A DNA stretch of 64,000 nucleotides from Caldilineales bacterium (GTDB taxonomy: Bacteria; Chloroflexota; Anaerolineae; J102). Both the position numbers and the translations under genes were made by a program. Shown piece after piece: positions 1-64,000 of the stretch (positions are counted from its first letter, which is position 1; every line of letters starts with the position of its first letter). Location: NCBI GenBank assembly GCA_019695115.1, contig JAIBAP010000003.1, forward strand, positions 1-64,000, written 5' to 3'. The notes beneath the pieces are model-generated. The model was given only the letters and a program-made list of their open reading frames with translations. It was not told the origin of the DNA and searched no databases.

Positions 1-1
1 A

Positions 2-490
2 ACTCCCACCCCACCGCCCACACCCACCGACACACCGACAGCAACCCCCACTCCCACCCCACCGCCCACACTCACCGACACCCCCACACCCACCGACACG
101 CCGACAACAACCCCAACTCCCACCCCCCCGCCCACACCCACCGACACACCGACAGCGACCCCCACTCCCACCCCACCGCCCACACCCACCGACACACCGA
201 CAGCGACCCCCACTCCCACCCCACCGCCCACACCCACCGACACCCCCACACCCACCGACACGCCGACAACAACCCCAACTCCCACCCCACCGGCCACACC
301 CACCGACACCCCCACACCCACCGACACGCCGCTCACCTCCGGCCCGGCGCCGAGACCACCTTCTGCGGCCTTTGGTCAGCTCACGCCCTCGCACCGCATC
401 TGGCTGCCGGTATTCTTGCAGATGGGTCGCCCGCGGGCGGGCGGCCCCGATCTGTCCGGCCGGACAAGAGGCCCGGCCACAATCCACTAA
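2..490 (+). CDS. C-terminal part of a secreted Thr/Pro-rich protein
   Basis: The gene enters from outside the window and is open from base 2 to a TAA at 488-490, leaving 162 residues. The first roughly 110 residues are a degenerate tandem array of Thr-Pro-Thr-Asp/Ala-Thr-Pro units, typical of extended linkers on secreted or surface proteins. After the array comes a short non-repetitive tail containing IWLPVFLQ, close to the YLPLLLR ending of the protein at 23076-24998. That points to a shared C-terminal signature of exported proteins in this organism (inference). The catalytic or binding part lies upstream of the window, so function cannot be assigned. Confidence 0.75.
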
Positions 491-747
491 TTCACGCCCC
501 CGCACCCGGCCCCCCGCACCCGGCCCCCGCACCCGCATTTGGCCGTCCCCCCCACCTGCGGTACAATGCCTGCGCTTTTCGACGCTTGCCCGGTAATCGC
601 CCCCCGGGCCAGTTTGCGGTGAGTTCTTACCTCCCTCTCGTCAGGAAAGCATACGCTCGCCACCGTTGACGTCGTCTCATCGTTGTTTCAAGCGGCGTCG
701 AATTTCGACTCCCCTGCCCTGGCCTTGAGAGGCCACAGGAGTCAAAA
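491..747. other. Intergenic region with C-rich repeat and possible promoter
   Basis: No gene is seen here. Bases 495-536 hold a short tandem repeat of the type CCCGCACCCGGCC. A possible plus-strand promoter is TTTGGC at 538-543, an 18-bp spacer and TACAAT at 562-567, which would give a leader of about 180 nt before the glycoside hydrolase start. The promoter call is weak. Confidence 0.3.
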
Positions 748-3700
748 ATGATACCTCGAACGATCGGATATACTTCTCCGGGCGACATCTCCCAACGAGG
801 GGCGATTGTCGTTCTACTCACAGTGATCCTATCCCTGTTGGCAGGTGGGTCGGCAGGTGTGTTGGCGCGAACCAGGGTCGCCGACCAAATGGCCATGCTC
901 GCTGCTCCCGCCGACGCCATCGGCATCTGGATTCTGAACGGACAGACGACCGCAGCGCCGGCAATGCGCGCGGCGGGGGCCAAGTGGGCGCGCATCGCCA
1001 TCAGCTGGCGCACGATCGAGTCCAGCCCGGGCGTCTACAACTGGAGTAGCGCTGATAGCCGGGTCGACTATGCCCAGCAGCAAGGCTATCAGATCGTATT
1101 GGCGGTGATGAGTAACCCAAGCTGGGCCGCCGCCACCGAGTGCGGGCCGCTCTATGCCCAGCATATAGCCACCTACGCTAATTTCATGAAGGCAGTTGTG
1201 CAGCGATACAGCGTTTCACCGCACAACATCCGCTATTTCGAGCTGGGGAACGAGCCGGACAACGCCGATGTGGCCGGCTTTGGCTGGGTGGGCGGCTGCT
1301 GGGGCAAAGGCCCGGGCCAGGCCGAGGGCGCAGGCGGGGCCGCCTATGCCAACATGCTCAAAACCGTTTATCCGGCCATGAAAGCAGCCAACGCCAACAT
1401 CATCGTGGCGATGGGTGGCCTCAGCTACGAATCGTGGTGGAGCGAGGGCGGCCCCTTCGACCCCAATTTTCTAACCGATCTGCTGGCGGCGGGCGGCGGC
1501 GCTTACTTCGATGTCATCAACTATCATTTCTACGAGGCGTTCTCGTACAAGTGGGGTTCGGTGGTGGGCAAGGGCCAGGTCTTGCAAGAGAAAGTGCGCC
1601 AGGCCACCGGCCAGACCAAGCCGCTGATGATCACGGAAATCGGCACACCCAGCCAGAAGCCCGCCGGCACATCCGACCAGAACACCTATAGCGAGGATTT
1701 GCAGGCGCGCTATGTGATCAAGGGCCTGACCCAGGCCGTCGCCGCCGGCATCTATCCTGCCATCTGGTTTCAGGCGCAGGATTTGCCGTCCAGCAGCCTG
1801 GGCTATAGCTTTGGGCTTTTGCGCACAGACCTGACCTACAAACCCGGCTACTATGCCTATCGCACCCTGGCTGCCGAGCTGGCCGGCGCGACTTACGCCG
1901 GCAGAGCCACCGGTTTGAATACCAGCATCGAAGGCTATCGCTTCGTCAAAGCAGCGCAAAGCAAATTGATCCTCTGGTACACCGGGACGACTGCGGTCAA
2001 TCAGCCTTTCTCGCTCAGCGCGCCGGGTGCATCGCTGCGGGTGGTGGACAAACTGGGGGTGCAGATTTTGATCGTCGATGGCGAAACGGGCGACCTCGAC
2101 GCCGCCCGCAACGGCTCGGTGACCATTGCCGTCGGCCCCAGCCCGCTCATCGTCGAAGCCCTTGCTGCGGCGAACACCCCCACCCCGACCGCCACCCGCA
2201 CAGCCACGCCCACCAGCAGCGGCTCGCCCACAAGCACACCCACCTCGACCCCGTTCAAAACCCTGCGCGTCAACAGCGGCGGGCCTACCGCCACCGACAG
2301 CGGCGGACGGGTTTGGGCCGCCGACCAACTGTATGTGGCTGGCGATTGGGGCTACACCGGCGGCGCGGCCAAATCATCGACGCAGGCGGTGGCCGCCACC
2401 AGCGACGACGCCCTCTTCCAGCGTTGGCGCGAGGGCGCAGGCGACTACTATTTCACCATTCCCAACGGCGTCTACCAGCTGAAGCTGCGCTTTGCCGAGA
2501 TGCAGGCCACTGCCGCCGGCCAACGGCTGATGAAGATCGTCATCGAGGGCAGAACGGTGGAATCGAGCCTCGATGTCTATGCCGTGGCCGGCCGGTACAC
2601 CGCCCTCGACCGCAGCTACCGGGTCACGGTCGATGACGGCCTGCTTCACATCGATTTGGCGAAGCTATCGGGCAGCACCTACAAGACCATGATCGCGGCC
2701 ATCGAGATCGTATCCGCCAACTCGACGCCCACGCCCACCGCTACACCCACACGAGTTGCGACCTCCACCCCCACCGTTACGGCCACAGCCACGGTCACCC
2801 CCACCCCCACTCTGACTGCCACCGCCACCATCACACCCACCGCCAGCGAAACGGCCACCATCACACCCACCCCCAGCGAAACCCCCACGGCCACGATCAC
2901 GCCGACGGCGACGATCACACCCACCGCCACCGCAACGGCCACCGTCACCCCCACCCCTAGCGAAACCCCTACGGCCACAATCACGCCGACGGCGACGATC
3001 ACTCCCACCGCCACCGCAACGGCTACCGTCACCCCCACCCCCAGCGAAACAGCCACGGCCACGTTCACGCCAACCGCCACCGCAACCCCCACACCCGCGC
3101 CCTTTGGCCCGGTGCGGGTCGATAGCGGCGGCGGCGACTTCACCGACGCCGGCGGACGCGTCTGGGCCGCTGACCAATTGTATGTGGCCGGCGGTTGGGG
3201 CTACGCACTCGGCGCGGCCAAGTCAGCGACGCAGGCGGTGGCCGGCACCACCGACGATGCTCTCTTCCAGCGTTGGCGCGAGGGCGCAGGCGACTACTAC
3301 TTCACCATCCCCAACGGCGTCTACCAGGTGACGCTGCGCTTTGCCGAGATGCAGGCCACCGCCGCCGGCCAGCGGCTGATGAAGATCGCCATCGAGGGCA
3401 AGACGGTAGAGTCGAGCCTGGATGTCTTTGCCGTGGCCGGTCGTTTCACCGCTCTCGACCGTAGCTACCGGGTCACGGTCGGCGACGGCCTGCTTCACGT
3501 CGATTTGGTGAAGCTATCGGGCAGCACCTACAAGACCATGATCGCGGCCATCGAAATCATCGCCATCACGCCGACCCCCACACCCACAACGACGCCGACC
3601 CCCACCCAGACCGCCACAGCAACGCCGACCCCCACCCAGACTGCTACGGCAACGCCGACCCCCACCGAGACGCCGACAGCGACCCCGACCGCCACCGAGA

Positions 3701-3837
3701 CGCTGACCCCTACTGCCACCCCCACTCCGACCGAAAGCCCCACTCCCGAACCATCGCCCACCCCCACCCAGACCCCGACCGAGACGCCGTCGCCGTCGCC
3801 CACCCCCACCGACACCCCCACCCCGGAAATCCCCTGA
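748..3837 (+). CDS. Secreted glycoside hydrolase with two malectin-like domains
   Basis: This is a 1029-residue exported protein. A hydrophobic stretch at residues 18-40 acts as a signal or anchor. Residues about 55-450 look like a (beta/alpha)8 glycosidase of the GH39/GH5 type, with ELGNEPDN (Glu169) as candidate acid/base and ITEIGTP (Glu297) as candidate nucleophile. Two malectin-like carbohydrate-binding domains follow at about 506-652 and 789-938. They are separated and followed by Thr/Pro-rich linkers, and the chain ends in a Thr/Pro tail. The two malectin modules are nearly identical, so the duplication is recent. An ACAGGAG ribosome site supports the ATG at 748. The substrate cannot be told from sequence; a plant or microbial polysaccharide is likely. 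Confidence 0.82.
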
Positions 3838-3844
3838 ACCGTCC

Positions 3845-4906
3845 ATGCCGCCCACACACACCGTCCCTTCCGTCCGCCTGACCAGCCTGGCCGCCTGCGC
3901 CGGCTGAGCGAGCAAACTGGCCGCCGAGGCCCTGGCGCAGGTCCTGCGCCCTCTCCACGAAACCTATACCGGATTACGCGATGACAACCTGCTGGTAGGG
4001 CTGGATGTGGTCGATGACGCCGCCGTTTATCGCCTGAACGACGAATCGGCCCTGGTCATCACCCTCGATTTCTTCACCCCTATCGTCGACGATCCCTATG
4101 CCTATGGCGCCATCGCCGCCGCCAACAGCCTGAGCGACATCTACGCCATGGGGGCCAGGCCCATCCTGGCCCTCAACATCGCCGCCCTCCCCAAGACCTT
4201 GCCGGTCGAAGTCTCGGCCGAGATCCTGCGCGGCGGGGCCGAGAAGGCGCGCGAGGCGGGCGTGGTGGTGGCGGGCGGGCACACGGTACAGGATTCCGAG
4301 CCGAAATTCGGGCTGGTGGCCCTGGGGCTGATTCATCCCGACCGGGTCACGCGCAAGGGCGGAGCCTTGCCCGGCGACCGGCTGCTGCTGAGCAAGCCGC
4401 TGGGGGCGGGCGTGGTGACGACGGCGCTGAAGAACGACAAGGCAACGGCAGCCGAGGTCGAGGCTGCCACCCGCAGTATGCTCCGGCTCAACGCCGCCGC
4501 CGCTCGCATCGCCTACGACTTCGGTGCCCATGCCGTCACCGACATCACCGGTTTCAGCCTGCTGGGGCACGGCTGGGAGATGGCCGAACACAGCGGCGTC
4601 GGCTTTCGGCTGCGTTTTGGCGCCCTGCCCTGGCTGGAAGGGGCCGAAAGGTTGGGCAGAGATTGGGTCTTTCCGGGCGGCGCCCACGACAACCGCCGCT
4701 TCTACAGCCCCCATGTCCGTTTCGACCCTGCCCTGGCCGAATGGCAGCAGGTGCTCTGCTTTGGCCCCGAGACATCGGGCGGGCTGCTGATGGCTCTGTC
4801 GGCCGACCAGTCTGCACCCGCCCGGCTGGCGGCCGCCGCCCAGGGCCTGGCCCTGTGGGAGATCGGCGAAGCCGTCCCCGGCGACGCCATCGAAGTCCTG
4901 GCCTGA
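3845..4906 (+). CDS. selD: Selenide, water dikinase with selenocysteine active site
   Basis: SelD makes selenophosphate from selenide and ATP for selenocysteine and selenouridine synthesis. Read from the ATG at 3845, the frame meets TGA at 3905-3907 (codon 21) and then stays open to 4906, giving 353 residues (E. coli SelD has 347). The N-terminal sequence VRLTSLAACAG-U-ASK aligns with the E. coli active-site region around Cys17 and Lys20, putting U21 at the catalytic position and Lys24 at the lysine. Downstream SelD motifs are intact: NLLVG, DDAAVY, TLDFFTPIVDD, AGGHTVQDSEP, DITGFSLLGHG and PETSGG. A hairpin just after the UGA resembles the fdhF SECIS. Reading only from Met55 (4007) would remove the active site. 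The gene starts 8 bp after the hydrolase stop. Confidence 0.9.
3905..3953 (+). promoter_or_regulatory. Candidate bacterial SECIS element in selD
   Basis: The UGA at 3905-3907 is followed by a perfect 7-bp hairpin, GGCGCAG at 3934-3940 and CTGCGCC at 3944-3950. GAG at 3926-3928 could add pairs with CTC at 3951-3953. The apex reads GCAGGUCCUGC, almost the same as GCAGGUCUGC at the top of the E. coli fdhF SECIS, where SelB contacts the GU of the loop. The loop lies about 33-36 nt after the UGA, near the upper limit of the spacing known for bacterial SECIS elements. Confidence 0.75.
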
Positions 4907-4910
4907 GAAT

Positions 4911-5008
4911 GGAGAGAGTTGCCAACTTTTGGAAAGTTGGCAACTCTTTGACTAAGATCGGAGAGAGTTGCCAACTTTTGGAAAGTTGGCAACTCTTTGA
5001 CTAAGATC
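4911..5008. repeat. Tandem pair of 49-bp hairpin repeats
   Basis: Two nearly identical 49-bp units lie in tandem. Each holds a perfect 14-bp stem, GAGTTGCCAACTTT / AAAGTTGGCAACTC, around a TGG loop (4916-4946 and 4965-4995). They sit between the convergent selD and SCO genes, where they could act as a bidirectional terminator. The second unit includes the TAG stop codon of the SCO gene at 5001-5003. Confidence 0.85.
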
Positions 5009-5603
5009 CGATCATGTATTCCAAATCCTCGGCCATGAACTCCGGTGAGATGTTGGGCGGCCAGATGAGCTTCACCCGGCCTGCGGGGTCCACCACCATG
5101 ATCGAAGCGGTGTGATCGACCAGGTAACCGCTCTGCCCCTCGACTTCGTTCTTGGCGAAATAGACGCCGAAAGGGGTGGCGGCCTGCAACACCTCTTGTT
5201 CCGAGCCGGTGAGACCGAGAAAAGTGGGGTTGAACGCGGCCATATACGGGGCCAGTTTTTCCGGCGTGTCGCGTTCGGGGTCCACCGAAACCATCAACAC
5301 CTGGACATCATCGGCCTTGTCGCCTAGCAAGGTCAGCGCCTGGTTGAGGCGGGCCAGAGTGGTGGGGCAGACGTCGGGGCAGTAGGTGTAGCCGAAGTAG
5401 AGGACGGCGTGCTTGCCGCGGAAGTCGCTCAGGGCCACGCGCTCGCCGGTGTGTGCGGTCAGGCTGAAGTCGACAGGGTCTTGCGACTGCAACACCTGGC
5501 CGTGAAAGATGTGCGGGCGCAGCCGTGGGACGACAACGATAGCCGCCAGGGCAATGACAGCCAGGGCGATAAGGGCAATGAGGATCGGTTTAGGGATGCG
5601 CAT
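5001..5603 (-). CDS. SCO1/SenC family copper chaperone
   Basis: SCO proteins deliver copper to the CuA site of cytochrome c oxidase or act as thiol reductants at the membrane. The ATG at 5603 gives 200 residues. An N-terminal membrane helix (about 6-26) is followed by a thioredoxin fold with the copper motif YCPDVCP (Cys75 and Cys79) and the partner histidine in LVDHTAS (His164). All three metal ligands are present. An open frame runs further upstream, but its translation comes from repeat-like intergenic DNA and is not taken as coding. A second SCO-like gene lies just upstream. Confidence 0.87.
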   Translation of the reverse strand: MRIPKPILIALIALAVIALAAIVVVPRLRPHIFHGQVLQSQDPVDFSLTAHTGERVALSDFRGKHAVLYFGYTYCPDVCPTTLARLNQALTLLGDKADDVQVLMVSVDPERDTPEKLAPYMAAFNPTFLGLTGSEQEVLQAATPFGVYFAKNEVEGQSGYLVDHTASIMVVDPAGRVKLIWPPNISPEFMAEDLEYMIGS

Positions 5604-5616
5604 GGGGTGGAATGGC

Positions 5617-5686
5617 GGATTGTGGATTGCGAATTGCGAAATGGTTACGGAACACGGAACACGCAACACGCAACACGCAATACGCT
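5617..5686. repeat. Heptamer repeats, two families
   Basis: A GATTGCG-type tract (5617-5640) is followed by a CGGAACA/CGCAACA-type tract (about 5649-5686). Both have a 7-nt period with one or two variable positions. They fill the gap between the two SCO-like genes. Confidence 0.7.
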
Positions 5687-5688
5687 CC

Positions 5689-6405
5689 TTATGGTGCATA
5701 ACACAGAAACAGGTGCGCCGCCTCGTAGCCCAGCTTGCCCACGCCCTGGCTGTTTCGCACTTCCTGGCCCAGCAAGCGGATGTGATCGAGGATGCGGGCG
5801 GCGTCGGGCGGGTTGGTGGTGGGGCGATAGACGGCGCGGAGGATGCCCCAGTCATCGACCAGCGCCAGGGCCGGGCTGAGGGCGAAGCTGCCATCGGGCT
5901 GAGCCTCGTAAAAAACCTCGAAGCCGCCGCCAACGATGGTCTTCAGCCGGTCGGGGTCGGGGCTGCTGAGGAAGCGCCAACCGGCCGGGCCAGCCCCCTG
6001 CGCCTGGGCGAGATTTTGCAGGGCGGCGGGCGTGGCCTGGGATGAATCGAGGGCGATGCTGACAAGCGCGACGGGCACACCCCCGGTCTCGGCCTCGCCC
6101 AGGCGGGCGTTGACCTCGGCCATGATGGCGTCGGTGGCGGGGCAGCCGTGGGCCGGGCAGCCGGTGTAGGTGAAGTTGTAGAGGACGAACTGCCCGCGCA
6201 GGTCTTCGTTGGTCACGGTCTGGCCGTTCTGGTCGGTCAGGGCAAAGCCGGGGGCCAGACGGATGCGCGGGAGCACCTTGATCGGCTGGAAGATGACGAA
6301 GGCCAGCAATCCCACCAGGACGAGGGCAAAGACGGCCAGGGCCAGCCGCTGCCAGGCTCGCAACTGGAAGCCGGGCGAGGGAGGGGCTTGGGTGAGGGTG
6401 GTCAT
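5689..6405 (-). CDS. SCO-like membrane thioredoxin, altered metal site
   Basis: The protein has 238 residues: a membrane helix at about 20-40, then a SCO/peroxiredoxin-like thioredoxin fold with LTDQNGQTV, YNFTYTGCP and ALVDDWG. The cysteine pair is Cys83-x4-Cys88 (CPAHGC), not the CxxxC of copper-binding SCO proteins. The position of the copper histidine in the SCO next door reads SPALALVDD here, with no histidine. It may be a thiol-redox protein rather than a copper chaperone (inference). Its ATG overlaps the TGA of the EpsI-like gene (ATGA), so the two are probably co-translated. Confidence 0.7.
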   Translation of the reverse strand: MTTLTQAPPSPGFQLRAWQRLALAVFALVLVGLLAFVIFQPIKVLPRIRLAPGFALTDQNGQTVTNEDLRGQFVLYNFTYTGCPAHGCPATDAIMAEVNARLGEAETGGVPVALVSIALDSSQATPAALQNLAQAQGAGPAGWRFLSSPDPDRLKTIVGGGFEVFYEAQPDGSFALSPALALVDDWGILRAVYRPTTNPPDAARILDHIRLLGQEVRNSQGVGKLGYEAAHLFLCYAP

Positions 6406-7106
6406 GCGTGGGCGGCGCTGAAAAACTGGCGGATGAAGGCCTTCTGCAGGGCCAGGGTGTCCTCGACCGAACCATCGAGCGGGGCCGTGACCTTGAACAG
6501 CACGGCCCCCTCATCGGCCTCGCGCAACGAGTTGGGATAGAGGAAGAAATAGAGGACGACGTGCTCCCACTGTTCTTTGCGGGCGTTCACGCGCAGGGCG
6601 TAGAGTTCGCCCCCTCCTTCCATCTCCACCGGCTCCGACATCACCTCGGTCTGCCAGCCATCGGCGGTGTAGCAGATCTGCGGCGAGTGAAACGACTTGG
6701 TCTGGCGGCTGCCGATGAGGCTGAGCCAGACATAGCGGCCATCGGGCCGTGTGTAGCGCCGGTAGACATATTGCTCCGGCTCCAGCAGGATCTGGACTTC
6801 GATGTTGGTCTGGGGGATGTCGGCGCCCTGCCAGTCGCCGATCTGCAACGGCAGCGCGGCCAGGTCGCCTTGCAGACTGAAATCGAAGCCGGCGGCCACG
6901 GTTCGCTCGCGCTCGGTGCGTCGCCAGCGGTCGATGTCGGCCACAAAGCCATAGCTCGACCCCGCCCCGGCCGCCGGTTGCCAGAGCTGGCGGCCGTAGA
7001 ACACCGCCACCGCCGCCAGCGCCAGCAGCAGCACGGCCAGCAGGATTACAAGAGGTCGCTGCGAATCTCCCGGCAGCCGAGCAGCCGGGCGAACAGAATC
7101 AGACAT
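6402..7106 (-). CDS. EpsI/exosortase-associated protein
   Basis: This 234-residue protein has one N-terminal membrane helix (about 20-42) and an extracytoplasmic EpsI-like domain. Recognisable segments are LPLQIGDWQG, the YVWLSLIGSRQTKSFHSPQICY block and LYFFLYPN. EpsI-like proteins accompany or are fused to exosortases and serve exopolysaccharide or surface-protein export. Here the gene follows the exosortase and overlaps its 3' end by 61 bp, and it overlaps the next gene by 4 bp, so the three form one transcription unit. The exact biochemical role of EpsI is not established. Confidence 0.8.
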   Translation of the reverse strand: MSDSVRPAARLPGDSQRPLVILLAVLLLALAAVAVFYGRQLWQPAAGAGSSYGFVADIDRWRRTERERTVAAGFDFSLQGDLAALPLQIGDWQGADIPQTNIEVQILLEPEQYVYRRYTRPDGRYVWLSLIGSRQTKSFHSPQICYTADGWQTEVMSEPVEMEGGGELYALRVNARKEQWEHVVLYFFLYPNSLREADEGAVLFKVTAPLDGSVEDTLALQKAFIRQFFSAAHA

Positions 7107-7879
7107 GCGAAAGCGAAGAGAAAGAAGACGATGCCCGAATAGTCATGATAGTAGGTGAATCCGGCCTCGACGCCCCAGCGGTCGGCCACCCACAGCAGGC
7201 TGCTGACCCGCAGGACGTTGCCGAGGATGGCGATGGGGACGGCCATCAACGCCAGCAGCAGTTTGCGCGGCCACGAGCCTTCGACGACATAGGCAAACAC
7301 GGCCACCAGCGTCAGCAGGGCGACGATGGAGCGCAGCCCCGAACATTGCGCCCCCACCACCAGGTTGGCGTTGGGCAGGGTGACGGCCATGCCCTCGACG
7401 ATGACATCCATCCCCAACGCCTGCACCACCGCGCCCGAAACCCCGCCGGTAAACTGGGCCATGGGCAGGCTGCTGGCCTCGATGAAGGGCAACGGCACCA
7501 TGAAGACGAGAAAGGCCAGGGGGAAGGCCAGGCGACGGAGGGCGGCGGCGCCCCACAGATAGAAGACGACCCCGGCAAAGAGGGCGATCATCCCCAGGGC
7601 GGCCAGAAAGAAGGCCCGCTCGAACAGGGCGACCAAATAGACGGCCAGGGCGGCGATGAGCAGGAACAACCCCAGGTTGCTGGGACGGCGCTCGACGCGG
7701 GGCAGCAAACGCCAGGCAAAGAAAGCCGACACCAGCGGCACCAGCACACCGTGCGAGTAGTAATCGTTGCTCCACCACTCGTAGGCCAGCCAGCGCAGGG
7801 TGGGCAACAGCACCAGCAGCCCGACCAGGAAGATGGCGGCGTGAAGCCAGAGGGTGGAGCGACGGAGCGAAGACAACAT
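7046..7879 (-). CDS. Exosortase, membrane transpeptidase
   Basis: Exosortases are multi-pass membrane cysteine proteases thought to cut and re-anchor surface proteins with a C-terminal sorting helix. The 277-residue product has about eight membrane helices and the three conserved catalytic positions: Cys169 in GAQCSGLRS, Arg214 in NVLRVSS and His235 in YYHDYSG. The ATG at 7879 lies only about 10 nt after a TATAAT box on the minus strand, so the mRNA may be nearly leaderless; longer upstream starts would precede the promoter. It heads an operon with the EpsI-like and SCO-like genes. No target with a PEP-CTERM-type tail was recognised in the window. Confidence 0.87.
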   Translation of the reverse strand: MLSSLRRSTLWLHAAIFLVGLLVLLPTLRWLAYEWWSNDYYSHGVLVPLVSAFFAWRLLPRVERRPSNLGLFLLIAALAVYLVALFERAFFLAALGMIALFAGVVFYLWGAAALRRLAFPLAFLVFMVPLPFIEASSLPMAQFTGGVSGAVVQALGMDVIVEGMAVTLPNANLVVGAQCSGLRSIVALLTLVAVFAYVVEGSWPRKLLLALMAVPIAILGNVLRVSSLLWVADRWGVEAGFTYYHDYSGIVFFLFAFACLILFARLLGCREIRSDLL

Positions 7880-7888
7880 GGTTGTGGC

Positions 7889-7917
7889 ATTATACACGAA
7901 GCCCGGCGAATCGTCAC
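7889..7917 (-). promoter_or_regulatory. Promoter of the exosortase operon
   Basis: On the minus strand GTGACG (7912-7917), a 17-bp spacer and a consensus TATAAT (7889-7894) lie just upstream of the exosortase ATG. The expected transcription start would fall within a few bases of that ATG. Confidence 0.6.
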
Positions 7918-7928
7918 CGCCGGGCCGA

Positions 7929-7957
7929 TTGACACCGCCCGCTGCTTGCAGTAACAT
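7929..7957 (+). promoter_or_regulatory. Promoter of the propeptide-protease operon
   Basis: A consensus TTGACA (7929-7934), a 17-bp spacer and TAACAT (7952-7957) point rightward, divergent from the exosortase promoter. The predicted start is about 7964, giving a very short leader if the ATG at 7970 is used. Confidence 0.65.
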
Positions 7958-7969
7958 CCAGGTCAAGCG

Positions 7970-8272
7970 ATGAAACACCATCCACCCACGCCCGCCATGC
8001 CAACCAGCAAGTTCAGCCCGGCCTTCGAGTCTGCTCTGCGCGACCGCCCCCAGGCAGAGGTGGCGGCGATCGTCCGTTGCGACCGCCTCGACCCCGACCA
8101 TGTGGCCGAAGCCGAGTCGCTGGGGCTAACCGTCAGCAGGCAGCTCCGCCTCATCCGCAGCCTGGCCGTCGCCGGCCCGGCCGCCGCCCTGCTGGAACTG
8201 GCCGCGGCGCCCTGGGCCTTGAGCATCGAACCCGACCAACCCGTTCATAGCACCGCGGAGGTTCAGTCATGA
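7970..8272 (+). CDS. Stand-alone subtilase propeptide-like protein
   Basis: This small protein has 100 residues from the ATG at 7970, or 91 from the ATG at 7997 (MPTSKFS). It resembles the N-terminal propeptide-like part of the subtilase encoded next: both have an F/HPxxxxAL start, an Ala-Ile-Val-Arg or Val-Ile-Ile-Arg strand, and an Ile-x-x-Asp-x-Pro-Val-His ending. It may act as a separate intramolecular-chaperone-like domain or inhibitor of that protease (inference from resemblance and context). Its TGA overlaps the protease ATG (ATGA), so the two are translationally coupled. No signal peptide is visible. The start is uncertain because neither ATG has a clear ribosome site. Confidence 0.6.
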   Translation: MKHHPPTPAMPTSKFSPAFESALRDRPQAEVAAIVRCDRLDPDHVAEAESLGLTVSRQLRLIRSLAVAGPAAALLELAAAPWALSIEPDQPVHSTAEVQS

Positions 8273-9588
8273 GCGATCCCACCCAGCAACGCGAGGCCAA
8301 GCTTCACCCCGACCTCCGTCGAGCCCTCGTCACCGCCGGCCCCGATGAAGTCCTTCCGGTCATCATCCGCTACCGCCGCGAGGCCGGCGCCGCCGCCGCC
8401 CAGGCGATGACCCCCGACCTGGTGACGACGATGACCTACGAAACCCTGCCGGTGTTGGCAGCCGAAGGCACGCCGCCCACCATCGTCAGCCTGGCCGAAA
8501 ACCCCTCGGTCGAGCGCATCTGGTACGACCTGCCCGTGCACACCTGGCTCGACGTCTCGGTGCCGCTGATCGAGGCGCCCAGAGTGTGGGAGAACGGTCG
8601 TCAGGGGACGGGGGTGAAGGTCGCCATCTTGGATACGGGGGTCGATCTCAACCATCCCGATCTCAAGGACCGTATCCGCGGCAGCCAGGATTTCAGCGGC
8701 AAGGGCAATGTGCAGGATGGCAACGGTCACGGCACGCATGTGGCCGGCATCATCGCCGGGTCGGGCTCGGCTGGCGGCGGCAGCTATCGCGGCGTGGCCC
8801 CGGCGGCCGAGTTGTACATCGGCAAGGTGCTGGATGACCGCGGCAGCGGCAAGATGAGCAATGTCATTGCCGGCGTCGAATGGGCGATCACGCAGGGGGT
8901 GGCGGTTGTGAACATGAGCCTGGGTAGCGATGGCTCGTGCGATGGCACCGATGCCCTCTCCGAGGCCTGCGATGCGGCTGTGGCCGAGGGCCTGGCCATG
9001 ATCGTGGCCGCAGGCAACGCCGGCCCCAACGCCCGCACGGTCGGTTCGCCCGGCTGCGCGCGGGATGTGATCACGATCGGAGCCAGCACCGACGACGACG
9101 CCATCGCCAGTTTCTCATCGCGCGGCCCCACCGCCGATGGCCGCACCAAGCCTGATGTCGTCTTCCCCGGCTACAAGATCATCGCCGCCCGCTCGGCCGG
9201 CACTTCGCTCGGTCGGGTGGTGGATGCCTACTATGTCGAGCTTTCGGGCACGAGCATGGCCACGCCCCATGCCGCCGGCACGGCCGCCCTGTTGCTGGAA
9301 GCCGAGCCGGGTCTGAAGCCGGCCGACCTCAAGCAGCGGCTGATGTCCACCGCCATCGACCTGAAGCTGGATGCCAACACCCAGGGCGCGGGCCGGGCCA
9401 ACGCCTTCGCCGCCTGGCAGGCCGGAGAGACCGAGCCGCCGCCGCCGCCACCGCCGCCGCCACCGCCGCCGCCACCCCCACCTCCACCGCCGCCCCCTCC
9501 TCCTCCCCCACCACCTCCGCCACCGCCGCCCTCGCCCCCCTTTGGCGGCTGCCTGCTCTCGATCTTACGGGTCTTCATGCTCTGGTAG
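8269..9588 (+). CDS. Subtilisin-like serine protease (S8) with polyproline tail
   Basis: This is a 439-residue S8 peptidase. Residues about 1-95 are propeptide-like. The catalytic domain shows Asp122 (ILDTGVD), His154 (GNGHGTHVAG), an AAGNAGPN oxyanion segment and Ser329 (SGTSMATPHAAG). After the domain comes an uninterrupted run of 32 prolines (9436-9531), then SPPFGGC and a short hydrophobic tail, LLSILRVFMLW. No N-terminal signal peptide is apparent, so the enzyme is either cytoplasmic or exported by an unrecognised route. The polyproline run should require EF-P and may vary in length. It is coupled to the upstream propeptide-like gene and followed by a strong terminator. Confidence 0.88.
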   Translation: MSDPTQQREAKLHPDLRRALVTAGPDEVLPVIIRYRREAGAAAAQAMTPDLVTTMTYETLPVLAAEGTPPTIVSLAENPSVERIWYDLPVHTWLDVSVPLIEAPRVWENGRQGTGVKVAILDTGVDLNHPDLKDRIRGSQDFSGKGNVQDGNGHGTHVAGIIAGSGSAGGGSYRGVAPAAELYIGKVLDDRGSGKMSNVIAGVEWAITQGVAVVNMSLGSDGSCDGTDALSEACDAAVAEGLAMIVAAGNAGPNARTVGSPGCARDVITIGASTDDDAIASFSSRGPTADGRTKPDVVFPGYKIIAARSAGTSLGRVVDAYYVELSGTSMATPHAAGTAALLLEAEPGLKPADLKQRLMSTAIDLKLDANTQGAGRANAFAAWQAGETEPPPPPPPPPPPPPPPPPPPPPPPPPPPPPPPPSPPFGGCLLSILRVFMLW

Positions 9589-9597
9589 CCCGCCGCA

Positions 9598-9635
9598 ACG
9601 AACCCGCCCGCGTCGGCTGACGCGGGCGGGTTCGT
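9598..9635. terminator. Strong hairpin terminator after the protease
   Basis: A perfect 17-bp inverted repeat (9598-9614 with 9619-9635) encloses a GGCT loop and begins 10 bp after the protease stop. A poor T-tract follows, so it may be a structural terminator. It lies between the convergent protease and Uma2 genes and could serve both. Confidence 0.75.
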
Positions 9636-9667
9636 CTGATTTCCGGTAAATTACAGCCGCGCGCGGG

Positions 9668-10414
9668 TCAAGCCGCGCCCGACAATTGCGCCCGGAGCCG
9701 CTCGATCTCGGCCGCTAGATCGGCCACCTGCCTCTCGGCCTCCCGCCGAGCGTCGGCTTCTTCATCGGGCGTGCGCAACCAGGTCTGGTGCTGGGGGTGG
9801 AAAAGACGCAATACAAAGGGCATGCCCGGTTCATGGTGTGGCTGCGCCCAGATTTCAAGGCTCAACGCCTCGCTGCGCACCCCCAATCGGCCTCGTTCAC
9901 CGCGCAAAGTGGGGATGGCTTCGTAGCGCCGTCCCGTTAGCCGATAGCCTTGCAGCAGCGGTGTAAAGTAAGCATCGAGTGGGTCGAAAAGCAGGTACTC
10001 GCGCACACCCAGACCCTGGTAAAGCCCCATCTTCCAGCCCAAATCAGCTCGCCAGGTGCCCGGCGAGGCGAATTCGAACACGACATCAGGCGCTTTGCCT
10101 TCCCGCCAGATCTGGTAATTGCTGCGGATGCCCTTGGGCGCCCCAAGAACGACGAAGACATCCGGCGCCACCGATTTGGTTGGATCGCCTTCCTCGTAAT
10201 ACACCAGCATGTCGGCGCCCAGATAGACGTTGGCATCGTCGCGGAAGAACTGGCCCAAGGCAAAACGTGTGTCGGTAATACAACGATATTGCGGGTCATT
10301 TTCAGCCATTGGCTTGCCATCCGATTCAGGGTAGACGATCACCTCCGTCTCGCGCGTGTGCGGGGCAAACGCAGGTGGCTTGAGAATGGGTTGGGCGATG
10401 GTGGCGACACTCAT
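9668..10414 (-). CDS. Uma2 family putative endonuclease
   Basis: The 248-residue product belongs to the Uma2 (DUF820) family, which has a PD-(D/E)XK restriction-endonuclease-like fold and is expanded in Cyanobacteria and Chloroflexota. Visible family features are the SVAPDVFVV strand, APDVVFEFASPGT with its acidic pair, the KMGLYQGLGVREYLLFDP segment, and a C-terminal charged coiled coil (about 215-245). The biological role of the family is unknown. The gene stands alone, convergent with the protease. Confidence 0.8.
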   Translation of the reverse strand: MSVATIAQPILKPPAFAPHTRETEVIVYPESDGKPMAENDPQYRCITDTRFALGQFFRDDANVYLGADMLVYYEEGDPTKSVAPDVFVVLGAPKGIRSNYQIWREGKAPDVVFEFASPGTWRADLGWKMGLYQGLGVREYLLFDPLDAYFTPLLQGYRLTGRRYEAIPTLRGERGRLGVRSEALSLEIWAQPHHEPGMPFVLRLFHPQHQTWLRTPDEEADARREAERQVADLAAEIERLRAQLSGAA

Positions 10415-10615
10415 GACTTGAATTCTCCGGGTTGAACATGCAGCATCGATTGCATTTTACGCCGGGGTCGCTGATACGTCAATCCGCCTTCGTGGGCAGC
10501 GCCCCGACCATGACCATAGCCCTTCGCCGACGAACGATCAGCCCCCATAGTCAAGAAGCGCCATCGTCCATCGTCAAGCCAGCCGGCCAGGCGGTGATTG
10601 CGGCGCGATCTGGAT
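10415..10615. other. Intergenic gap with no recognised gene
   Basis: Two hundred bases separate the Uma2 start from the RNA ligase stop. An open frame crosses the gap on the plus strand, but its translation has no recognisable domain and it runs into the antisense of the ligase gene. No repeat or terminator was seen. Confidence 0.4.
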
Positions 10616-11782
10616 TCAGCTCAAACCATACAACGACTTCACCGACGCGTACACCCAGCTCATCTCGCGCTTGGGGTAGTGCTGCGAGAGATGGCGCATC
10701 AGGTTGGGGAGGTCGCGCACGTCGAGGCCGGAGTCTTCCACCAGCTGCCGGAGCCAGGCGCGGCGCTGCATCTCGACCGTGAAGTCCAGGTACTCGCGCT
10801 GGATCAGGTCGGCGGCGCCTTCGATCTCGCGCGGGTCGTAGTCGGCCTCCAGCATGGCCTGCAAGTCTTCCACCCGGCCGGCGGCAAAATCGTAGCCGTT
10901 CTCCAGCATCTTGTGCAGGGCTTGCAAGATCGTCTCCCGGCTGATGCTGGCGCCGCTGGCCCAGTGGATTTCCTCGATCGAAGGCGGCTTGCACTTCCAA
11001 TAGGTGGCGGTCTCGGCGGCGGAAAGGACGAGGATGGCCCCCTCCTGGGTGAAGACGCCCTCGCCAGCAGCCCGGTTGGCCGCTTCCATGCGCTCTTGCC
11101 AGCGGCGATAGGCCTCGGCCAGCCCGGCGGCGTTGGGCGCGGCCACCTCGAGGGTGGGGATGAGGTCGAAGCCGTAGCGGGCGGCGATGTCGGTCAGGCG
11201 GCGGAAGCTGGCGATCTTGCGGTGGCGGACGGCGGTGTGGAGGGTGAGGGCCAGGGGGGTCTCGTAGCGGACGAGGTGGGGGTTGCGATAGCCCCACAGC
11301 TCGAAGATGAGGACGGCGTCCTGCACCCGCACGGCCTCCTCGACCCGCGCCCGGTCGGGCATGGCCTCATCCAGCAGCCCCCACCAGTCGCCCCAACGGC
11401 TGGCGGCCAGCACCGGTTGCAACCGGGTGCGCGGGATCACCTCCAGCAGCTGGCCGGATGCATCCTTGAGCGGGTAGAAGATGATGGCGGTGCCGTCGAG
11501 CTTGAGGGTGAAGCGGGCGTCGACGGTGTTCTGGGGGACGCTGATCGAGACGATGGGCCGGCCGTCGCGGTCGAATTCGTAGGGGTAGTGGATTTTGGGC
11601 ATGGCATAGACGAATTCCAGCCGTTCTTGCCCGGCCAGTTCGGTGATGGCCAGCAGGCCCAGCTTCTCGCTCTCGTGGCGGCAGATATAGCCGGCAAAAG
11701 GGATGCCGCCCGGCGACGCGACCGCAAACGGCTGCCAGTAGCGGGGGCCGGTCTGAGTGATGGCGATGATTTGATCGAGCAT
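10616..11782 (-). CDS. T4 Rnl1-like ATP-dependent RNA ligase
   Basis: The 388-residue protein carries the ordered motifs of the nucleotidyltransferase ligases. Motif I is KLDGTAI with candidate AMP-accepting Lys94. A motif III-like segment is VLIFELWGYRNPHLVRYE, motif IV is EGVF/EGAILV, and motif V is YWKCKPP. A helical C-terminal domain of about 100 residues follows. RNA ligases of the Rnl1 type join 5'-phosphate and 3'-OH RNA ends, for example in repair of cleaved tRNA. The ATG at 11782 is chosen because GGGAGAAG lies 4 nt upstream; a longer frame begins 14 codons earlier without a ribosome site. No polynucleotide kinase gene is adjacent, so substrate and partner are unknown. Confidence 0.72.
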   Translation of the reverse strand: MLDQIIAITQTGPRYWQPFAVASPGGIPFAGYICRHESEKLGLLAITELAGQERLEFVYAMPKIHYPYEFDRDGRPIVSISVPQNTVDARFTLKLDGTAIIFYPLKDASGQLLEVIPRTRLQPVLAASRWGDWWGLLDEAMPDRARVEEAVRVQDAVLIFELWGYRNPHLVRYETPLALTLHTAVRHRKIASFRRLTDIAARYGFDLIPTLEVAAPNAAGLAEAYRRWQERMEAANRAAGEGVFTQEGAILVLSAAETATYWKCKPPSIEEIHWASGASISRETILQALHKMLENGYDFAAGRVEDLQAMLEADYDPREIEGAADLIQREYLDFTVEMQRRAWLRQLVEDSGLDVRDLPNLMRHLSQHYPKREMSWVYASVKSLYGLS

Positions 11783-11877
11783 TTTGCTTCTCCCTGGCTC
11801 GGCGCGACGGGCGGGGATGGCCACAAGGCGCGGCGACAGGGCGATCTTAGCATATCCCCTGCCTTCGGCTATACTTG

Positions 11878-12013
11878 GTCAGTGGTCAGTGGTCAGTAGT
11901 CAGTAGTCGGTAGTCAGTGGTCAGTAGTCGGTAGTCAGTGGTCAGTGATGGCAATCTCCAACTGCGATCTCCAATAACCAATCTCCAATAACCAATCCCC
12001 ACTCCCCAATCTC
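11878..12013. repeat. Heptamer repeats of two families
   Basis: Ten contiguous heptamers of type GTCAGTG/GTCAGTA/GTCGGTA (11878-11947) are followed by units of type CCAATAA/CCAATCT (about 11953-12013). Both have a strict 7-nt period. They fill the divergent gap between the RNA ligase and adenosine deaminase genes and end 1 bp before the deaminase ATG. Confidence 0.85.
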
Positions 12014-12014
12014 C

Positions 12015-13046
12015 ATGCCCGACCCCACCCTCCCCCTCATCGACCTCCATCGCCATTTGGATGGCTCCGTGCGGCTGCAAACCATCCTCGACCTGGGCCG
12101 GCAGCACAACCTGCCCCTGCCCGCCTGGGACCTGGACGGCCTGCGCCCACACGTACAGGTGACGACGCCGCAGCCGGGGGTGATGGCCTTTTTGCAGAAG
12201 TTCAAGTGGATGACGGGCGTGCTGGTCGATTACGACGCCTGCCGCCGCATCGCTTACGAGAACGTGGAGGATGCGCTGGCCGAAGGCATCGCCTACATCG
12301 AGTTGCGCTTCAGCCCGGTGTTCATGGCCCAGGCGCACGGGCTGGCCCCGGCCGGCGTGGTGGAGGCGGTCTGCGATGGCGTCGAGGCCGGGGCGCGCGA
12401 CACGGGCGTGCGCGCCCACCTGATCGGGATCATCAGCCGCCATTTCGGGCCGGAGAGCGGCTGGCGGGAGCTGGAGGCGCTGCTGAGTCAGCGCGACCGG
12501 CTGGCGGCGCTGGACCTGGCCGGGGACGAGGCCAACTGGCCGGGCGAGTTGTTCGTGAAGCATTTCCGCCTCGCCCGCGCGGCCGGCTGGGGGATCACCG
12601 TCCATGCCGGCGAGGCGGCGGGGCCAGAGAGCATCTGGCAGGCGCTGCGCGAGTTGGGCGCCACGCGCATCGGCCATGCCACCCGCGCCAGCGAGGACCC
12701 GGCCCTGCTCGATTTCCTGGCCGAGCGCGGCATCGGCATCGAGGCCAACCTGACCAGCAATGTGCAGACCAGCACCGTGCCCGACTATGCCTCACACCCG
12801 CTCCGTTCCTGGCTCGAGCGCGGCCTGCTGGCCACGATCAACTCGGACGACCCCGGCATCAGCGCCATCGACCTGCCCTACGAATACCGCCTGGCCGCCC
12901 CCGCCGCCGGCCTCACCCCCGCCCACATCCGCCAGGCGCAGGCCAATGCGCTCACTATCGCTTTCCTCTCGGATGAGGAGAAAAAGGCGCTGGAAGCGCC
13001 TCGTAGTAACGACTTTAGTCGTTCCTCTCGCGCAAGAAGCGACTGA
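12015..13046 (+). CDS. add: Adenosine deaminase
   Basis: Adenosine deaminase converts adenosine to inosine in purine salvage. The 343-residue product has the zinc ligands in [11 protein letters not shown] near the N-terminus, the catalytic [10 protein letters not shown] motif, GHATRA, and the NSDDPGI motif near the C-terminus. Length is close to the family norm (about 330-350). The last 15 residues and the stop codon lie inside a dispersed 60-bp palindrome (13001-13060), so the native C-terminus has been replaced or extended by a repeat insertion. No ribosome site precedes the ATG; the upstream sequence is heptamer repeat. Confidence 0.9.
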
Positions 13047-13060
13047 AGTCGCTACTACGA
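13001..13060. repeat. Dispersed 60-bp palindrome, copy A
   Basis: The element runs from TCGTAGTAACGACTTTAGTC to GACTGAAGTCGCTACTACGA, with long complementary arms. It overlaps the 3' end of add and provides its stop codon. Five more copies are at 13713-13772 and 45686-45966. Confidence 0.9.
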
Positions 13061-13070
13061 AAAGGTGAGG

Positions 13071-13103
13071 AGCGGTCGGAGCGCTCGCAGCGCTCCGACC
13101 GCT
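13071..13103. terminator. Bidirectional terminator-like hairpin
   Basis: A perfect 15-bp stem (AGCGGTCGGAGCGCT and its complement) encloses a CGC loop between the convergent add and PH-domain genes. There is no clear T-tract. Confidence 0.65.
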
Positions 13104-13113
13104 GGCCTCGCGC

Positions 13114-13656
13114 CTACATCTCCTCCTGCACGCTGTACCGGAACCGCTTGCGCGCCTCCAGCATCGCCCGGCGCAGGATCTCGTGCACTTCCTGGACGTT
13201 AGGCACGTTGCGCAACACCGTCTCGGGCAACGATTGGTCGGAACTGCGGATGGTGATGTCGCCGATGTTGAGGGCGCGCTCGGTCAGGCTTTGGTCGTGG
13301 TCGATGTCCTGGATGCGGACCAACTCGATGTCGTCCCGGTCCTTGGCCAGCAGCCCGCGGATCACCCGCACCCGCTCGCTGGTGATCTGGTAGGTGGTGG
13401 TGAGCGAGAGGAAGGGCCGCCCCTCCCACAGCAGCTGCTCTTCGTCGTGCAGCGGCATGGCCGAGGCAGAGACCTGGCGGCCAGGCAGCCCGGCCTCGCT
13501 CAGGGTGTCGTCGATGGCCAGCAACACGCCGTCGGCGATGGCCTCCACCAGGGCGCTGAGCTGGTCGGCGGGGATGGCGGAGACGGAGACGCCGCTCTGG
13601 GCGATGGATTGCCAGACGCGGGCGGTGACTTTGGCTTTGGCGTCGGTGGGGTTCAT
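13114..13656 (-). CDS. Bacterial PH-domain protein
   Basis: The 180-residue product, from an ATG at 13656, has no signal peptide. Residues about 72-165 look like a bacterial PH domain (bPH_2 type): ELLWEGRP-like LLWEGRPFLSLTTTYQIT, SERVRVIRGLLAKDRDDIELVRIQDID, and a terminal helix. Such domains occur in membrane-associated or stress proteins, but this one has no membrane segment. The N-terminal 60 residues are predicted helical and unassigned. Longer upstream frames run through repeat DNA and were not used. Function is unknown. Confidence 0.65.
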   Translation of the reverse strand: MNPTDAKAKVTARVWQSIAQSGVSVSAIPADQLSALVEAIADGVLLAIDDTLSEAGLPGRQVSASAMPLHDEEQLLWEGRPFLSLTTTYQITSERVRVIRGLLAKDRDDIELVRIQDIDHDQSLTERALNIGDITIRSSDQSLPETVLRNVPNVQEVHEILRRAMLEARKRFRYSVQEEM

Positions 13657-13712
13657 GGGGAGAGAGGGGGAGAGGGAGGGGGATACGCAGGGAAGGGGAG
13701 AGGGGAAGGAGT

Positions 13713-13772
13713 TCGTAGTAACGACTTTAGTCGTTCTCGCGACACAAAGAACGACTAAAGTCGTTACTACGG
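13713..13772. repeat. Dispersed 60-bp palindrome, copy B
   Basis: This copy has perfect 24-bp arms, beginning CGTAGTAACGACTTTAGTCG, around a 10-nt loop. It lies between the PH-domain and DsbA-like genes. Confidence 0.92.
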
Positions 13773-13792
13773 GTGAGATGGGAGGTGCGGGA

Positions 13793-14593
13793 TTATGAGC
13801 CGGCGAGGGCCTGGTCGATGATGGCGTTGAAGCTGGTGGCCGGTTGGGCGCCCTTGACTTCCTGGCCGTTGATGTAGAACGTTGGCGTCGATTGCACGCC
13901 CAACTGGGTGGCTTCGGTCTTGTAGCGGTTGACTTCCTGCAATTTCTCGCCGCCGTCGAAGCACTGGTTGAACTGTGCCATATCCAGCCCCACGGCTTGG
14001 GCAATGGTTTTCAGGTTGGCTTTGCTGAAGGCGCCCAGGTTCTCGCCGTTCTGGTTGGCGAAGACGGTGTCGTGGAAGGGCCAGAATTTGTTCTGGTCGC
14101 TGGCGCAGAGGGCGGCGGCGGCGGCATCGGTCGATTCCTGACCAATGAAGGCGTAGGGATGGAATTCGTAACGCACGTTGGGGTTGTTGGCGTAGCGTTC
14201 GATCAGCAGCGGCATGGTGTTGACGGCATGGCGGCCACAGAACGGGCACTGGAAGTCGCTGTATTCTTTGATCACCACCTTCGCTCCCTCTGGCCCACCC
14301 CAGGCCAGACCGTTAGCGTTGGGCGGGTTCTCGGTGCTGACATCCTTGAGGTCGAGCGGCTGCGGCCGGTTGACCCAGAAGATGAGGGCGATGACAAGGA
14401 TGACGCCGGCGGCGATGACGCCATAGGCGATGGTGCGATTGCGTTGGCGCTGGGCCTCGCGCTGTTGCCGGGCCGTGCGGCGGCTGGCGGCGGCCGATGG
14501 AGCGCTAGTGGGCGCGCTACTCGGTGCGGCCGGTTGCGCCGGCTTGGGCTGAGATGGGGATTTGCCAGTGGTCTTGTTGCTTTGTTTGGACAT
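13793..14593 (-). CDS. DsbA-family membrane-anchored thioredoxin
   Basis: The 266-residue protein has a Pro/Ala/Ser-rich and basic cytoplasmic N-terminus (1-53), one membrane helix (about 54-73) and an extracytoplasmic DsbA-like domain. The active site is FQCPFCGRH (Cys116 and Cys119), and the cis-proline loop is QSTPTFYING. These thiol:disulfide oxidoreductases introduce or isomerise disulfides in exported proteins. No DsbB or VKOR partner is adjacent. The stop lies about 20 bp from the copy B palindrome. Confidence 0.87.
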   Translation of the reverse strand: MSKQSNKTTGKSPSQPKPAQPAAPSSAPTSAPSAAASRRTARQQREAQRQRNRTIAYGVIAAGVILVIALIFWVNRPQPLDLKDVSTENPPNANGLAWGGPEGAKVVIKEYSDFQCPFCGRHAVNTMPLLIERYANNPNVRYEFHPYAFIGQESTDAAAAALCASDQNKFWPFHDTVFANQNGENLGAFSKANLKTIAQAVGLDMAQFNQCFDGGEKLQEVNRYKTEATQLGVQSTPTFYINGQEVKGAQPATSFNAIIDQALAGS

Positions 14594-14949
14594 AGGTTGA
14601 ATGATAGGTGCGATGAGAGGATGGGGATGAGGAGACGCCTCACCCGGCCCCTATTGTACACCAGCAGGCGGGAAAAGGGGGGAGTGGAGAGTGGGGATTG
14701 GAGATTGGGGATTGCGGATTGCGAAGTGCGGATTGCGGAAAGGATCGATCACGAATGGCACGAATAGAGCCACCTGCGGATTGCGAATTGCGGATTGCGG
14801 ATTGCGAAATGGATCGATCACAAATGGCACGAACAGAGCCACTTGTCACCCGCCGCCCGTCACCCGCCACCTGCCACTTGCGACCCGCCACTTGCCACTT
14901 GCGACCCGCCACCTGCCACTTGCGACTTGCGACCTGCCCCCCCTCCCCC
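14594..14949. repeat. Repeat-filled gap: heptamers and a 35-bp direct repeat
   Basis: No gene is seen. The gap holds GATTGCG-type heptamers (about 14690-14738 and 14776-14808). Two copies of a roughly 35-bp direct repeat starting GGATCGATCACRAATGGCAC lie near 14741-14774 and 14811-14845. Fourteen contiguous heptamers of consensus SACYYGC lie at about 14841-14938. The last tract ends about 10 bp from the korC stop codon. Confidence 0.8.
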
Positions 14950-15519
14950 TCAGGCCGGGACGAGATCGCCGGCCGGGAACAGGGCCATGACAAAGGCGGC
15001 GCCCGCCTGCAAGGCGGCCTGGTTGGCGGGCAACAGCGCCCGATGCCGCTCCGGCAGGTGCGCTGCCAGCGCCCGCTCGATGGCCGCCAGCGGCAGCAAC
15101 TCGGTCGCGGCCAGCAGCGCCCCCAACATGGTCACATTGGCCAGCCGCAGATGGCCGTGCTGTTCGGCGATGTCGTTGGCCGGGATGAGGATAGCATCGA
15201 TGTCATGGCGCTGGACAGGGCGCTTGACGAAGGAGCTGTTGGCCACCAGCAGACCGTTGGGCTTCACCAGCGGCTCGTACTTGTCCGCCGAGGGCAGGTT
15301 CATGGCCAGGGCCAGGTCGGGGTTCCGCACCAGGGGCGAGCCGATCGGCTCGTCGCCGACCACCACCGTGCAATGGGCCGTGCCCCCGCGCATTTCGGGG
15401 CCATAGGACGGTATCCAGGTGACGTACAGCCCCGCGTCATTGGCGGCGTAGGTCAAGAGCTGCCCGGCGAACAAGGCCCCCTGCCCGCCAAAACCGGAGA
15501 TGATGATTGATTTTTCCAT
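14950..15519 (-). CDS. korC: 2-oxoacid:ferredoxin oxidoreductase, gamma subunit
   Basis: The gamma subunit completes the 2-oxoacid:ferredoxin oxidoreductase complex, which oxidises a 2-oxoacid with CoA to acyl-CoA, CO2 and reduced ferredoxin. The 189-residue product begins with the family signature [18 protein letters not shown] and contains [14 protein letters not shown] and [10 protein letters not shown]-like [10 protein letters not shown]. It is the last of four genes in the order D-A-B-C on the minus strand; this order is typical of the 2-oxoglutarate enzyme (Kor), but other 2-oxoacids are possible. A gap of 162 bp with heptamer repeats separates it from korB. Confidence 0.88.
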
Positions 15520-15529
15520 AGGATGGGAG

Positions 15530-15680
15530 TTACGAATTGCGAATTGCGGATTGCGAAACGTGAGGCGTGAGGCGTGAAACGTGAAACGTGAGGCGTGAGG
15601 CCCGGCAGCCAAACTTGCCACTTGCGATCCTTCGTTTTACTCAGGACAAGCTCTGCCACTTGCGACCTGCCACCTGCCTT
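15530..15680. repeat. Heptamer repeats between korB and korC
   Basis: The korB-korC gap contains AATTGCG/GATTGCG units (about 15533-15557), CGTGAGG/CGTGAAA units (about 15560-15600) and SACYTGC units (about 15616-15626 and 15654-15679). They lie inside an operon, so they would be transcribed. Confidence 0.75.
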
Positions 15681-15681
15681 C

Positions 15682-16494
15682 CTACCTCCCCAACGCCTCA
15701 TGCACTTTGAAATCGCCCAGCGGATAGACGGGCACCATGTGCTCGTGGATCCAGTCCATGGCCGTGAGCGGGTCCACGCCCCAGTTGGTGGGGCAACTGC
15801 TAAGGATCTCGACGATGCCCAGGCCCAGGCCCTTGATTTGCGCCTGAAACGCCTGCTCGACGGCCTTCTTGGTCTTGCGGATGTCGGCCACCGAATGCAT
15901 CGAGCGACGGGCGGCAAAGGCCACGCCCGGCATCATCGCCAGCATCTCGGTGATGTGCAAGGGCGAGCCTTGCAGCCGGATGTCGCGGCCAAAGGGCGAG
16001 GAGGTCGTCACCTGGCCGGCAAGGGTGGTGGGGGCCATCTGGCCGCCGGTCATGCCATAGACGCCGTTGTTGACGAAGATGACGGTCAGCATCTCGCCGC
16101 GGGCGCAGGCGTGCAGGATTTCGTTGGTGCCAATCGAGGCCAGGTCGCCGTCGCCCTGGTAGGTGAACACGATCTTGTCGGGCAGGGCGCGCTTGACGCC
16201 CGTAGCCATGGCCGGGGCGCGGCCGTGCGCGGCTTCGCAGCCATCGATATTGAAGTATTCGTAAGCAAACACGGCGCAGCCCACCGGCGACACGCCGATG
16301 GTGCGTTCGCGCACCCCCAGTTCGTCGATGACCTCGGCCACCAGCCGGTGGATGATGCCGTGCGTGCAGCCGGGGCAGTAGTGCGTCTGAGCGTCTTTCA
16401 GCGCTTCCGGGCGCCGATACACCACCTGCATCGCCTCCAGATCGGGGAGGGGCGGGGCGACGGTGGTGGGGGTGGGAAGGGTGGCAAGGGTCAT
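15682..16494 (-). CDS. korB: 2-oxoacid:ferredoxin oxidoreductase, beta subunit
   Basis: The beta subunit binds thiamine diphosphate and, in this class, takes part in electron transfer. The 270-residue protein shows YCPGCTHG with candidate cluster or catalytic cysteines, SPVGCAVF, and the ThDP-binding motif [12 protein letters not shown], with VFVNN-like [15 protein letters not shown] about 25 residues later. The last part, [14 protein letters not shown], is also typical. The gene starts 14 bp after korA on the minus strand. Confidence 0.9.
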
Positions 16495-16508
16495 GGCTTC
16501 ATCTCCTT

Positions 16509-17603
16509 TCAGATCACGATGCGCTCGGGCTGGTGGCCGTTGCGGCCTCGCACCAGGCTACTGAGCGTGTTCAGCGCCGGCAGGATGTCGTCGGGCAGGG
16601 GGATGACGCCCCCCATCCGGCCCAGGAAGTGCACGGGCGCCCGGTCTTTGACGATGGCCCGCACATCCTCCAGCATCTGCCCGGCGTTCATCTCCACCAC
16701 CAGCACCCCCTTGACCCGCCCGGCCAGGGCGTCGAGCCGGGCCTGGGGGAAGGGCCAGAGCGAGATCGGCCGGAACAGCCCCACCTTCATCCCGGTGGCC
16801 CGCGCCTGGCGCACGGCCGATTGGGCGATGCGCCCGACCGTGCCAAAGGCGACGATCAGCAGCTCGGCGTCGTCGGTCTCATACTCAGCATAGCGCACTT
16901 CGTTGGCGGCGATGACGGTCAGCTTCTCCTGCAATTTCAGGTTCAGGGCCTCCAACTTCTCGGCGCTGAGATAGAGCGAGGTGATGACCCGGTTGCTGCG
17001 CCCGGCCGCCCCGCTCAGCGCCCACCCCGGACGCTCGCCGCCGATTGGCTGGAAGGGCGGCATCTCCACCGGCTCCATCATCTGGCCCAGGCTGCCATCG
17101 CCCAACAGGGTGACGATGTGGCGATACTTGAAGGCCAGGTCGAAGGATTCGTACATCAGGTCCACGGCTTCCTGGACGGTGGCGGGGGCGAGGACGATGG
17201 CATGGTAGTCGCCGTGGCCGGCCGATTTCACCATCTGAAAGTAGTCGCCCTGGCTGGGCTGGATGTTGCCCAGGCCGGGGCCGCCGCGCATGATGTCGAC
17301 GATGACGGCAGGCACCTCGCTGGCGGCGATATAGCTCATCCCCTCCTGCATCAGGCTGACGCCCGGCGAGGAGGAGGAGGTCATGGCCCGGGCGCCGGTG
17401 CAGGCCGCGCCATAGACCATGTTGATGGCGCCGATCTCGCTCTCGGCTTGCAGAAAGGCCCGATCCAGCGCCGGCATCCGCCGCGCCATATACTCCAGCA
17501 ATTCGGTTTGCGGGGTGATGGGGTAGCCGAAGAAGGCCTCACAGCCGGCGCGCAAGGCCGCCTCGGCCAGGGCTTCGTTCCCCTTCCAAAGTTCTTTGGC
17601 CAT
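16509..17603 (-). CDS. korA: 2-oxoacid:ferredoxin oxidoreductase, alpha subunit
   Basis: The alpha subunit carries the pyrimidine-binding part of the active site. The 364-residue product starts at the ATG at 17603, preceded by GGAGG. It contains [24 protein letters not shown], the [14 protein letters not shown] segment and [17 protein letters not shown], all characteristic of KorA. Domain II follows from about residue 230. It lies 22 bp from the ferredoxin gene korD. Confidence 0.92.
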
Positions 17604-17625
17604 GTTGATCCTCCTTCCTGTCCGG

Positions 17626-17895
17626 TCAGGCGGCGCGGGCGACGGTGCGCTCGGCGGCCGGGCCGCGCCCGGGCTGGGGAAAGCGAAAGACGGTGAAGAC
17701 CACGTCCGGGCAGACCACCGCGCAGACGGCGCAGCCCGTGCATGGGTGGTCGCGCTCGACCAGCGCCACCGGCCGGTAGCCGCGGGCGTTATAGGCATCC
17801 TCCAGCTGCAACACCCCCTGCGGACAGTAATGTACGCATAGTTCGCAGCCCTTGCAGCGATTGCGGTCGATTAGAACAGTGCCTCTTGCTGGCAT
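17626..17895 (-). CDS. korD: 2-oxoacid:ferredoxin oxidoreductase, ferredoxin-like subunit
   Basis: This is an 89-residue delta subunit with two [4Fe-4S] motifs, [12 protein letters not shown] and [12 protein letters not shown], for passing electrons to ferredoxin. The ATG at 17895 fits a ribosome site (GAGG) and the usual family start, [12 protein letters not shown] longer frame to 17958 reads through the structured leader and was rejected. It is the first gene of korDABC. Confidence 0.88.
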
Positions 17896-17920
17896 TGGCT
17901 TACCTCGTTCAGAATAACAA

Positions 17921-18009
17921 GACCCCGTCCGCACTTGTGTGTGAACGGCCCGCCCCACCGCGACTGCCGGAGAGGGAAGTCGCGGTTGGAGAGCAGTGCG
18001 AACGGGGTC
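17921..18009 (-). promoter_or_regulatory. Structured leader upstream of korDABC
   Basis: A 15-bp stem with one G-U pair (17921-17935 with 17995-18009) encloses a second perfect 9-bp stem, ACCGCGACT / AGTCGCGGT (17957-17965 with 17978-17986). The single-stranded joins are 21 nt and 8 nt. On the minus strand the structure ends 25 nt before the korD start codon and just before the ribosome site. It matches no riboswitch class I recognise, and may be a cis-regulatory RNA or a protein-binding leader (inference). Confidence 0.6.
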
Positions 18010-18189
18010 AGCGCTTGCATCGCCATTGATGCGAGTCGATTCACATTGTCATTCTGGCACAGTTCCAGGCGCGGCGATATGATCTAAAACAGGTTTGGGG
18101 TTGCGATTTCATCTCTCCCCTCATTGAGCATTCGTTTGTCCGGCTATCTGGTTCGTGGTAGCATTCGCCGCCAACGTCCTCGGCAGAGG

Positions 18190-18211
18190 AGCGAGCACGC
18201 CCACGTGCGAC
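18190..18211 (+). repeat. GCACG/CGTGC hairpin repeat
   Basis: The sequence GAGCACGCCCACGTGCGA forms a short hairpin (GCACG/CGTGC). It lies about 30 bp upstream of the acyl-CoA ligase fusion start, before the AAGGAG ribosome site. The same motif recurs at 31876-31905 and three times at 38681-38781. Confidence 0.7.
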
Positions 18212-18237
18212 CACACGCCCATGAAGGAGCAGCCGCC

Positions 18238-20766
18238 ATGAAGCACAAATTGCGTGGTTTCAAGCGCAGCGCCATCACCCTCGACTACGACCTCTACCGG
18301 GTCGAAGCCGCGATCCCTGGCGTCGTCGGCGACAAACTCAGTGTCATCGACATCTGGCCGGACGGCGTCGATCGCACGATCCTGTTCGTCCACGGCTATC
18401 TGGGCTGCGCCGACACCTGGGAGCACCAGATCAACCACTTCGCCAACCGCTACCGCGTGGTCGCGCCCGACCTGCGCGGCCACGGCCAAAGCGACGCTCC
18501 CTCCACGCAATACACCATGCCCGAACTGGTGGCCGACCTGCACAGCATCAGCAAACAACTCAAGCTGCCGGAGAAATTCGTGCTGGTGGGGCATTCGTTC
18601 GGCGGCTCGGTCTGCACCGAATACGCCATCGCCCACCCCGAACAGTTGGAGCGGCTCGTCCTCATCGCCACCGCCGGCGAATACCCCCTCCCCCGCATCC
18701 TCTCGCTCATCTACCGCCTGCCGGCCGCCTTCTTCCGGCTGTGGTGGCAATATCGCCCCCGCTGGAACGCCGAAGTCATCGCCTTCAAACGCATGATGAC
18801 CAACAACCTCATGCGCTGGCACGGCTGGCCACTGCTGCAAAAGATCAGCGTCCCCACCCTCGTCATCACCGGCGAGCGCGACAACTACTTCCCTCGTCGC
18901 GTCTACGAACAGGTGGGCAGCGCCGTGCCGGGGGCCGAGGTGGTGGATGTGGGCGCATCCAAACACAAAGTGCAGCTCGAACGCCACCAGGCCGTCAACC
19001 GCGCCATCGAACGCTTCATCGAGACCGACCCCCAGCGCGGGTCGTGGCGAGGCCAGGCCACTGCCGTAGCCGAACCTGATCTGCTGCAACGTCGGCCGTG
19101 GCTGGGCGCCTACCATCCCAAGACCCCCCGCACCGTGCCCATCCCCCGCCAGCCGCTCTACGAATTCCTGGAAAGCGCCGCCGATTGGCTGCCCCGCCGG
19201 CCGGCCACCGTCTTCCTCGGCGCCAAGATCACCTATCAGCAACTCCAGCGCCAGACCAACCAGTTCGCCCATGTCTTGCACGGGCTGGGGCTGCGACCGG
19301 GCGGCCGGGTGATGGTGGTGCTGCCGGATATGCCGCAGTTCATCATCGCCTACTACGGCGCCCTGCGCACCGGCGGCGTGGTCGTCCTCCCCAACCCCGA
19401 CGCCGACGCCGACCAGGTGGCCCATGTCGCCCGCGCCACCGGGGCCGAGATCCTGGTCACACTGGCGGAGTTCAGAGGGATGGCGGCCACCGTGCGCGCC
19501 CAGAGCGGCGTGCGCGAGGTCTTGCTGGCCGACATCGCCAATGTCCTCTCGTCCGGCGCCTACCAAAAACTGATGGCGCGTTGGCGCATCGCCGCCACAC
19601 CGAAAGCAGACGCCAGCGCGGACGCTGAATCGGAGCGGGATGACCAGCACACGCACGATCTGGCCCAGATGATCGAAGACGCCCCCTTTGGCCCGCCCGT
19701 CTATCAGGCCCACAGCAAAGACCTGGCCGCCATCCTCTACACCAGCGGCACCAGCGACGAACCCAAGGGCGTCTGCCTGACCCATGCCAACCTGGTGGCC
19801 AACACCATGCAGACCCGCCACTGGTTCCCCGAGCTGCAATATGGCCGCGACACCTTCCTCTCGGTTATCCCCATGCTGCACAGCTACGGCATGACCACAG
19901 CCATGAACCTGCCCATCGCCCTGGGCGCCAGCATGGTGGTGTTGCCCGTTTTCGACCTCAACCTGGTGCTGGAATGCATCCGCGACCACGCCCCAACGGT
20001 CTTCCCCGGCGTCCCGGCCATGTACGCCGCCATCAACCAGGCCCCCGGCGTGCGCGACTACGGGCTGTCAGCCATCAAAGCCTGTCTCAGCGGTTCGGCC
20101 CCCCTGCCGGTCGAGGTGCAGGAGACGTTCGAGAAACTCACGCAGGGGAATCTGGTCGAGGGCTACGGCCTGACCGAAGCCTCGCCCGTCACCCATGCCA
20201 ACCCGCTCAGCGGCGCCCGGCGCTCTGGCTCGATCGGCGTGCCACTGCCCAACACCGACGCCAAGATCGTCGATCTGGCCAGCGGTCGCGACCTGGCGCC
20301 CGGCCAGCTGGGGGAATTGATCGTGCGCGGGCCGCAGGTGATGCAGGGATACTGGCAGGACGAAGCCGCCAACGCCGACGCCCTGAAGGACGGCTGGCTG
20401 CACACCGGCGACGTGGCGGTGATGGACGCCGACGGCTTCTTCCACATCCTGGGCCGCAAGCGCGAGGCCATCCTCACCGGGGCCTTCAGCGTCTATCCGC
20501 GCGATGTCGAAGAGGTGCTGTACGAGAACAGCAAGGTGCAGGAGGTGGCGGTGGTGGGCGTGCCCGCAGCCGAGAGCGGGCAGCGGGTGAAGGCCTTCAT
20601 CGTCCCCCGCCCCGGCGCCCAACTGAACAAGGACGAACTACTCGACCTCTGCCGCCGCCGCCTGGAACCCTACGCCGTGCCCTGGGAGATCGAGTTCCGC
20701 CAGGAGCTGCCCAAGAATTTCGTCGGCAAGGTGGTGCGCAGGATGCTGGTGGAGGAGGCGAAGTAG
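18238..20766 (+). CDS. Alpha/beta hydrolase fused to an acyl-CoA synthetase
   Basis: The product has 842 residues. Residues about 1-265 form an alpha/beta hydrolase with HGYLG (oxyanion, about 52-56) and GHSFGGS (nucleophile Ser120). Residues about 310-842 form an AMP-dependent ligase with the phosphate-binding loop YTSGTSDEPKGV (from about 501), GYGLTEASP, WLHTGDVA and GKVVRR near the C-terminus. The fusion could release a free acid from an ester and activate it to acyl-CoA in one chain (inference). The start is set by AAGGAG about 9 nt upstream of the ATG; the frame extends upstream, but that part includes a dispersed repeat. The natural substrate is unknown. Confidence 0.87.
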   Translation: MKHKLRGFKRSAITLDYDLYRVEAAIPGVVGDKLSVIDIWPDGVDRTILFVHGYLGCADTWEHQINHFANRYRVVAPDLRGHGQSDAPSTQYTMPELVADLHSISKQLKLPEKFVLVGHSFGGSVCTEYAIAHPEQLERLVLIATAGEYPLPRILSLIYRLPAAFFRLWWQYRPRWNAEVIAFKRMMTNNLMRWHGWPLLQKISVPTLVITGERDNYFPRRVYEQVGSAVPGAEVVDVGASKHKVQLERHQAVNRAIERFIETDPQRGSWRGQATAVAEPDLLQRRPWLGAYHPKTPRTVPIPRQPLYEFLESAADWLPRRPATVFLGAKITYQQLQRQTNQFAHVLHGLGLRPGGRVMVVLPDMPQFIIAYYGALRTGGVVVLPNPDADADQVAHVARATGAEILVTLAEFRGMAATVRAQSGVREVLLADIANVLSSGAYQKLMARWRIAATPKADASADAESERDDQHTHDLAQMIEDAPFGPPVYQAHSKDLAAILYTSGTSDEPKGVCLTHANLVANTMQTRHWFPELQYGRDTFLSVIPMLHSYGMTTAMNLPIALGASMVVLPVFDLNLVLECIRDHAPTVFPGVPAMYAAINQAPGVRDYGLSAIKACLSGSAPLPVEVQETFEKLTQGNLVEGYGLTEASPVTHANPLSGARRSGSIGVPLPNTDAKIVDLASGRDLAPGQLGELIVRGPQVMQGYWQDEAANADALKDGWLHTGDVAVMDADGFFHILGRKREAILTGAFSVYPRDVEEVLYENSKVQEVAVVGVPAAESGQRVKAFIVPRPGAQLNKDELLDLCRRRLEPYAVPWEIEFRQELPKNFVGKVVRRMLVEEAK

Positions 20767-20767
20767 G

Positions 20768-20815
20768 TTCCGTGTTTCGTGTTTCGTGTTTCGTGTTTCG
20801 TGTTCCGTGTTCCGG
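20768..20815. repeat. TTTCGTG heptamer tract
   Basis: Seven contiguous units of TTCCGTG/TTTCGTG follow the ligase-fusion stop codon directly, with a strict 7-nt period. Confidence 0.85.
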
Positions 20816-20903
20816 GTCGATGTTTGCCTGCATTGGTTCCATTTTCGTCCCACAGTTTCATGTGCTCACGTAGGCAATGAATGTTCGAACCGGAGGAGCG
20901 ACT

Positions 20904-21058
20904 GTGACCGACCAACAACTACTGCAACGTATTGCAGCGAATCCCAGAGCGATGGGGGGGAACCCGTGATCAAGGGTGCGCGCCTGACGGTGGATTAGAT
21001 CCTGAACCTGTTGGCTCATGGCGCCACCGTTGAAGAAATCGAGTTATTCTTCATACGC
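20904..21058 (+). pseudogene. Broken DUF433 antitoxin-like gene
   Basis: From the GTG at 20904, preceded by CGGAGGAG, the frame reads MTDQQLLQRIAANPRAMGGNP and then stops at TGA (20968-20970). The rest of a DUF433 domain continues in another frame, PVIKGARLTVD, then a TAG where a Tyr is usual, then ILNLLAHGATVEEIE. One frameshift next to a G-run and one nonsense codon have killed it. DUF433 proteins are VapB-type antitoxins, often paired with a PIN-like toxin; no toxin follows here. Confidence 0.75.
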
Positions 21059-21139
21059 GCCACACGCGGATCAAGACCCAAAGCGCCCGGCTGAACGACA
21101 CAGATCACAATCTGTGTTTCCTCCTATTTGTGTCTTTTC
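21059..21139. other. Gap with small inverted repeats
   Basis: This stretch carries short palindromic pieces such as ACAGATCACAATCTGTG and a CGCGGATCAA motif seen twice (about 21066 and 21154). They resemble the units of the 62-bp tandem array at 28074-28266. No gene is seen. Confidence 0.4.
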
Positions 21140-22453
21140 CTATCCGCGTCCTACGCGGATCAAGGCCAGGAAGCGTTCGACATCGTAGATCGCTGCCTGG
21201 GCCACGGGTGAGATCTGCGGCAGCACCAGGTCGAAGGCATGGTCGGCGTGGGGATACTCGATCAACACGGCCGGGGCGCCGTCCGCCTGCAAATCGGCAT
21301 AGAGTTGCCGCACCGTAGAGGCGAACTGGAAGAAATCTCCGGTGCCTTGCAGCAGCAGCGTGGGCGGGCAGTGCGACCCCAGCAGACGGATGGGCGAGAG
21401 CAGGGCGTAGGCGTCGGGCATATCGTCGGGCGAACCGCCCAGCAGATGGGCGATGAAGTTGTTGCGGCCGCCGTTGGGCCGGTCGGGCAGGAAGCCGAGA
21501 GCGTCGAAGGTGGTGAACAGCGCCTTGTCTTTCAGCCGCAGGTCGCGCTGCTCGGCCTCCAGCAAGTGGCCGTAGGCAGTCTGCGTCTTTTCGTAGATGT
21601 TCTGCAGGTCGGTGGGCGGATAGTAGGCCACCACCGCGCACACGGCGGTGTCGCCATCATCGGGGCCGGGATAGAAGGCGGCATGGTTGGGCGTGTAGGC
21701 CGAGACCAGGGCCAGGTGCCCGCCCGCCGAGCCGCCGATGAGGGCGATGCGGTCGGGATCGACGCCATACTCGGCGGCATGGGCCTTCAGCCAGAGGATG
21801 GCGCGCTTGACATCCCCCACCATCACTTCCAGCGGCGTGCCCTCGCCCAGGGTGTAGGCGATGTCCATGATCACATGCCCCTGCCCGGCCAGCCGGCGGA
21901 AGAAAGTGCGCGTGCCCATGTCCTTGTCCCCGCGCTTCCAGGCCCCGCCGTGGATGTAGATGACGCCCATCCCGCTGCGGGCCGCGTCCTCAGCCGGCTG
22001 CCAGAGGTCGGCCAGCAGCGGGACGCCGTCCGGGTTGCGGCCGTAGACGATGTCGGCCTGGGGGCGGGCGGCAGGCACGCCCACCCGTAGCGGCCGCCAG
22101 CGCGGGGCGCGCCAGCGGCGGAAGGGTGTGAACGGGCGCAGGTCTTCGGGCAGGCGTTGCTCCCAGTCATCGCCAAAGGCAGCGGCGAAGGCATTGTGAT
22201 AGGCGCTGACCGTGCGCAGATAGCTGGCCGACACCCCCGCGCCCACTGCTCCGACCGCGGCCAGCTTCCAATCGCGGCGGAACAGCCCGACCAGGCTGCC
22301 GGCGAAGGCGATGACGGCGAAGACCGGGGCCAGGGCCTGGGCATAGGCTCGCGGCAGCCACAGCAGCACAGAGGCGGGCGGGTTTTTGGGCCGCGCCAAC
22401 AGCAGGGTGCTGGCGGCGGCGGACAGGTAGGTGATCAGGGAGAGGAAGCGCAT
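21140..22453 (-). CDS. Membrane-anchored alpha/beta hydrolase (esterase/lipase type)
   Basis: The 437-residue protein has two to three hydrophobic segments in the first 80 residues. A hormone-sensitive-lipase/BD-FAE-like hydrolase domain follows from about residue 130. It has the oxyanion motif IYIHGGAWKRGD (about 165-176), the nucleophile elbow ALIGGSAGGHLAL (Ser242), and a catalytic His in HADHAFD near the C-terminus. It probably hydrolyses short or medium acyl esters. The ATG at 22453 was chosen because the longer upstream frame runs antisense through the divergent phosphodiesterase gene. Confidence 0.82.
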   Translation of the reverse strand: MRFLSLITYLSAAASTLLLARPKNPPASVLLWLPRAYAQALAPVFAVIAFAGSLVGLFRRDWKLAAVGAVGAGVSASYLRTVSAYHNAFAAAFGDDWEQRLPEDLRPFTPFRRWRAPRWRPLRVGVPAARPQADIVYGRNPDGVPLLADLWQPAEDAARSGMGVIYIHGGAWKRGDKDMGTRTFFRRLAGQGHVIMDIAYTLGEGTPLEVMVGDVKRAILWLKAHAAEYGVDPDRIALIGGSAGGHLALVSAYTPNHAAFYPGPDDGDTAVCAVVAYYPPTDLQNIYEKTQTAYGHLLEAEQRDLRLKDKALFTTFDALGFLPDRPNGGRNNFIAHLLGGSPDDMPDAYALLSPIRLLGSHCPPTLLLQGTGDFFQFASTVRQLYADLQADGAPAVLIEYPHADHAFDLVLPQISPVAQAAIYDVERFLALIRVGRG

Positions 22454-22472
22454 GGTCGGGAGGGGGTGGCGG

Positions 22473-22501
22473 TTTTCAAACCTGCGTTCTGTCGTTATAA
22501 T
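22473..22501 (+). promoter_or_regulatory. Promoter of the phosphodiesterase gene
   Basis: TTTTCA (22473-22478), a 17-bp spacer and a consensus TATAAT (22496-22501) precede the YfcE-like gene by about 30 bp. Confidence 0.55.
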
Positions 22502-22532
22502 GGCATTGTACCCCGACCCCGAGGAGAATGCC

Positions 22533-23048
22533 ATGCACCAGTTGATGACCAAGATCGCCATCTTCTCTGACACCCACGACAACGTCTGGAACCTGGCGGC
22601 GGCGCTGGAGCAGGCGCGGCTGCGAGGGGCGGAGGCGCTGCTGCACTGCGGCGACCTCTGCGCGCCGTTCATCGTCCGGCAGCTGGCCGAAGGCTTTGCC
22701 GGGCCGATCCACCTGGTCTTTGGCAACAACGATGGCGATGGCCGCCTGATCCATACCGTGGCCAGCAAGTACAGCCAGGTGACGCACCACGGCATCTATA
22801 CCGAGCTAGAGATCGGCGGCCGCCGCATCGCCATGATCCACTACCCCGAGCCGGCGCTGCGCATCGCCCAGTCCGGCCAGTTCGACCTGGTGTGCTACGG
22901 CCACGACCACAAAAAATACCACGCCCTCATCGGCGCCTGTCATCTCGCCAACCCCGGCGAACTGATGGGCAAGGACAGCCCAGCGACCTGGGGGCTGTAC
23001 GACGGCGAGGCGGATACGTTCGAGTGGGTGATGACGGGGGAGACATGA
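22533..23048 (+). CDS. YfcE/MJ0936-family metallophosphoesterase
   Basis: This 171-residue calcineurin-like phosphodiesterase has all the metal-binding blocks in order: FSDTHDN, LHCGDLCAP, FGNNDGD, MIHYPEP and CYGHDHKKY, then LANPGEL. Members hydrolyse small phosphodiesters such as bis-pNPP or cyclic nucleotides in vitro; the in vivo substrate is unknown. The ATG at 22533 is supported by GAGGAG 6 nt upstream. Confidence 0.87.
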   Translation: MHQLMTKIAIFSDTHDNVWNLAAALEQARLRGAEALLHCGDLCAPFIVRQLAEGFAGPIHLVFGNNDGDGRLIHTVASKYSQVTHHGIYTELEIGGRRIAMIHYPEPALRIAQSGQFDLVCYGHDHKKYHALIGACHLANPGELMGKDSPATWGLYDGEADTFEWVMTGET

Positions 23049-23075
23049 GGCGCATGGCCTGAGGAGCCATTGTCT

Positions 23076-24998
23076 ATGAAAACGGTCTTTCTGCGTACCT
23101 TGCTTGGGTTATACATGTTCTTCTTGTCCGTCGGGACAGGCCGCAGCAGTGCGGCAGCAACCGGCGCGCCGGATGCGTGCATACCCCCGGCGCAATGTAA
23201 CTATCTTAAATTGGTGGGTCAACTCGGCGGCGTCACAAATGCCATAGCGATACAAGGCAACTTCGCCTATGTCGGCGTTGGCCCGCGGCTTATCGTCCTT
23301 GATATCTCTACGCCCTCGCAGCCCCACAAGGTGGGCGAAACGGCTGCCGATTTCGATATTGTGCGGGATGTGGTAGCGAGGGGCAGTTACCTCTATATCG
23401 CAGGTGGGTACACCGGGTTGCGTGTGGTGAGCGTTGCCGATCCCGCTAATCCCATCGATGTTGGCCGCTACGACACAAGCAATGCTGTGGATCTGGCGGT
23501 GAACGGCAATTACGCCTACGTTGCAGACAAAGATGGGGGACTGCAAATCATCGACATAACGATCCCGCATAACCCTACGAAAGTGGGTTCGTTTGTTTCG
23601 GGACGGCCGGTTGTTGGCATAGCGGTGAACGGTGATTACGCTTACGTGGGGACTGAGTCGCTCCAAGTGGTGAACATCGCCGATCCTGCCAACCCAACCG
23701 AAGTAGGTTCGTTCAACGAGCCACCCAACTCTGTCTATCGTTTGGTCGCGAGAGGCGACTACGTTTACATTGCGGACAACACGCGTGGATTTCAGATCGT
23801 GAATGTGAGCGACCCGACCCGACCCACACTGGTTGGTCACGCCTCCAGCCCATATCCAAATGGTATCACCGTCAGCGGTGATTATGCTTATCTGGTGGAA
23901 TGGAAAGTAATGCGGATATTCAACATTAGCGATCCGGCCAACCCTGTGTTCACGGGTCTTTACGATGTGCCAGGTGTGGGGTATACTAACAACATCGCTG
24001 TGAGCGGCGACTACGCCTACGTCACTCATCAGGATGCAGGGCTTCGTATTGTGAACGTGAGCAATCCAGGCAACCCGACCGAGGTAAACGCGTACGACAA
24101 TGGCTTGGAGTGGGCCGAGGGCGTAGCTATCAACGGCGATTCTGTCTACGTAGCCGATAGGTTCGCCGGATTGAGGGTAATCGATAGCGCCAACCCTGGT
24201 GCTCTGGTCGAAGTGGGATCTTACGATAGTCCAGGATACAGTTTGGGCGTGAGGGCACAAGGAGAGCATATCTACTTAGCGGATGGACCTGCTGGGCTAC
24301 GAGTGGCAAACGTTTCCGACCGGACACATCCAACGGAAGTAGGGTTCTACGATACGCCTGGAACGGCCACGCGCCTTGCATTGACCGGCGACTATGCCTA
24401 TGTGACCGATATTACTGGCGGGCTGCGAATCATCAGGATTGCCGATCCGGCCAACCCTGCCGAAGTTGGCTACTTTCGCCCGCCAGGAACAGTCGAGGAC
24501 GTGGCAATCAGTGGAGACGTTGGCTACCTGGCCGCCGGAGAGAATGGGCTGCGAATCGTGAGTCTCGCCAATCGCGTGCAACCAGTTGAGGTGGGCTTCT
24601 ACAAACTATCCGGCTTTGCCTTGTCTATAGCAGTGAGCGGCAACTATGCCTACCTTTCAGGCTATCTTGAGGGGGATGGGCTGAAGGTGATGGCTGTTTC
24701 TGATCCCACCAAACCCACGATTGCCGTCTCCCTCTATCCATCCTCAGAAGTCCGTGCCGTTGCAGTGAGCGGTGAGAACCTCTATTTTGGTGGCGGGCTT
24801 TACATCGCAAATGTGGCCGATCCCACGAGACCCACCCTCATGGCTCTTCATGGCTTGCCAGATAAGGTCAACGAGATCGCAGTAAAGGGTGACTTCATCT
24901 ACGTCGCCGATGGGCATGGCGGTCTGCTTGTCTTGAAGTATCTCGGGGCCAATATCCTCCATCCCAGTTCCAACTATCTGCCTCTACTGTTGAGGTGA
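23076..24998 (+). CDS. Secreted LVIVD-repeat beta-propeller protein
   Basis: The product has 640 residues with a signal peptide (about 1-27). It then has about 13 repeats of the LVIVD type, each ending in a strand like VVNIADPANPTEVG and including GDYAYVA. These likely build one or two beta-propellers that bind ligands outside the cell. The C-terminus is NYLPLLLR, like the tail of the protein at the window start. The ATG at 23076 has GAGGAG 9 nt upstream; a TTG at 23070 is too close to it. Base use is visibly less GC-rich than in the neighbours, which may reflect recent transfer or relaxed repeat coding. Ligand unknown. Confidence 0.82.
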   Translation: MKTVFLRTLLGLYMFFLSVGTGRSSAAATGAPDACIPPAQCNYLKLVGQLGGVTNAIAIQGNFAYVGVGPRLIVLDISTPSQPHKVGETAADFDIVRDVVARGSYLYIAGGYTGLRVVSVADPANPIDVGRYDTSNAVDLAVNGNYAYVADKDGGLQIIDITIPHNPTKVGSFVSGRPVVGIAVNGDYAYVGTESLQVVNIADPANPTEVGSFNEPPNSVYRLVARGDYVYIADNTRGFQIVNVSDPTRPTLVGHASSPYPNGITVSGDYAYLVEWKVMRIFNISDPANPVFTGLYDVPGVGYTNNIAVSGDYAYVTHQDAGLRIVNVSNPGNPTEVNAYDNGLEWAEGVAINGDSVYVADRFAGLRVIDSANPGALVEVGSYDSPGYSLGVRAQGEHIYLADGPAGLRVANVSDRTHPTEVGFYDTPGTATRLALTGDYAYVTDITGGLRIIRIADPANPAEVGYFRPPGTVEDVAISGDVGYLAAGENGLRIVSLANRVQPVEVGFYKLSGFALSIAVSGNYAYLSGYLEGDGLKVMAVSDPTKPTIAVSLYPSSEVRAVAVSGENLYFGGGLYIANVADPTRPTLMALHGLPDKVNEIAVKGDFIYVADGHGGLLVLKYLGANILHPSSNYLPLLLR

Positions 24999-25037
24999 AC
25001 ACCCGACCACACACAACGCGCAATACCCACCACACCT

Positions 25038-26666
25038 CTAACGCAACGTCTGCACCATATACAGTTCCCCCATCTCGAACCCTAAGCGGCGATAGTATCC
25101 TCGTGTGCCAATGGCGGAGATGACGGCCAGGGCGGGATAACCGGCCGCGCGGGCCAGGTCGCGGGCGTGCTCGACCAGGCGGCGGCCCAGCCCCAGGTGC
25201 TGCGCTTCGCCGGCGCTATCGCTCCCCAACCCCAGCGCCGGCCCATAAACGTGCAGCTCGCGGATCATCGCCGCCCCCTGGATCTCGGGGATGGGTACAA
25301 CGCCGGGCGAGTTGGGCAGCGAGAGGCGCAGGAAACCGGCGACTTTGTCATCCGGCGTGACGAAACTGAGAAAAAGCTCGCGGTTGATGTCGGTATCGTA
25401 GCTGAGCACGTCCAGCCGCAACTGCTCGAACGCCACCTCCTGGCCCCGCACCTCGCGGCAGCGCAAGCACCGGCAGACCATCCCCCGCTGGCGCATGTGC
25501 TCCTGCACAAGCTGGCGCAGGTTGGTCTTCTTGTTCCCGGCCACGATATTGGGCGAGGGGATGTCGCGGAAGACGCGGTTGATACGGCAGTAGGGCGGGA
25601 CATGCGGCTTGCAGCGGGCGATCAGCGCCACCAGGTCGGCTTCCTCGTAGGGCAGGTATAGCCCGCGCTCATAATAACCGTACAATTCGGTCTCTTTCAG
25701 CAGCGAGTTGGGGTAAATCTTTAGTTCGTCCGGGCGGATGGCGGGGTCGCTCCACAGCCGCTGGAAATCCTCATAGTCCGATTCGAGCGTGTCGCCGTAG
25801 AGGTTGGCCATCCAGTGCAGCACGATCTTGAAGCCGGCCCCGCGCAGCAGCCGCACCGCCTGGCGCATCTCGGCTGCGGTGTGCCCGCGCTTGTTCAGGG
25901 CCAGGATGCGGTCGTCCAGGCTCTGCAAGCCCAGTTGCACCTTGGTCACGCCCAGCCGCCGCAGGTGCAGCACTTCGCGCGGGCTGATGGCGTCGGGCCG
26001 GGTCTCGATCACCAGGCCGACATTGCGCTGGCCGGCGTTCTCGTTCAGCCGCTGCGCCTCGGCCAGCGAGACCGAATCGCAACCGTTCATCGCATCCAGG
26101 CAGCGCTGCACAAACCAGCTCTGGTAGTCGCGGGGATAAGCCGACCAGGTCCCGCCCAGGATCAGTAGCTCCACCTTGTCGGTGCTGTGCCCCACCTGCC
26201 TGAAGCTGTGCAGACGGCTGCTGGTCTGGCGAAAAGGGTCGAATTCGTTCTGCAGAGCGCGCAACGAGCCGGGTTCGTCGGGCACATAGCTCTTGGGCAT
26301 GCTGACGAAGGTCGGGCAGAAGATGCACTCGCCGGGGCAGGCATAGGGCTTGGTCAGCACCGTCACCGGGGCCACGCCCGAACTGGTGCGCACCGGTTTC
26401 AGCCGCAGCCCCTGTTCCAACCGTCGGTCTGGCTCGATCTTGCCGGCGGTCACCAACTGCCGGTAGCCGTGCACCAACTCGGCCTTGCTGAAGTGCCGGC
26501 CGCTCTGGCGGGCAAAGGCGTTGACCGCATCCAGATAGCTATCGGGGGAGAGCTGGGGCAGGGCGCGCAGCCGGCCCAGGAAATCGAGCAACTCGCCTTC
26601 GTCGGTATCGACATCGAGCACGCCGCCCGCCTGGGTGGACCATTTGGAAAGGGTGAGCGTAGGCAT
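25038..26666 (-). CDS. Elp3 family tRNA uridine-34 carboxymethyl synthase
   Basis: Elp3 combines a radical SAM domain and a GNAT acetyltransferase domain to make 5-carboxymethyluridine at tRNA wobble U34. The 542-residue protein has the cluster motif ACPGECIFCPT (about 108-118), the signature segments YVPDEPGSLRA, LGGTWSAYP, ETRPDAIS and QLGLQS, and a zinc site in CRCLRCREVR. The C-terminal GNAT domain has FLRLSLP, RELHVYGPALGLG, GLGRRLVEHARDLA and GTRGYYRRLGFE. Length matches archaeal and bacterial Elp3. A Trm9-like methyltransferase gene lies 550 bp away, divergent. Confidence 0.92.
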   Translation of the reverse strand: MPTLTLSKWSTQAGGVLDVDTDEGELLDFLGRLRALPQLSPDSYLDAVNAFARQSGRHFSKAELVHGYRQLVTAGKIEPDRRLEQGLRLKPVRTSSGVAPVTVLTKPYACPGECIFCPTFVSMPKSYVPDEPGSLRALQNEFDPFRQTSSRLHSFRQVGHSTDKVELLILGGTWSAYPRDYQSWFVQRCLDAMNGCDSVSLAEAQRLNENAGQRNVGLVIETRPDAISPREVLHLRRLGVTKVQLGLQSLDDRILALNKRGHTAAEMRQAVRLLRGAGFKIVLHWMANLYGDTLESDYEDFQRLWSDPAIRPDELKIYPNSLLKETELYGYYERGLYLPYEEADLVALIARCKPHVPPYCRINRVFRDIPSPNIVAGNKKTNLRQLVQEHMRQRGMVCRCLRCREVRGQEVAFEQLRLDVLSYDTDINRELFLSFVTPDDKVAGFLRLSLPNSPGVVPIPEIQGAAMIRELHVYGPALGLGSDSAGEAQHLGLGRRLVEHARDLARAAGYPALAVISAIGTRGYYRRLGFEMGELYMVQTLR

Positions 26667-26701
26667 TTTGGCCTGGGACGGAAGTCGTGCTAAGGTGAGG
26701 C

Positions 26702-26989
26702 TCAGGCTGAGGATCGATCAGCGCCAGCCATCAAGTTGGCCACTGACAAGTCTTCATCGATTTCAGGCCAATGCAGGCTTATGCCCCCGCCGCCAATTTC
26801 ATAGCGCTGGCGTTGCTCTCTTGTGGCTTGGAAAAGCAACGGAAACCAAATCAGCGGGACGCTAATAGTGCGCCCATCAGTCAATGCAACATGCATCAGC
26901 GCATCGTCGAAAGTAACGGCTTTGGCCAGAGCAAGCGAGGGTACGAAGGCTCGCTGGAACTTCATATTGGCCTTAACTAAAGTACTCAT
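26702..26989 (-). CDS. DUF2442 family protein, paired with DUF4160
   Basis: This is a 95-residue protein. It has the DUF2442 pattern of small beta-rich proteins: AVTFDDALMHVALTDGRTISVPLIWFP, then EIGGGGISLHWPEIDEDLSVANLM. DUF2442 and DUF4160 genes are commonly adjacent and are suspected toxin-antitoxin-like modules; direct evidence is lacking. Its start overlaps the DUF4160 gene end by 17 bp, so they are co-translated. Confidence 0.8.
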   Translation of the reverse strand: MSTLVKANMKFQRAFVPSLALAKAVTFDDALMHVALTDGRTISVPLIWFPLLFQATREQRQRYEIGGGGISLHWPEIDEDLSVANLMAGADRSSA

Positions 26990-27206
26990 ACCACGTCTCC
27001 AAAAACAACTGTTTGTGTTGGTGGATGATGCGTTCGATATCGTTCAAGTCATGTGCTCTGAAACCGTAATTGGCCACCAGGGTAATTGGATCAAGCCAAA
27101 ACTTGGCCTGATTGTTACCTGCTTTGATATGGATGTGTGGCGGTTCCTGGCCTTCGTTGCTGAAGAAGAAAAAGTGGTAGCCACGGACCTGCAAAACCTG
27201 AGGCAT
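26973..27206 (-). CDS. DUF4160 family protein
   Basis: This is a 77-residue protein of the DUF4160 type: YHFFFFSNEGQEPPHIHIK, then AKFWLDPITLVANYGFRAHDLNDIERIIHQH. Aromatic and His-rich segments are family hallmarks. It is the first gene of a pair with DUF2442. Its ATG is only 11 bp from the divergent methyltransferase ATG, so the promoters must overlap the coding ends. Confidence 0.8.
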   Translation of the reverse strand: MPQVLQVRGYHFFFFSNEGQEPPHIHIKAGNNQAKFWLDPITLVANYGFRAHDLNDIERIIHQHKQLFLETWYEYFS

Positions 27207-27217
27207 ATGTACCAGAG

Positions 27218-27940
27218 ATGGAAAGTGTAATTCGAAAACAACTTGAACAGATCAACCACGACTTCTACACCCGGCACGCGGCCGGGTTTGCGGCCACGCG
27301 CTTCGGCGGCCAGCCGGGTTGGTCGCGCATCATAGCACATTTCCCGCCCGTCTGTCAGGTGCTCGATTTGGGCTGCGGCAACGGCCGATTCGCCCGCTTC
27401 CTCGACCAGCACTTGCAGCAGGTGCGTTACCTGGGGCTGGATGCCAGCGCCAGCCTGATCGACATCGCCCGGCGGGAGACGGCCGGCCTCGCCCACACCC
27501 AGGCCGAGTTCCGGCCGGCCGACCTGAGCGGGGCCGGGTGGGAGGAGGCGGCCGGAGGTGGGTGGGATACCGTCGTCTGCCTGGCCGCCCTCCACCACAT
27601 CCCCGGCCTCGCCCATCGCTCCGCCTTCGTGAGCGCCGCCGCCCGCCTGCTGGCCCCGGCCGGCGTCCTCATCCTCTCGACCTGGCGCTTCCGCCACAGC
27701 GCCCGCATGGCCCGCAAGATCCTGCCCTGGGCGACTGTCGGCCTCGCGTCCGCCCAACTGGAGCCGGGCGACTACCTGCTCGATTGGCGGCAGGACGGAG
27801 TCGGCCATCGCTATGTCCACGAAGTAGACGAGGCCGAGATTGCCGCGCTTGCCGCCCAGGCCGGGCTGAGCGTGATCGAGCAATTCCATGCCGACGGGCG
27901 CGAGGGCGATCTGAGTCTTTATGCGGTGTTGCGGGTTTGA
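27218..27940 (+). CDS. Trm9/ALKBH8-like SAM methyltransferase
   Basis: This 240-residue class I methyltransferase has motif I VLDLGCGNGRFARFL, motif II YLGLDASASLIDIA, motif IV VVCLAALHHI and a following LLAPAGVLILSTWRF. The N-terminus, INHDFYTRHAAGFAATR, matches the start of Trm9-like enzymes, which methylate carboxymethyluridine in tRNA to its methyl ester. The gene lies close to Elp3, which makes that substrate, so a role in wobble-uridine modification is plausible (inference). A generic methyltransferase function cannot be excluded. Confidence 0.72.
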   Translation: MESVIRKQLEQINHDFYTRHAAGFAATRFGGQPGWSRIIAHFPPVCQVLDLGCGNGRFARFLDQHLQQVRYLGLDASASLIDIARRETAGLAHTQAEFRPADLSGAGWEEAAGGGWDTVVCLAALHHIPGLAHRSAFVSAAARLLAPAGVLILSTWRFRHSARMARKILPWATVGLASAQLEPGDYLLDWRQDGVGHRYVHEVDEAEIAALAAQAGLSVIEQFHADGREGDLSLYAVLRV

Positions 27941-27947
27941 GGTGGGT

Positions 27948-28008
27948 TTCGTGTTCCGTGTTGCGTGTTTCGTGTTCCGTGTTGCGTGTTCCGTGTTGCG
28001 TGTTGTTG
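27948..28008. repeat. TTCCGTG/TTGCGTG heptamer tract
   Basis: About eight contiguous 7-nt units follow the methyltransferase gene. They belong to the same family as the tract at 20768-20815. Confidence 0.8.
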
Positions 28009-28073
28009 GAGAAAATGATACACATTAATCAGGAAAGACAAATAAAGTCTAAATATCATCTGTTTTTCCCCCA

Positions 28074-28266
28074 TTTGTGTCACAAAAAATCTGTGTTCCC
28101 CCTATCTGTGTCATAAAAAAATCTGTGTTCCCCCATTTGTGTCACAAAAAATCTGTGTTCCCCCTATCTGTGTCATAAAAAAATCTGTGTTCCCCCATTT
28201 GTGTCACAAAAAATCTGTGTTTCCCCTATTTGTGTCATAAAAAATCTGTGTTCCCCCATTTGTGTC
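28074..28266. repeat. 62-bp tandem repeat, about three copies
   Basis: Three units of 61-62 bp, each itself made of two similar 31-bp halves, run from about 28074 to 28258, with the start of a fourth. Each unit contains the palindrome TTTGTGTCACAAA and the segment AATCTGTGTTCCCCC. The array is A/T-rich for this genome. It separates the methyltransferase from the glycosylase gene. Units are contiguous with no unique spacers, so it is not a CRISPR array. Confidence 0.85.
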
Positions 28267-28285
28267 ATGAAAACGATCGTGTGCT

Positions 28286-28939
28286 ATGACTACCGTTGAC
28301 CGCAAGCATAGCGCCCGCGAGCCGCTCGACGAGGCCCGCATGGTCGCCGCCGCCCATGATCTGGCCGCCCGCGACCCCGACCTGGCCGCCATCGTCGCCC
28401 GTTTTGGCCCGCCGCCCTTGTGGGCGCGGCCGCCCGGCTTTTCCACCCTGATCTACATCATCCTCGAACAGCAGGTCTCGCTGGCCTCGGCCCGCGCCGC
28501 CTACGACCGGCTGCTGGCCCTGGCCGACCCGCTGACCCCGGTCAGTTTCCTGGCCCTGGATGACGCCGCCCTGCGCGCCGCCGGCTTTAGCCGCCAGAAG
28601 ACGGCCTACGGCCGCCATCTGGCCCAGGGCGTGCTATCCGGCCAACTCGACCTGGAGGCGCTGGCCGGGTTGGATGACGACGACGTTCGGGCCAGGCTGA
28701 CGGCAGTGAAGGGGATCGGCCGCTGGACGGCAGATGTCTACCTGCTGATGGCCCTGCTGCGGCCCGATGTGTGGCCTATCGGCGACCTGGCCCTGGTCAC
28801 GGCTGTGCAGCGCGTCAAGCGGTTGGAGCAGCGACCCGGCGGCGCGGCCATGATCGCAATGGGGGAAGCCTGGCGACCGTGGCGGGCGGTGGCGGCGCGG
28901 TTATTTTGGGTTCACTATCTGACCGCCGCCAAACGGTAG
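28286..28939 (+). CDS. AlkA-like DNA-3-methyladenine glycosylase
   Basis: This 217-residue HhH-GPD superfamily base-excision enzyme has IILEQQVSLASARA and the helix-hairpin-helix AVKGIGRWTADVYLL (about 140-154). The catalytic Asp lies in WPIGDLALVTAVQR. It lacks the C-terminal iron-sulfur cysteines of EndoIII, fitting AlkA-type alkyl-base glycosylases. No good ribosome site precedes the ATG. Its 3' end overlaps the convergent sugar dehydrogenase gene by 25 bp. Confidence 0.85.
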   Translation: MTTVDRKHSAREPLDEARMVAAAHDLAARDPDLAAIVARFGPPPLWARPPGFSTLIYIILEQQVSLASARAAYDRLLALADPLTPVSFLALDDAALRAAGFSRQKTAYGRHLAQGVLSGQLDLEALAGLDDDDVRARLTAVKGIGRWTADVYLLMALLRPDVWPIGDLALVTAVQRVKRLEQRPGGAAMIAMGEAWRPWRAVAARLFWVHYLTAAKR

Positions 28940-30273
28940 ATCTGGCCGCCGAGGTCGAGCACATACAACTCGCCCTGCTCGTCTTCGCCAAACGAGGCAA
29001 TGTTGGCGTCGCTGTCGAGCAAGAGAAGCGACTGCCATTCGCCGTCAGCGATGTACTCATCGCCGTTCTGCCTCATCCCCCAGATCAGCCCGGTGCAATA
29101 GTCGCCATAGAGATAGACGCCGTCGAGGGTCGGGAAACGCTGCCCGCGATAGACATAGCCGCCCGTGATCGAACAACCCTGGTCGTGTCCATATTCGGCT
29201 ACCGGAACCGTCTTTCCGGCAGTCTCGCAGCCCTGGCTCGGCTCGAAGCAGTGCCGGCCTTCCATCGTATCCCAGCCAAAGTGCATGCCGCCGGCCGCAC
29301 CTGCGGCGATGTAATTCACCTCCTCCCAACTGTCCTGGCCCACATCGGCGATATAGAGGTCGCCGGTCAGCCGGTCGAAGGAGAAACGCCAGGGGTTGCG
29401 CAAGCCGTAGGCCCAGACTGTCTCCGACCCCGGCTGGCCGGCCCAGGGATTGTCGGGCGGTATGGCATAGGTTGTCTGGCCGCGCACGTCCAGCCGCAGC
29501 ATCTTGCCCAAGAAGACGTTCATGTTCTCGGCATTGTCCCAGGGGTCGGCGGCCGCGCCGCCGTCGCCCGTGCCGATGTAGAGATAGCCATCTGGCCCAA
29601 ACTGGATCTGGCCGCCATTGTGGTTGGGGGCGGGCTGGTCGAAGGCGAGGATGACCTGGGCCGAGGCCGGGTCGGCGCGATTGGGGTCGGCCTCCGAGAC
29701 CCGATAACGGGCGATGACGGTGCCACCCTCGCTGGCGCGGGCCGTGTAATTGACGTAGAACTCGCCGCTATCGCTAAAATCGGGCGGAAAGACGATGCTC
29801 AACAGCCCTTGTTCCCAGCTAGAGGCATCGACCACCTCCGAGATATCGAGGAAAGGCGTTTCCAGTAGCACGCCCTCCTCGTCGATGATCCGCACCCGGC
29901 CTGTTTTCTCGACCACGAACAGCCGCCCACTGCCATCGCCGGCATGGGTCAGGTAGGTGATACTAGCAGCAAGGTCGAGGAATGGCTCCAGGGTGATCGC
30001 GTCGGGCGGGGAGGTGGGGGACGATGTTGGGGAGGCGGTGGGTGTGGGAGGAGCGACCGTGGGCGAAGGCGGAAGGGGCGTTGCGGTTGGCGGCACCGGC
30101 GATGGCGTGGAAGTAGGTCGCGGCGATGGTGTGGATGGCGCTGACGTCGCCGGCGGTGTTGCCGGTGCAGGCGCGGTGGGCGAGGGCTGAGCGGTCGGGC
30201 TGCCGCAAGCCGCCAGGATCAGCAGCGCGAGCAGTCCACCCAGCAGGTGAGGCCAACGAGGTCGAGGGGGCAT
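28915..30273 (-). CDS. PQQ-dependent glucose/sorbosone dehydrogenase lipoprotein
   Basis: The 452-residue product is a lipoprotein: a hydrophobic signal ends in LILAACGS. A Pro/Thr/Ser linker (about 22-95) follows, then a GSDH-type six-bladed propeller. Family motifs include GDGSGRLFVVEKTGRVRI, the DISEVVDASSWEQGLLSIVFPPDF block, FDQPAPNHNGG with the catalytic-type His, GPDGYLYIGTGDGG and YGLRNPWRFSFD. Such enzymes oxidise aldose sugars with PQQ, although many family members are of unknown cofactor use. No PQQ synthesis genes are in the window. Confidence 0.87.
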   Translation of the reverse strand: MPPRPRWPHLLGGLLALLILAACGSPTAQPSPTAPAPATPPATSAPSTPSPRPTSTPSPVPPTATPLPPSPTVAPPTPTASPTSSPTSPPDAITLEPFLDLAASITYLTHAGDGSGRLFVVEKTGRVRIIDEEGVLLETPFLDISEVVDASSWEQGLLSIVFPPDFSDSGEFYVNYTARASEGGTVIARYRVSEADPNRADPASAQVILAFDQPAPNHNGGQIQFGPDGYLYIGTGDGGAAADPWDNAENMNVFLGKMLRLDVRGQTTYAIPPDNPWAGQPGSETVWAYGLRNPWRFSFDRLTGDLYIADVGQDSWEEVNYIAAGAAGGMHFGWDTMEGRHCFEPSQGCETAGKTVPVAEYGHDQGCSITGGYVYRGQRFPTLDGVYLYGDYCTGLIWGMRQNGDEYIADGEWQSLLLLDSDANIASFGEDEQGELYVLDLGGQIYRLAAVR

Positions 30274-30279
30274 GGGCGA

Positions 30280-30350
30280 GTTCCGAGTTCCGTGATGCGT
30301 GGTGCGTGGTGCGTATCGATCCGCGTTCATCCGCGTCAATCCGCGTACCA
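30280..30350. repeat. Heptamer-type repeats upstream of the sugar dehydrogenase
   Basis: GTTCCGA/GTTCCGT and GTGGTGC-like units are followed by ATCCGCGT repeats (three copies at about 30320-30346). Periods are 7 to 10 nt and degenerate. Confidence 0.55.
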
Positions 30351-30356
30351 ATGACC

Positions 30357-30974
30357 TCATGTGATGGCGGGGGCCTGGTGTAGGAAGGCGGTGTCGTCGA
30401 GTTGGCGCAGGGTGAAGGCGGCCACGTCGGCGCGGCTGACCTGGCCGGCGCTGATCTTAGGGTCGAGGCCAGAGCGATAGTTGCCGGTGCGGGGGCCGTT
30501 GGTCAGGCCGCCTGGCCGGATGATGGTCCAATCGAGGCCGCTGGCGCGCACGATCTGTTCCTGGCGCTCTTTGTCCTCCATCGGTTTCTTGATCACGGTC
30601 TTCATCAGCATCTTGAAGGCAAAGGGCACCTGGTCTTTGCTGTCGCCGACTCCGAGCGAGGAGATGACGATCAGCCGCCGTGGCCCGCGCTGTTTCATGG
30701 CCTCGATGATGACTTGCGTGCCGTTGGAGACGATCCAATCGGGGTTGTTGGCGGTGTTGCCCAAGCTGACGATGGCAGCATCGGTCCCGGCCAGGGTTTG
30801 GGCCACCGCCGCGGGGTCGAGGACATCGCCGGTGATCAGGCTAAGATTGGGATTCTGGTGGGAGAGGCGGGCGGGGTCGCGGACAAGGGCCTGGATCACA
30901 TGGCCTGACTCGAGGGCCTGGGCGATGATCTGCTGGCCGGCGCCACCGGTGGCGCCAAAAAGAGCGATTTTCAT
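30357..30974 (-). CDS. NAD(P)H-binding atypical short-chain dehydrogenase
   Basis: The 205-residue product has a Rossmann N-terminus with the motif LFGATGGAGQQI, typical of NmrA-like and biliverdin-reductase-B-like proteins. LVRDPARL, GDVLD, VISSLGVG and TIIRPGGLTNG are also characteristic. Such proteins reduce flavins or quinones or act as redox sensors; the specific role is unknown. It lies 25 bp downstream of the TspO-like gene on the same strand and is probably co-transcribed with it. Confidence 0.82.
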   Translation of the reverse strand: MKIALFGATGGAGQQIIAQALESGHVIQALVRDPARLSHQNPNLSLITGDVLDPAAVAQTLAGTDAAIVSLGNTANNPDWIVSNGTQVIIEAMKQRGPRRLIVISSLGVGDSKDQVPFAFKMLMKTVIKKPMEDKERQEQIVRASGLDWTIIRPGGLTNGPRTGNYRSGLDPKISAGQVSRADVAAFTLRQLDDTAFLHQAPAIT

Positions 30975-30999
30975 GGTGAGAGGGGGTGAGAACGGGCGA

Positions 31000-31773
31000 T
31001 TAGCGATGCGAGCGACGCCAGCCGAGGACGGCGGCGATGGCGACGACGACGAAGGCGATGATGGCGGCGATGGCGATGATCGTCTCGCCGCCCTGCTTGC
31101 TCCAGATGCCGAACAGCGCCCAAAGGATGACGCCGGCGAAGGCGAAGTCGGTGCGCTTGATCAGCACTAGGGTGGCGACGACGGCCGCCACCAGGATCAT
31201 GATCGCCGCCCAGACGGGACCGGAGATGCCAAAGCCGCCCCAGTTTAGCGAGACGAGCGTGGTGGCGATGTTGGCGATGTTGGCGACGGTGATCCAGGCG
31301 GCGTAGAGGCCGAAGGGTGTGTCGATCAGCCAGCGGTCGGCGCGGCTGACGGGGTAGGGCCGGGCCGAGGCGGGTAGGCCAACGCCGAGACGGGTGTAGA
31401 TGATCAGAAGCGAGACCAACAACAGCAGCATGGCGGGCACGGTCAGCACATACAGGCCCCAGTGCCAGGCGAAGATCCAGGCGATGTTGGCCAGCGAGCT
31501 GATGACGAACCACCAGCCGATGCGCTGGAGATAGGGGTTGTTACGCTGGCCGGGCAGCGCCTGGTAGACGACGAAGGCAGCCAGACCCAGGTAGATCACG
31601 CCCCAGACGGCGAAGGTGAAACCGGCCGGGGTGAAGAACGAGGGCAGCGAATCCGAGATTTCCTGGGTGGTGCGGTTGTTCAGCACGCCCGCGCTGGAGA
31701 GGAAGTTGACGACAAGGGTGAGGATGAAAGCGAGGATGTTGAGGAGGGGCAGGTGGCGCCGTGAGGTGGACAT
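31000..31773 (-). CDS. TspO/MBR-related membrane protein
   Basis: The 257-residue protein has about seven predicted membrane helices. The N-terminal half has TspO-like features (NFLSSAG, TPAGFTFAVWGVIYLGL, IAWIFAWHWG), but it is longer than the five-helix TspO proteins of about 150-160 residues. Similar long tryptophan-rich proteins occur in several bacteria and are of unknown function; TspO binds tetrapyrroles. A strong promoter lies about 155 bp upstream of the ATG. Confidence 0.72.
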   Translation of the reverse strand: MSTSRRHLPLLNILAFILTLVVNFLSSAGVLNNRTTQEISDSLPSFFTPAGFTFAVWGVIYLGLAAFVVYQALPGQRNNPYLQRIGWWFVISSLANIAWIFAWHWGLYVLTVPAMLLLLVSLLIIYTRLGVGLPASARPYPVSRADRWLIDTPFGLYAAWITVANIANIATTLVSLNWGGFGISGPVWAAIMILVAAVVATLVLIKRTDFAFAGVILWALFGIWSKQGGETIIAIAAIIAFVVVAIAAVLGWRRSHR

Positions 31774-31799
31774 GGTGTTCCTTGAGGAGATGAGGGATG

Positions 31800-31862
31800 A
31801 GTGTTCCGTGTTCCGTGTTCCGTGTTCCGTGAGGCGTGAGGCGTGAGGCGTGAGGCGTGAGG
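31800..31862. repeat. TTCCGTG and AGGCGTG heptamers in the tspO-like leader
   Basis: Four TTCCGTG-type units are followed by about five AGGCGTG units with 7-nt period. The tract lies between the promoter and the gene, so it would be transcribed in the leader. Confidence 0.85.
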
Positions 31863-31875
31863 GGCTGCATTTTGC

Positions 31876-31905
31876 GGAGTGAGCACGCCCACGTGCGAAC
31901 GGGCG
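31876..31905. repeat. GCACG/CGTGC hairpin repeat
   Basis: GAGTGAGCACGCCCACGTGC, followed by GAAC, is the same motif as at 18190 and 38681-38781. It lies in the leader of the TspO-like gene. Confidence 0.75.
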
Positions 31906-31927
31906 GACGGGAGACAATTACAGGCGT

Positions 31928-31956
31928 ACTCTACACCATCTCGGCAAGAATGTCAA
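31928..31956 (-). promoter_or_regulatory. Promoter of the TspO-like operon
   Basis: On the minus strand a consensus TTGACA (31951-31956) is followed by a 17-bp spacer and TAGAGT (31928-31933). Transcription from here would give a leader of about 150 nt containing the two repeat types. Confidence 0.65.
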
Positions 31957-32040
31957 GATTTTGTCTATAATTTTTCTGGTTTTATCTTGGCATTTTCTTC
32001 GAGTTTTCTTCGTGTCCTTTGGGCCTTCGTGTTCCAGCAA

Positions 32041-32916
32041 TCAGCTAACGATATTCGGGCCGAAGTCGGCGCGGAAGTCGTCGGGAATGCGGGTGGGTCG
32101 GCCGGTGTGGACATCGACCCAGGCCCACAGGGTATGGGCGCGGGCCAGCAGGGCGCCATCGGCAACGCGCGTCATCATGTAGTGGCGGACGGCCGTAGCC
32201 CGGCGGGCGTCCGAAACCCAGGTCGCCATCTCGATCTCGTCGCCCATCTGCGCCTGTTGCAGATATTCGATGCGGTAGCGGCGGGCGAAGATGCCAAAGC
32301 CGGCTGCCAGCATCCGGGCGGGCGTCCAGCCGTAGGCCGCGCCCACCGCCATGCTGCATGCCTCGAAATAGGTCATGTAGTTGGCATTATTGACATGCCC
32401 GGCCATGTCCAGGTCGCGGAACTCGATCGTGCGGCGGGTGCGGAAGACGCCGGGCGGGGGCGGCGGCGCCGTGGGAAACGGCTCGCGAGACGGTTGCGGG
32501 ACAGCATCGCCATCAGGGAAGAAGGCGGCGATGAGTTCGGCGGGGATGGGCTGCGGGCGTTGCCTGGCCCGGTCGAGGAAAACCCAGTCGGTCAGGGCCT
32601 CGGCCGCAAGCTCGCCGCTGCCGGCATGACGTACTTCGTAGGCGCGGCGCGAGCGCACGCGGCCAAAGTCGGCCACCCAGGTGCGCACCACGGCGCTATC
32701 GCCATAGCCCAACGGCCGGTGGTAGGTGATGTCGGTCTCGTGTACCCACCACATCCGTCCCATCGCCTCATAGCGGGCGATGTCGTAGCCTGCCGCAGCC
32801 GAGGCGTCGAAGGCCGTCTCCTGCATGTAACGCAGGTAGTGGGCATGGTTGACATGCCCGAATGGGTCGCATTCGTAGTGGCGGATGCGGAAGGTGCGTT
32901 CGTGGACGAGTGGCAT
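32041..32916 (-). CDS. Double-hotdog acyl-CoA/ACP thioesterase
   Basis: The 291-residue protein has two hotdog domains. The first has RHYECDPFGHVNHAHYLRYM (about 9-28) and the second IEFRDLDMAGHVNNANYMTYF (about 160-180). The D-x-x-x-G-H-V-N motif in both is typical of 4HBT/FatA-like thioesterases. It likely hydrolyses acyl-CoA or acyl-ACP. The ATG at 32916 was chosen to match the usual start about 10 residues before the first motif; the longer frame reads heptamer DNA. Confidence 0.85.
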   Translation of the reverse strand: MPLVHERTFRIRHYECDPFGHVNHAHYLRYMQETAFDASAAAGYDIARYEAMGRMWWVHETDITYHRPLGYGDSAVVRTWVADFGRVRSRRAYEVRHAGSGELAAEALTDWVFLDRARQRPQPIPAELIAAFFPDGDAVPQPSREPFPTAPPPPPGVFRTRRTIEFRDLDMAGHVNNANYMTYFEACSMAVGAAYGWTPARMLAAGFGIFARRYRIEYLQQAQMGDEIEMATWVSDARRATAVRHYMMTRVADGALLARAHTLWAWVDVHTGRPTRIPDDFRADFGPNIVS

Positions 32917-32921
32917 GGGGG

Positions 32922-32972
32922 GGAATTGCGGATTGTGAAGGGTGTATCGCATACGGAACACGAAACACGCAT
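32922..32972. repeat. GATTGCG- and CGGAACA-type heptamers
   Basis: A short composite of the two families also seen at 5617-5686 lies between the thioesterase and the aldo/keto reductase genes. Confidence 0.6.
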
Positions 32973-32979
32973 CAAATCC

Positions 32980-34002
32980 TCAGCGCCGGTGGTTGTCGAC
33001 CTGATGGAAGGTGCCGCCCGTGACCAGGTTGCGCACTTCGTCGCCGTGCAGAAAATCGTGCGGGAAGCCGAGGTCGATCTTGCTGGCTTCATTCAAGCGG
33101 TGGAGTTGTTCCGGGGCGAGGGTGAAATCGAGCGCCGCCAGATTGTCCTGCAACTGCGCCAACGAACTGGCCCCCAAGAGCGGGATGATGAGGCCGGGCT
33201 GCTGGCGCACCCAGTTGATGGCCACCTGCGAGGGGCTGCGCCCGATCGCCTCCGCCACCTCGACCACGGCATCGCCGATGGCCAGGTGACGCTCGTCCTT
33301 GTGCCAGCGCGAGGCCCGGCCCTTGACAGTGCCCCCGCCGCTGTACTTGCCCGTCAGCACACCCGCCCCCAGAATGCTCCACGGCGTTACGGCCAGGTCG
33401 AAGGCGCGGGCCATGGGCAGCAGGTCGCGCTCGGCGGCGCGGTCGGCCAGGCTGTAGCGGATCTGCAAGGCCACGAACGGCGACCACCCGCGCAACTCGG
33501 CCAGGGTGTTGGCCTGGGCGACGACCCAGGCCGGGGTGTCGGAGATGCCCACATACAGCACCTTGCCCGCCCGCACCAGGTCATCCAACCCGCGCATCAC
33601 CTCGTCCACCGGCGTCAGAAAATCCCAGGCGTGCACCCAGAAGAGGTCGATGTGGTCGGTTTTCAGCCGGCGCAGGCTCGATTCCAGCGAACGCACCATG
33701 TTCTTGCGATGGTTGCCGCTAAAGCTGGGGTCGCCGTGGCGGTCGAAGAGGGTGTATTTGGTCGCTACCACCCAATGGTCGCGGTCGACGGCAATGAACT
33801 CGCCCACATATTGCTCGCTGGTGCCGTTGGTGTAGCGATTGGCGGTGTCGATGAAGTTGCCGCCCGCTTGGGCGAAGACGTCGAACATGGCTTTGGCTTC
33901 GTCTTGCGAGCAGCCCCAGCCCCAGTCCTGGCCGAAGGTCATGGTGCCCAGGGCCAGTTCCGAGACGCGCAGGCCGCTGCGGCCCAGAAGTTTGTAACGC
34001 AT
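32980..34002 (-). CDS. Aldo/keto reductase
   Basis: The 340-residue NADPH-dependent reductase has LGRSGLRVSELALGTMTFG and the catalytic Tyr in DTANRYTNGTSE. It also has VVATKYTLF (Lys), LFWVHAWDF (His), and the cofactor-binding SILGAGVLTGKY and LLGASSLAQLQDNL. It resembles the YajO/Gas2 subgroup. The substrate is unknown. Confidence 0.88.
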   Translation of the reverse strand: MRYKLLGRSGLRVSELALGTMTFGQDWGWGCSQDEAKAMFDVFAQAGGNFIDTANRYTNGTSEQYVGEFIAVDRDHWVVATKYTLFDRHGDPSFSGNHRKNMVRSLESSLRRLKTDHIDLFWVHAWDFLTPVDEVMRGLDDLVRAGKVLYVGISDTPAWVVAQANTLAELRGWSPFVALQIRYSLADRAAERDLLPMARAFDLAVTPWSILGAGVLTGKYSGGGTVKGRASRWHKDERHLAIGDAVVEVAEAIGRSPSQVAINWVRQQPGLIIPLLGASSLAQLQDNLAALDFTLAPEQLHRLNEASKIDLGFPHDFLHGDEVRNLVTGGTFHQVDNHRR

Positions 34003-34027
34003 GGTGTTTTCTCCGGGTTGAGTGAGG

Positions 34028-34136
34028 GGTGTTCCGTGTTCCGTGGTGCGTGTTCCGTGGTGCGTGTTCCGTGTTCCGTGTTCCGTGTTCCGTATATCCG
34101 CATTCACGCAATACGCAACACGCAACACGCAATAAC
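34028..34136. repeat. Heptamer tract upstream of the aldo/keto reductase
   Basis: GTTCCGT/GTGGTGC units (34028-34096) are followed, after a short break, by CGCAACA/CGCAATA units (about 34103-34134). The two families face each other as near complements. Confidence 0.8.
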
Positions 34137-34230
34137 CTATGCTGGCTTGATCATAGCCTTCGATTGGATGGGTGCATCGGCATCCATTTTACCCCCTCTC
34201 CCCCGAATCATCCATCGCCGGACGGCTGGA

Positions 34231-34236
34231 TATAAT
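34231..34236 (+). promoter_or_regulatory. Possible -10 box of the beta-CASP gene
   Basis: A consensus TATAAT lies 42 bp upstream of the ATG at 34278. No convincing -35 box is seen at 17 bp. Confidence 0.35.
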
Positions 34237-34277
34237 AGCGGCATGATCATCCTCGCTCCCCTGACCCACGCGCCGGT

Positions 34278-37070
34278 ATGAGAATCACGTTTCTTGGCGG
34301 CGCCGACGAAGTAGGCGCCAGCAGCACCCTGATCGAGATCGGCGGCAAACGCATCCTCGTCGATGCCGGCATTCGACCCTCGCCCAAGGCGCGCTGGGGG
34401 CTTGCCGGCGACCAGCTTCCCAACCTGAGCCAGATCGACGCCCTGGGCAGCCTGGACGCCATCCTGGTGACGCACGCCCACAGCGACCACACCGGCGCCC
34501 TGGAACTCGTGATCGCCCGCCACCCCGAAGCGCCCGTCTACGCCACCCCACCCACCATCAGCCTCACCCGCGTCCTCCACCAAGACTCGCGACGGATCAT
34601 GCAATCGCGGCTGGACGAGGAGGGCGAGCTGCCGCTGTTCGACGATGTGGCCGTGGGCCAGCTCATGGCCGCCTTCGTCCCCGTCCCCTTTCACACCCCC
34701 GTGGCTCTGAGCGAGGGGTTGGCCGTGACCTGGTTTCCGGCCGGGCACATCGCAGGCGCCGCCATGCTGGGGTTGGAAAGCGACGAGGGCAACCTGCTCA
34801 TCACCGGCGATATCTCGATCTCGCCGCAGCGCACCGTGGATGGGGCCAGACCGCCTGCGTTTCGGCCCGACCTGGTGATCATCGAGAGCACCTACGGCGG
34901 CCGTCTCCACGCCAACCGCGCCGTGCAGGAGCGCAAGCTGGTCGAAACCGCAACCGAAGTCACGGCTGCAGGCGGCAAGGTGCTGATCCCGGCCTTTGCC
35001 CTCGGCCGCGCCCAGGAACTGCTGCTCATCCTGGCTGAGTTCCAGCGTCGCGGCGAAATGCCGCTCATCCCGGTCTGGGCCGACGGCATGGTGCGGGCCG
35101 TCTGCCAGGCCTATGCCGGCTTCAGCGACTATCTGCCCCTGGCGCTGCAAGAACGGGGGACGAAATTCTTCGAGGGCGCCATCCGCCCGGTGCAAAGTAA
35201 CCAGCAGCGCAACGCCCTGGTCTGGGAGCCGGGGTCGGCGGTCATCGTCGCCAGCTCCGGGATGTTGGCGGGCGGGCCGTCGCTCTCTTATGCGCGGGCT
35301 TTGGCCGGAAATCCTCAACACGCCATCTTGCTCACCGGCTACCAGGACGAGGAATCGCCTGGACGGCGGCTGCAAGAGGTGGCCGAGCGCGGGCATGGCT
35401 CGATCCGCCTGGGTAAAGACAAGGTAGATGTCCGCTGTCGTCTGGCCACCTATTCGCTTTCGGCCCACGCCGACGAGGGCCAGATCGTCAGCCTGGCCGA
35501 GACCCTCGACCCCGAGCAGATCTTCCTCGTCCACGGCGACGAGACCGCCCGTCTCAGCCTGAAGACGGCCCTCGACCGGCGCGGGCGCATCGTCCACCTG
35601 CCTCGCGCCGGGCAGAGCTTCGATTTCGCCCTTTCCGGCCCGACCCGGCTGCACAAGACCGGCCGGCCCGACGACCTCCGCACCCGCCAGGCTGAGCTTG
35701 CCCGCCAACGCCGCGCTGCCATGACCGCTTTTGGCGAGGCGCGCGGCAAATGGCTGTTGCTCAAAGGCGATGAACCAGCGCCGGTCCGCTGTCTTGACCT
35801 CGGTCGCGACCATCTGTGGGTGGAGGTGGCGCCAGGGCTGGAGCAGAGCATCTACCCGGAGGAGGTGTTGGCGGTACTGGGCGAAGCCGCGCCCACCGCC
35901 GCCGACCTGGCGCCCTACCGCCCGCAGGGTCTGGCCCCGGCCATCATGGAGCCGAACCAGGCCCTGGCTGCGGCCAATCAGACGTTTCCACCCGCCGCCC
36001 GCCTGCGCAAGTGCGGCTACCGGCTCGACCAGCATGTGCTGACCCTGACCTTTGATTTTCCTGACGCCGCTCGCGTCCAGTTCAATCAGGAGATCGCTCG
36101 CCTTCAAACCACCACCGGCTGGCGCGTTGAAGTAGGCTCGGAAGCTAACCAGCTTGCTCTCAACGCCCTGGTACGCGAAGTGTTGCCCGCGAGCGTCCAA
36201 ATCGTCAAAGGCCCGGCCATTCACCGCGATGGGAAGCGGGTGGCGGTCAGCCTGGAGCCGGCCACCCCGGAAGATTGGCAGATGCTGGCCGCGGGCAGAG
36301 AGCAGTTCGGCGAACGCTTCCGCTCCGTCAGCGGTTACGACCTGGAGATCACGCTCGTCGAAGCATCCGTTGCCTCGGCCTCCGCCGGTCCATCCCCCGG
36401 CGCCGCCTACGGTCGTTGGGAGATCAACGCCGCCTACGCCGTCCTACGCGCCGATCTGGAAGGCAGCAGCCTTTATCGCACCAGCCTGAAAGACGGGGAG
36501 ATCATCCTCTCATTCATCTCTCGGCAGGTCGGCGAACGTTTTCAAGCAAGAATCGACGCCCTGGAGCAAGAAATCGGTTGGCCGCTGCGCATCAACCCGC
36601 AGCCCAACCAGGGGGCCATCAGCGAGGCAGCGATGGCGCTGTTGGCGCATGCCGGCTGGACGGCCGCCAAAGGGCCGAGCATCTACCCCGACCGAGGCGA
36701 GGTGGCAGTCGTCCTGGCCCAGGCGCCGGACGACGCCGCCAGCACGGAGATAGTGGCTGCCTTCGAGCAGCAGACCGGCTTCCGTCTGCTCCTAAGCTCC
36801 GCCGGCCCTGTTCTGGCCCCGCCGCGGGCGGCGAACCCCGATACCGTGATGATCCCCCTTGCCCGCATCCGCCTACGGTCTCATCAACAGTCGCTGACCC
36901 TCGACCCCGACAAAGTGACCAAAGCCATCGAGCGCGCCCGGCGGCTGGGCATCAACCCGCCCATCCAGGTCACCCGCCTGAGCGACGGCTACCTGCTCGA
37001 CGATGGCCTCTACCGGCTGGCGGCAGCGCGGGCGTTGGGGATGGAGGTGGCGCCGGCGGTGGTGAGGTAG
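34278..37070 (+). CDS. Beta-CASP metallo-hydrolase with repeated middle domains and ParB-like C-terminus
   Basis: The product has 930 residues. Residues about 1-425 are a metallo-beta-lactamase/beta-CASP nuclease: THAHSDHTG (His66, His68, Asp70, His71), FPAGHIAGA, LLITGDIS, ASSGMLAGG, and SAHADEGQI with FLVHGDE. This resembles archaeal aCPSF1/YSH1-type RNases without the KH domains. Residues about 575-700 and 718-842 appear to be two copies of one unassigned domain, each with a TGW or IGW turn, an N-Q-x-A-L/I helix and KGPxIxxDxxxVAV. Residues about 858-930 look ParB/sulfiredoxin-like: IPLARIRL, PPIQVTRLSDGYLLDDGLYR and LAAARALGMEVAPAVV. An RNA- or DNA-processing role is likely (inference). 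The combination is unusual. Confidence 0.8.
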   Translation: MRITFLGGADEVGASSTLIEIGGKRILVDAGIRPSPKARWGLAGDQLPNLSQIDALGSLDAILVTHAHSDHTGALELVIARHPEAPVYATPPTISLTRVLHQDSRRIMQSRLDEEGELPLFDDVAVGQLMAAFVPVPFHTPVALSEGLAVTWFPAGHIAGAAMLGLESDEGNLLITGDISISPQRTVDGARPPAFRPDLVIIESTYGGRLHANRAVQERKLVETATEVTAAGGKVLIPAFALGRAQELLLILAEFQRRGEMPLIPVWADGMVRAVCQAYAGFSDYLPLALQERGTKFFEGAIRPVQSNQQRNALVWEPGSAVIVASSGMLAGGPSLSYARALAGNPQHAILLTGYQDEESPGRRLQEVAERGHGSIRLGKDKVDVRCRLATYSLSAHADEGQIVSLAETLDPEQIFLVHGDETARLSLKTALDRRGRIVHLPRAGQSFDFALSGPTRLHKTGRPDDLRTRQAELARQRRAAMTAFGEARGKWLLLKGDEPAPVRCLDLGRDHLWVEVAPGLEQSIYPEEVLAVLGEAAPTAADLAPYRPQGLAPAIMEPNQALAAANQTFPPAARLRKCGYRLDQHVLTLTFDFPDAARVQFNQEIARLQTTTGWRVEVGSEANQLALNALVREVLPASVQIVKGPAIHRDGKRVAVSLEPATPEDWQMLAAGREQFGERFRSVSGYDLEITLVEASVASASAGPSPGAAYGRWEINAAYAVLRADLEGSSLYRTSLKDGEIILSFISRQVGERFQARIDALEQEIGWPLRINPQPNQGAISEAAMALLAHAGWTAAKGPSIYPDRGEVAVVLAQAPDDAASTEIVAAFEQQTGFRLLLSSAGPVLAPPRAANPDTVMIPLARIRLRSHQQSLTLDPDKVTKAIERARRLGINPPIQVTRLSDGYLLDDGLYRLAAARALGMEVAPAVVR

Positions 37071-37281
37071 GTATCGGCCAGAGAGTACAGCGCCTCTGCC
37101 AGGATGATTTGGATGTTGTCGATGACGTAGGGAAGCTTCATGGCCAATTCGTTATGATGATTTTGGCGCCAAAATTTACATTAGCCGCGGCGTATGTAAA
37201 TGCTCTTTCATAAGGACAGGATGGGCATCATGGCCGGGGCCAAAAACGGTGCCTGATCGGTTGTCGAGAAGCCGTCCACTC

Positions 37282-38652
37282 CTACCCCTTCTGCCCGATC
37301 CCATCCTCCGCCGGAACCCAATCGCGGTGGCTACACTCCATCCGGTAGCCAAAATCGGTGCTGAAGCTATTGAACGCCTTGCGCGGCCAGTCGCGCAGCG
37401 GCTGGCGAGCCAGGTTGCGCAGCCCGCGATAGGCAATGCCCCGATAGCCATAGAGCTGGCGCGAGAGCCAGTCATAGCCCTGCGCCAATCGCTCCGGCGA
37501 CATTTGGGCGGGGTAGTAGGTCACATGGTTGGTGTCGTAGAGCGACCAGGGCACGCCGGGGATGAGGCGATTCTGCTCGACCCAGGTCTGGCGCTGGGGC
37601 GTGCCCACATACGGTGTGAGCACGGTGATACTGACGCCATCCAGCCCGCTGCCGCGGATGAAATCATAGGTGTGCTCGAAGATAGCCGGTGTGTCGCCAT
37701 CGAAACCAAACACGAACAGCCCCACCACCCCCAACCCCGCCTCGTGCACCCGGTCGATGACCTGGCGATAGCGTTCGATGTTGCCCTTGGCCTTGCCGCC
37801 CAACTCACGCCGGTTCTCAGGATTGGCGCTCTCGAAGCCGACGAAGAACTTGTCCATGTGCGCCTCGCGGGCCAGTTTCAGCAGGTCGGGATAGTCGGCC
37901 ACCAATTGCTCGGCCTGGCACGTCCAGCCGGCCAGCGGCAGCTTGCGCAATTCCTTGAACAGCGCCTCCATGTAGTCGGGATAGAGACGAAAATTGAGGC
38001 CGAAATTGTCGTCGGTGAGGAAGAAGCGCCTGATCCGGCGGCGTTCGATCTCCTCCACCACCTGCTCCACCGGCCGCAGCCGCATCACCCGCCCCGAAAC
38101 GCGGATGGCCGTACAAAAGGTGCAACTGCGCGGGCAGCCGCGGGTGATCTCCAGATACGGCGTCCAATAGTTGCGGTTCTCGTCCACCTGCCGCAACACC
38201 CGGTCGGTCAGCGGCTTGAGGTCGTCCAGGTGCGCCCACTCTTCATCGACATAGCGGGGCTGAAGCTGACCGCAGTCGAAGTCGGCGATCATCTGCGGCC
38301 AGGTGCGATAAGCCTCGCCCACGGCAATGCTATCGGCCCAGGCCGAAACCTCGTCTGGAGCCAGGGTGGCGTGCGCCCCACCGATGACGACCTTCGCCCC
38401 TCGCGCCTGCGCTCGTTCGGCGATCCACCTGGCCCGGTCGATCTGCAAGGTCTTGGCCGTGATCCCTACCAGGTCGCCGGGGCCGAGCTGGTCGAACGGG
38501 ACCGGGCGCAGGTCTTCGTCGATGATCTCCACCTCCACCTCGTCGGGCACGAGCGAGGCCAGCCGCATGAGGGTGTAGGGCGCCATCGTCGCCTTGCGCA
38601 GAAAAGCGCCGTCGCGACCGGGCTGGATGAGATAGGCTTTGCGGATGGACAT
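37282..38652 (-). CDS. B12-binding radical SAM protein
   Basis: The 456-residue enzyme has an N-terminal cobalamin-binding fold (about 1-140; VGITAKTLQI, VVIGGAHATLAPDE), then a radical SAM domain with the cluster motif ITRGCPRSCTFCTA (about 177-190). FFLTDDNFGLN and VFGFDGDTP lie inside it. It resembles BchE- and HpnJ-like methyltransferases or oxidative cyclases acting on lipids or tetrapyrroles; the substrate is unknown. The ATG at 38652 excludes the upstream repeat array, through which the frame otherwise continues. Confidence 0.87.
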   Translation of the reverse strand: MSIRKAYLIQPGRDGAFLRKATMAPYTLMRLASLVPDEVEVEIIDEDLRPVPFDQLGPGDLVGITAKTLQIDRARWIAERAQARGAKVVIGGAHATLAPDEVSAWADSIAVGEAYRTWPQMIADFDCGQLQPRYVDEEWAHLDDLKPLTDRVLRQVDENRNYWTPYLEITRGCPRSCTFCTAIRVSGRVMRLRPVEQVVEEIERRRIRRFFLTDDNFGLNFRLYPDYMEALFKELRKLPLAGWTCQAEQLVADYPDLLKLAREAHMDKFFVGFESANPENRRELGGKAKGNIERYRQVIDRVHEAGLGVVGLFVFGFDGDTPAIFEHTYDFIRGSGLDGVSITVLTPYVGTPQRQTWVEQNRLIPGVPWSLYDTNHVTYYPAQMSPERLAQGYDWLSRQLYGYRGIAYRGLRNLARQPLRDWPRKAFNSFSTDFGYRMECSHRDWVPAEDGIGQKG

Positions 38653-38680
38653 GGGAGAGGCGTGGGGGAGACGGGTTGGT

Positions 38681-38781
38681 TGCGTGAGGAGTAAGCACGC
38701 CCACGTGCGAGCGCTGCGTGAGGAGTGAGCACGCCCACGTGCGAGCGCTGCGTGAGGAGTGAGCACGCCCACGTGCGAACG
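38681..38781. repeat. Three tandem 34-bp GCACG/CGTGC hairpin repeats
   Basis: Three copies of a 34-bp unit (TGCGTGAGGAGTGAGCACGC, then CCACGTGCGAGCGC) lie directly upstream of the radical SAM gene. Each contains the short stem GCACG/CGTGC. Single copies are at 18190 and 31876. Confidence 0.88.
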
Positions 38782-38821
38782 GCGTCGAAGGAGATGGCAT
38801 TATAGGGCGCGGGTGGGGGAG

Positions 38822-38859
38822 CGTCAAATTATTATGAAAGTCGTCATAATAATTCGACG
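38822..38859. promoter_or_regulatory. AT-rich inverted repeat
   Basis: A perfect 11-bp inverted repeat, AATTATTATGA / TCATAATAATT (38827-38837 with 38844-38854), is flanked by complementary CGTC and GACG. It stands out in GC-rich DNA about 170 bp upstream of the radical SAM gene and 80 bp past the end of the amidotransferase-like gene. It could be an operator or a terminator of the latter. Confidence 0.5.
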
Positions 38860-38937
38860 GGCCGCCATCGTTCACCAGCGCGGCTTTCCTCTCCCCGCTC
38901 GCTCGTCCTCGCCAGAACCCCTGACCCAGAAACGGCT

Positions 38938-39723
38938 TCAGGCCACGAGGAGGTGCCGCAGACAGCGGAGCCAGAATTCCTGGTAGTGCTGCCAAAACAC
39001 GAAATTACAGCCCCAGTGCGGGGCCGGGTCAGACATGTAGGCCAGCGTCTTGCCCTGGCCGAACTGACCCGCCGCCACGAGTGGGTCGCCGGTCTCGGCC
39101 ACCGTCAGCAGCACATCGCAGCCGGAGCGCGGCAACACCTTGTTATAGCCGAGGATGGGCGGGAAGGCGCTGAAATCGAGGCCGGCGAAGGCGGCGGCAC
39201 CGGCAGCCGTGGGGGCGGCGGTGTAACCCTCGGTGCTCTCCACCAGATCTTCGTAATCCAGGCAGCCCACCGGCAGCACCTCGCGCAGCCGCATCCGGTT
39301 CCAGCCGCCCTTGCCCATCTCGCCGGTGAACGACAGCCAGCCGCCCAGGAACATCATGCCCTTGCCGGCGTGCACGGCCTCGACCGTCAGTCGCACCCGG
39401 TCGGGGAAGGTGAGCGGTTGGTTGCCGAACTTGGTGCGGTCGAAGAAGCTGGGCGCGAGCTGGAAATTCTTGGCCTCGACATCGCTGAAGATGATGACAT
39501 CGTAGGCATCGAGGATGCGTTCGTACTCGCCCGGCCCCAGCTTGTAGAAATCCCAGGCCGGCACGTCCTCCACCTGATGTTCGCCCGTACTCTCGAGGGC
39601 GTCCTTCAGCCAGCGGCCATAATAGTAGAGATCGATGCCCTTATAGGCGTAGTTGAAGGGCGTCTCGCCGAAGATAGGTCCGATGGAGACAGCCCAATCG
39701 CCGATGTAGTAGATTTTTGCCAT
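38938..39723 (-). CDS. Glutamine-amidotransferase-like protein (GATase1_like)
   Basis: The 261-residue protein resembles the GATase1-like family found with sugar-metabolism genes. Visible blocks are YYYGRWLKDAL, YDVIIFSDVEAKNF, GKGMMFLGGWLSFTGEMGKGGW and DPAPHWGCNFVFW. The usual nucleophilic Cys after GG is replaced in FLGGWLSF, so amidotransferase activity is doubtful. It probably belongs to the sugar locus that follows on the same strand. Function unknown. Confidence 0.65.
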   Translation of the reverse strand: MAKIYYIGDWAVSIGPIFGETPFNYAYKGIDLYYYGRWLKDALESTGEHQVEDVPAWDFYKLGPGEYERILDAYDVIIFSDVEAKNFQLAPSFFDRTKFGNQPLTFPDRVRLTVEAVHAGKGMMFLGGWLSFTGEMGKGGWNRMRLREVLPVGCLDYEDLVESTEGYTAAPTAAGAAAFAGLDFSAFPPILGYNKVLPRSGCDVLLTVAETGDPLVAAGQFGQGKTLAYMSDPAPHWGCNFVFWQHYQEFWLRCLRHLLVA

Positions 39724-39747
39724 AGGAATCACCTTGTCATGCTGAAC

Positions 39748-39868
39748 GGGTCGATCACACAAGGTTGTTGCAGCGATCAGCCAGTGAAGCATCTCGATTT
39801 TCAGGAGTTTCTAAGCACCGGGCCGATCACACAAGGTCGTTGCAGCGATCGGCCAGTGAAGCATCTCG
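39748..39868. repeat. Two 49-bp direct repeats
   Basis: Copies at 39748-39796 and 39820-39868 share GATCACACAAGGTYGTTGCA and CCAGTGAAGCATCTCG with few differences. They lie between the amidotransferase-like gene and the zinc dehydrogenase gene. Confidence 0.85.
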
Positions 39869-39925
39869 CGCGGTCTTTGTGTCAGGCTTTGTGACCTTCG
39901 AGTCTTTGTGTTCGATGAAGTGCTT

Positions 39926-40972
39926 TCAATACGTCAGAGCCACTTTGATCACGCCCGCCGGATGCTGGTCGATGAGTTCGTAGGCTTCGGCGGCGCGGGT
40001 GAAGGGCAGTCGGTGGGTGATGAGGCCGTCGGTGCGCAGCCGGCCCGAGGCCAGCAGGTCGAGGGCGACCTCCTCCACGCGCGCCCGATCCCAGAGCGGA
40101 TGGTCGCGATGAGGGCAGTCCCAGACCGCCATGCTGGAGACCATCGTCACCCGGTTGTGATGCCACTCCTCGCCCAGCCGCAAGTCCGCCCCCCCACCCT
40201 GATAGAACCCCGCCGCCACCACGCGCCCCGCCTTGCGCAGGCTGCGAATGGCCTCGTGCAGGGCGGCGTAGTGGCCCGAACACTCGATGGCGACATCGGC
40301 GCCGTGGTGTTTGCTGGCCGTCTTGATGGCGAGGCCAACATCGCCGCGTTCGGGGTCGAGAACCTGGTCGGCGCCGAAGCGATGAGCCAGGTCACGCCGG
40401 GCGGCGATGGGGTCGATGGCATCGATCCAGGCGGCGCCGTCGAGTCGAGCCAGTTGCACAGCCAACAGGCCGATGGCGCCCAAGCCGAAGATGGCGACGC
40501 GGTCGCCCAGCTTGATCTGGGCGTCGTGAACGGCCTGCAGGGCGACGCCAGCCAGGGCCAGGAAGATGGCGCTGTCGGAGGATAGTTCGGGCGGGAGGGC
40601 ATGCAGCTGCCCGCGATAGGGCATGTTTTCTGGGGTGAAGGTGTGAGTTTGGCGGTGGGGCGAGAGCAGGTGCACGAGATCGCCCGACCGCAGGTGCTCG
40701 ACCGCCGCGCCCACCTCGCTCACCCGCCCCACCCATTCGTAGCCCAGCGTCGGCTGGGGAAGGCGGCCGCTGCGGGGCCGGAACAGGCGCAGGTCGGGGT
40801 CGAATTCCTTGCCCTCGAAGGGTGATGTCCCCCGAAAGAGGTTGAGTTCAGTGCCGTGGCTGATGCCGCTGATCACGGCTTCGGCCCGCACTTCGTTGGG
40901 GTGCAGTGGCGCTTCGGTGTAGTCGGCCAGCCGGACCTGGCGAGGGCCGGTGAGTTGCAGTTCCAGTGGCAT
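39926..40972 (-). CDS. Zinc-type medium-chain alcohol/polyol dehydrogenase
   Basis: The 348-residue MDR protein has an N-terminal GroES-like domain (ISGISHGTEL, TLGYEWVGRVSEVG) and a Rossmann domain with VAIFGLGAIGLLAVQLARL. It lacks the usual structural zinc cysteines, and the catalytic Cys is replaced by Ser-His (ISHGTE), so it belongs to the bacteriochlorophyllide/sugar-alcohol-like subgroup. It likely oxidises or reduces a sugar or polyol. It lies 4 bp downstream of a Gfo/Idh/MocA gene, in one operon. Confidence 0.8.
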   Translation of the reverse strand: MPLELQLTGPRQVRLADYTEAPLHPNEVRAEAVISGISHGTELNLFRGTSPFEGKEFDPDLRLFRPRSGRLPQPTLGYEWVGRVSEVGAAVEHLRSGDLVHLLSPHRQTHTFTPENMPYRGQLHALPPELSSDSAIFLALAGVALQAVHDAQIKLGDRVAIFGLGAIGLLAVQLARLDGAAWIDAIDPIAARRDLAHRFGADQVLDPERGDVGLAIKTASKHHGADVAIECSGHYAALHEAIRSLRKAGRVVAAGFYQGGGADLRLGEEWHHNRVTMVSSMAVWDCPHRDHPLWDRARVEEVALDLLASGRLRTDGLITHRLPFTRAAEAYELIDQHPAGVIKVALTY

Positions 40973-40976
40973 GGGG

Positions 40977-41972
40977 TCAGGCCAGCGGCAGGGCGACAGG
41001 ATGGCCCGCATCCGCCGAACAGTAGACGGCCTGCACGATCTCCACCGCCCGCAGGCCATCCAACCCGCCGACGAGCGGGGGGCGCCGGTCGCGAATGGCG
41101 GCCACGAAGTCCAACAACATGGCCCGGTCGGCATCGGAACCCCAGGCCAGCCATTCGGGGTGCTGCGGCCGGTTGGAGAAGGCGGCCAGGTTCTGGCGAA
41201 AGGCATCGACCTCGACCACGGCTTTGTCGCCGATGAGATTCATGGTCAAGCCGCCCCAGGTGGGCCAGTTGGCGGGCCGGCTCCAACTGCAATCGATGCT
41301 AGCGAAGGTTCCGTCGCCGAAGGTGAGCATGACCAGCCCGCCGGTCTCGACCTCCACCTCGCTGTGGATGATGCGGTTGAGCTGGGCGTAGACTTCGGTC
41401 ACTTCCTGGCCCAGCAGCCAGCGCAGGGCGTCGGCCAGGTGGACGACATGATCGGTGGCCGAGCCGCCGCCCGCCAGTGCTTTGTCCACGAACCATTGGC
41501 GATAGCGGCGGGGGAGCTGGCCCTGGTTGGTGGTGGTGCAGGCGTGGATGAAGCCCAGGCCGCCGCGGTCGATCAAGGCCTTGATCTCCAACAGGGCGGC
41601 GCTGAAGCGCATGGGAAAGGCGGTCATCAACAAAACGCCGGCGCGCTCGCACACCTCAACCATCGCCTGTGCGTCGGCCAGTGTGGTCGCCAGCGGTTTT
41701 TCGCAGAGGATGTGCGCCCCGGACTGCGCGGCCATCTCGACCAGCGGCCGATGCCGGGCGTTTTCGGAGCACACGACCACGCCGTCGGGCTGTTCGGCCA
41801 AAAGCTCGGCGTAGGTGGGGAAGAAGCGGGCGCCGTAGCGATGGGCGGCATCCTGACCCCGGACGGCGTCGTCATCGGCGATGCCGAGGAACTCGACGCC
41901 GGGCAAGTGGCGCAGGTGATGGGCGTAGGCTTCGGCGTGGATATGGGCGAAGCTGAGGAGGCCTAGTTTCAT
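40977..41972 (-). CDS. Gfo/Idh/MocA oxidoreductase (first)
   Basis: The 331-residue NAD(P)-dependent dehydrogenase has a Rossmann N-terminus (LGLLSFAHIHAEAYAHHLR), the EKPLA motif (HILCEKPLATTLADAQAM) and a C-terminal substrate domain with DHVVHLADALRW. Such enzymes oxidise sugars, inositols and sugar acids. It is coupled to the zinc dehydrogenase and lies next to a second Gfo/Idh/MocA gene and an ABC sugar transporter. Confidence 0.87.
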   Translation of the reverse strand: MKLGLLSFAHIHAEAYAHHLRHLPGVEFLGIADDDAVRGQDAAHRYGARFFPTYAELLAEQPDGVVVCSENARHRPLVEMAAQSGAHILCEKPLATTLADAQAMVEVCERAGVLLMTAFPMRFSAALLEIKALIDRGGLGFIHACTTTNQGQLPRRYRQWFVDKALAGGGSATDHVVHLADALRWLLGQEVTEVYAQLNRIIHSEVEVETGGLVMLTFGDGTFASIDCSWSRPANWPTWGGLTMNLIGDKAVVEVDAFRQNLAAFSNRPQHPEWLAWGSDADRAMLLDFVAAIRDRRPPLVGGLDGLRAVEIVQAVYCSADAGHPVALPLA

Positions 41973-41978
41973 GGCGGG

Positions 41979-42125
41979 GAGTAGGGAGTAAGGAGTAAGG
42001 AGTAGGGAGTAAGTGGTGGGAACAGGAGACGAGGTGAGTGAGGTGAAGAGGGGTGGGCGGCACATCAGTTCGCCGGCTGCAGGGTACGCGAACTCCGCAA
42101 GCCCGCCCTACTTCCTACTCCCTAC
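41979..42125. repeat. GGAGTAA/GGAGTAG heptamers
   Basis: About five units of GGAGTAG/GGAGTAA (41979-42013) and a complementary tract, CTACTCC/CTACTTC (about 42108-42127), flank the gap. Their arms could pair. The second tract overlaps the end of the next Gfo/Idh/MocA gene. Confidence 0.65.
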
Positions 42126-43110
42126 TCCCAATTTCGACCACATTGCCATTCGTTGCTGATTCGATAGCCGCGAGGGCGATCTGCAGTGCGGCCAGGCCAT
42201 CTTCGGCGGTGACGGGCACGGGGGCGTCGTGGCGCAGGTGGTCGTAGAAGGCCCGGAGTTGGGTGGTGTAGGGGCTTTCGAGCAGGGGGCTGGCGGGGAC
42301 AGGGACATCGCCGGCCTCATCGCCTGCCGTCTGGTGGCGGAACAAACCGATGGGCGCGGTGGCGGCGGAATCGTGCAACAGCAAGCCGTCGGAGCCGGCG
42401 ATCTCGAATTGGGTGCGGAAGGTGGGCGGGGGATAGGCCCACGAGCCTTCGACGTGGGTGAGGGCGCCGCCGGCATGGGTGAGGATGGCCAGCCCGTGGT
42501 CGCCGGGCGAGCGGGCGGGGTCGCCGATATGCTTGCAGTAGACGGTCGCCACCTCGCCGGCCACCCAGCGGGCGTAGTCGAAATCGTGGATCATCAGGTC
42601 GAGGATCATCCCGCCCGATTTCTCGAACTCCAGGAACCAGTTGTCGCGGGTCTTGCGCGGGCGGAAGACGTTGCGCCGAAGGCGGACGACTGCCACCTGG
42701 CCCACCTGACCGGCGTCCACCGCTTCTTTCGCCCGCACATATTCGGGGAAGAACCGGACGACATGCCCCACCAGCAGCTTCACCCCGGCCTGGCGGCAGA
42801 CCCGGATCATGTCCTGGGCCTCGGCCACGGTGCGCGCCAGCGGCTTCTCGCAGATGATGTGTTTGCCCGCCCTGGCCGCCTGCACGACCATCTCGCGGTG
42901 CAGATGCGTAGGCGTGCAGATGTCGAGCGCGTCGATGTGGGGGAGGAGGGAAGCCAGGTCGGGGTAGGCCGCCGCCCCGTATCGTGCGGCCAGGGCTTGG
43001 GCGTGGTCGTGGCGGGCGGCGACGAAGCCGGCCACGGGGGCGCCGATCTCGGCCCAGGCAGCGGCATGTGTCCCGCCCATGGCCCCAACGCCGATGATGC
43101 CTATGCGCAT
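42115..43110 (-). CDS. Gfo/Idh/MocA oxidoreductase (second)
   Basis: The 331-residue dehydrogenase begins MRIGIIGVGAMGGTHAAAW and has the HIICEKPLARTVAEAQ motif and the MILDLMIHDFDYARW substrate-domain motif. It resembles inositol 2-dehydrogenase-like enzymes. AAGGAGC precedes the ATG at 43110. Its last codons lie in a heptamer-like tract. It probably acts with the other dehydrogenases of the locus on an imported sugar. Confidence 0.87.
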   Translation of the reverse strand: MRIGIIGVGAMGGTHAAAWAEIGAPVAGFVAARHDHAQALAARYGAAAYPDLASLLPHIDALDICTPTHLHREMVVQAARAGKHIICEKPLARTVAEAQDMIRVCRQAGVKLLVGHVVRFFPEYVRAKEAVDAGQVGQVAVVRLRRNVFRPRKTRDNWFLEFEKSGGMILDLMIHDFDYARWVAGEVATVYCKHIGDPARSPGDHGLAILTHAGGALTHVEGSWAYPPPTFRTQFEIAGSDGLLLHDSAATAPIGLFRHQTAGDEAGDVPVPASPLLESPYTTQLRAFYDHLRHDAPVPVTAEDGLAALQIALAAIESATNGNVVEIGSRE

Positions 43111-43151
43111 TGAAAATGCTCCTTTGCCATCGTTAGATTCATGGTGGCGCG

Positions 43152-43313
43152 TCAAGCTGCAACAGGCACAAGTTCTGTTTTTGGCCGCACTGTACCTGCG
43201 CAGTGCTCGCAAGGGTATCCATCTTCCGCCATTTCTTCCATTGCGTGAGATGACATGTCGTAATGGCGACGCCTTATCTTGTCGCGTATGGATTCGATGC
43301 CACTGCTAGCCAT
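43152..43313 (-). pseudogene. DUF4258 / zinc-finger antitoxin fusion remnant
   Basis: This 53-residue frame is too small for a full domain. Its first part, IESIRDKIRRRHYDMSSHAMEEM, matches the start of DUF4258 toxins. Its end, YPCEHCAGTVRPKTELVPV, matches the CxxC zinc finger that starts YgiT/MqsA-type antitoxins. Such genes are normally adjacent and separate, so an internal deletion likely fused the two (inference). Confidence 0.55.
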
Positions 43314-43337
43314 GGAAAAGCCCTCTTGGTGTTCAGA

Positions 43338-43679
43338 TCAAGATCGAGCATAGAGCACCCTGCCTTCGCGCAGCGCAGGGCGAATGATGCTGCCCACCAA
43401 GTCTCGCTCGCGCGCAACCTCTTCAGGCGTCGTCACCAACACATCCTTGGGCACAACGATATCGTCGAGGGCCATCCTCATTTCGATCCGCTTCTCCCGT
43501 TTCGACCCGGCAACCGGCATGATGACCAAGAGATCGACATCGCTTCCCGGCGCGGCTGTCCCGCGCGCCTGCGAGCCGAACAAGATGATCTGCTCTGGGG
43601 CAAAACGCGTCACGAGACGGTCTACCATCGCGGCGATGTTCCGTTCCATCCCTTCGTCCACGCTATTGCTCCAATTCAT
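43338..43679 (-). CDS. Minimal nucleotidyltransferase (MNT type)
   Basis: This is a 113-residue protein from the ATG at 43679, with the nucleotidyltransferase motif ILFGSQARGTAAPGSDVDLLV (Gly-Ser and Asp-x-Asp). MNT proteins usually pair with HEPN toxins and AMPylate them, but no HEPN gene is adjacent. Its start overlaps the 62-residue frame upstream, hinting at coupling. A longer frame to 43745 is possible. Confidence 0.8.
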   Translation of the reverse strand: MNWSNSVDEGMERNIAAMVDRLVTRFAPEQIILFGSQARGTAAPGSDVDLLVIMPVAGSKREKRIEMRMALDDIVVPKDVLVTTPEEVARERDLVGSIIRPALREGRVLYARS

Positions 43680-43851
43680 GGGCCGCTGTGGGCAGTTCGG
43701 GTTCTGGCATGATGGGCGCATCATACCACAGCGCCAACTCTTCATCGTTCATTGGCTCGAGCAATGCCTGATCGATTTCGGCCAGTTCTTCTTCGCTGAA
43801 CTCGGCCTGTAAGAAGCCAGGTTTTGTTTCGAGTAGTCGTTCACTCATCAC
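43663..43851 (-). CDS. Small acidic hypothetical protein
   Basis: This 62-residue frame is rich in Glu and Leu (FSEEELAEIDQALLEPMNDEELALWYD) and helical in appearance. It overlaps the nucleotidyltransferase start by 17 bp, as in toxin-antitoxin pairs, so it may be a partner of that gene. No family is recognised. Confidence 0.55.
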   Translation of the reverse strand: MMSERLLETKPGFLQAEFSEEELAEIDQALLEPMNDEELALWYDAPIMPEPELPTAAHELEQ

Positions 43852-43870
43852 TTCATCACTCCTTTATGTC

Positions 43871-44713
43871 TCACTTCACCGCCCCCGCCGTGATGCCCCG
43901 AATCAACTGCCGCGAGAAGATGATATAGATGATCAACACCGGCACCATCGCCAGGGTCAGCGACGAGAGCACGGCGTTCCAGTCACTGACGAACTGGCCC
44001 AGGAATTGCTGCGCACCCAGGGTGACGGTCTTGGTCTGCTCGCCGGGGGCCAGGATCAGCGGGAACCAGAGGTCGTTCCAGATCGGGATCATGGTGAAGA
44101 CGGCGACGGTGGCGATGGCCGGGCGCACCAACGGCAGGATGAGCCAGAAGATGCGGTATTCGCTGGCGCCGTCGATGCGCGCCGCCTCCTTCAATTCACG
44201 CGGCACCTGGCGCATGAACTGGTTGAGGATGAAGATGGCCAGCGGCAGGCCCATGGCGGTGTAGACCAGGATCAAGGCGGTGCGGGTGTTGACCAGGTTC
44301 ATCGCCACCACCAGGCGCAGGATGCTGACCGTGCCCAGGCGGATGGGGATCATGATGCCCACGGCCAAATAGAGGCCGAGGACGGCGTTGCCGCGAAAGT
44401 CATACTCCGAGAGGGCGTAGGCTGCCATCGCCCCGGTGAACAGGATCAGGAACATGGCGCCGAGGGTGACGATGATGCTGTTGGCAAAATAGAGATCGAA
44501 GTTCGAGCGAGCCAGCACCTTCTCGTAGCCGATCAGGCTGAAGGTGTCGGGCAAGGGCGGCAGCCAGGGGGCGCGGAAGATGGCCTTGCGCTCCTTGAAC
44601 GAGTTCATCAGGATGAGGACGATGGGAAAGAGGGCGACGACCATCGCCCCGATCAGGATGCCATAACTGCCAATGCCGCTGAATCTCTGGCGAAGCGAAG
44701 ATCGAGATCTCAT
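43871..44713 (-). CDS. ABC sugar transporter permease, MalG type
   Basis: This 280-residue permease has six membrane helices and the EAA loop, ELKEAARIDGASEYRIFWLILPL, that contacts the ATPase. The N-terminus (MVVALFPIVLILMNSFKERK) and the C-terminus (GAVK) are typical of MalG/LacG homologues. GAGGAGG precedes the ATG at 44713. Together with the next permease and the binding protein it forms a carbohydrate importer. No ATPase gene is present; a shared MsmX-like ATPase elsewhere is likely. Confidence 0.92.
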   Translation of the reverse strand: MRSRSSLRQRFSGIGSYGILIGAMVVALFPIVLILMNSFKERKAIFRAPWLPPLPDTFSLIGYEKVLARSNFDLYFANSIIVTLGAMFLILFTGAMAAYALSEYDFRGNAVLGLYLAVGIMIPIRLGTVSILRLVVAMNLVNTRTALILVYTAMGLPLAIFILNQFMRQVPRELKEAARIDGASEYRIFWLILPLVRPAIATVAVFTMIPIWNDLWFPLILAPGEQTKTVTLGAQQFLGQFVSDWNAVLSSLTLAMVPVLIIYIIFSRQLIRGITAGAVK

Positions 44714-44723
44714 GGCTGCCTCC

Positions 44724-45662
44724 TCAAAGCTCGTAGGTTTGCACACGACGCTGGTAGCCGAACATGTAGAGCAGCACGCCAATCAGAATGATGACGAACA
44801 TCACCGCCGCCACCGTCGCCCCCATCGTGGGGCTGCCCAACTGCAGCTGCTGGCCAAAGAAGGTGCGATAGAACAAGGTGCCCATGATGTCGGTCGAGAA
44901 ATTCGGGGCGGCCAGGGCGCCTTGCGTGGTGTAGATCAGGTCGAAGGCATTGAAGTTGCCCACATAGGTCAAGATGGCGACGATGCCCACCGTAGGTAAA
45001 ATGAGCGGGAACTTGATCCGCCAGAAAACCTGCCAGCCGGTGGCCCCATCCACCGTGCTCGCCTCCACCAGTTCATCGGGGATGCCGATGAGGGCGGCGT
45101 AGAACAGCATCATCGGGATGCCAATAAACTGCCAGACGGAGATGAACGAGAGGGCGATCAAGGCCGAGCCTTCCAACCCAAGCCAGGGCTTGAACAGACT
45201 CTCCAATCCCACCATCCCCAAGATGCCCTCGGCGATGCCCCAGAGCGGGCTGAGGATGAGCTGCCAGATGAAACCGATGATGACGACCGAGAGCATGGTG
45301 GGCAGAAAGAACACGGTGCGAAAGAAGCCCCGGCCCCGAATCCCGCGCGCGGTCAGCAGCGCGGCCAGCAGCAGACCGATGCTATTTTGCACCAGCATGT
45401 GGATGATGAAGAAGACGACATTGTTGCGAAAAGCGCCCCACAGTCGCGGCCGCCACAGGTCATTGGTGAGCAGCCGCACATAGTTGGCCGTCCCCACAAA
45501 AAACTCCTTGCCCGACTGGTCGGCGCCGAAAAAGCTGAGGCGCAGCGAATCGAACAGCGGATAAATCATGAACATCGTATAGATGATGGTCGCGGGCGCC
45601 AGAAAGACAAAAAGATAGAAGGGAAATTTGCGCCCCGGTGATTTGCTGCGCATCTGTGCCAT
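44724..45662 (-). CDS. ABC sugar transporter permease, MalF type
   Basis: This 312-residue permease has six membrane helices, YPLFDSLRLSFFG near the N-terminus and the EAA loop ELVEASTVDGATGWQVFWRIKFPL. GGGGG lies about 5 nt before the ATG at 45662. The gene is separated from the upstream binding-protein gene by a 318-bp gap filled with four palindromes, and it lies 10 bp from the MalG-type gene. Confidence 0.92.
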   Translation of the reverse strand: MAQMRSKSPGRKFPFYLFVFLAPATIIYTMFMIYPLFDSLRLSFFGADQSGKEFFVGTANYVRLLTNDLWRPRLWGAFRNNVVFFIIHMLVQNSIGLLLAALLTARGIRGRGFFRTVFFLPTMLSVVIIGFIWQLILSPLWGIAEGILGMVGLESLFKPWLGLEGSALIALSFISVWQFIGIPMMLFYAALIGIPDELVEASTVDGATGWQVFWRIKFPLILPTVGIVAILTYVGNFNAFDLIYTTQGALAAPNFSTDIMGTLFYRTFFGQQLQLGSPTMGATVAAVMFVIILIGVLLYMFGYQRRVQTYEL

Positions 45663-45685
45663 AGAACCCCCTTGCTCCAAATGAC

Positions 45686-45966
45686 TCGTAGTAACGACTT
45701 CAGTCGTTCTGCTTGCAAAGAGGCGACTAAAGTCGCTACTACGAGGAAAAGGAAATGGTTCGTAGTAACGACTTCAGTCGTTCTTTTTCGCAAAAAGCGA
45801 CTAAAGTCGCTACTACGGGAAGATGGACATGACTCGTAGTAACGACTTCAGTCGTTCTGCTTGCAAAAAAGCGACTAAAGTCGCTACTATGAAAAAGCGG
45901 ATATGACTTGTAGTAACGACTTCAGTCGTTCTTTTTCGCAAAAAGCGACTAAAGTCGCTACTACGA
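45686..45966. repeat. Array of four 59-bp palindromes, 74-bp period
   Basis: Copies at 45686-45744, 45760-45818, 45834-45892 and 45908-45966 match the palindrome seen at 13001 and 13713 (TCGTAGTAACGACTTCAGTC to GACTAAAGTCGCTACTACGA). The spacers of about 15 bp are purine-rich. The array lies between the binding-protein and permease genes of one operon, the place where E. coli carries REP elements between malE and malF. There such hairpins protect the upstream mRNA; the same is inferred here. Confidence 0.92.
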
Positions 45967-45980
45967 GGGCTATCGTCAAC

Positions 45981-48566
45981 TTATTGCGGCTTGTACCACT
46001 TATCCAGGCCATCCTGGATCTGCTCGGCGCCATCGGCGGGCGTGATGTCGCCGTTGATCACCTGGGCGCTCACCCGCCATAGCTCGTTCTCCAGATTCGG
46101 CTCGCCGCGCGAGAGAATCTGATACGAGTTGCGGATGGTGCTCTCGCACGAATCGCGCCAGCTCAGGAATTCCTGGGCGATGGGGTCGGTCAGGTTGATC
46201 TTGTGGTTCGACAGGGTGAAGAAGCCAGGCAGGGCATTGCTGTACAACTCCGCGAACTCCGCCGTCGTCATCCATTCCAGGAACTTCTTCGCCTCTTCGG
46301 GATGAGCGGTTTTGGCATTCATGCCGAGGGCGATGTCGGTGTGGTCGGAGATGTAGCAGGTGTCGGCGCCTTCAGGCAGCGGCGGCGGGAAGATGCCCAT
46401 CTCGAAGTCCGCCTGCTGTTCGAACAACGACGTCTCCCACGAACCCGTCGGGTAGATGGCGCCCTTGCCGAGGGTGAAGTAGTTCTGCGAGTCGGGGTAG
46501 GCCTGGGCCTGGAAGCCAGCGGGCAGGTAGTCCTTCCACTTCGCCAGACTCTCCCACACCTTCACATACTGCGGGTCGGTGAACTTCTCTGTCCCCTTGA
46601 TCAGGCCCAAACGACCTGCCTCGCCCTTCCAGTAGTTCGGCCCGATGTTCTGGAAGCCCATCGTCGCCGCTTCCCACTGGTCGTTCGTGCCCATCACCAA
46701 CGGGGTGTACGTGCCGTCGGCCTTGATCTTGTCGAGCAGGGCGAAGAACTCCGCCTCTGTCTTCGGCTCCTCCAGCCCCAACTCCTTGAAGGCGTCGGCG
46801 TTGTAGAAGAAGCCGTGGATGACCGACGCCATCGGCACGCAGAACACATCCGAGCTGTCGTCGGTGATCCAGGCACTCTTGGCTACGTCGCTGAAGTTCT
46901 CCATGCCGGGCAGGTCGTTGAGCGAGGACAGATAGCCCTTCTGGAACAGGGCCAGCGAGGCGTCGAACGGCCGGCAGGTGATGAGGTCGCCGGCCGTGCC
47001 GCCCTCCAGCTTGGTGTTCAGCACGCCGTTGTACTCCGCCGGCGCGGTGGGGGCGAAGGTGACTTTGACGTTGGGGTAGTGCTTGTTGAAAGCCGGAATG
47101 ATGGTGTCCTGCCAGATCGACAGGTCATCGTTGCGCCAGCTTTCGATGGTCAGGTCGCCTGTCAACTCCGTCGATCCGGCAGCCGCCTCGGTGGCAGGCT
47201 GGGCAGCAGCGGCGCCTGTGGGCTTGTACCACTTATCCAGGCCATCCTGGATCTGCTTGGCGCCATCGGCAGGCGTGATGTCGCCGTTGATCACCTGGGC
47301 GCTCACCCGCCATAGCTCGTTCTCCAGATTCGGCTCGCCGCGCGAGAGAATCTGATACGAGTTGCGGATGGTGCTCTCGCACGAATCGCGCCAGCTCAGG
47401 AATTCCTGGGCGATGGGGTCGGTCAGGTTGATCTTGTGGTTCGACAGGGTGAAGAAGCCAGGCAGGGCATTGCTGTACAACTCCGCGAACTCCGCCGTCG
47501 TCATCCATTCCAGGAACTTCTTCGCCTCTTCGGGATGAGCGGTTTTGGCATTCATGCCGAGGGCGATGTCGGTGTGGTCGGAGATGTAGCAGGTGTCGGC
47601 GCCTTCAGGCAGCGGCGGCGGGAAGATGCCCATCTCGAAGTCCGCCTGCTGTTCGAACAACGACGTCTCCCACGAACCCGTCGGGTAGATGGCGCCCTTG
47701 CCGAGGGTGAAGTAGTTCTGCGAGTCGGGGTAGGCCTGGGCCTGGAAGCCAGCGGGCAGGTAGTCCTTCCACTTCGCCAGACTCTCCCACACCTTCACAT
47801 ACTGCGGGTCGGTGAACTTCTCTGTCCCCTTGATCAGGCCCAAACGACCTGCCTCGCCCTTCCAGTAGTTCGGCCCGATGTTCTGGAAGCCCATCGTCGC
47901 CGCTTCCCACTGGTCGTTCGTGCCCATCACCAACGGGGTGTACGTGCCGTCGGCCTTGATCTTGTCGAGCAGGGCGAAGAACTCCGCCTCTGTCTTCGGC
48001 TCCTCCAGCCCCAACTCCTTGAAGGCGTCGGCGTTGTAGAAGAAGCCGTGGATGACCGACGCCATCGGCACGCAGAACACATCCGAGCTGTCGTCGGTGA
48101 TCCAGGCACTCTTGGCTACGTCGCTGAAGTTCTCCATGCCGGGCAGGTCGTTGAGCGAGGACAGATAGCCCTTCTGGAACAGGGCCAGCGAGGCGTCGAA
48201 CGGCCGGCAGGTGATGAGGTCGCCGGCCGCGCCGCCCTCCAGCTTGGTGTTCAGCACGCCGTTGTACTCCGCCGGCGCGGTGGGGGCGAAGACAACCTCG
48301 ATGTCGGGGTAGTGCTTGTTGAAGGCGGGGATGATCGTGTCCTGCCAGATGGTCAGGTCATCGTTGCGCCAGCTTTCGATGGTAAGGGTGACTTTCTCGC
48401 CGGCGGGGGCGGCGGTGGCTTCCTCGGCGGGGGCGGCGGTCGCCTCAGCAGCCGGGGCCTCGGTAGGCGCGGCGGCCGGGGCCTGGGTGGATTGGGCGCC
48501 GCCGCAGGCAGCCAGCAGGACGGCCAGGACGAAGACCAGTGTCAAAATGAGGAATTTGCGAGACAT
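45981..48566 (-). CDS. Sugar-binding lipoprotein with two tandem binding domains
   Basis: The 861-residue product starts at an ATG with AAGGAGGAG upstream. It has a lipoprotein signal ending in LAVLLAACGG. An Ala/Pro/Glu/Thr linker follows to about residue 56. Two extracellular solute-binding domains come next, at about 58-450 and 470-861, with a roughly 20-residue Ala/Thr-rich joint. The two halves repeat with a 1233-bp (411-codon) period and look almost identical, differing mainly at their edges (PDIEVVFAPT against PNVKVTFAPT, GAKQ against GAEQ). Each half resembles MalE-type proteins. Two binding domains on one anchor could raise capture by the importer. Confidence 0.9.
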   Translation of the reverse strand: MSRKFLILTLVFVLAVLLAACGGAQSTQAPAAAPTEAPAAEATAAPAEEATAAPAGEKVTLTIESWRNDDLTIWQDTIIPAFNKHYPDIEVVFAPTAPAEYNGVLNTKLEGGAAGDLITCRPFDASLALFQKGYLSSLNDLPGMENFSDVAKSAWITDDSSDVFCVPMASVIHGFFYNADAFKELGLEEPKTEAEFFALLDKIKADGTYTPLVMGTNDQWEAATMGFQNIGPNYWKGEAGRLGLIKGTEKFTDPQYVKVWESLAKWKDYLPAGFQAQAYPDSQNYFTLGKGAIYPTGSWETSLFEQQADFEMGIFPPPLPEGADTCYISDHTDIALGMNAKTAHPEEAKKFLEWMTTAEFAELYSNALPGFFTLSNHKINLTDPIAQEFLSWRDSCESTIRNSYQILSRGEPNLENELWRVSAQVINGDITPADGAKQIQDGLDKWYKPTGAAAAQPATEAAAGSTELTGDLTIESWRNDDLSIWQDTIIPAFNKHYPNVKVTFAPTAPAEYNGVLNTKLEGGTAGDLITCRPFDASLALFQKGYLSSLNDLPGMENFSDVAKSAWITDDSSDVFCVPMASVIHGFFYNADAFKELGLEEPKTEAEFFALLDKIKADGTYTPLVMGTNDQWEAATMGFQNIGPNYWKGEAGRLGLIKGTEKFTDPQYVKVWESLAKWKDYLPAGFQAQAYPDSQNYFTLGKGAIYPTGSWETSLFEQQADFEMGIFPPPLPEGADTCYISDHTDIALGMNAKTAHPEEAKKFLEWMTTAEFAELYSNALPGFFTLSNHKINLTDPIAQEFLSWRDSCESTIRNSYQILSRGEPNLENELWRVSAQVINGDITPADGAEQIQDGLDKWYKPQ
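45985..48346. repeat. 1233-bp intragenic tandem duplication
   Basis: DNA at about 45985-47113 is repeated at about 47218-48346. By eye, the block 46081-46980 appears identical to 47314-48213. The few substitutions seen lie near the ends of the copies. This indicates a recent duplication or continuing gene conversion. Confidence 0.88.
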
Positions 48567-49062
48567 GGGGACTCCTCCTTGAGTCGGTTGGGAAGGTGAA
48601 GTGTGAAGACGTGATTCGTGTTGCGTATTGCGTGTGGCGTGTTGCGTGTGGCGTGACATGATGCGAAGTGAGCACGCCGGGACGAAAACGAGGGTGGGTC
48701 GGACGATAAGGTGGTCTCCTTTTGAAAAATCACGCTCATCTATCAGGGCGCGAAGGTGGGATAGATGGGTGGGGTAAAAGACGAGCGGGCGCGGCAAGAT
48801 GAAGCCGGTCGGGCGGAAGGACCAGACCAGCAGCGATGGGCCACGGTGAAGGTTTGGGTGTGAACACCATTGTTCGAAACCGGAACGCCGGGTATCGACG
48901 CCCGGCCAAGACGACGGTCAGCGTCGATCCACTGACTGACATTGTAACCGTCTCACGATGGCGGTGTCAAAGCCCATCGCCTGGCGTCTCTCCTGGCAGG
49001 CCCCCTGGCGCGCTTGGTGCGCCCGCAACAAACCGCTATACTGCGCCGCAATTCTGAACAGT
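48567..49062. other. Region upstream of the sugar operon
   Basis: No gene is seen in about 495 bp. It holds CGTGTTG-type heptamers (about 48615-48657) and a degenerate GAGCACGCC motif (48668-48678). It also has an 8-bp inverted repeat, CATCTATC / GATAGATG (48737-48744 with 48760-48767), and GAACA-CCAT-TGTTC (48862-48875). The inverted repeats are candidate operators for a sugar-responsive regulator, but the promoter was not located. Confidence 0.4.
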
Positions 49063-49473
49063 ATGAAATCACGACCCCCTACCAGCCAGGAAATCGATGC
49101 CTTGCTCGCCTCTCTGCCGCTTTTCAGCGCCGATGGCTTCGAGCCGGTCGCACGCTGGGCGGGGGGCGAGACGAGCGACGGGGCGATGACGATGCCGTGG
49201 CCGCAATACAACCCGGCTGTCGAGGCTTTTATGCGGGCGGCGGGGCAGGAGGCATGGCGCGACGAAGGTTACGACCCCCAGAAAGCGGCCCGGATGCTTC
49301 AGGACGCAGACCTCGTCGGCCGCGCCTCATGGGACGAAATCAAGACCATGCTGACCTTCTGCGTGCGCGGGGAACGGTTCAGCGATGGGCATTGGGCGGC
49401 CATGATCGAGCAGGGTCACCTCCGGCGTCTGCTCGAACGACTGCGCCAGCTTCATGGGGAGGAGACGCCTTGA
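49063..49473 (+). CDS. DUF6508-type hypothetical protein
   Basis: This 136-residue protein starts at an ATG without a strong ribosome site. The pattern PLFSADGFEPV, YNPAVEAFM, YDPQKAARML, IKTMLTFCVRGERFSDGHWAAMIEQG matches the small DUF6508 family, in which the CVRGERFxDGHW segment is the hallmark. Function is unknown. A frame extending 35 codons upstream is less likely. Confidence 0.65.
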   Translation: MKSRPPTSQEIDALLASLPLFSADGFEPVARWAGGETSDGAMTMPWPQYNPAVEAFMRAAGQEAWRDEGYDPQKAARMLQDADLVGRASWDEIKTMLTFCVRGERFSDGHWAAMIEQGHLRRLLERLRQLHGEETP

Positions 49474-49526
49474 AGCCAAAGACAGGCGCGCTGCATCGCG
49501 TTCGACCGACACCGACTCTTTCAGCC

Positions 49527-52248
<2,722 letters not shown>

Positions 52249-52261
52249 GCTCAAACTCTCT

Positions 52262-52633
52262 TTAAGCTCTTGTTGGTAGTGCGGCGCGTTCATACAGGGC
52301 TTCTGCTTGCTCGGCCATCTGTTCGATTGTCTGCGGCGCGCCAACACTGATGTCGCCCGTTTGGGCATCTACACACAATTCGCCGATTTGTCCCAAGTAA
52401 CCATCGCCTGAAAGACTCAAGTGTACGGGCAGCCGCCAAACCAGGCGGGAACCAATGAGCAATTCCGGTTCACCTGCCCACAATTGATCACCCAAATTCA
52501 TGATCAGCCAACGGTTGGCTTTTTGACGGGCTACCTGGGCCGAGATGTTGAAGTCGGCGCTAACCTGTACATTCATCACCACCCGGCTGCCGGTGGGGAA
52601 GGCAAGGTCTGTCATGACTACTTGGGTTTCCAT
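52262..52633 (-). CDS. Hypothetical protein
   Basis: This 123-residue protein from an ATG at 52633 has AGAGGTG about 9 nt upstream. It has no signal peptide. It contains strands such as WLIMNLGDQLWAGEPELL and LVWRLPVHLSLSGDGYLGQIGELCVDAQTGD, suggesting a small beta-rich fold, and a short helical end. I do not recognise the family. A GTG start 11 codons earlier is possible. Confidence 0.5.
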   Translation of the reverse strand: METQVVMTDLAFPTGSRVVMNVQVSADFNISAQVARQKANRWLIMNLGDQLWAGEPELLIGSRLVWRLPVHLSLSGDGYLGQIGELCVDAQTGDISVGAPQTIEQMAEQAEALYERAALPTRA

Positions 52634-52717
52634 AGGCTGTTTCACCTCTGGGAATGACTGTATCACAAGTGAGCGCAGACGGCAATCGACCCGTCTTGGA
52701 GGATCGGCGCGACCGCT

Positions 52718-53770
52718 TCAAAGCGTCTCGGTGACTTTTCGTAGCCCGCGCGGGCGGTCGGGGTCGTAATCGCGGGCGTGGGCCAATGACATCGCCAGCA
52801 ATTGGCCGGGGAGGATGGCGGTGATGGGCGAAAGCCATTCGGGCGCGCCCGCAGGCAGGGGCAGGGCGGCCCTGCCCATCTCCAGCGCCTCGGCGTCGTC
52901 GCTGATCACCAGCAGCTCGGCCTCGCGCTCTTTGGCCGTGGCCATGAACGACTTCATCTCCCCCAGCATCTTGCCAGAGGGGGTGATGGCAATGACCGGG
53001 AAACCGGCGGCAATCAGGGCCAGGGGGCCGTGCAAGAAGTCGGCGCTGCTATACGGCTCGACCACGGTGTAGGTCAGTTCCTTCATCTTCAGCGCCAACT
53101 CGAAGGCCGTGCAATAGTTGTAGCCGCGACCGATGGTCACGCACGATTGCATATAGCGATAGCGTTCGGCCACCTGGCGGACGTGCTCTTCCCCGGCCAG
53201 CGCCGCCGCCGCCTGCTGGGGGATGCGGTCGAGAGCCTGGAAATGCCCGTCGCTCCCGTTCAGGCAGGCGCTGAGCAGGGCAATGGCAGCCAGTTCGCTG
53301 GTGTAGGTCTTGGTGGCAGCCACCGATCGCTCTTCGCCCGCGCCCAGATCGAGCACGAAATCGGCCGTCTCGGCCAGGTCCGAAGCCGGGATGTTGGTGA
53401 TGGCGGCGGTGAGCACGCCCTGGCGCCGGGCCTCGGCCAGGACGGCGACGATGTCCGGGCTTTTGCCGCTCTGGCTGATGCCGAGGACGAGGGCGTTGCC
53501 AAAACGGGGCGGCGTCGCGTAGATGGTGTGCAGGCTGGGGGTGGCCAGGCCCACCGGCAGGGCATTGTGCCCGCCCAACAGATATTGGGCGTAGCGGGCG
53601 GCGTTGTCGCTGGTGCCACGGGCAGCGATGATGACGTGGCTGATGTGGCGGCGTCTGATCTCAGCGGCCAGGGACTCGGCCGCCGGGCGCTGGCTGGCGA
53701 ACAGGCGGGCCAGGACAGCGGGTTGTTCGTGGATTTCGCGGAAGAGATGGGTGGTGTGGAGGTTGATCAT
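52718..53770 (-). CDS. SIS-domain sugar-phosphate isomerase/deaminase (GlmS isomerase type)
   Basis: The 350-residue protein equals the isomerase half of GlmS without the glutaminase domain. It has two SIS domains: [30 protein letters not shown] and [13 protein letters not shown] in the first; [20 protein letters not shown] and HGPLALI in the second. The end [15 protein letters not shown] matches the GlmS C-terminus. Such proteins act as glucosamine-6-phosphate deaminases or ketose isomerases. It is coupled to the TPR gene by an ATGA overlap. It may serve amino-sugar use with the nearby sugar locus. Confidence 0.87.
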
Positions 53771-55794
53771 GAAATCGTTTCGGGATAACCAAAGGTGAGT
53801 TCATGCCACGGGCTGGGTCGGCCTGTGCGGAGGGCCTCTTTGCCTCGCCGTGCTGCCGAAACGGCATCCAACATCAGTTCATCTTGGGTGATGGAATCGG
53901 AGGCGAGCCGGATGACCTGGTCATACAACTTCTGGGCCAGAGCCTTGTCGCCCAGGTCGTGTTCGGCCAGGGCGCGCTCGATGATCCAATCGAGGTTGTC
54001 GGGTTCGAGGTCGTAGCCTTTGCGGATGGCCGCCAGGGCCGGGGCTGTGCGATAGAGCGTGCGCAGGACCTTGCCCATACGGATGTGGTTTTCGGCCCGT
54101 TTGGGGTGGGTGACGATGAGCATCTTGTAGCGCGCCAGGGCCTCGAGCGGATGCATGAGTTGGCTGAAGGCGGTGGCTTTGGCCGATTTCAAACGGGAAT
54201 TGGTTCGACGATTGGCCTTATTGGGATTCGAAAACAGCCCGTGAAAGTCCTCGTCGCTTTCGGGCATGTACAGCCGCATCAAAGCCATAGGGCCGAGACG
54301 ATAGCGGTCGCGGGCGCCGCACTTGGGGCAGACGATCTCGCGGTCCATGATATAGGGATCGTACCTGACGCTTTCGCCTCGCGCCATCTTAGCGGCCGTC
54401 TCCAGGTCGAGAAAGACGTGTTGAACGAAATGCTCGCGGATGCGGCTGCATTTCTGGCATTGCAAAGGCAGATAGAGGCCATCCCCCCGTCTGGGTGGTT
54501 CGGGCAAGAACGGCAAGCCCAGGTGTTCCTGGACGAAGCTCAGGCCGATGACCTGCAAGTCCACGCGGTCTTCGCCAAACGCCCGCTCGATTTCAGGATA
54601 AAGCTCGATGGCCTTGAGATCGACGGCCTCGCTGATGACAGCGGCAGCTATGGCTTCTTCGTCGGGCAGGTCGATGGCTTCGGGGCGGGTGAGGAGTGTG
54701 CGGAAGATAGCAACCACGCGCTCGTGTTCGGCGGGAACTTTCTCGGCCCGCTCGCGCAAAGCGGCAATCGCCCAAGTGCGAATGAATTGGGCGGCGGTGA
54801 CATCCAGGGCGACGGTTTCGATCTCGTCGGTGGGGTAGGGGCCGAATTTGCCAAAACTGTCGTCGAGCAAGAGGCGCCAGTTGCCGTCGGCGTGTTCCAA
54901 AAAGTGCGCCAGTTCGTCCAGGGGGACGATCTGGCGGCGATGAAGCTGGCGCAGGAGGTCGATGGCGACGCGGGAGGCGGGGGTCTGGTCGAATTCGGGG
55001 TCGAAGGCCAGCCGGATCAGGTCTCCGGCCAGGACTTTGCCCTGGGCGAGGATTTCGGCCCGGAGAAGGGCGTCGTCGGGGCCGGCAGGTGTGAGCAGGC
55101 GGTCGATGGGCGGGGCGTAGACCATCGCCTCGGTCGCTTCCTGGTCGGCGTCGAAGGCGCGCCGGAAAGCGGCGAAAACGTCCTCGCCAACCGGGAGCGG
55201 CTGTTTGGCCGCATCCACGTCTTCAGATGCCAGTCCGTCGTAAATCTCTTGATAGTAGGCCAGGGTCTCGTCGCTATTGGCCCGCTGGACGGCGCGTTCC
55301 GCCACCTCCAGCGCCAGGCCGCGATGACCCAGCTTGGCCAGGCGATAGGCGGCGCTCTCGAACGTGTCGAGGTTGTCGGGGCTGACTTCCAGACAACGGG
55401 CGTACAGGGCCAGATGGGCGTCGTGGTCGCCGGCATCGCCATAGGCGGCGGCCAGTTGGCGCCAGATCAGGATGCGGTTGCCGCCCTGGTTGTATTGTTC
55501 GTCGAAGACCAGCCGTGCATAGGCCCATTTCAGGAGGGCCGGCCAGTCTTTAGCGCGGTATGCGATGTCTGTGATCTCGGAGTAGAGGCTGTCATAGTCG
55601 ACCATCTCGCTGTGGTCGTGCGAGTGGAGGATCAGTTCAATCACGGCGGCGGCGCAGTCGTCGCTGTGCTCGTCCTTGCTGTCGAGGAAGTGATCGACGA
55701 CATCGAGGAGGTCGTAATCGTCGTAGTGGTCGAGCCGTGTCGAGCGAATTTGCTCGGCGGTGAGAGGGGCGAAGGTGGCGACAAGTTTTTCCAT
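53767..55794 (-). CDS. TPR protein with central zinc-ribbon
   Basis: This is a 675-residue cytoplasmic protein. TPR-like helices cover about 85-200 ([32 protein letters not shown]) and about 560-650 ([22 protein letters not shown]). A DUF1186-like helical region lies between. Four cysteines in CQKCSRI and CPKCGAR (about 450-510) may bind zinc. The family is not clearly recognised; such proteins often act as scaffolds. The ATG at 55794 is used because upstream sequence overlaps the next gene. Its stop overlaps the SIS gene start. Confidence 0.6.
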
Positions 55795-55822
55795 GAAGTG
55801 TTCGGAAGAAAGCGGGCGTGGT

Positions 55823-56602
55823 TCAGCCCCACTGTCGCCAGTCGGCGGCGAGGAGGCCGCGCTGGCGGGGGCCGGCCTGGAGGTGGTCGCAGCCACAGGT
55901 GGGCGGGGTGGGCAGGCTGTCGAAGAGGGCGGGCAGGGCGGCGAGGATGAGACGGTCGGCCTCGCGCACCTCGCCTTCGGGGGCGGCTTCGCTGCGGTCG
56001 GCGCCCAACCAGGTGACGACGCCGATGGCGGCAAAGCAAAGTTCCAGTTCTTTGGCCAGGTAGGTTTCGGGGACGAGGTTGAGGCCGCGGGCGTGCGCGC
56101 CCCAATGCTGGAACATGCGCGCTTCGGCGGCGGTCTCGCGGCGGGGGCCCTCGTCGCCCAGGTAGATGACGGGGCGGGCGTCGGGCAGGTGCCGGCCGAG
56201 GGCGGCGCTGATGTCGGCGCAGAAGGCGGGCGTTTGTTGGATGTAGCCGGCGCCGGTGGTCTCGAAGATGGTGGTGGGTTGGCGCCGCGTCCAGTCGATG
56301 TAGTCGGTGGGGAGGACGATGTCGCCCCGCTCCAGGCTGTGATCGAGGCCAACGACGCTCTCCCAGGCCAGGATGCGCTGGACGCCGAGTTCTTTGGCGG
56401 CCCAGAGGGTGGCGCGTGGGTCGGTGCGGGTGGGGCTGCCGAAATAGGGCAGGATCCAGACGCCTTTGCCAGCAAGTGGTTGGCGCAGGGCGAAGGGGCC
56501 GGCGGCGCCATAGGGCGTGGTCACGGCGCGTTCGCTGACGAAGACGCCGAGGTGTTCGAGCGAGCGCGGGGGCAAGGGCTGGGAAAGGAGGAGGAGGCGC
56601 AT
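55823..56602 (-). CDS. MTA/purine nucleoside phosphorylase-like protein (A)
   Basis: The 259-residue protein belongs to the nucleoside phosphorylase superfamily (MtnP/PNP type). It has VTTPYGAAGPF, ATLWAAKELGVQRILAWESV, GDIVLPTDYIDWT, DEGPRRETAAEARMF and TYLAKELELCFAAIGVVTWLGA. Substrate residues differ from MtnP: RGLNLVPE stands where MtnP has GMT-x-x-PE. It may have changed specificity. The paralogue at 56781-57533 lies upstream. GAGGAGGAGG precedes the ATG at 56602. Confidence 0.75.
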   Translation of the reverse strand: MRLLLLSQPLPPRSLEHLGVFVSERAVTTPYGAAGPFALRQPLAGKGVWILPYFGSPTRTDPRATLWAAKELGVQRILAWESVVGLDHSLERGDIVLPTDYIDWTRRQPTTIFETTGAGYIQQTPAFCADISAALGRHLPDARPVIYLGDEGPRRETAAEARMFQHWGAHARGLNLVPETYLAKELELCFAAIGVVTWLGADRSEAAPEGEVREADRLILAALPALFDSLPTPPTCGCDHLQAGPRQRGLLAADWRQWG

Positions 56603-56613
56603 GGGGAGGGGAA

Positions 56614-56795
56614 GGTGGCAGGTCGCAGGTCGCAAGTGGCAGGTCGCAGGTGGCAGGTCGCTGGTCGCAGGTCGCAGGTGGCAAGTCGCAGGGGGCAGGT
56701 CGCAGGGGGCAGGTGCCGGGTTTCTCGTTGACTGTTGATTGTTGATTGTTGGCTGTTGCCTTGTCTACTTGTCTACTTGTCTACTTGTCTACCCC
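56614..56795. repeat. Heptamer and octamer repeats between the two phosphorylase genes
   Basis: About 14 units of GGTCGCA/GGTGGCA (56618-56711), TTGATTG-type units (about 56729-56754) and a TACTTGTC 8-mer tract (56766-56792) follow one another. The last tract overlaps the end of the second phosphorylase gene and provides its stop codon. Confidence 0.85.
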
Positions 56796-57533
56796 ACCAC
56801 TCGCTGCGGCGAGAAGGACGGGCAGGCAGGTATGGGCGACTTCGGGGCCGAACTGGCGGCGGGGGGGGCGGCCAGAGGCGCGGCCGGTGGCGTAGTTGGT
56901 GATGTAGCAGAGGCTGGCGTAGGCCAGGCCGGCTTCCTGGGCCAGGAAGACTTCGGGCGAGAGGGTCATGCCCACCAGGTCGGCGCCGCAACGCTGGTAG
57001 AGGGCGATCTCGCTGGCGGTTTCCAGGCGGGGGCCTTCGGTGCAGACATAGACGCCGGCGCTGTGAACGCTGGCCGGGGCCAGGCTCTCGGCAGCGGCCA
57101 GCAAGGCGGCGCGGGCGGCGGGGTGAAAGGCGGGGCCGGAGGCCGGGGGCAGGTCGGCTTCGCCAAATGTGGCGATGCGGGTGCGACTGAAGTCGAGGAA
57201 GTCGTGGGGGATGACCAGGTCGCCGACTTCGAGGTGATGGGCGATGGCCCCGGTCCCGTTCCAGGAGAAAATGGCCTGCACCCCCAGCATTTTCGCCGCC
57301 CAGATGGTGGCGCGATGATTCACGAAGGCGGCGGAGCGTTGCAAGCGGTCGTGGCCGTGCCGGGAACAGAAGGCGACGGGCGGGGAACCGGCGTCGGGCT
57401 GGAGGAAGGTGATGGGCGGGGAAGCGCCATACGGCGTGGCGATGACCTCCGCCTGGCCGAGAGGATGGTAGGCCGCGAGATCGAGGCCATACGCCGCGGT
57501 GCCGCCGATGATGAGGGTGGGGGGAGGGATCAC
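56781..57533 (-). CDS. mtnP: S-methyl-5'-thioadenosine phosphorylase-like protein (B)
   Basis: MtnP cleaves methylthioadenosine to adenine and methylthioribose-1-phosphate. The 250-residue product starts near IIGGTAAYGL and has TPYGASPPI, CSRHGHDRL, VNHRATIWAAKMLGV, GDLVIPHDFLDFSRTR, CTEGPRLETASEIALY and VGMTLSPEVFLAQEAGLAYASL. These match MtnP/PNP motifs well. It is likely a functional partner of mtnA at 61086-62117. The last residues, VDK, and the stop come from a repeat tract. Confidence 0.82.
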   Translation of the reverse strand: MIPPPTLIIGGTAAYGLDLAAYHPLGQAEVIATPYGASPPITFLQPDAGSPPVAFCSRHGHDRLQRSAAFVNHRATIWAAKMLGVQAIFSWNGTGAIAHHLEVGDLVIPHDFLDFSRTRIATFGEADLPPASGPAFHPAARAALLAAAESLAPASVHSAGVYVCTEGPRLETASEIALYQRCGADLVGMTLSPEVFLAQEAGLAYASLCYITNYATGRASGRPPRRQFGPEVAHTCLPVLLAAASGGVDK

Positions 57534-57547
57534 GGGTGGTGGGGGCG

Positions 57548-57612
57548 GTAACTGGTGATTGGTTATTGGTTATTGCTCGCTAATCACCAATAACCAATCA
57601 CCAATAACTAAT
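57548..57612. repeat. Self-complementary heptamer tract
   Basis: GGTGATTGGTTATTGG is followed, after about 17 bp, by CCAATAACCAATCACC, a perfect 16-bp inverted repeat made of heptamer units and their complement. It ends about 5 bp from the stop of the next gene, so it could terminate transcription. Confidence 0.8.
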
Positions 57613-57616
57613 CTCC

Positions 57617-58348
57617 TCAATACGGCGGTTCCGCCGGGCCGTCGTAGCCGCAGAGACCGGTGCGGGGGGAGTTGACGATGGGCATCAGCATCCCGTCGTG
57701 CTCGTGCTTGCCGGCGTGTTCGCCGCAGAAAACCGGCGACCCGTCCTGGGTTTCGGAGACGCATTCGACGCAAATGGCAGTCGCCGGTTGGCCGCAGATC
57801 GAGCAGGGCGGCGGGGTGAAGGTGTTGCGGGCCAAGAGGGCGATGGGGTGCTCGCTGGTGGCCTTGCCCTCGCGCTCTCCCACGACCTTGATCACCAGCT
57901 CGGAGGTGGTGCCGAAGTCGTATTCGTAGGCGATGGTCATCCCCGGCCTAAAGACCCGACGCACCGGCGTCGTCATGGACTTGTCGCCATAGTCGTAGAC
58001 CTCGGAGACATAATACTCCTCGTCGATGGTGAAGGCGCTGAGATGGCCGCAGCATTCCAGCCAGATCGCACGCAGATAGTCATCCAGGTCTTCGAGCGTG
58101 GCGCCGCCCTTGATTTCCAGATGGAGCCAGTAATCATCGGCAAAAAGCTCGGCAATCGAGTAGAAGTCGGGCGTGTTGTCCAGGATTTGCAGCTGGTAGA
58201 GGGTTCCGTTGCGGCCGGGTTTGGCGTTGGCAGCGGCGATGGCTGCCTGGCGCTGGGGGCAGGTTCGCAGGTGGTTGGAGATGCCGCCCTTGCTGAGTTC
58301 GCGCCCGCAATAGGCGCAGACGCCGTGGGATTGTTTGCGTGTGGACAT
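57617..58348 (-). CDS. pRiA4b ORF-3-like protein with zinc fingers (1)
   Basis: The 243-residue product has an N-terminal zinc finger (CAYCGRELSKGGISNHLRTC), a pRiA4b ORF-3-like core (YWLHLEIKGGATLEDLDDYLRAIWLECCGHLSAF, YDFGTTSELVIKVVG), and a C-terminal zinc region (CSICGQPATAICVECV). It ends in NSPRTGLCGYDGPAEPPY. It is paralogous to the protein at 60407-61096. The pRiA4b fold occurs in plasmid and mobile-element proteins; function is unknown. Confidence 0.78.
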   Translation of the reverse strand: MSTRKQSHGVCAYCGRELSKGGISNHLRTCPQRQAAIAAANAKPGRNGTLYQLQILDNTPDFYSIAELFADDYWLHLEIKGGATLEDLDDYLRAIWLECCGHLSAFTIDEEYYVSEVYDYGDKSMTTPVRRVFRPGMTIAYEYDFGTTSELVIKVVGEREGKATSEHPIALLARNTFTPPPCSICGQPATAICVECVSETQDGSPVFCGEHAGKHEHDGMLMPIVNSPRTGLCGYDGPAEPPY

Positions 58349-58371
58349 GGTTTACTCCGGGAGAAGGGTGA

Positions 58372-58422
58372 ACAGCTGACGGGTTTTTGGCGAAACGTAA
58401 TTTCGCACAACCCGTCAGCTGT
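58372..58422. terminator. Long nested hairpin
   Basis: A 14-bp stem, ACAGCTGACGGGTT / AACCCGTCAGCTGT (58372-58385 with 58409-58422), encloses a 6-bp stem, GCGAAA / TTTCGC. It lies 2 bp past the end of the PIN gene and 24 bp before the zinc-finger gene start, so it probably ends the toxin-antitoxin transcript. Confidence 0.72.
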
Positions 58423-58424
58423 GA

Positions 58425-58799
58425 TCACCAGATTGCATGTGGGTAATGCTGAAGAATCACTCGGTCTTTGGAGAGCAGATAATGATTGCCCAGCGCCGCG
58501 TGCGCCACGATGATGCGGTCGAAGGGGTCGCGCGTCCATGCCAACGTAGCTGCGCGCGTGACGATGGCGTCGAAAGGCTTGCCGCACACCCGCAGCCCGA
58601 TCCGCTGCGCCAGGTCTGCGGTAATGGCGGCATCGTCGGCAGCCACGCGGCCGATTTCGTACATATAGCACAGTTCCAACCGCACCATCGGCGAAATGAG
58701 CAGATCCTGTTCGTTCAGGAGTATCTTGGCGCGGTTGCTGAACTGATCGACCAGCCCGGCATACAGCCATATGACCGCATGGGTGTCAAGGTAGATCAA
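58425..58799 (-). CDS. vapC: PIN-domain toxin (VapC type)
   Basis: This is a 124-residue PIN nuclease with acidic residues at the expected points: YLDTHAVIWL (Asp5), SPMVRLELCYM (Glu43 region), and WTRDPFDRIIVAHAALG (two Asp). VapC toxins cut tRNA or rRNA. The ATG lies 14 bp inside the antitoxin gene end. Confidence 0.88.
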   Translation of the reverse strand: MIYLDTHAVIWLYAGLVDQFSNRAKILLNEQDLLISPMVRLELCYMYEIGRVAADDAAITADLAQRIGLRVCGKPFDAIVTRAATLAWTRDPFDRIIVAHAALGNHYLLSKDRVILQHYPHAIW

Positions 58800-59016
58800 G
58801 GTTGAACTCCCATTCGAGATCGACCAGATCGTTGGGATCCCCCAAAATGACCTCAGGTCGATAGACGAGGTTTTGCAGCTTGTCGACGTTGTCGGCAGGC
58901 ACGATGCGCAGCTTGCGCCCGCCCTTTTTCACCTCGATGGGTACGCCGGTGGCCAGGACTTCTTCCAGTAGGCCATAGATGTTGCCGCGTAGTTCAGTGG
59001 CAGTGATGGTTTTCAT
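58786..59016 (-). CDS. Phd/YefM-type antitoxin
   Basis: This is a 76-residue antitoxin. Its N-terminus, ITATELRGNIYGLLEEVLATGVPIEVKKGGRKLRIV, is the DNA-binding Phd/YefM fold. The acidic C-terminus, DPNDLVDLEWEFNLDLP, is the expected toxin-binding tail. GGAG lies 8 nt before the ATG. The promoter carries two GTACGTAC palindromes for self-repression. Confidence 0.85.
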   Translation of the reverse strand: MKTITATELRGNIYGLLEEVLATGVPIEVKKGGRKLRIVPADNVDKLQNLVYRPEVILGDPNDLVDLEWEFNLDLP

Positions 59017-59032
59017 GGTGAATCTCCGTTAA

Positions 59033-59062
59033 GTACGTACGCTGTTAGCTTGGTGTACGTAC
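59033..59062. promoter_or_regulatory. Twin GTACGTAC operator of the toxin-antitoxin operon
   Basis: Two perfect palindromes, GTACGTAC at 59033-59040 and 59055-59062, have centres 22 bp apart, about two helical turns. The second abuts the -10 box. Phd-family antitoxins bind such paired sites to repress their own operon. Confidence 0.75.
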
Positions 59063-59092
59063 ATTTTATGTCATTGCCAGGGCGTGTGTCAA
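59063..59092 (-). promoter_or_regulatory. Promoter of the toxin-antitoxin operon
   Basis: On the minus strand a consensus TTGACA (59087-59092) is followed by an 18-bp spacer and TAAAAT (59063-59068). The expected start lies about 40 bp before the antitoxin ATG. Confidence 0.7.
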
Positions 59093-59253
59093 ACAGGAGG
59101 ATTCTCCCAACCTCCTTGCCGATCTCGAGGAAGATGGGGGCGAAGGTTTCGGAGGCGGTGGTGGGGTCGAAAACGGTCACGGCACAACTCCCTGAATCAC
59201 GCGCAACGATGCCGCAGCAGGCGCAAACGCAACACGAAATACGCCATACATCC

Positions 59254-60336
59254 TCACATCCCCTCGCGCGGGATGATCTCACCATAGATGGGGTTGGCAA
59301 TCTGCATCCCGCGAGCGGTGCGGCGGATCAACCCCAGATCGATGGCATAACGCAGGTCATCCTCACTGACCGCCCCTTCCATGTCGATTCCCTGCAACAT
59401 GGGCGCGATCACCCGCCGCACCCGCTCTTCTTTGAGTTTATCGATCAGTTGATCCAGATGCGTCTCCCGGCGCAGGATCAGGTTCTCCTTCGCTTCCAGG
59501 ATCATGCCGGCGGTGATCGGCTGTGAACGGTCGCGACCGGCGCGCATACGTGCGGTGGCCTCGTTGGCCAGGGCATTCACCAGCCACGGTTGTCCCTGGG
59601 TCAGCTCCCATGCCAGTTTCAGCGCCTCCGGCTCGAAAACCTGCCCGGTCTCGGCCGTGTGCTGTTGCAGCAGGCGCTCGACATCGGCCTGGCTGAAATC
59701 CCCCAATCGCAGCGACGCCGCCTTGATGTTGAAGGCGCTGCCGCCGGTGATGATCTCCTGGCTCTGGCTGGAATGGATGCGATAATCGCGCACATCGCGC
59801 ACCCCACACAGGATGACGGTGGAGGGAAAATACGCCGGGCGGGTGTCATAGCCAGCGCGCAGTTGTCGCAACACCGTGATCAGCGTGTCGCCCACCAGCG
59901 CGTCGATCTCATCGATCAGCAACACCGTCGGCACAGACGCGGCTTCGCACCAGCGACCGAGGAAATCGCTCAACGAGGGCGCACCTTGGCGGATCAGGTC
60001 GCGGGCGATGGCGTCGGCGGTCTGATCGCCCAACGTGAGCCGTGCGCGTTTGCTGATCTCTTGCAGCAGCGCCGTCATCGCTTCGTTGATGCGCTCGCGA
60101 TAGCCCTGCCCCACCTCGAAATTGACATACAGGCAGCGATAGTGGCCTTTGCGATTCAGGTAGTCGCGCAGCGCCAACAAGGCCGAAGTCTTACCCGTCT
60201 GCCGAGGTGCGTGCAAGACGAAGTACTTTTCCTGGGCAATCAGCGTCAGGATTTCGTCCAAATCGAACCGTTCCAACGGCGGCAGGCAATAGTGCTTGTC
60301 GCATTGAACCGGCCCGGTCGTGTTGAAGTGTCGCAT
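59254..60336 (-). CDS. AAA-like P-loop ATPase
   Basis: The 360-residue STAND/AAA-like ATPase has a Walker A motif VLHAPRQTGKTSAL (about 41-54), Walker B TVLLIDEIDALV (about 137-148), and RDVRDYR as a sensor region. The C-terminal part (from about 265) has a winged-helix look: DLRYAIDLGLIRRTARGMQIANPIYGEIIPR. Similar orphan ATPases are common in Chloroflexota and Cyanobacteria, with unknown function. The ATG at 60336 is preferred over an upstream start through non-conserved sequence. It lies between the toxin-antitoxin pair and the second zinc-finger paralogue. Confidence 0.8.
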   Translation of the reverse strand: MRHFNTTGPVQCDKHYCLPPLERFDLDEILTLIAQEKYFVLHAPRQTGKTSALLALRDYLNRKGHYRCLYVNFEVGQGYRERINEAMTALLQEISKRARLTLGDQTADAIARDLIRQGAPSLSDFLGRWCEAASVPTVLLIDEIDALVGDTLITVLRQLRAGYDTRPAYFPSTVILCGVRDVRDYRIHSSQSQEIITGGSAFNIKAASLRLGDFSQADVERLLQQHTAETGQVFEPEALKLAWELTQGQPWLVNALANEATARMRAGRDRSQPITAGMILEAKENLILRRETHLDQLIDKLKEERVRRVIAPMLQGIDMEGAVSEDDLRYAIDLGLIRRTARGMQIANPIYGEIIPREGM

Positions 60337-60406
60337 CGTCGTCTCGTACCTTGAAAGCCAGCCGGATACGCTGACTACGGCATGATTGACCTCATGGTGA
60401 CTCGGT

Positions 60407-61096
60407 TCAATACGGCGGCCTCGCCGGGCCGGCATAGCCGCACATCCCCATGCGCGGCGAATTGACCACCACCCGCGGACGGCCGTAGTTATCGTGCGGG
60501 TGATCCTTGACATGCTCATCGCAAAGCAGGCCCGTGGCATCGCTCTCGCTGATGCACTCGATGCACAACCACTGCGCCGGTTGGCCGCACTCCTGGCAGA
60601 CGGCCGTCATCGGGTCGTTGCGGGCCATGAGGTAGATCGGGTGCTGGCTGAGCGGATGGCCGGTGCGCACATCCACCACCTTCACCAGCGTCTCGGACGA
60701 GGTGCCGAAATCGTAGATGTGGGTAAGCTCCAAGCCAGGACGCAGCGTGCGCCTGGCGATGGCGCCCATCCCCACTTCTTTGCCCCCCCAGCCGCCGCCC
60801 ACCGAGAACCGGCTGAGATGCCCGCAGCATTCCAGCCAAATGGCGCGCAGATAGCGGTCCAGTTGCTTGAGCGTGGTTTCGCCGTTCATTTCCAGGTGCA
60901 GCCAATAGTCGCCGCCCCAGGCATCCTGCACCTGCAGGTGGAACAATTGCTGATTGACGCCCACTTTTTGCTGATCGGCCGCCGCGATGACAGCTTGGCG
61001 TTTGTCGCAGACGGCCAGATGTCGGGCAAGACCGCCGCGGGTCATCTCTTTCCCGCAAAAGACGCAATCGCCGCGCGTGCGCATTTTAGCTGCCAT
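60407..61096 (-). CDS. pRiA4b ORF-3-like protein with zinc fingers (2)
   Basis: This 229-residue paralogue of the protein at 57617-58348 has the zinc finger CVFCGKEMTRGGLARHLAVC and the core YWLHLEMNGETTLKQLDRYLRAIWLECCGHLSRF. It also shares IYDFGTSSETLVKVV, CQECGQPAQWLCIECI and the ending NSPRMGMCGYAGPARPPY. Its start overlaps the end of mtnA by 11 bp. The two paralogues bracket the toxin-antitoxin and ATPase genes. Confidence 0.78.
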   Translation of the reverse strand: MAAKMRTRGDCVFCGKEMTRGGLARHLAVCDKRQAVIAAADQQKVGVNQQLFHLQVQDAWGGDYWLHLEMNGETTLKQLDRYLRAIWLECCGHLSRFSVGGGWGGKEVGMGAIARRTLRPGLELTHIYDFGTSSETLVKVVDVRTGHPLSQHPIYLMARNDPMTAVCQECGQPAQWLCIECISESDATGLLCDEHVKDHPHDNYGRPRVVVNSPRMGMCGYAGPARPPY

Positions 61097-62117
61097 GGGA
61101 GACCTCCTGTCCCCGCCAATAGTGGTGAATGAGATGGGCCGGGAATACGCCCCGGTCGGTGACGATGCCGGAGATCAGATGCGGCGGGGTGATGTCGAAG
61201 GCCGGATACAGCGCCTCCACCCCCTCCACCGCCACCCTCTGCCCGGCCAGATACAGCACCTCGCGGCCATCGCGCCCTTCGATGGGGATGGCCGCACCGG
61301 CGGGGGTGGCGGGGTCGGGGCCATCGTAGCCGAGGACGAAAAACGGCAGCCGGTGATAGTGCGCGGCCAGGGCGATCTGAAACGTCCCCACCTTGTTGCT
61401 GATGCGCCCGTCCAGGGTGATGCGGTCGGCGGCGCAGATGAACTTGTCGATCAGACCCTGGCTCATCAGGTGGGCGGGCATGCCGTCGGTGATCAGCGTG
61501 CAGGGGACGCCCATCTCCACCGCGCTTTGGGCCGTCAGCCGCGCCCCTTGCAGATAGGGCCGCGTCTCGGTGGGATAGAGATGGATCCGCTTGCCCTGCT
61601 CTTTGGCGATCCAGAGCATCCAACACAGGGCCGCGCCGGCAAAACAGTGCGTGAGGACGCGGTCGCCATCGGCCAACAGATCGGCGGCGTGCCCCCCGCA
61701 CAGCCGGCTGACCGTGTTGCCGCGCTCGATCTCAAGATTGACCAGAGTCAGGATGTCGTTTTTAGGGTCGCGACCGGCGGCCAGGGCGGCCAGGGCGGCG
61801 GCCAGGGCGGCGGGGATGAGGTGGTGGAGGTCATCGGCGGTGGGGCGGGTGGCCAGTAGCCGGGCGGCGGCGGCGCCATAGCCGGGTTCGCTCGGCTCGG
61901 CCAGGGCCAGACCCAACCCGGCGGCATAGGCCAGCGGCGGCCCGCCCTGCACCACCATCTCCTCCACCGCCCGCGCCGTCTCCTCGACCGAGCGACAGGT
62001 CACATACTCGGTGGCGAAGGGGTATTTGCGCCGGTCGAGCAAGATGACGGCATCCTGGCTGCGGTCGTAGCGCAGGGTGTTGAAGCGGTCGGACAAGAGA
62101 GCGGGGCAGGGGCGCAT
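61086..62117 (-). CDS. mtnA: Methylthioribose-1-phosphate isomerase
   Basis: MtnA converts methylthioribose-1-phosphate to methylthioribulose-1-phosphate in methionine salvage. The 343-residue product has VVQGGPPLAYAAGLGLALA, the catalytic Cys in VLTHCFAGAALCWML, PTETRPYLQGARLTA, and the catalytic Asp in ICAADRITLDGRISNKVGTFQIAL. Length fits the family (about 340-360). The gene order with the phosphorylases supports this rather than the related ribose-1,5-bisphosphate isomerase, which remains possible. Confidence 0.85.
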   Translation of the reverse strand: MRPCPALLSDRFNTLRYDRSQDAVILLDRRKYPFATEYVTCRSVEETARAVEEMVVQGGPPLAYAAGLGLALAEPSEPGYGAAAARLLATRPTADDLHHLIPAALAAALAALAAGRDPKNDILTLVNLEIERGNTVSRLCGGHAADLLADGDRVLTHCFAGAALCWMLWIAKEQGKRIHLYPTETRPYLQGARLTAQSAVEMGVPCTLITDGMPAHLMSQGLIDKFICAADRITLDGRISNKVGTFQIALAAHYHRLPFFVLGYDGPDPATPAGAAIPIEGRDGREVLYLAGQRVAVEGVEALYPAFDITPPHLISGIVTDRGVFPAHLIHHYWRGQEVSHGS

Positions 62118-62274
62118 GGCGCCCCTATCTTATCACAGTTCGGGCGCGGCGTTCTTGTGGGCGCCTTCCCCACGGACACAGTGCATTGGCCTCACGGGGC
62201 TGATGGATGTAAACTGCCCGCCATTGCGCCCGCCTCATCCCCCACCATCCCCCAAGCCTGCCGAGGTTTCTGTC

Positions 62275-64000
62275 ATGCCCGCCATTCGCCTGCTTGCAAC
62301 CCCGACTGCCCAAAATGCCACCTTCGGCTTCCACCTGGCCTTCTCCGCCCCTCGCGACGATGAAGCAGCGGTCTGCTCGCCCGCTACGCTCGACTTCGGC
62401 GACGGCAGCCGGGCCGATCTCGGCCTGATCTGCGCACCCACGGCCTTCACCTGGGCGACCGAACACCAGATCGCCCTGGCCGAGCACACCTACAGCGCGC
62501 CCGACCATCACACCGCCCGCGTGCAATGGGGCGCGGCCACGGCGACGACCGGCGTCGCCCCTGAAGCCAGGCTCAGCGGCCATCCCCAACCCGACCTGCC
62601 GGTGTTTGCAGCCAGTGTGACCGAGCCGCTGGTGGCTGTGGTACAGGTCAAGGTCGCCAACCTGGGCGCCGACCAGCGGCTGCGGCTGGATGGCGGGGCA
62701 GGACAGATTTTCGAGCTGGCGGGCGCCGGCGGCCCTGACCAGGAAGCGACCTGGACGCTGGGCTATCCCAAGCCGTCCGTCTACACCCTGACCCTGGCCC
62801 TGCTCGACCAGGAAGGCTTCTGGCTGGCCGACCTGGCCCAGACGACGGTCGAGATCGCCGACCCCATCGCCGACCCCGCCACCCTTTCCCAACTGCTGGC
62901 CGCGGCCGATGTCCCCACTTTGCCCGAAGTCGCGGCGGCGGCCGTCGATCCGTGGCTGCCCTACCGCTACGCCTATCCGCTCTGGGCCTGGGCACGCACC
63001 TACACCACCCCGGGTGGGACGGCCGTCTCGCGCAGCCTGGCCCCTGGCGCCTACCTGGCCATCGACGCCGAGACCTGGGCCGGCGGCGGCTTTTGGTATC
63101 GCACCCTGGGCCGCGACTGGATCCCGGCCTCGTCGGTGGGGTTTTTCCGACCCTCCGCCTTGCGCGGAACCGAGCTGGGCGAGGCGCCGCCGCCGCCCCC
63201 TCCCCCGCCGCCGCCCGGCCGCCGTGGGATCGTTACGGCCGACCGCCTGAATGTGCGCGCCCGGCCCGGCGCCACGGCCAACAACCCGCCCATCGATTCG
63301 CTGCTCCGGAACACCGAGGTCGCCATCTACGAAGAGGCGCGCGCCAGCGATGGCTTGTGGTACCGGATCGGCGTCAACCGGTGGGTGCACAGCAAATGGG
63401 TGCAGGTGCTGGCCAGCGCGACTGCCGGCGCCGAGGCGGCGTCCACGGCTGCCACCACCGCTGCCGTCTCGTTGCCGGTGGGATGGGTCTTTGCCAGCTC
63501 GCTGGCCGTGCGCGCCCGACCCGGCGCCGCCGCCGACAACCCGCCCATCGACCAATTGACCCGCAACCAGATGGTCAGCGTGCTGGAAACAGGCGCGGTT
63601 GGCAGCGAAACCTGGCATCGCATCGGCGCCGACCGCTGGCTGAACGGCCAATGGCTGCGCCTGGCCCGCTCCCGCGCCCGGCCCGCCGCCATCGGCGCCT
63701 CGGAACGGTGGGTGGGCGTTAGCCTGAGCACGCAAACGGCCATCGCCTATGAAGGCGACCGACCCGTCTATGCCGCCATGATCGCCTCCGGTCTGCCCGG
63801 CACCCCCACCGTCCAGGGCATCTTCCGCACCTGGGCGCGGCTACCCTCCACCAAAATGTCGGGCGGGCGACCGGGCCAGGGCTACTACTATCTGGAGGGC
63901 GTGACCTGGACGTGCTATTTCTATCGCGGCTATGCTCTGCACACCGCCTACTGGCACGACGCCTTCGGCGCGCCGCGCAGCCACGGTTGCGTCAACCTCA
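62275..64000 (+). CDS. L,D-transpeptidase with SH3 domains, 5' part
   Basis: The frame is open from the ATG at 62275 to the window end (575 residues) with no stop, so it continues. Residues about 38-85 look PKD-like (TLDFGDGSRADLGL). A first SH3-like region lies about 240-295, a Pro-rich linker (10 prolines) near 305-315, and two bacterial SH3 domains follow at about 318-380 and 400-462, each with LNVRARPGA or LAVRARPGA and NNPPID or DNPPID. The last part begins a YkuD catalytic domain ending in PRSHGCVNL with the active-site Cys. Such enzymes cross-link peptidoglycan or anchor proteins. No signal peptide is visible from this start; an in-frame ATG at 62203 is an alternative. Confidence 0.85.
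   Translation, partial: MPAIRLLATPTAQNATFGFHLAFSAPRDDEAAVCSPATLDFGDGSRADLGLICAPTAFTWATEHQIALAEHTYSAPDHHTARVQWGAATATTGVAPEARLSGHPQPDLPVFAASVTEPLVAVVQVKVANLGADQRLRLDGGAGQIFELAGAGGPDQEATWTLGYPKPSVYTLTLALLDQEGFWLADLAQTTVEIADPIADPATLSQLLAAADVPTLPEVAAAAVDPWLPYRYAYPLWAWARTYTTPGGTAVSRSLAPGAYLAIDAETWAGGGFWYRTLGRDWIPASSVGFFRPSALRGTELGEAPPPPPPPPPPGRRGIVTADRLNVRARPGATANNPPIDSLLRNTEVAIYEEARASDGLWYRIGVNRWVHSKWVQVLASATAGAEAASTAATTAAVSLPVGWVFASSLAVRARPGAAADNPPIDQLTRNQMVSVLETGAVGSETWHRIGADRWLNGQWLRLARSRARPAAIGASERWVGVSLSTQTAIAYEGDRPVYAAMIASGLPGTPTVQGIFRTWARLPSTKMSGGRPGQGYYYLEGVTWTCYFYRGYALHTAYWHDAFGAPRSHGCVNL

Follow-up and report, generated by a model that had tools for sequence, protein, structure and literature searches.

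A Chloroflexota selD gene with an in-frame UGA at its active-site codon and two consecutive conserved hairpins downstream

The window, a 64-kb stretch of DNA, contains a full-length selD gene (3845 to 4906, forward strand) in which an in-frame UGA falls on the codon for the catalytic Cys. This UGA is almost certainly decoded as selenocysteine (Sec21) in a SelB- and SECIS-dependent manner, a reading that draws on the gene, the codon, the Sec machinery of the genome, and the conservation of a hairpin downstream, all of which were found as the preliminary description of this DNA had proposed; Sec insertion itself, the enzymatic activity of SelD, and the contact with SelB we infer from sequence. 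Codon choice in Sec-encoding selD genes also appears to be under selection for two hairpins following the UGA.

When the UGA (3905 to 3907, forward strand) is read through, the frame encodes a selenophosphate synthetase (selenide, water dikinase) of 353 amino acids. That TGA is its sole internal stop, the terminal codon also being a TGA, and the full-length frame matches the TIGR00476 SelD profile with 359.4 bits (curated cutoff of 125) and contains both AIRS domains of Pfam (AIRS and AIRS_C), in agreement with the earlier statement that the frame is intact on either side of the UGA. The alignment with E. coli SelD (PDB 3u0o; E value of 5.9e-70) spans nearly the whole length, placing residue 21 on Cys17 and Lys24 (codon at 3914 to 3916, forward strand) on Lys20. 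The product thus exceeds the family cutoff and carries Cys/Sec and Lys at the positions equivalent to E. coli residues 17 and 20, and the UGA had been correctly placed at the catalytic Cys with a Lys three residues later. A conventional start-to-stop gene caller would be expected to begin at a GTG at 4007, as had also been foreseen, and the list of open reading frames does contain this shortened frame (4007 to 4906, forward strand; 299 amino acids), from which the SelD active site would be deleted.

The selenophosphate synthetase encoded by selD would be a selenoprotein in its own right. With the ribosome paused at the UGA, SelB, carrying GTP and Sec-tRNA-Sec, would bind the GGU apex of a downstream SECIS within the coding sequence and insert selenocysteine at residue 21, which is the catalytic residue of the flexible loop that binds Se, after which translation would run on to 4906. 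SelD would then produce selenophosphate from selenide and ATP, and SelA would use the selenophosphate to form Sec-tRNA-Sec, which would be needed in turn for SelD and for the other selenoproteins of the cell.

The gene upstream of selD (748 to 3837) encodes a large protein rich in Thr and Pro, which has two malectin domains and a GH5-like cellulase domain, and ends 7 nt before the selD ATG. There is no obvious Shine-Dalgarno sequence before selD, and this, together with the 7-nt gap, makes it possible that its translation is coupled to that of the upstream gene. Directly 3' of selD (4912 to 5010) are two tandem copies of the near-palindrome AGTTGCCAACTTTTGGAAAGTTGGCAACT. It has 30 strand-wise matches in the genome (at most two mismatches; near-palindromes count on both strands), compared with 0 for the reversed control, and has the appearance of a REP-like element dispersed among intergenic regions. 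Convergent with selD, at 5001 to 6405 and 6402 to 8101 (both on the reverse strand), are genes for two SCO1/SenC-like proteins followed by a DUF3485 protein and an EpsH-type exosortase.

A SelD match was found in 53 of 61 genomes (60 relatives and the genome itself), and an in-frame TGA is listed for all but one (G048), whose locus (C1:851650-852870) is the only class-level SelD match for which no internal stop is listed. The search for U-containing SelD in related genomes suggested by the preliminary description found UGA at the same codon in all 53 class-level selD loci whose active-site codon was read directly. Across 80 selD loci from other genomes, this codon is TGA in 49 and TGC or TGT (Cys) in 31; the SelD family is known for such alternation of Sec and Cys at a single codon. 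Those named relatives whose SelD is 60 to 64% identical are Anaerolineae and Caldilineales MAGs, for which reason the organism is assigned to Chloroflexota. The preliminary description had regarded close relatives with Cys codons and no conserved hairpin as evidence against selenocysteine; what the relatives have instead is a retained UGA and a hairpin conserved with covariation. One relative (G020, C278:12390-14257) has two adjacent selD copies with the active-site UGA in both, the second being cut by the contig end.

Counting from the U of the UGA, the distal SECIS hairpin (3934 to 3950, forward strand; GGCGCAG-GUC-CUGCGCC; −11.3 kcal/mol) occupies nt 30 to 46, and its GGU apex (3940 to 3942, forward strand; nt 36 to 38) is the predicted contact for SelB. 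The likeness of its apex to that of the E. coli fdhF SECIS had been pointed out earlier and holds, as GCAGGUCCUGC is nearly identical to GCAGGUCUGC and one base longer, but the hairpin is unremarkable as a single sequence and its GGU lies at +36 rather than +22. The distance from the UGA is 31 nt to a 7-nt loop (AGGUCCU) or 33 nt to a 3-nt loop (GUC). The fold of 3905 to 3953 alone is unexceptional relative to shuffled sequences (z = −0.24), bSECIS-like hairpins follow 8.5% of the 1,582 TGA triplets in this GC-rich window, and the apex motif has a chance expectation of 0.37 per window. An Rfam search of the 64-kb window found nothing. The significance of the distal hairpin comes from comparative evidence, namely, covariation, stability against a synonymous null in Sec genes, and the absence of both in Cys homologs.

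Among 75 Sec-selD sequences, the seven pairs of the distal hairpin are formed in 87% of cells, versus 30 to 57% for slid versions, and both sides of a pair are changed in 38 cells, versus 10.8 ± 3.1 in shuffles (0 of 500 as high). Examples include the change from G31-C45 to A31-U45 and that from G33-C43 to A33-U43. Compared with synonymous recodings that use each gene's own codon usage, the energy of nt 30 to 46 is lower in the 75 Sec genes (mean z = −2.67), while in 31 Cys genes the z value is 0.09. The search for the distal hairpin in 22 held-out loci from class-level genomes gave a z value of −2.70 (combined P = 7e-12, the loci being assumed to be independent). RNAalifold predicted no pairs in the whole 51-column alignment, which is attributed to a proximal stem that shifts register and to genes that have no distal stem; pair counting on the named structure and synonymous-codon nulls were used in its place. 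Based on these comparisons, a putative SECIS hairpin downstream of the selD UGA is conserved.

A single SECIS hairpin had been described in this region, and the distal hairpin bears that out, but a second conserved hairpin, located closer to the UGA, had been overlooked. This proximal hairpin (3919 to 3931, forward strand; GGCC-GCCGA-GGCC) covers nt 15 to 27 in the window gene (nt 15 to 28 in Sec-selD genes generally) and emerges from the synonymous-codon null in Sec genes, with z values of −2.05 in those with the distal hairpin, −2.16 in those without it, and −0.05 in Cys genes. The same 22 held-out loci have a z value of −2.07 (combined P = 6e-9, again assuming independent loci). In a sliding profile of 40 cluster representatives, clear dips occur at exactly two places, in windows starting at nt 13 to 16 and nt 28 to 31, and values elsewhere are near zero; the profile of Cys genes does not dip at either place. 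Dips are present at both sites (−1.83 proximal and −2.6 distal) in the 26 clusters that have the distal hairpin but only at the proximal site in the 14 that lack it. Of the 81 genes with a distal hairpin, 77 also have a proximal stem of 4 bp or more, and the paired arms of this stem vary in sequence among relatives. The proximal hairpin does not reach significance in the window gene by itself (P of about 0.24). A count in a fixed register lends modest support, with 64% of cells paired and the +1 register doing equally well. This is because the register of the stem varies from lineage to lineage, and the evidence thus rests on register-free tests. Only in Sec genes does each of the two hairpins exceed the stability expected from protein sequence and codon usage, which points to selection on codon choice.

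The GGU starts at nt 22 in fdhF and in the fdhA of the host genome but at nt 36 in the window selD. In most genes, the distal stem is only 11 to 13 unpaired nt away from the UGA when the proximal hairpin is skipped, which suggests that this hairpin folds away the extra length. As a hypothesis, which we hold tentatively and at somewhat less than even odds, most Sec-selD genes may have a two-hairpin SECIS in which the proximal hairpin, about 11 nt after the UGA, folds away about 13 nt and thereby brings the distal GGU to the canonical distance for SelB, while the minority without a distal hairpin would mostly carry a GG apex on the proximal one. Some variation in spacing is evidently tolerated, since the other selenoprotein hairpins of the genome have stems 15 to 19 nt from the UGA, with no tandem proposed for them.

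The two hairpins might also have the opposite roles. SelB would then bind the proximal one, as the actual SECIS at the canonical spacing of 11 nt, and the distal one would be accessory. The proximal stem starts at nt 15, which is the E. coli spacing (PMC8659212), and GG occurs at nt 21 and 22, its apex, in 12 of 15 genes without a distal hairpin versus 16 of 81 genes with one (Fisher P = 1.2e-5). However, those same figures show that genes with both hairpins seldom have GG at the proximal apex, and their GGU is distal in 65 of 81 cases, with (C/A)GU in 15 more. Selection is also stronger on the distal hairpin (z of about −2.6) than on the proximal one (about −1.8), and we consider this exchange of roles unlikely. 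The present bacterial model consists of one stem-loop at a variable distance of 16 to 37 nt. Apices far from the UGA could stay within reach of SelB through a second hairpin that is under selection, and taking this hairpin into account would improve SECIS search models.

The host genome (a draft assembly of 5.99 Mb in 135 contigs, with an estimated completeness of 100%) contains the full Sec-decoding system that had been predicted from selD. The selB gene (contig C20) scores 306.7 bits, or 334.9 bits with a C-terminal piece in frame (cutoff of 242.25), selA (C61) scores 552.8 bits, and the tRNA-Sec (C40; about 95 nt; anticodon TCA) scores 73.1 bits. These three genes and selD are on four separate contigs. 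The absence of selB and tRNA-Sec had been named as grounds for doubt, and both are present. The window selD thus combines the features of a bacterial selenoprotein gene: a UGA at the Cys codon of its homologs, selA, selB, and tRNA-Sec in the genome, and a downstream hairpin that fits the bSECIS model.

The expectation of further selenoproteins is also borne out, as at least five more UGA-containing genes were found. One encodes FdhA (C26) and has a canonical SECIS, its TGA being in the CARL-U-HS motif; a second FdhA gene (C38) has TGC at this Sec codon. Three genes of the AhpC/TSA family have TGA at the redox-active Cys and a hairpin nearby (FTUPFC on C28, LGULPC at 136 kb on C3, and TFGUINC on C39), as does an Rdx gene (CVPU on C58). 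With Sec scored as Cys, the best models for these four are SelL-related redox protein, ResA, and SelW/T/H, the cutoff of the SelL-related model being passed by one of its two matching genes. The five are thus FdhA, two SelL/Prx-like proteins (C28 and C3), a ResA/TlpA-like thioredoxin (C39), and a SelW-like protein (C58), and in each the UGA is at a redox-active or metal-ligand position. Ordinary annotation would cut all five short. Including SelD, the genome would encode at least six selenoproteins, a count from a search of a few chosen families. A profile search of the genome for 2-selenouridine synthase gave no match above the cutoff. A scan of the 64-kb window for UGA-containing selenoproteins gave nine candidates, of which only selD had a family match, the other eight being dismissed by eye.

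These genes bear upon whether the UGA might be reassigned or otherwise read through, by near-cognate suppression or by insertion of Cys or Trp, rather than decoded as Sec. The evidence here concerns the codon and not the residue, and Cys is functional at the active site of many SelD proteins. However, neighboring genes use ordinary stops and selD itself ends in TGA, tRNA-Sec, selA, and selB are present, and in the families examined the UGA sits at redox-active or metal-ligand Cys positions, all of which makes such a reading very improbable. Least probable of all is a true TGC or TGT that appears as TGA through sequencing error or nonsense mutation, which would take a single base change in a draft assembly but is contradicted by the same TGA in every class-level locus read from independent genomes (for which reason sequencing error was rejected), by the complete Sec system, and by hairpin selection seen in TGA genes only.

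Decoding of the UGA as Sec would place the window selD in a common and long-known group, a point that the preliminary description, otherwise correct in its reading of the gene, had missed. In a set of 223 genomes, 19% of the prokaryotic SelD genes encode Sec, always at the same position (PMC4561486), only one prokaryotic selenoprotein is more widespread than Sec-SelD (PMC13188914), and 394 such proteins have been counted in 383 organisms (PMC5029168). The window selD does not differ in kind from these, sharing the family (TIGR00476), the Sec position, the in-frame UGA, and the downstream coding SECIS. The known cases are extended by a Chloroflexota lineage whose Sec system is complete; our literature search found no mention of Sec-SelD from these Chloroflexota. 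The same search, which covered openly readable papers, found no description of a conserved second selD hairpin, which may be novel.

In the E. coli SECIS, 11 nt separate the UGA from the upper stem-loop, in which G23 and U24 are important (PMC8659212). The window selD resembles fdhF in its apex, with GGU in the loop, but that apex lies 14 nt farther from the UGA, with a separate hairpin filling the gap, and the bulged U17 reported for the E. coli SECIS was not identified in it. The bSECIS model specifies a loop of 3 to 9 nt, a stem of 4 to 16 bp, a G in the first two loop positions, a spacing of 16 to 37 nt, and an energy of −7.5 kcal/mol or lower (PMC13188914), and the distal hairpin agrees with it on every point. 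Overall, this appears to be an ordinary bacterial Sec-SelD gene whose fresh point is its two consecutive hairpins, both under selection in genes of this type, where the model has one stem-loop.
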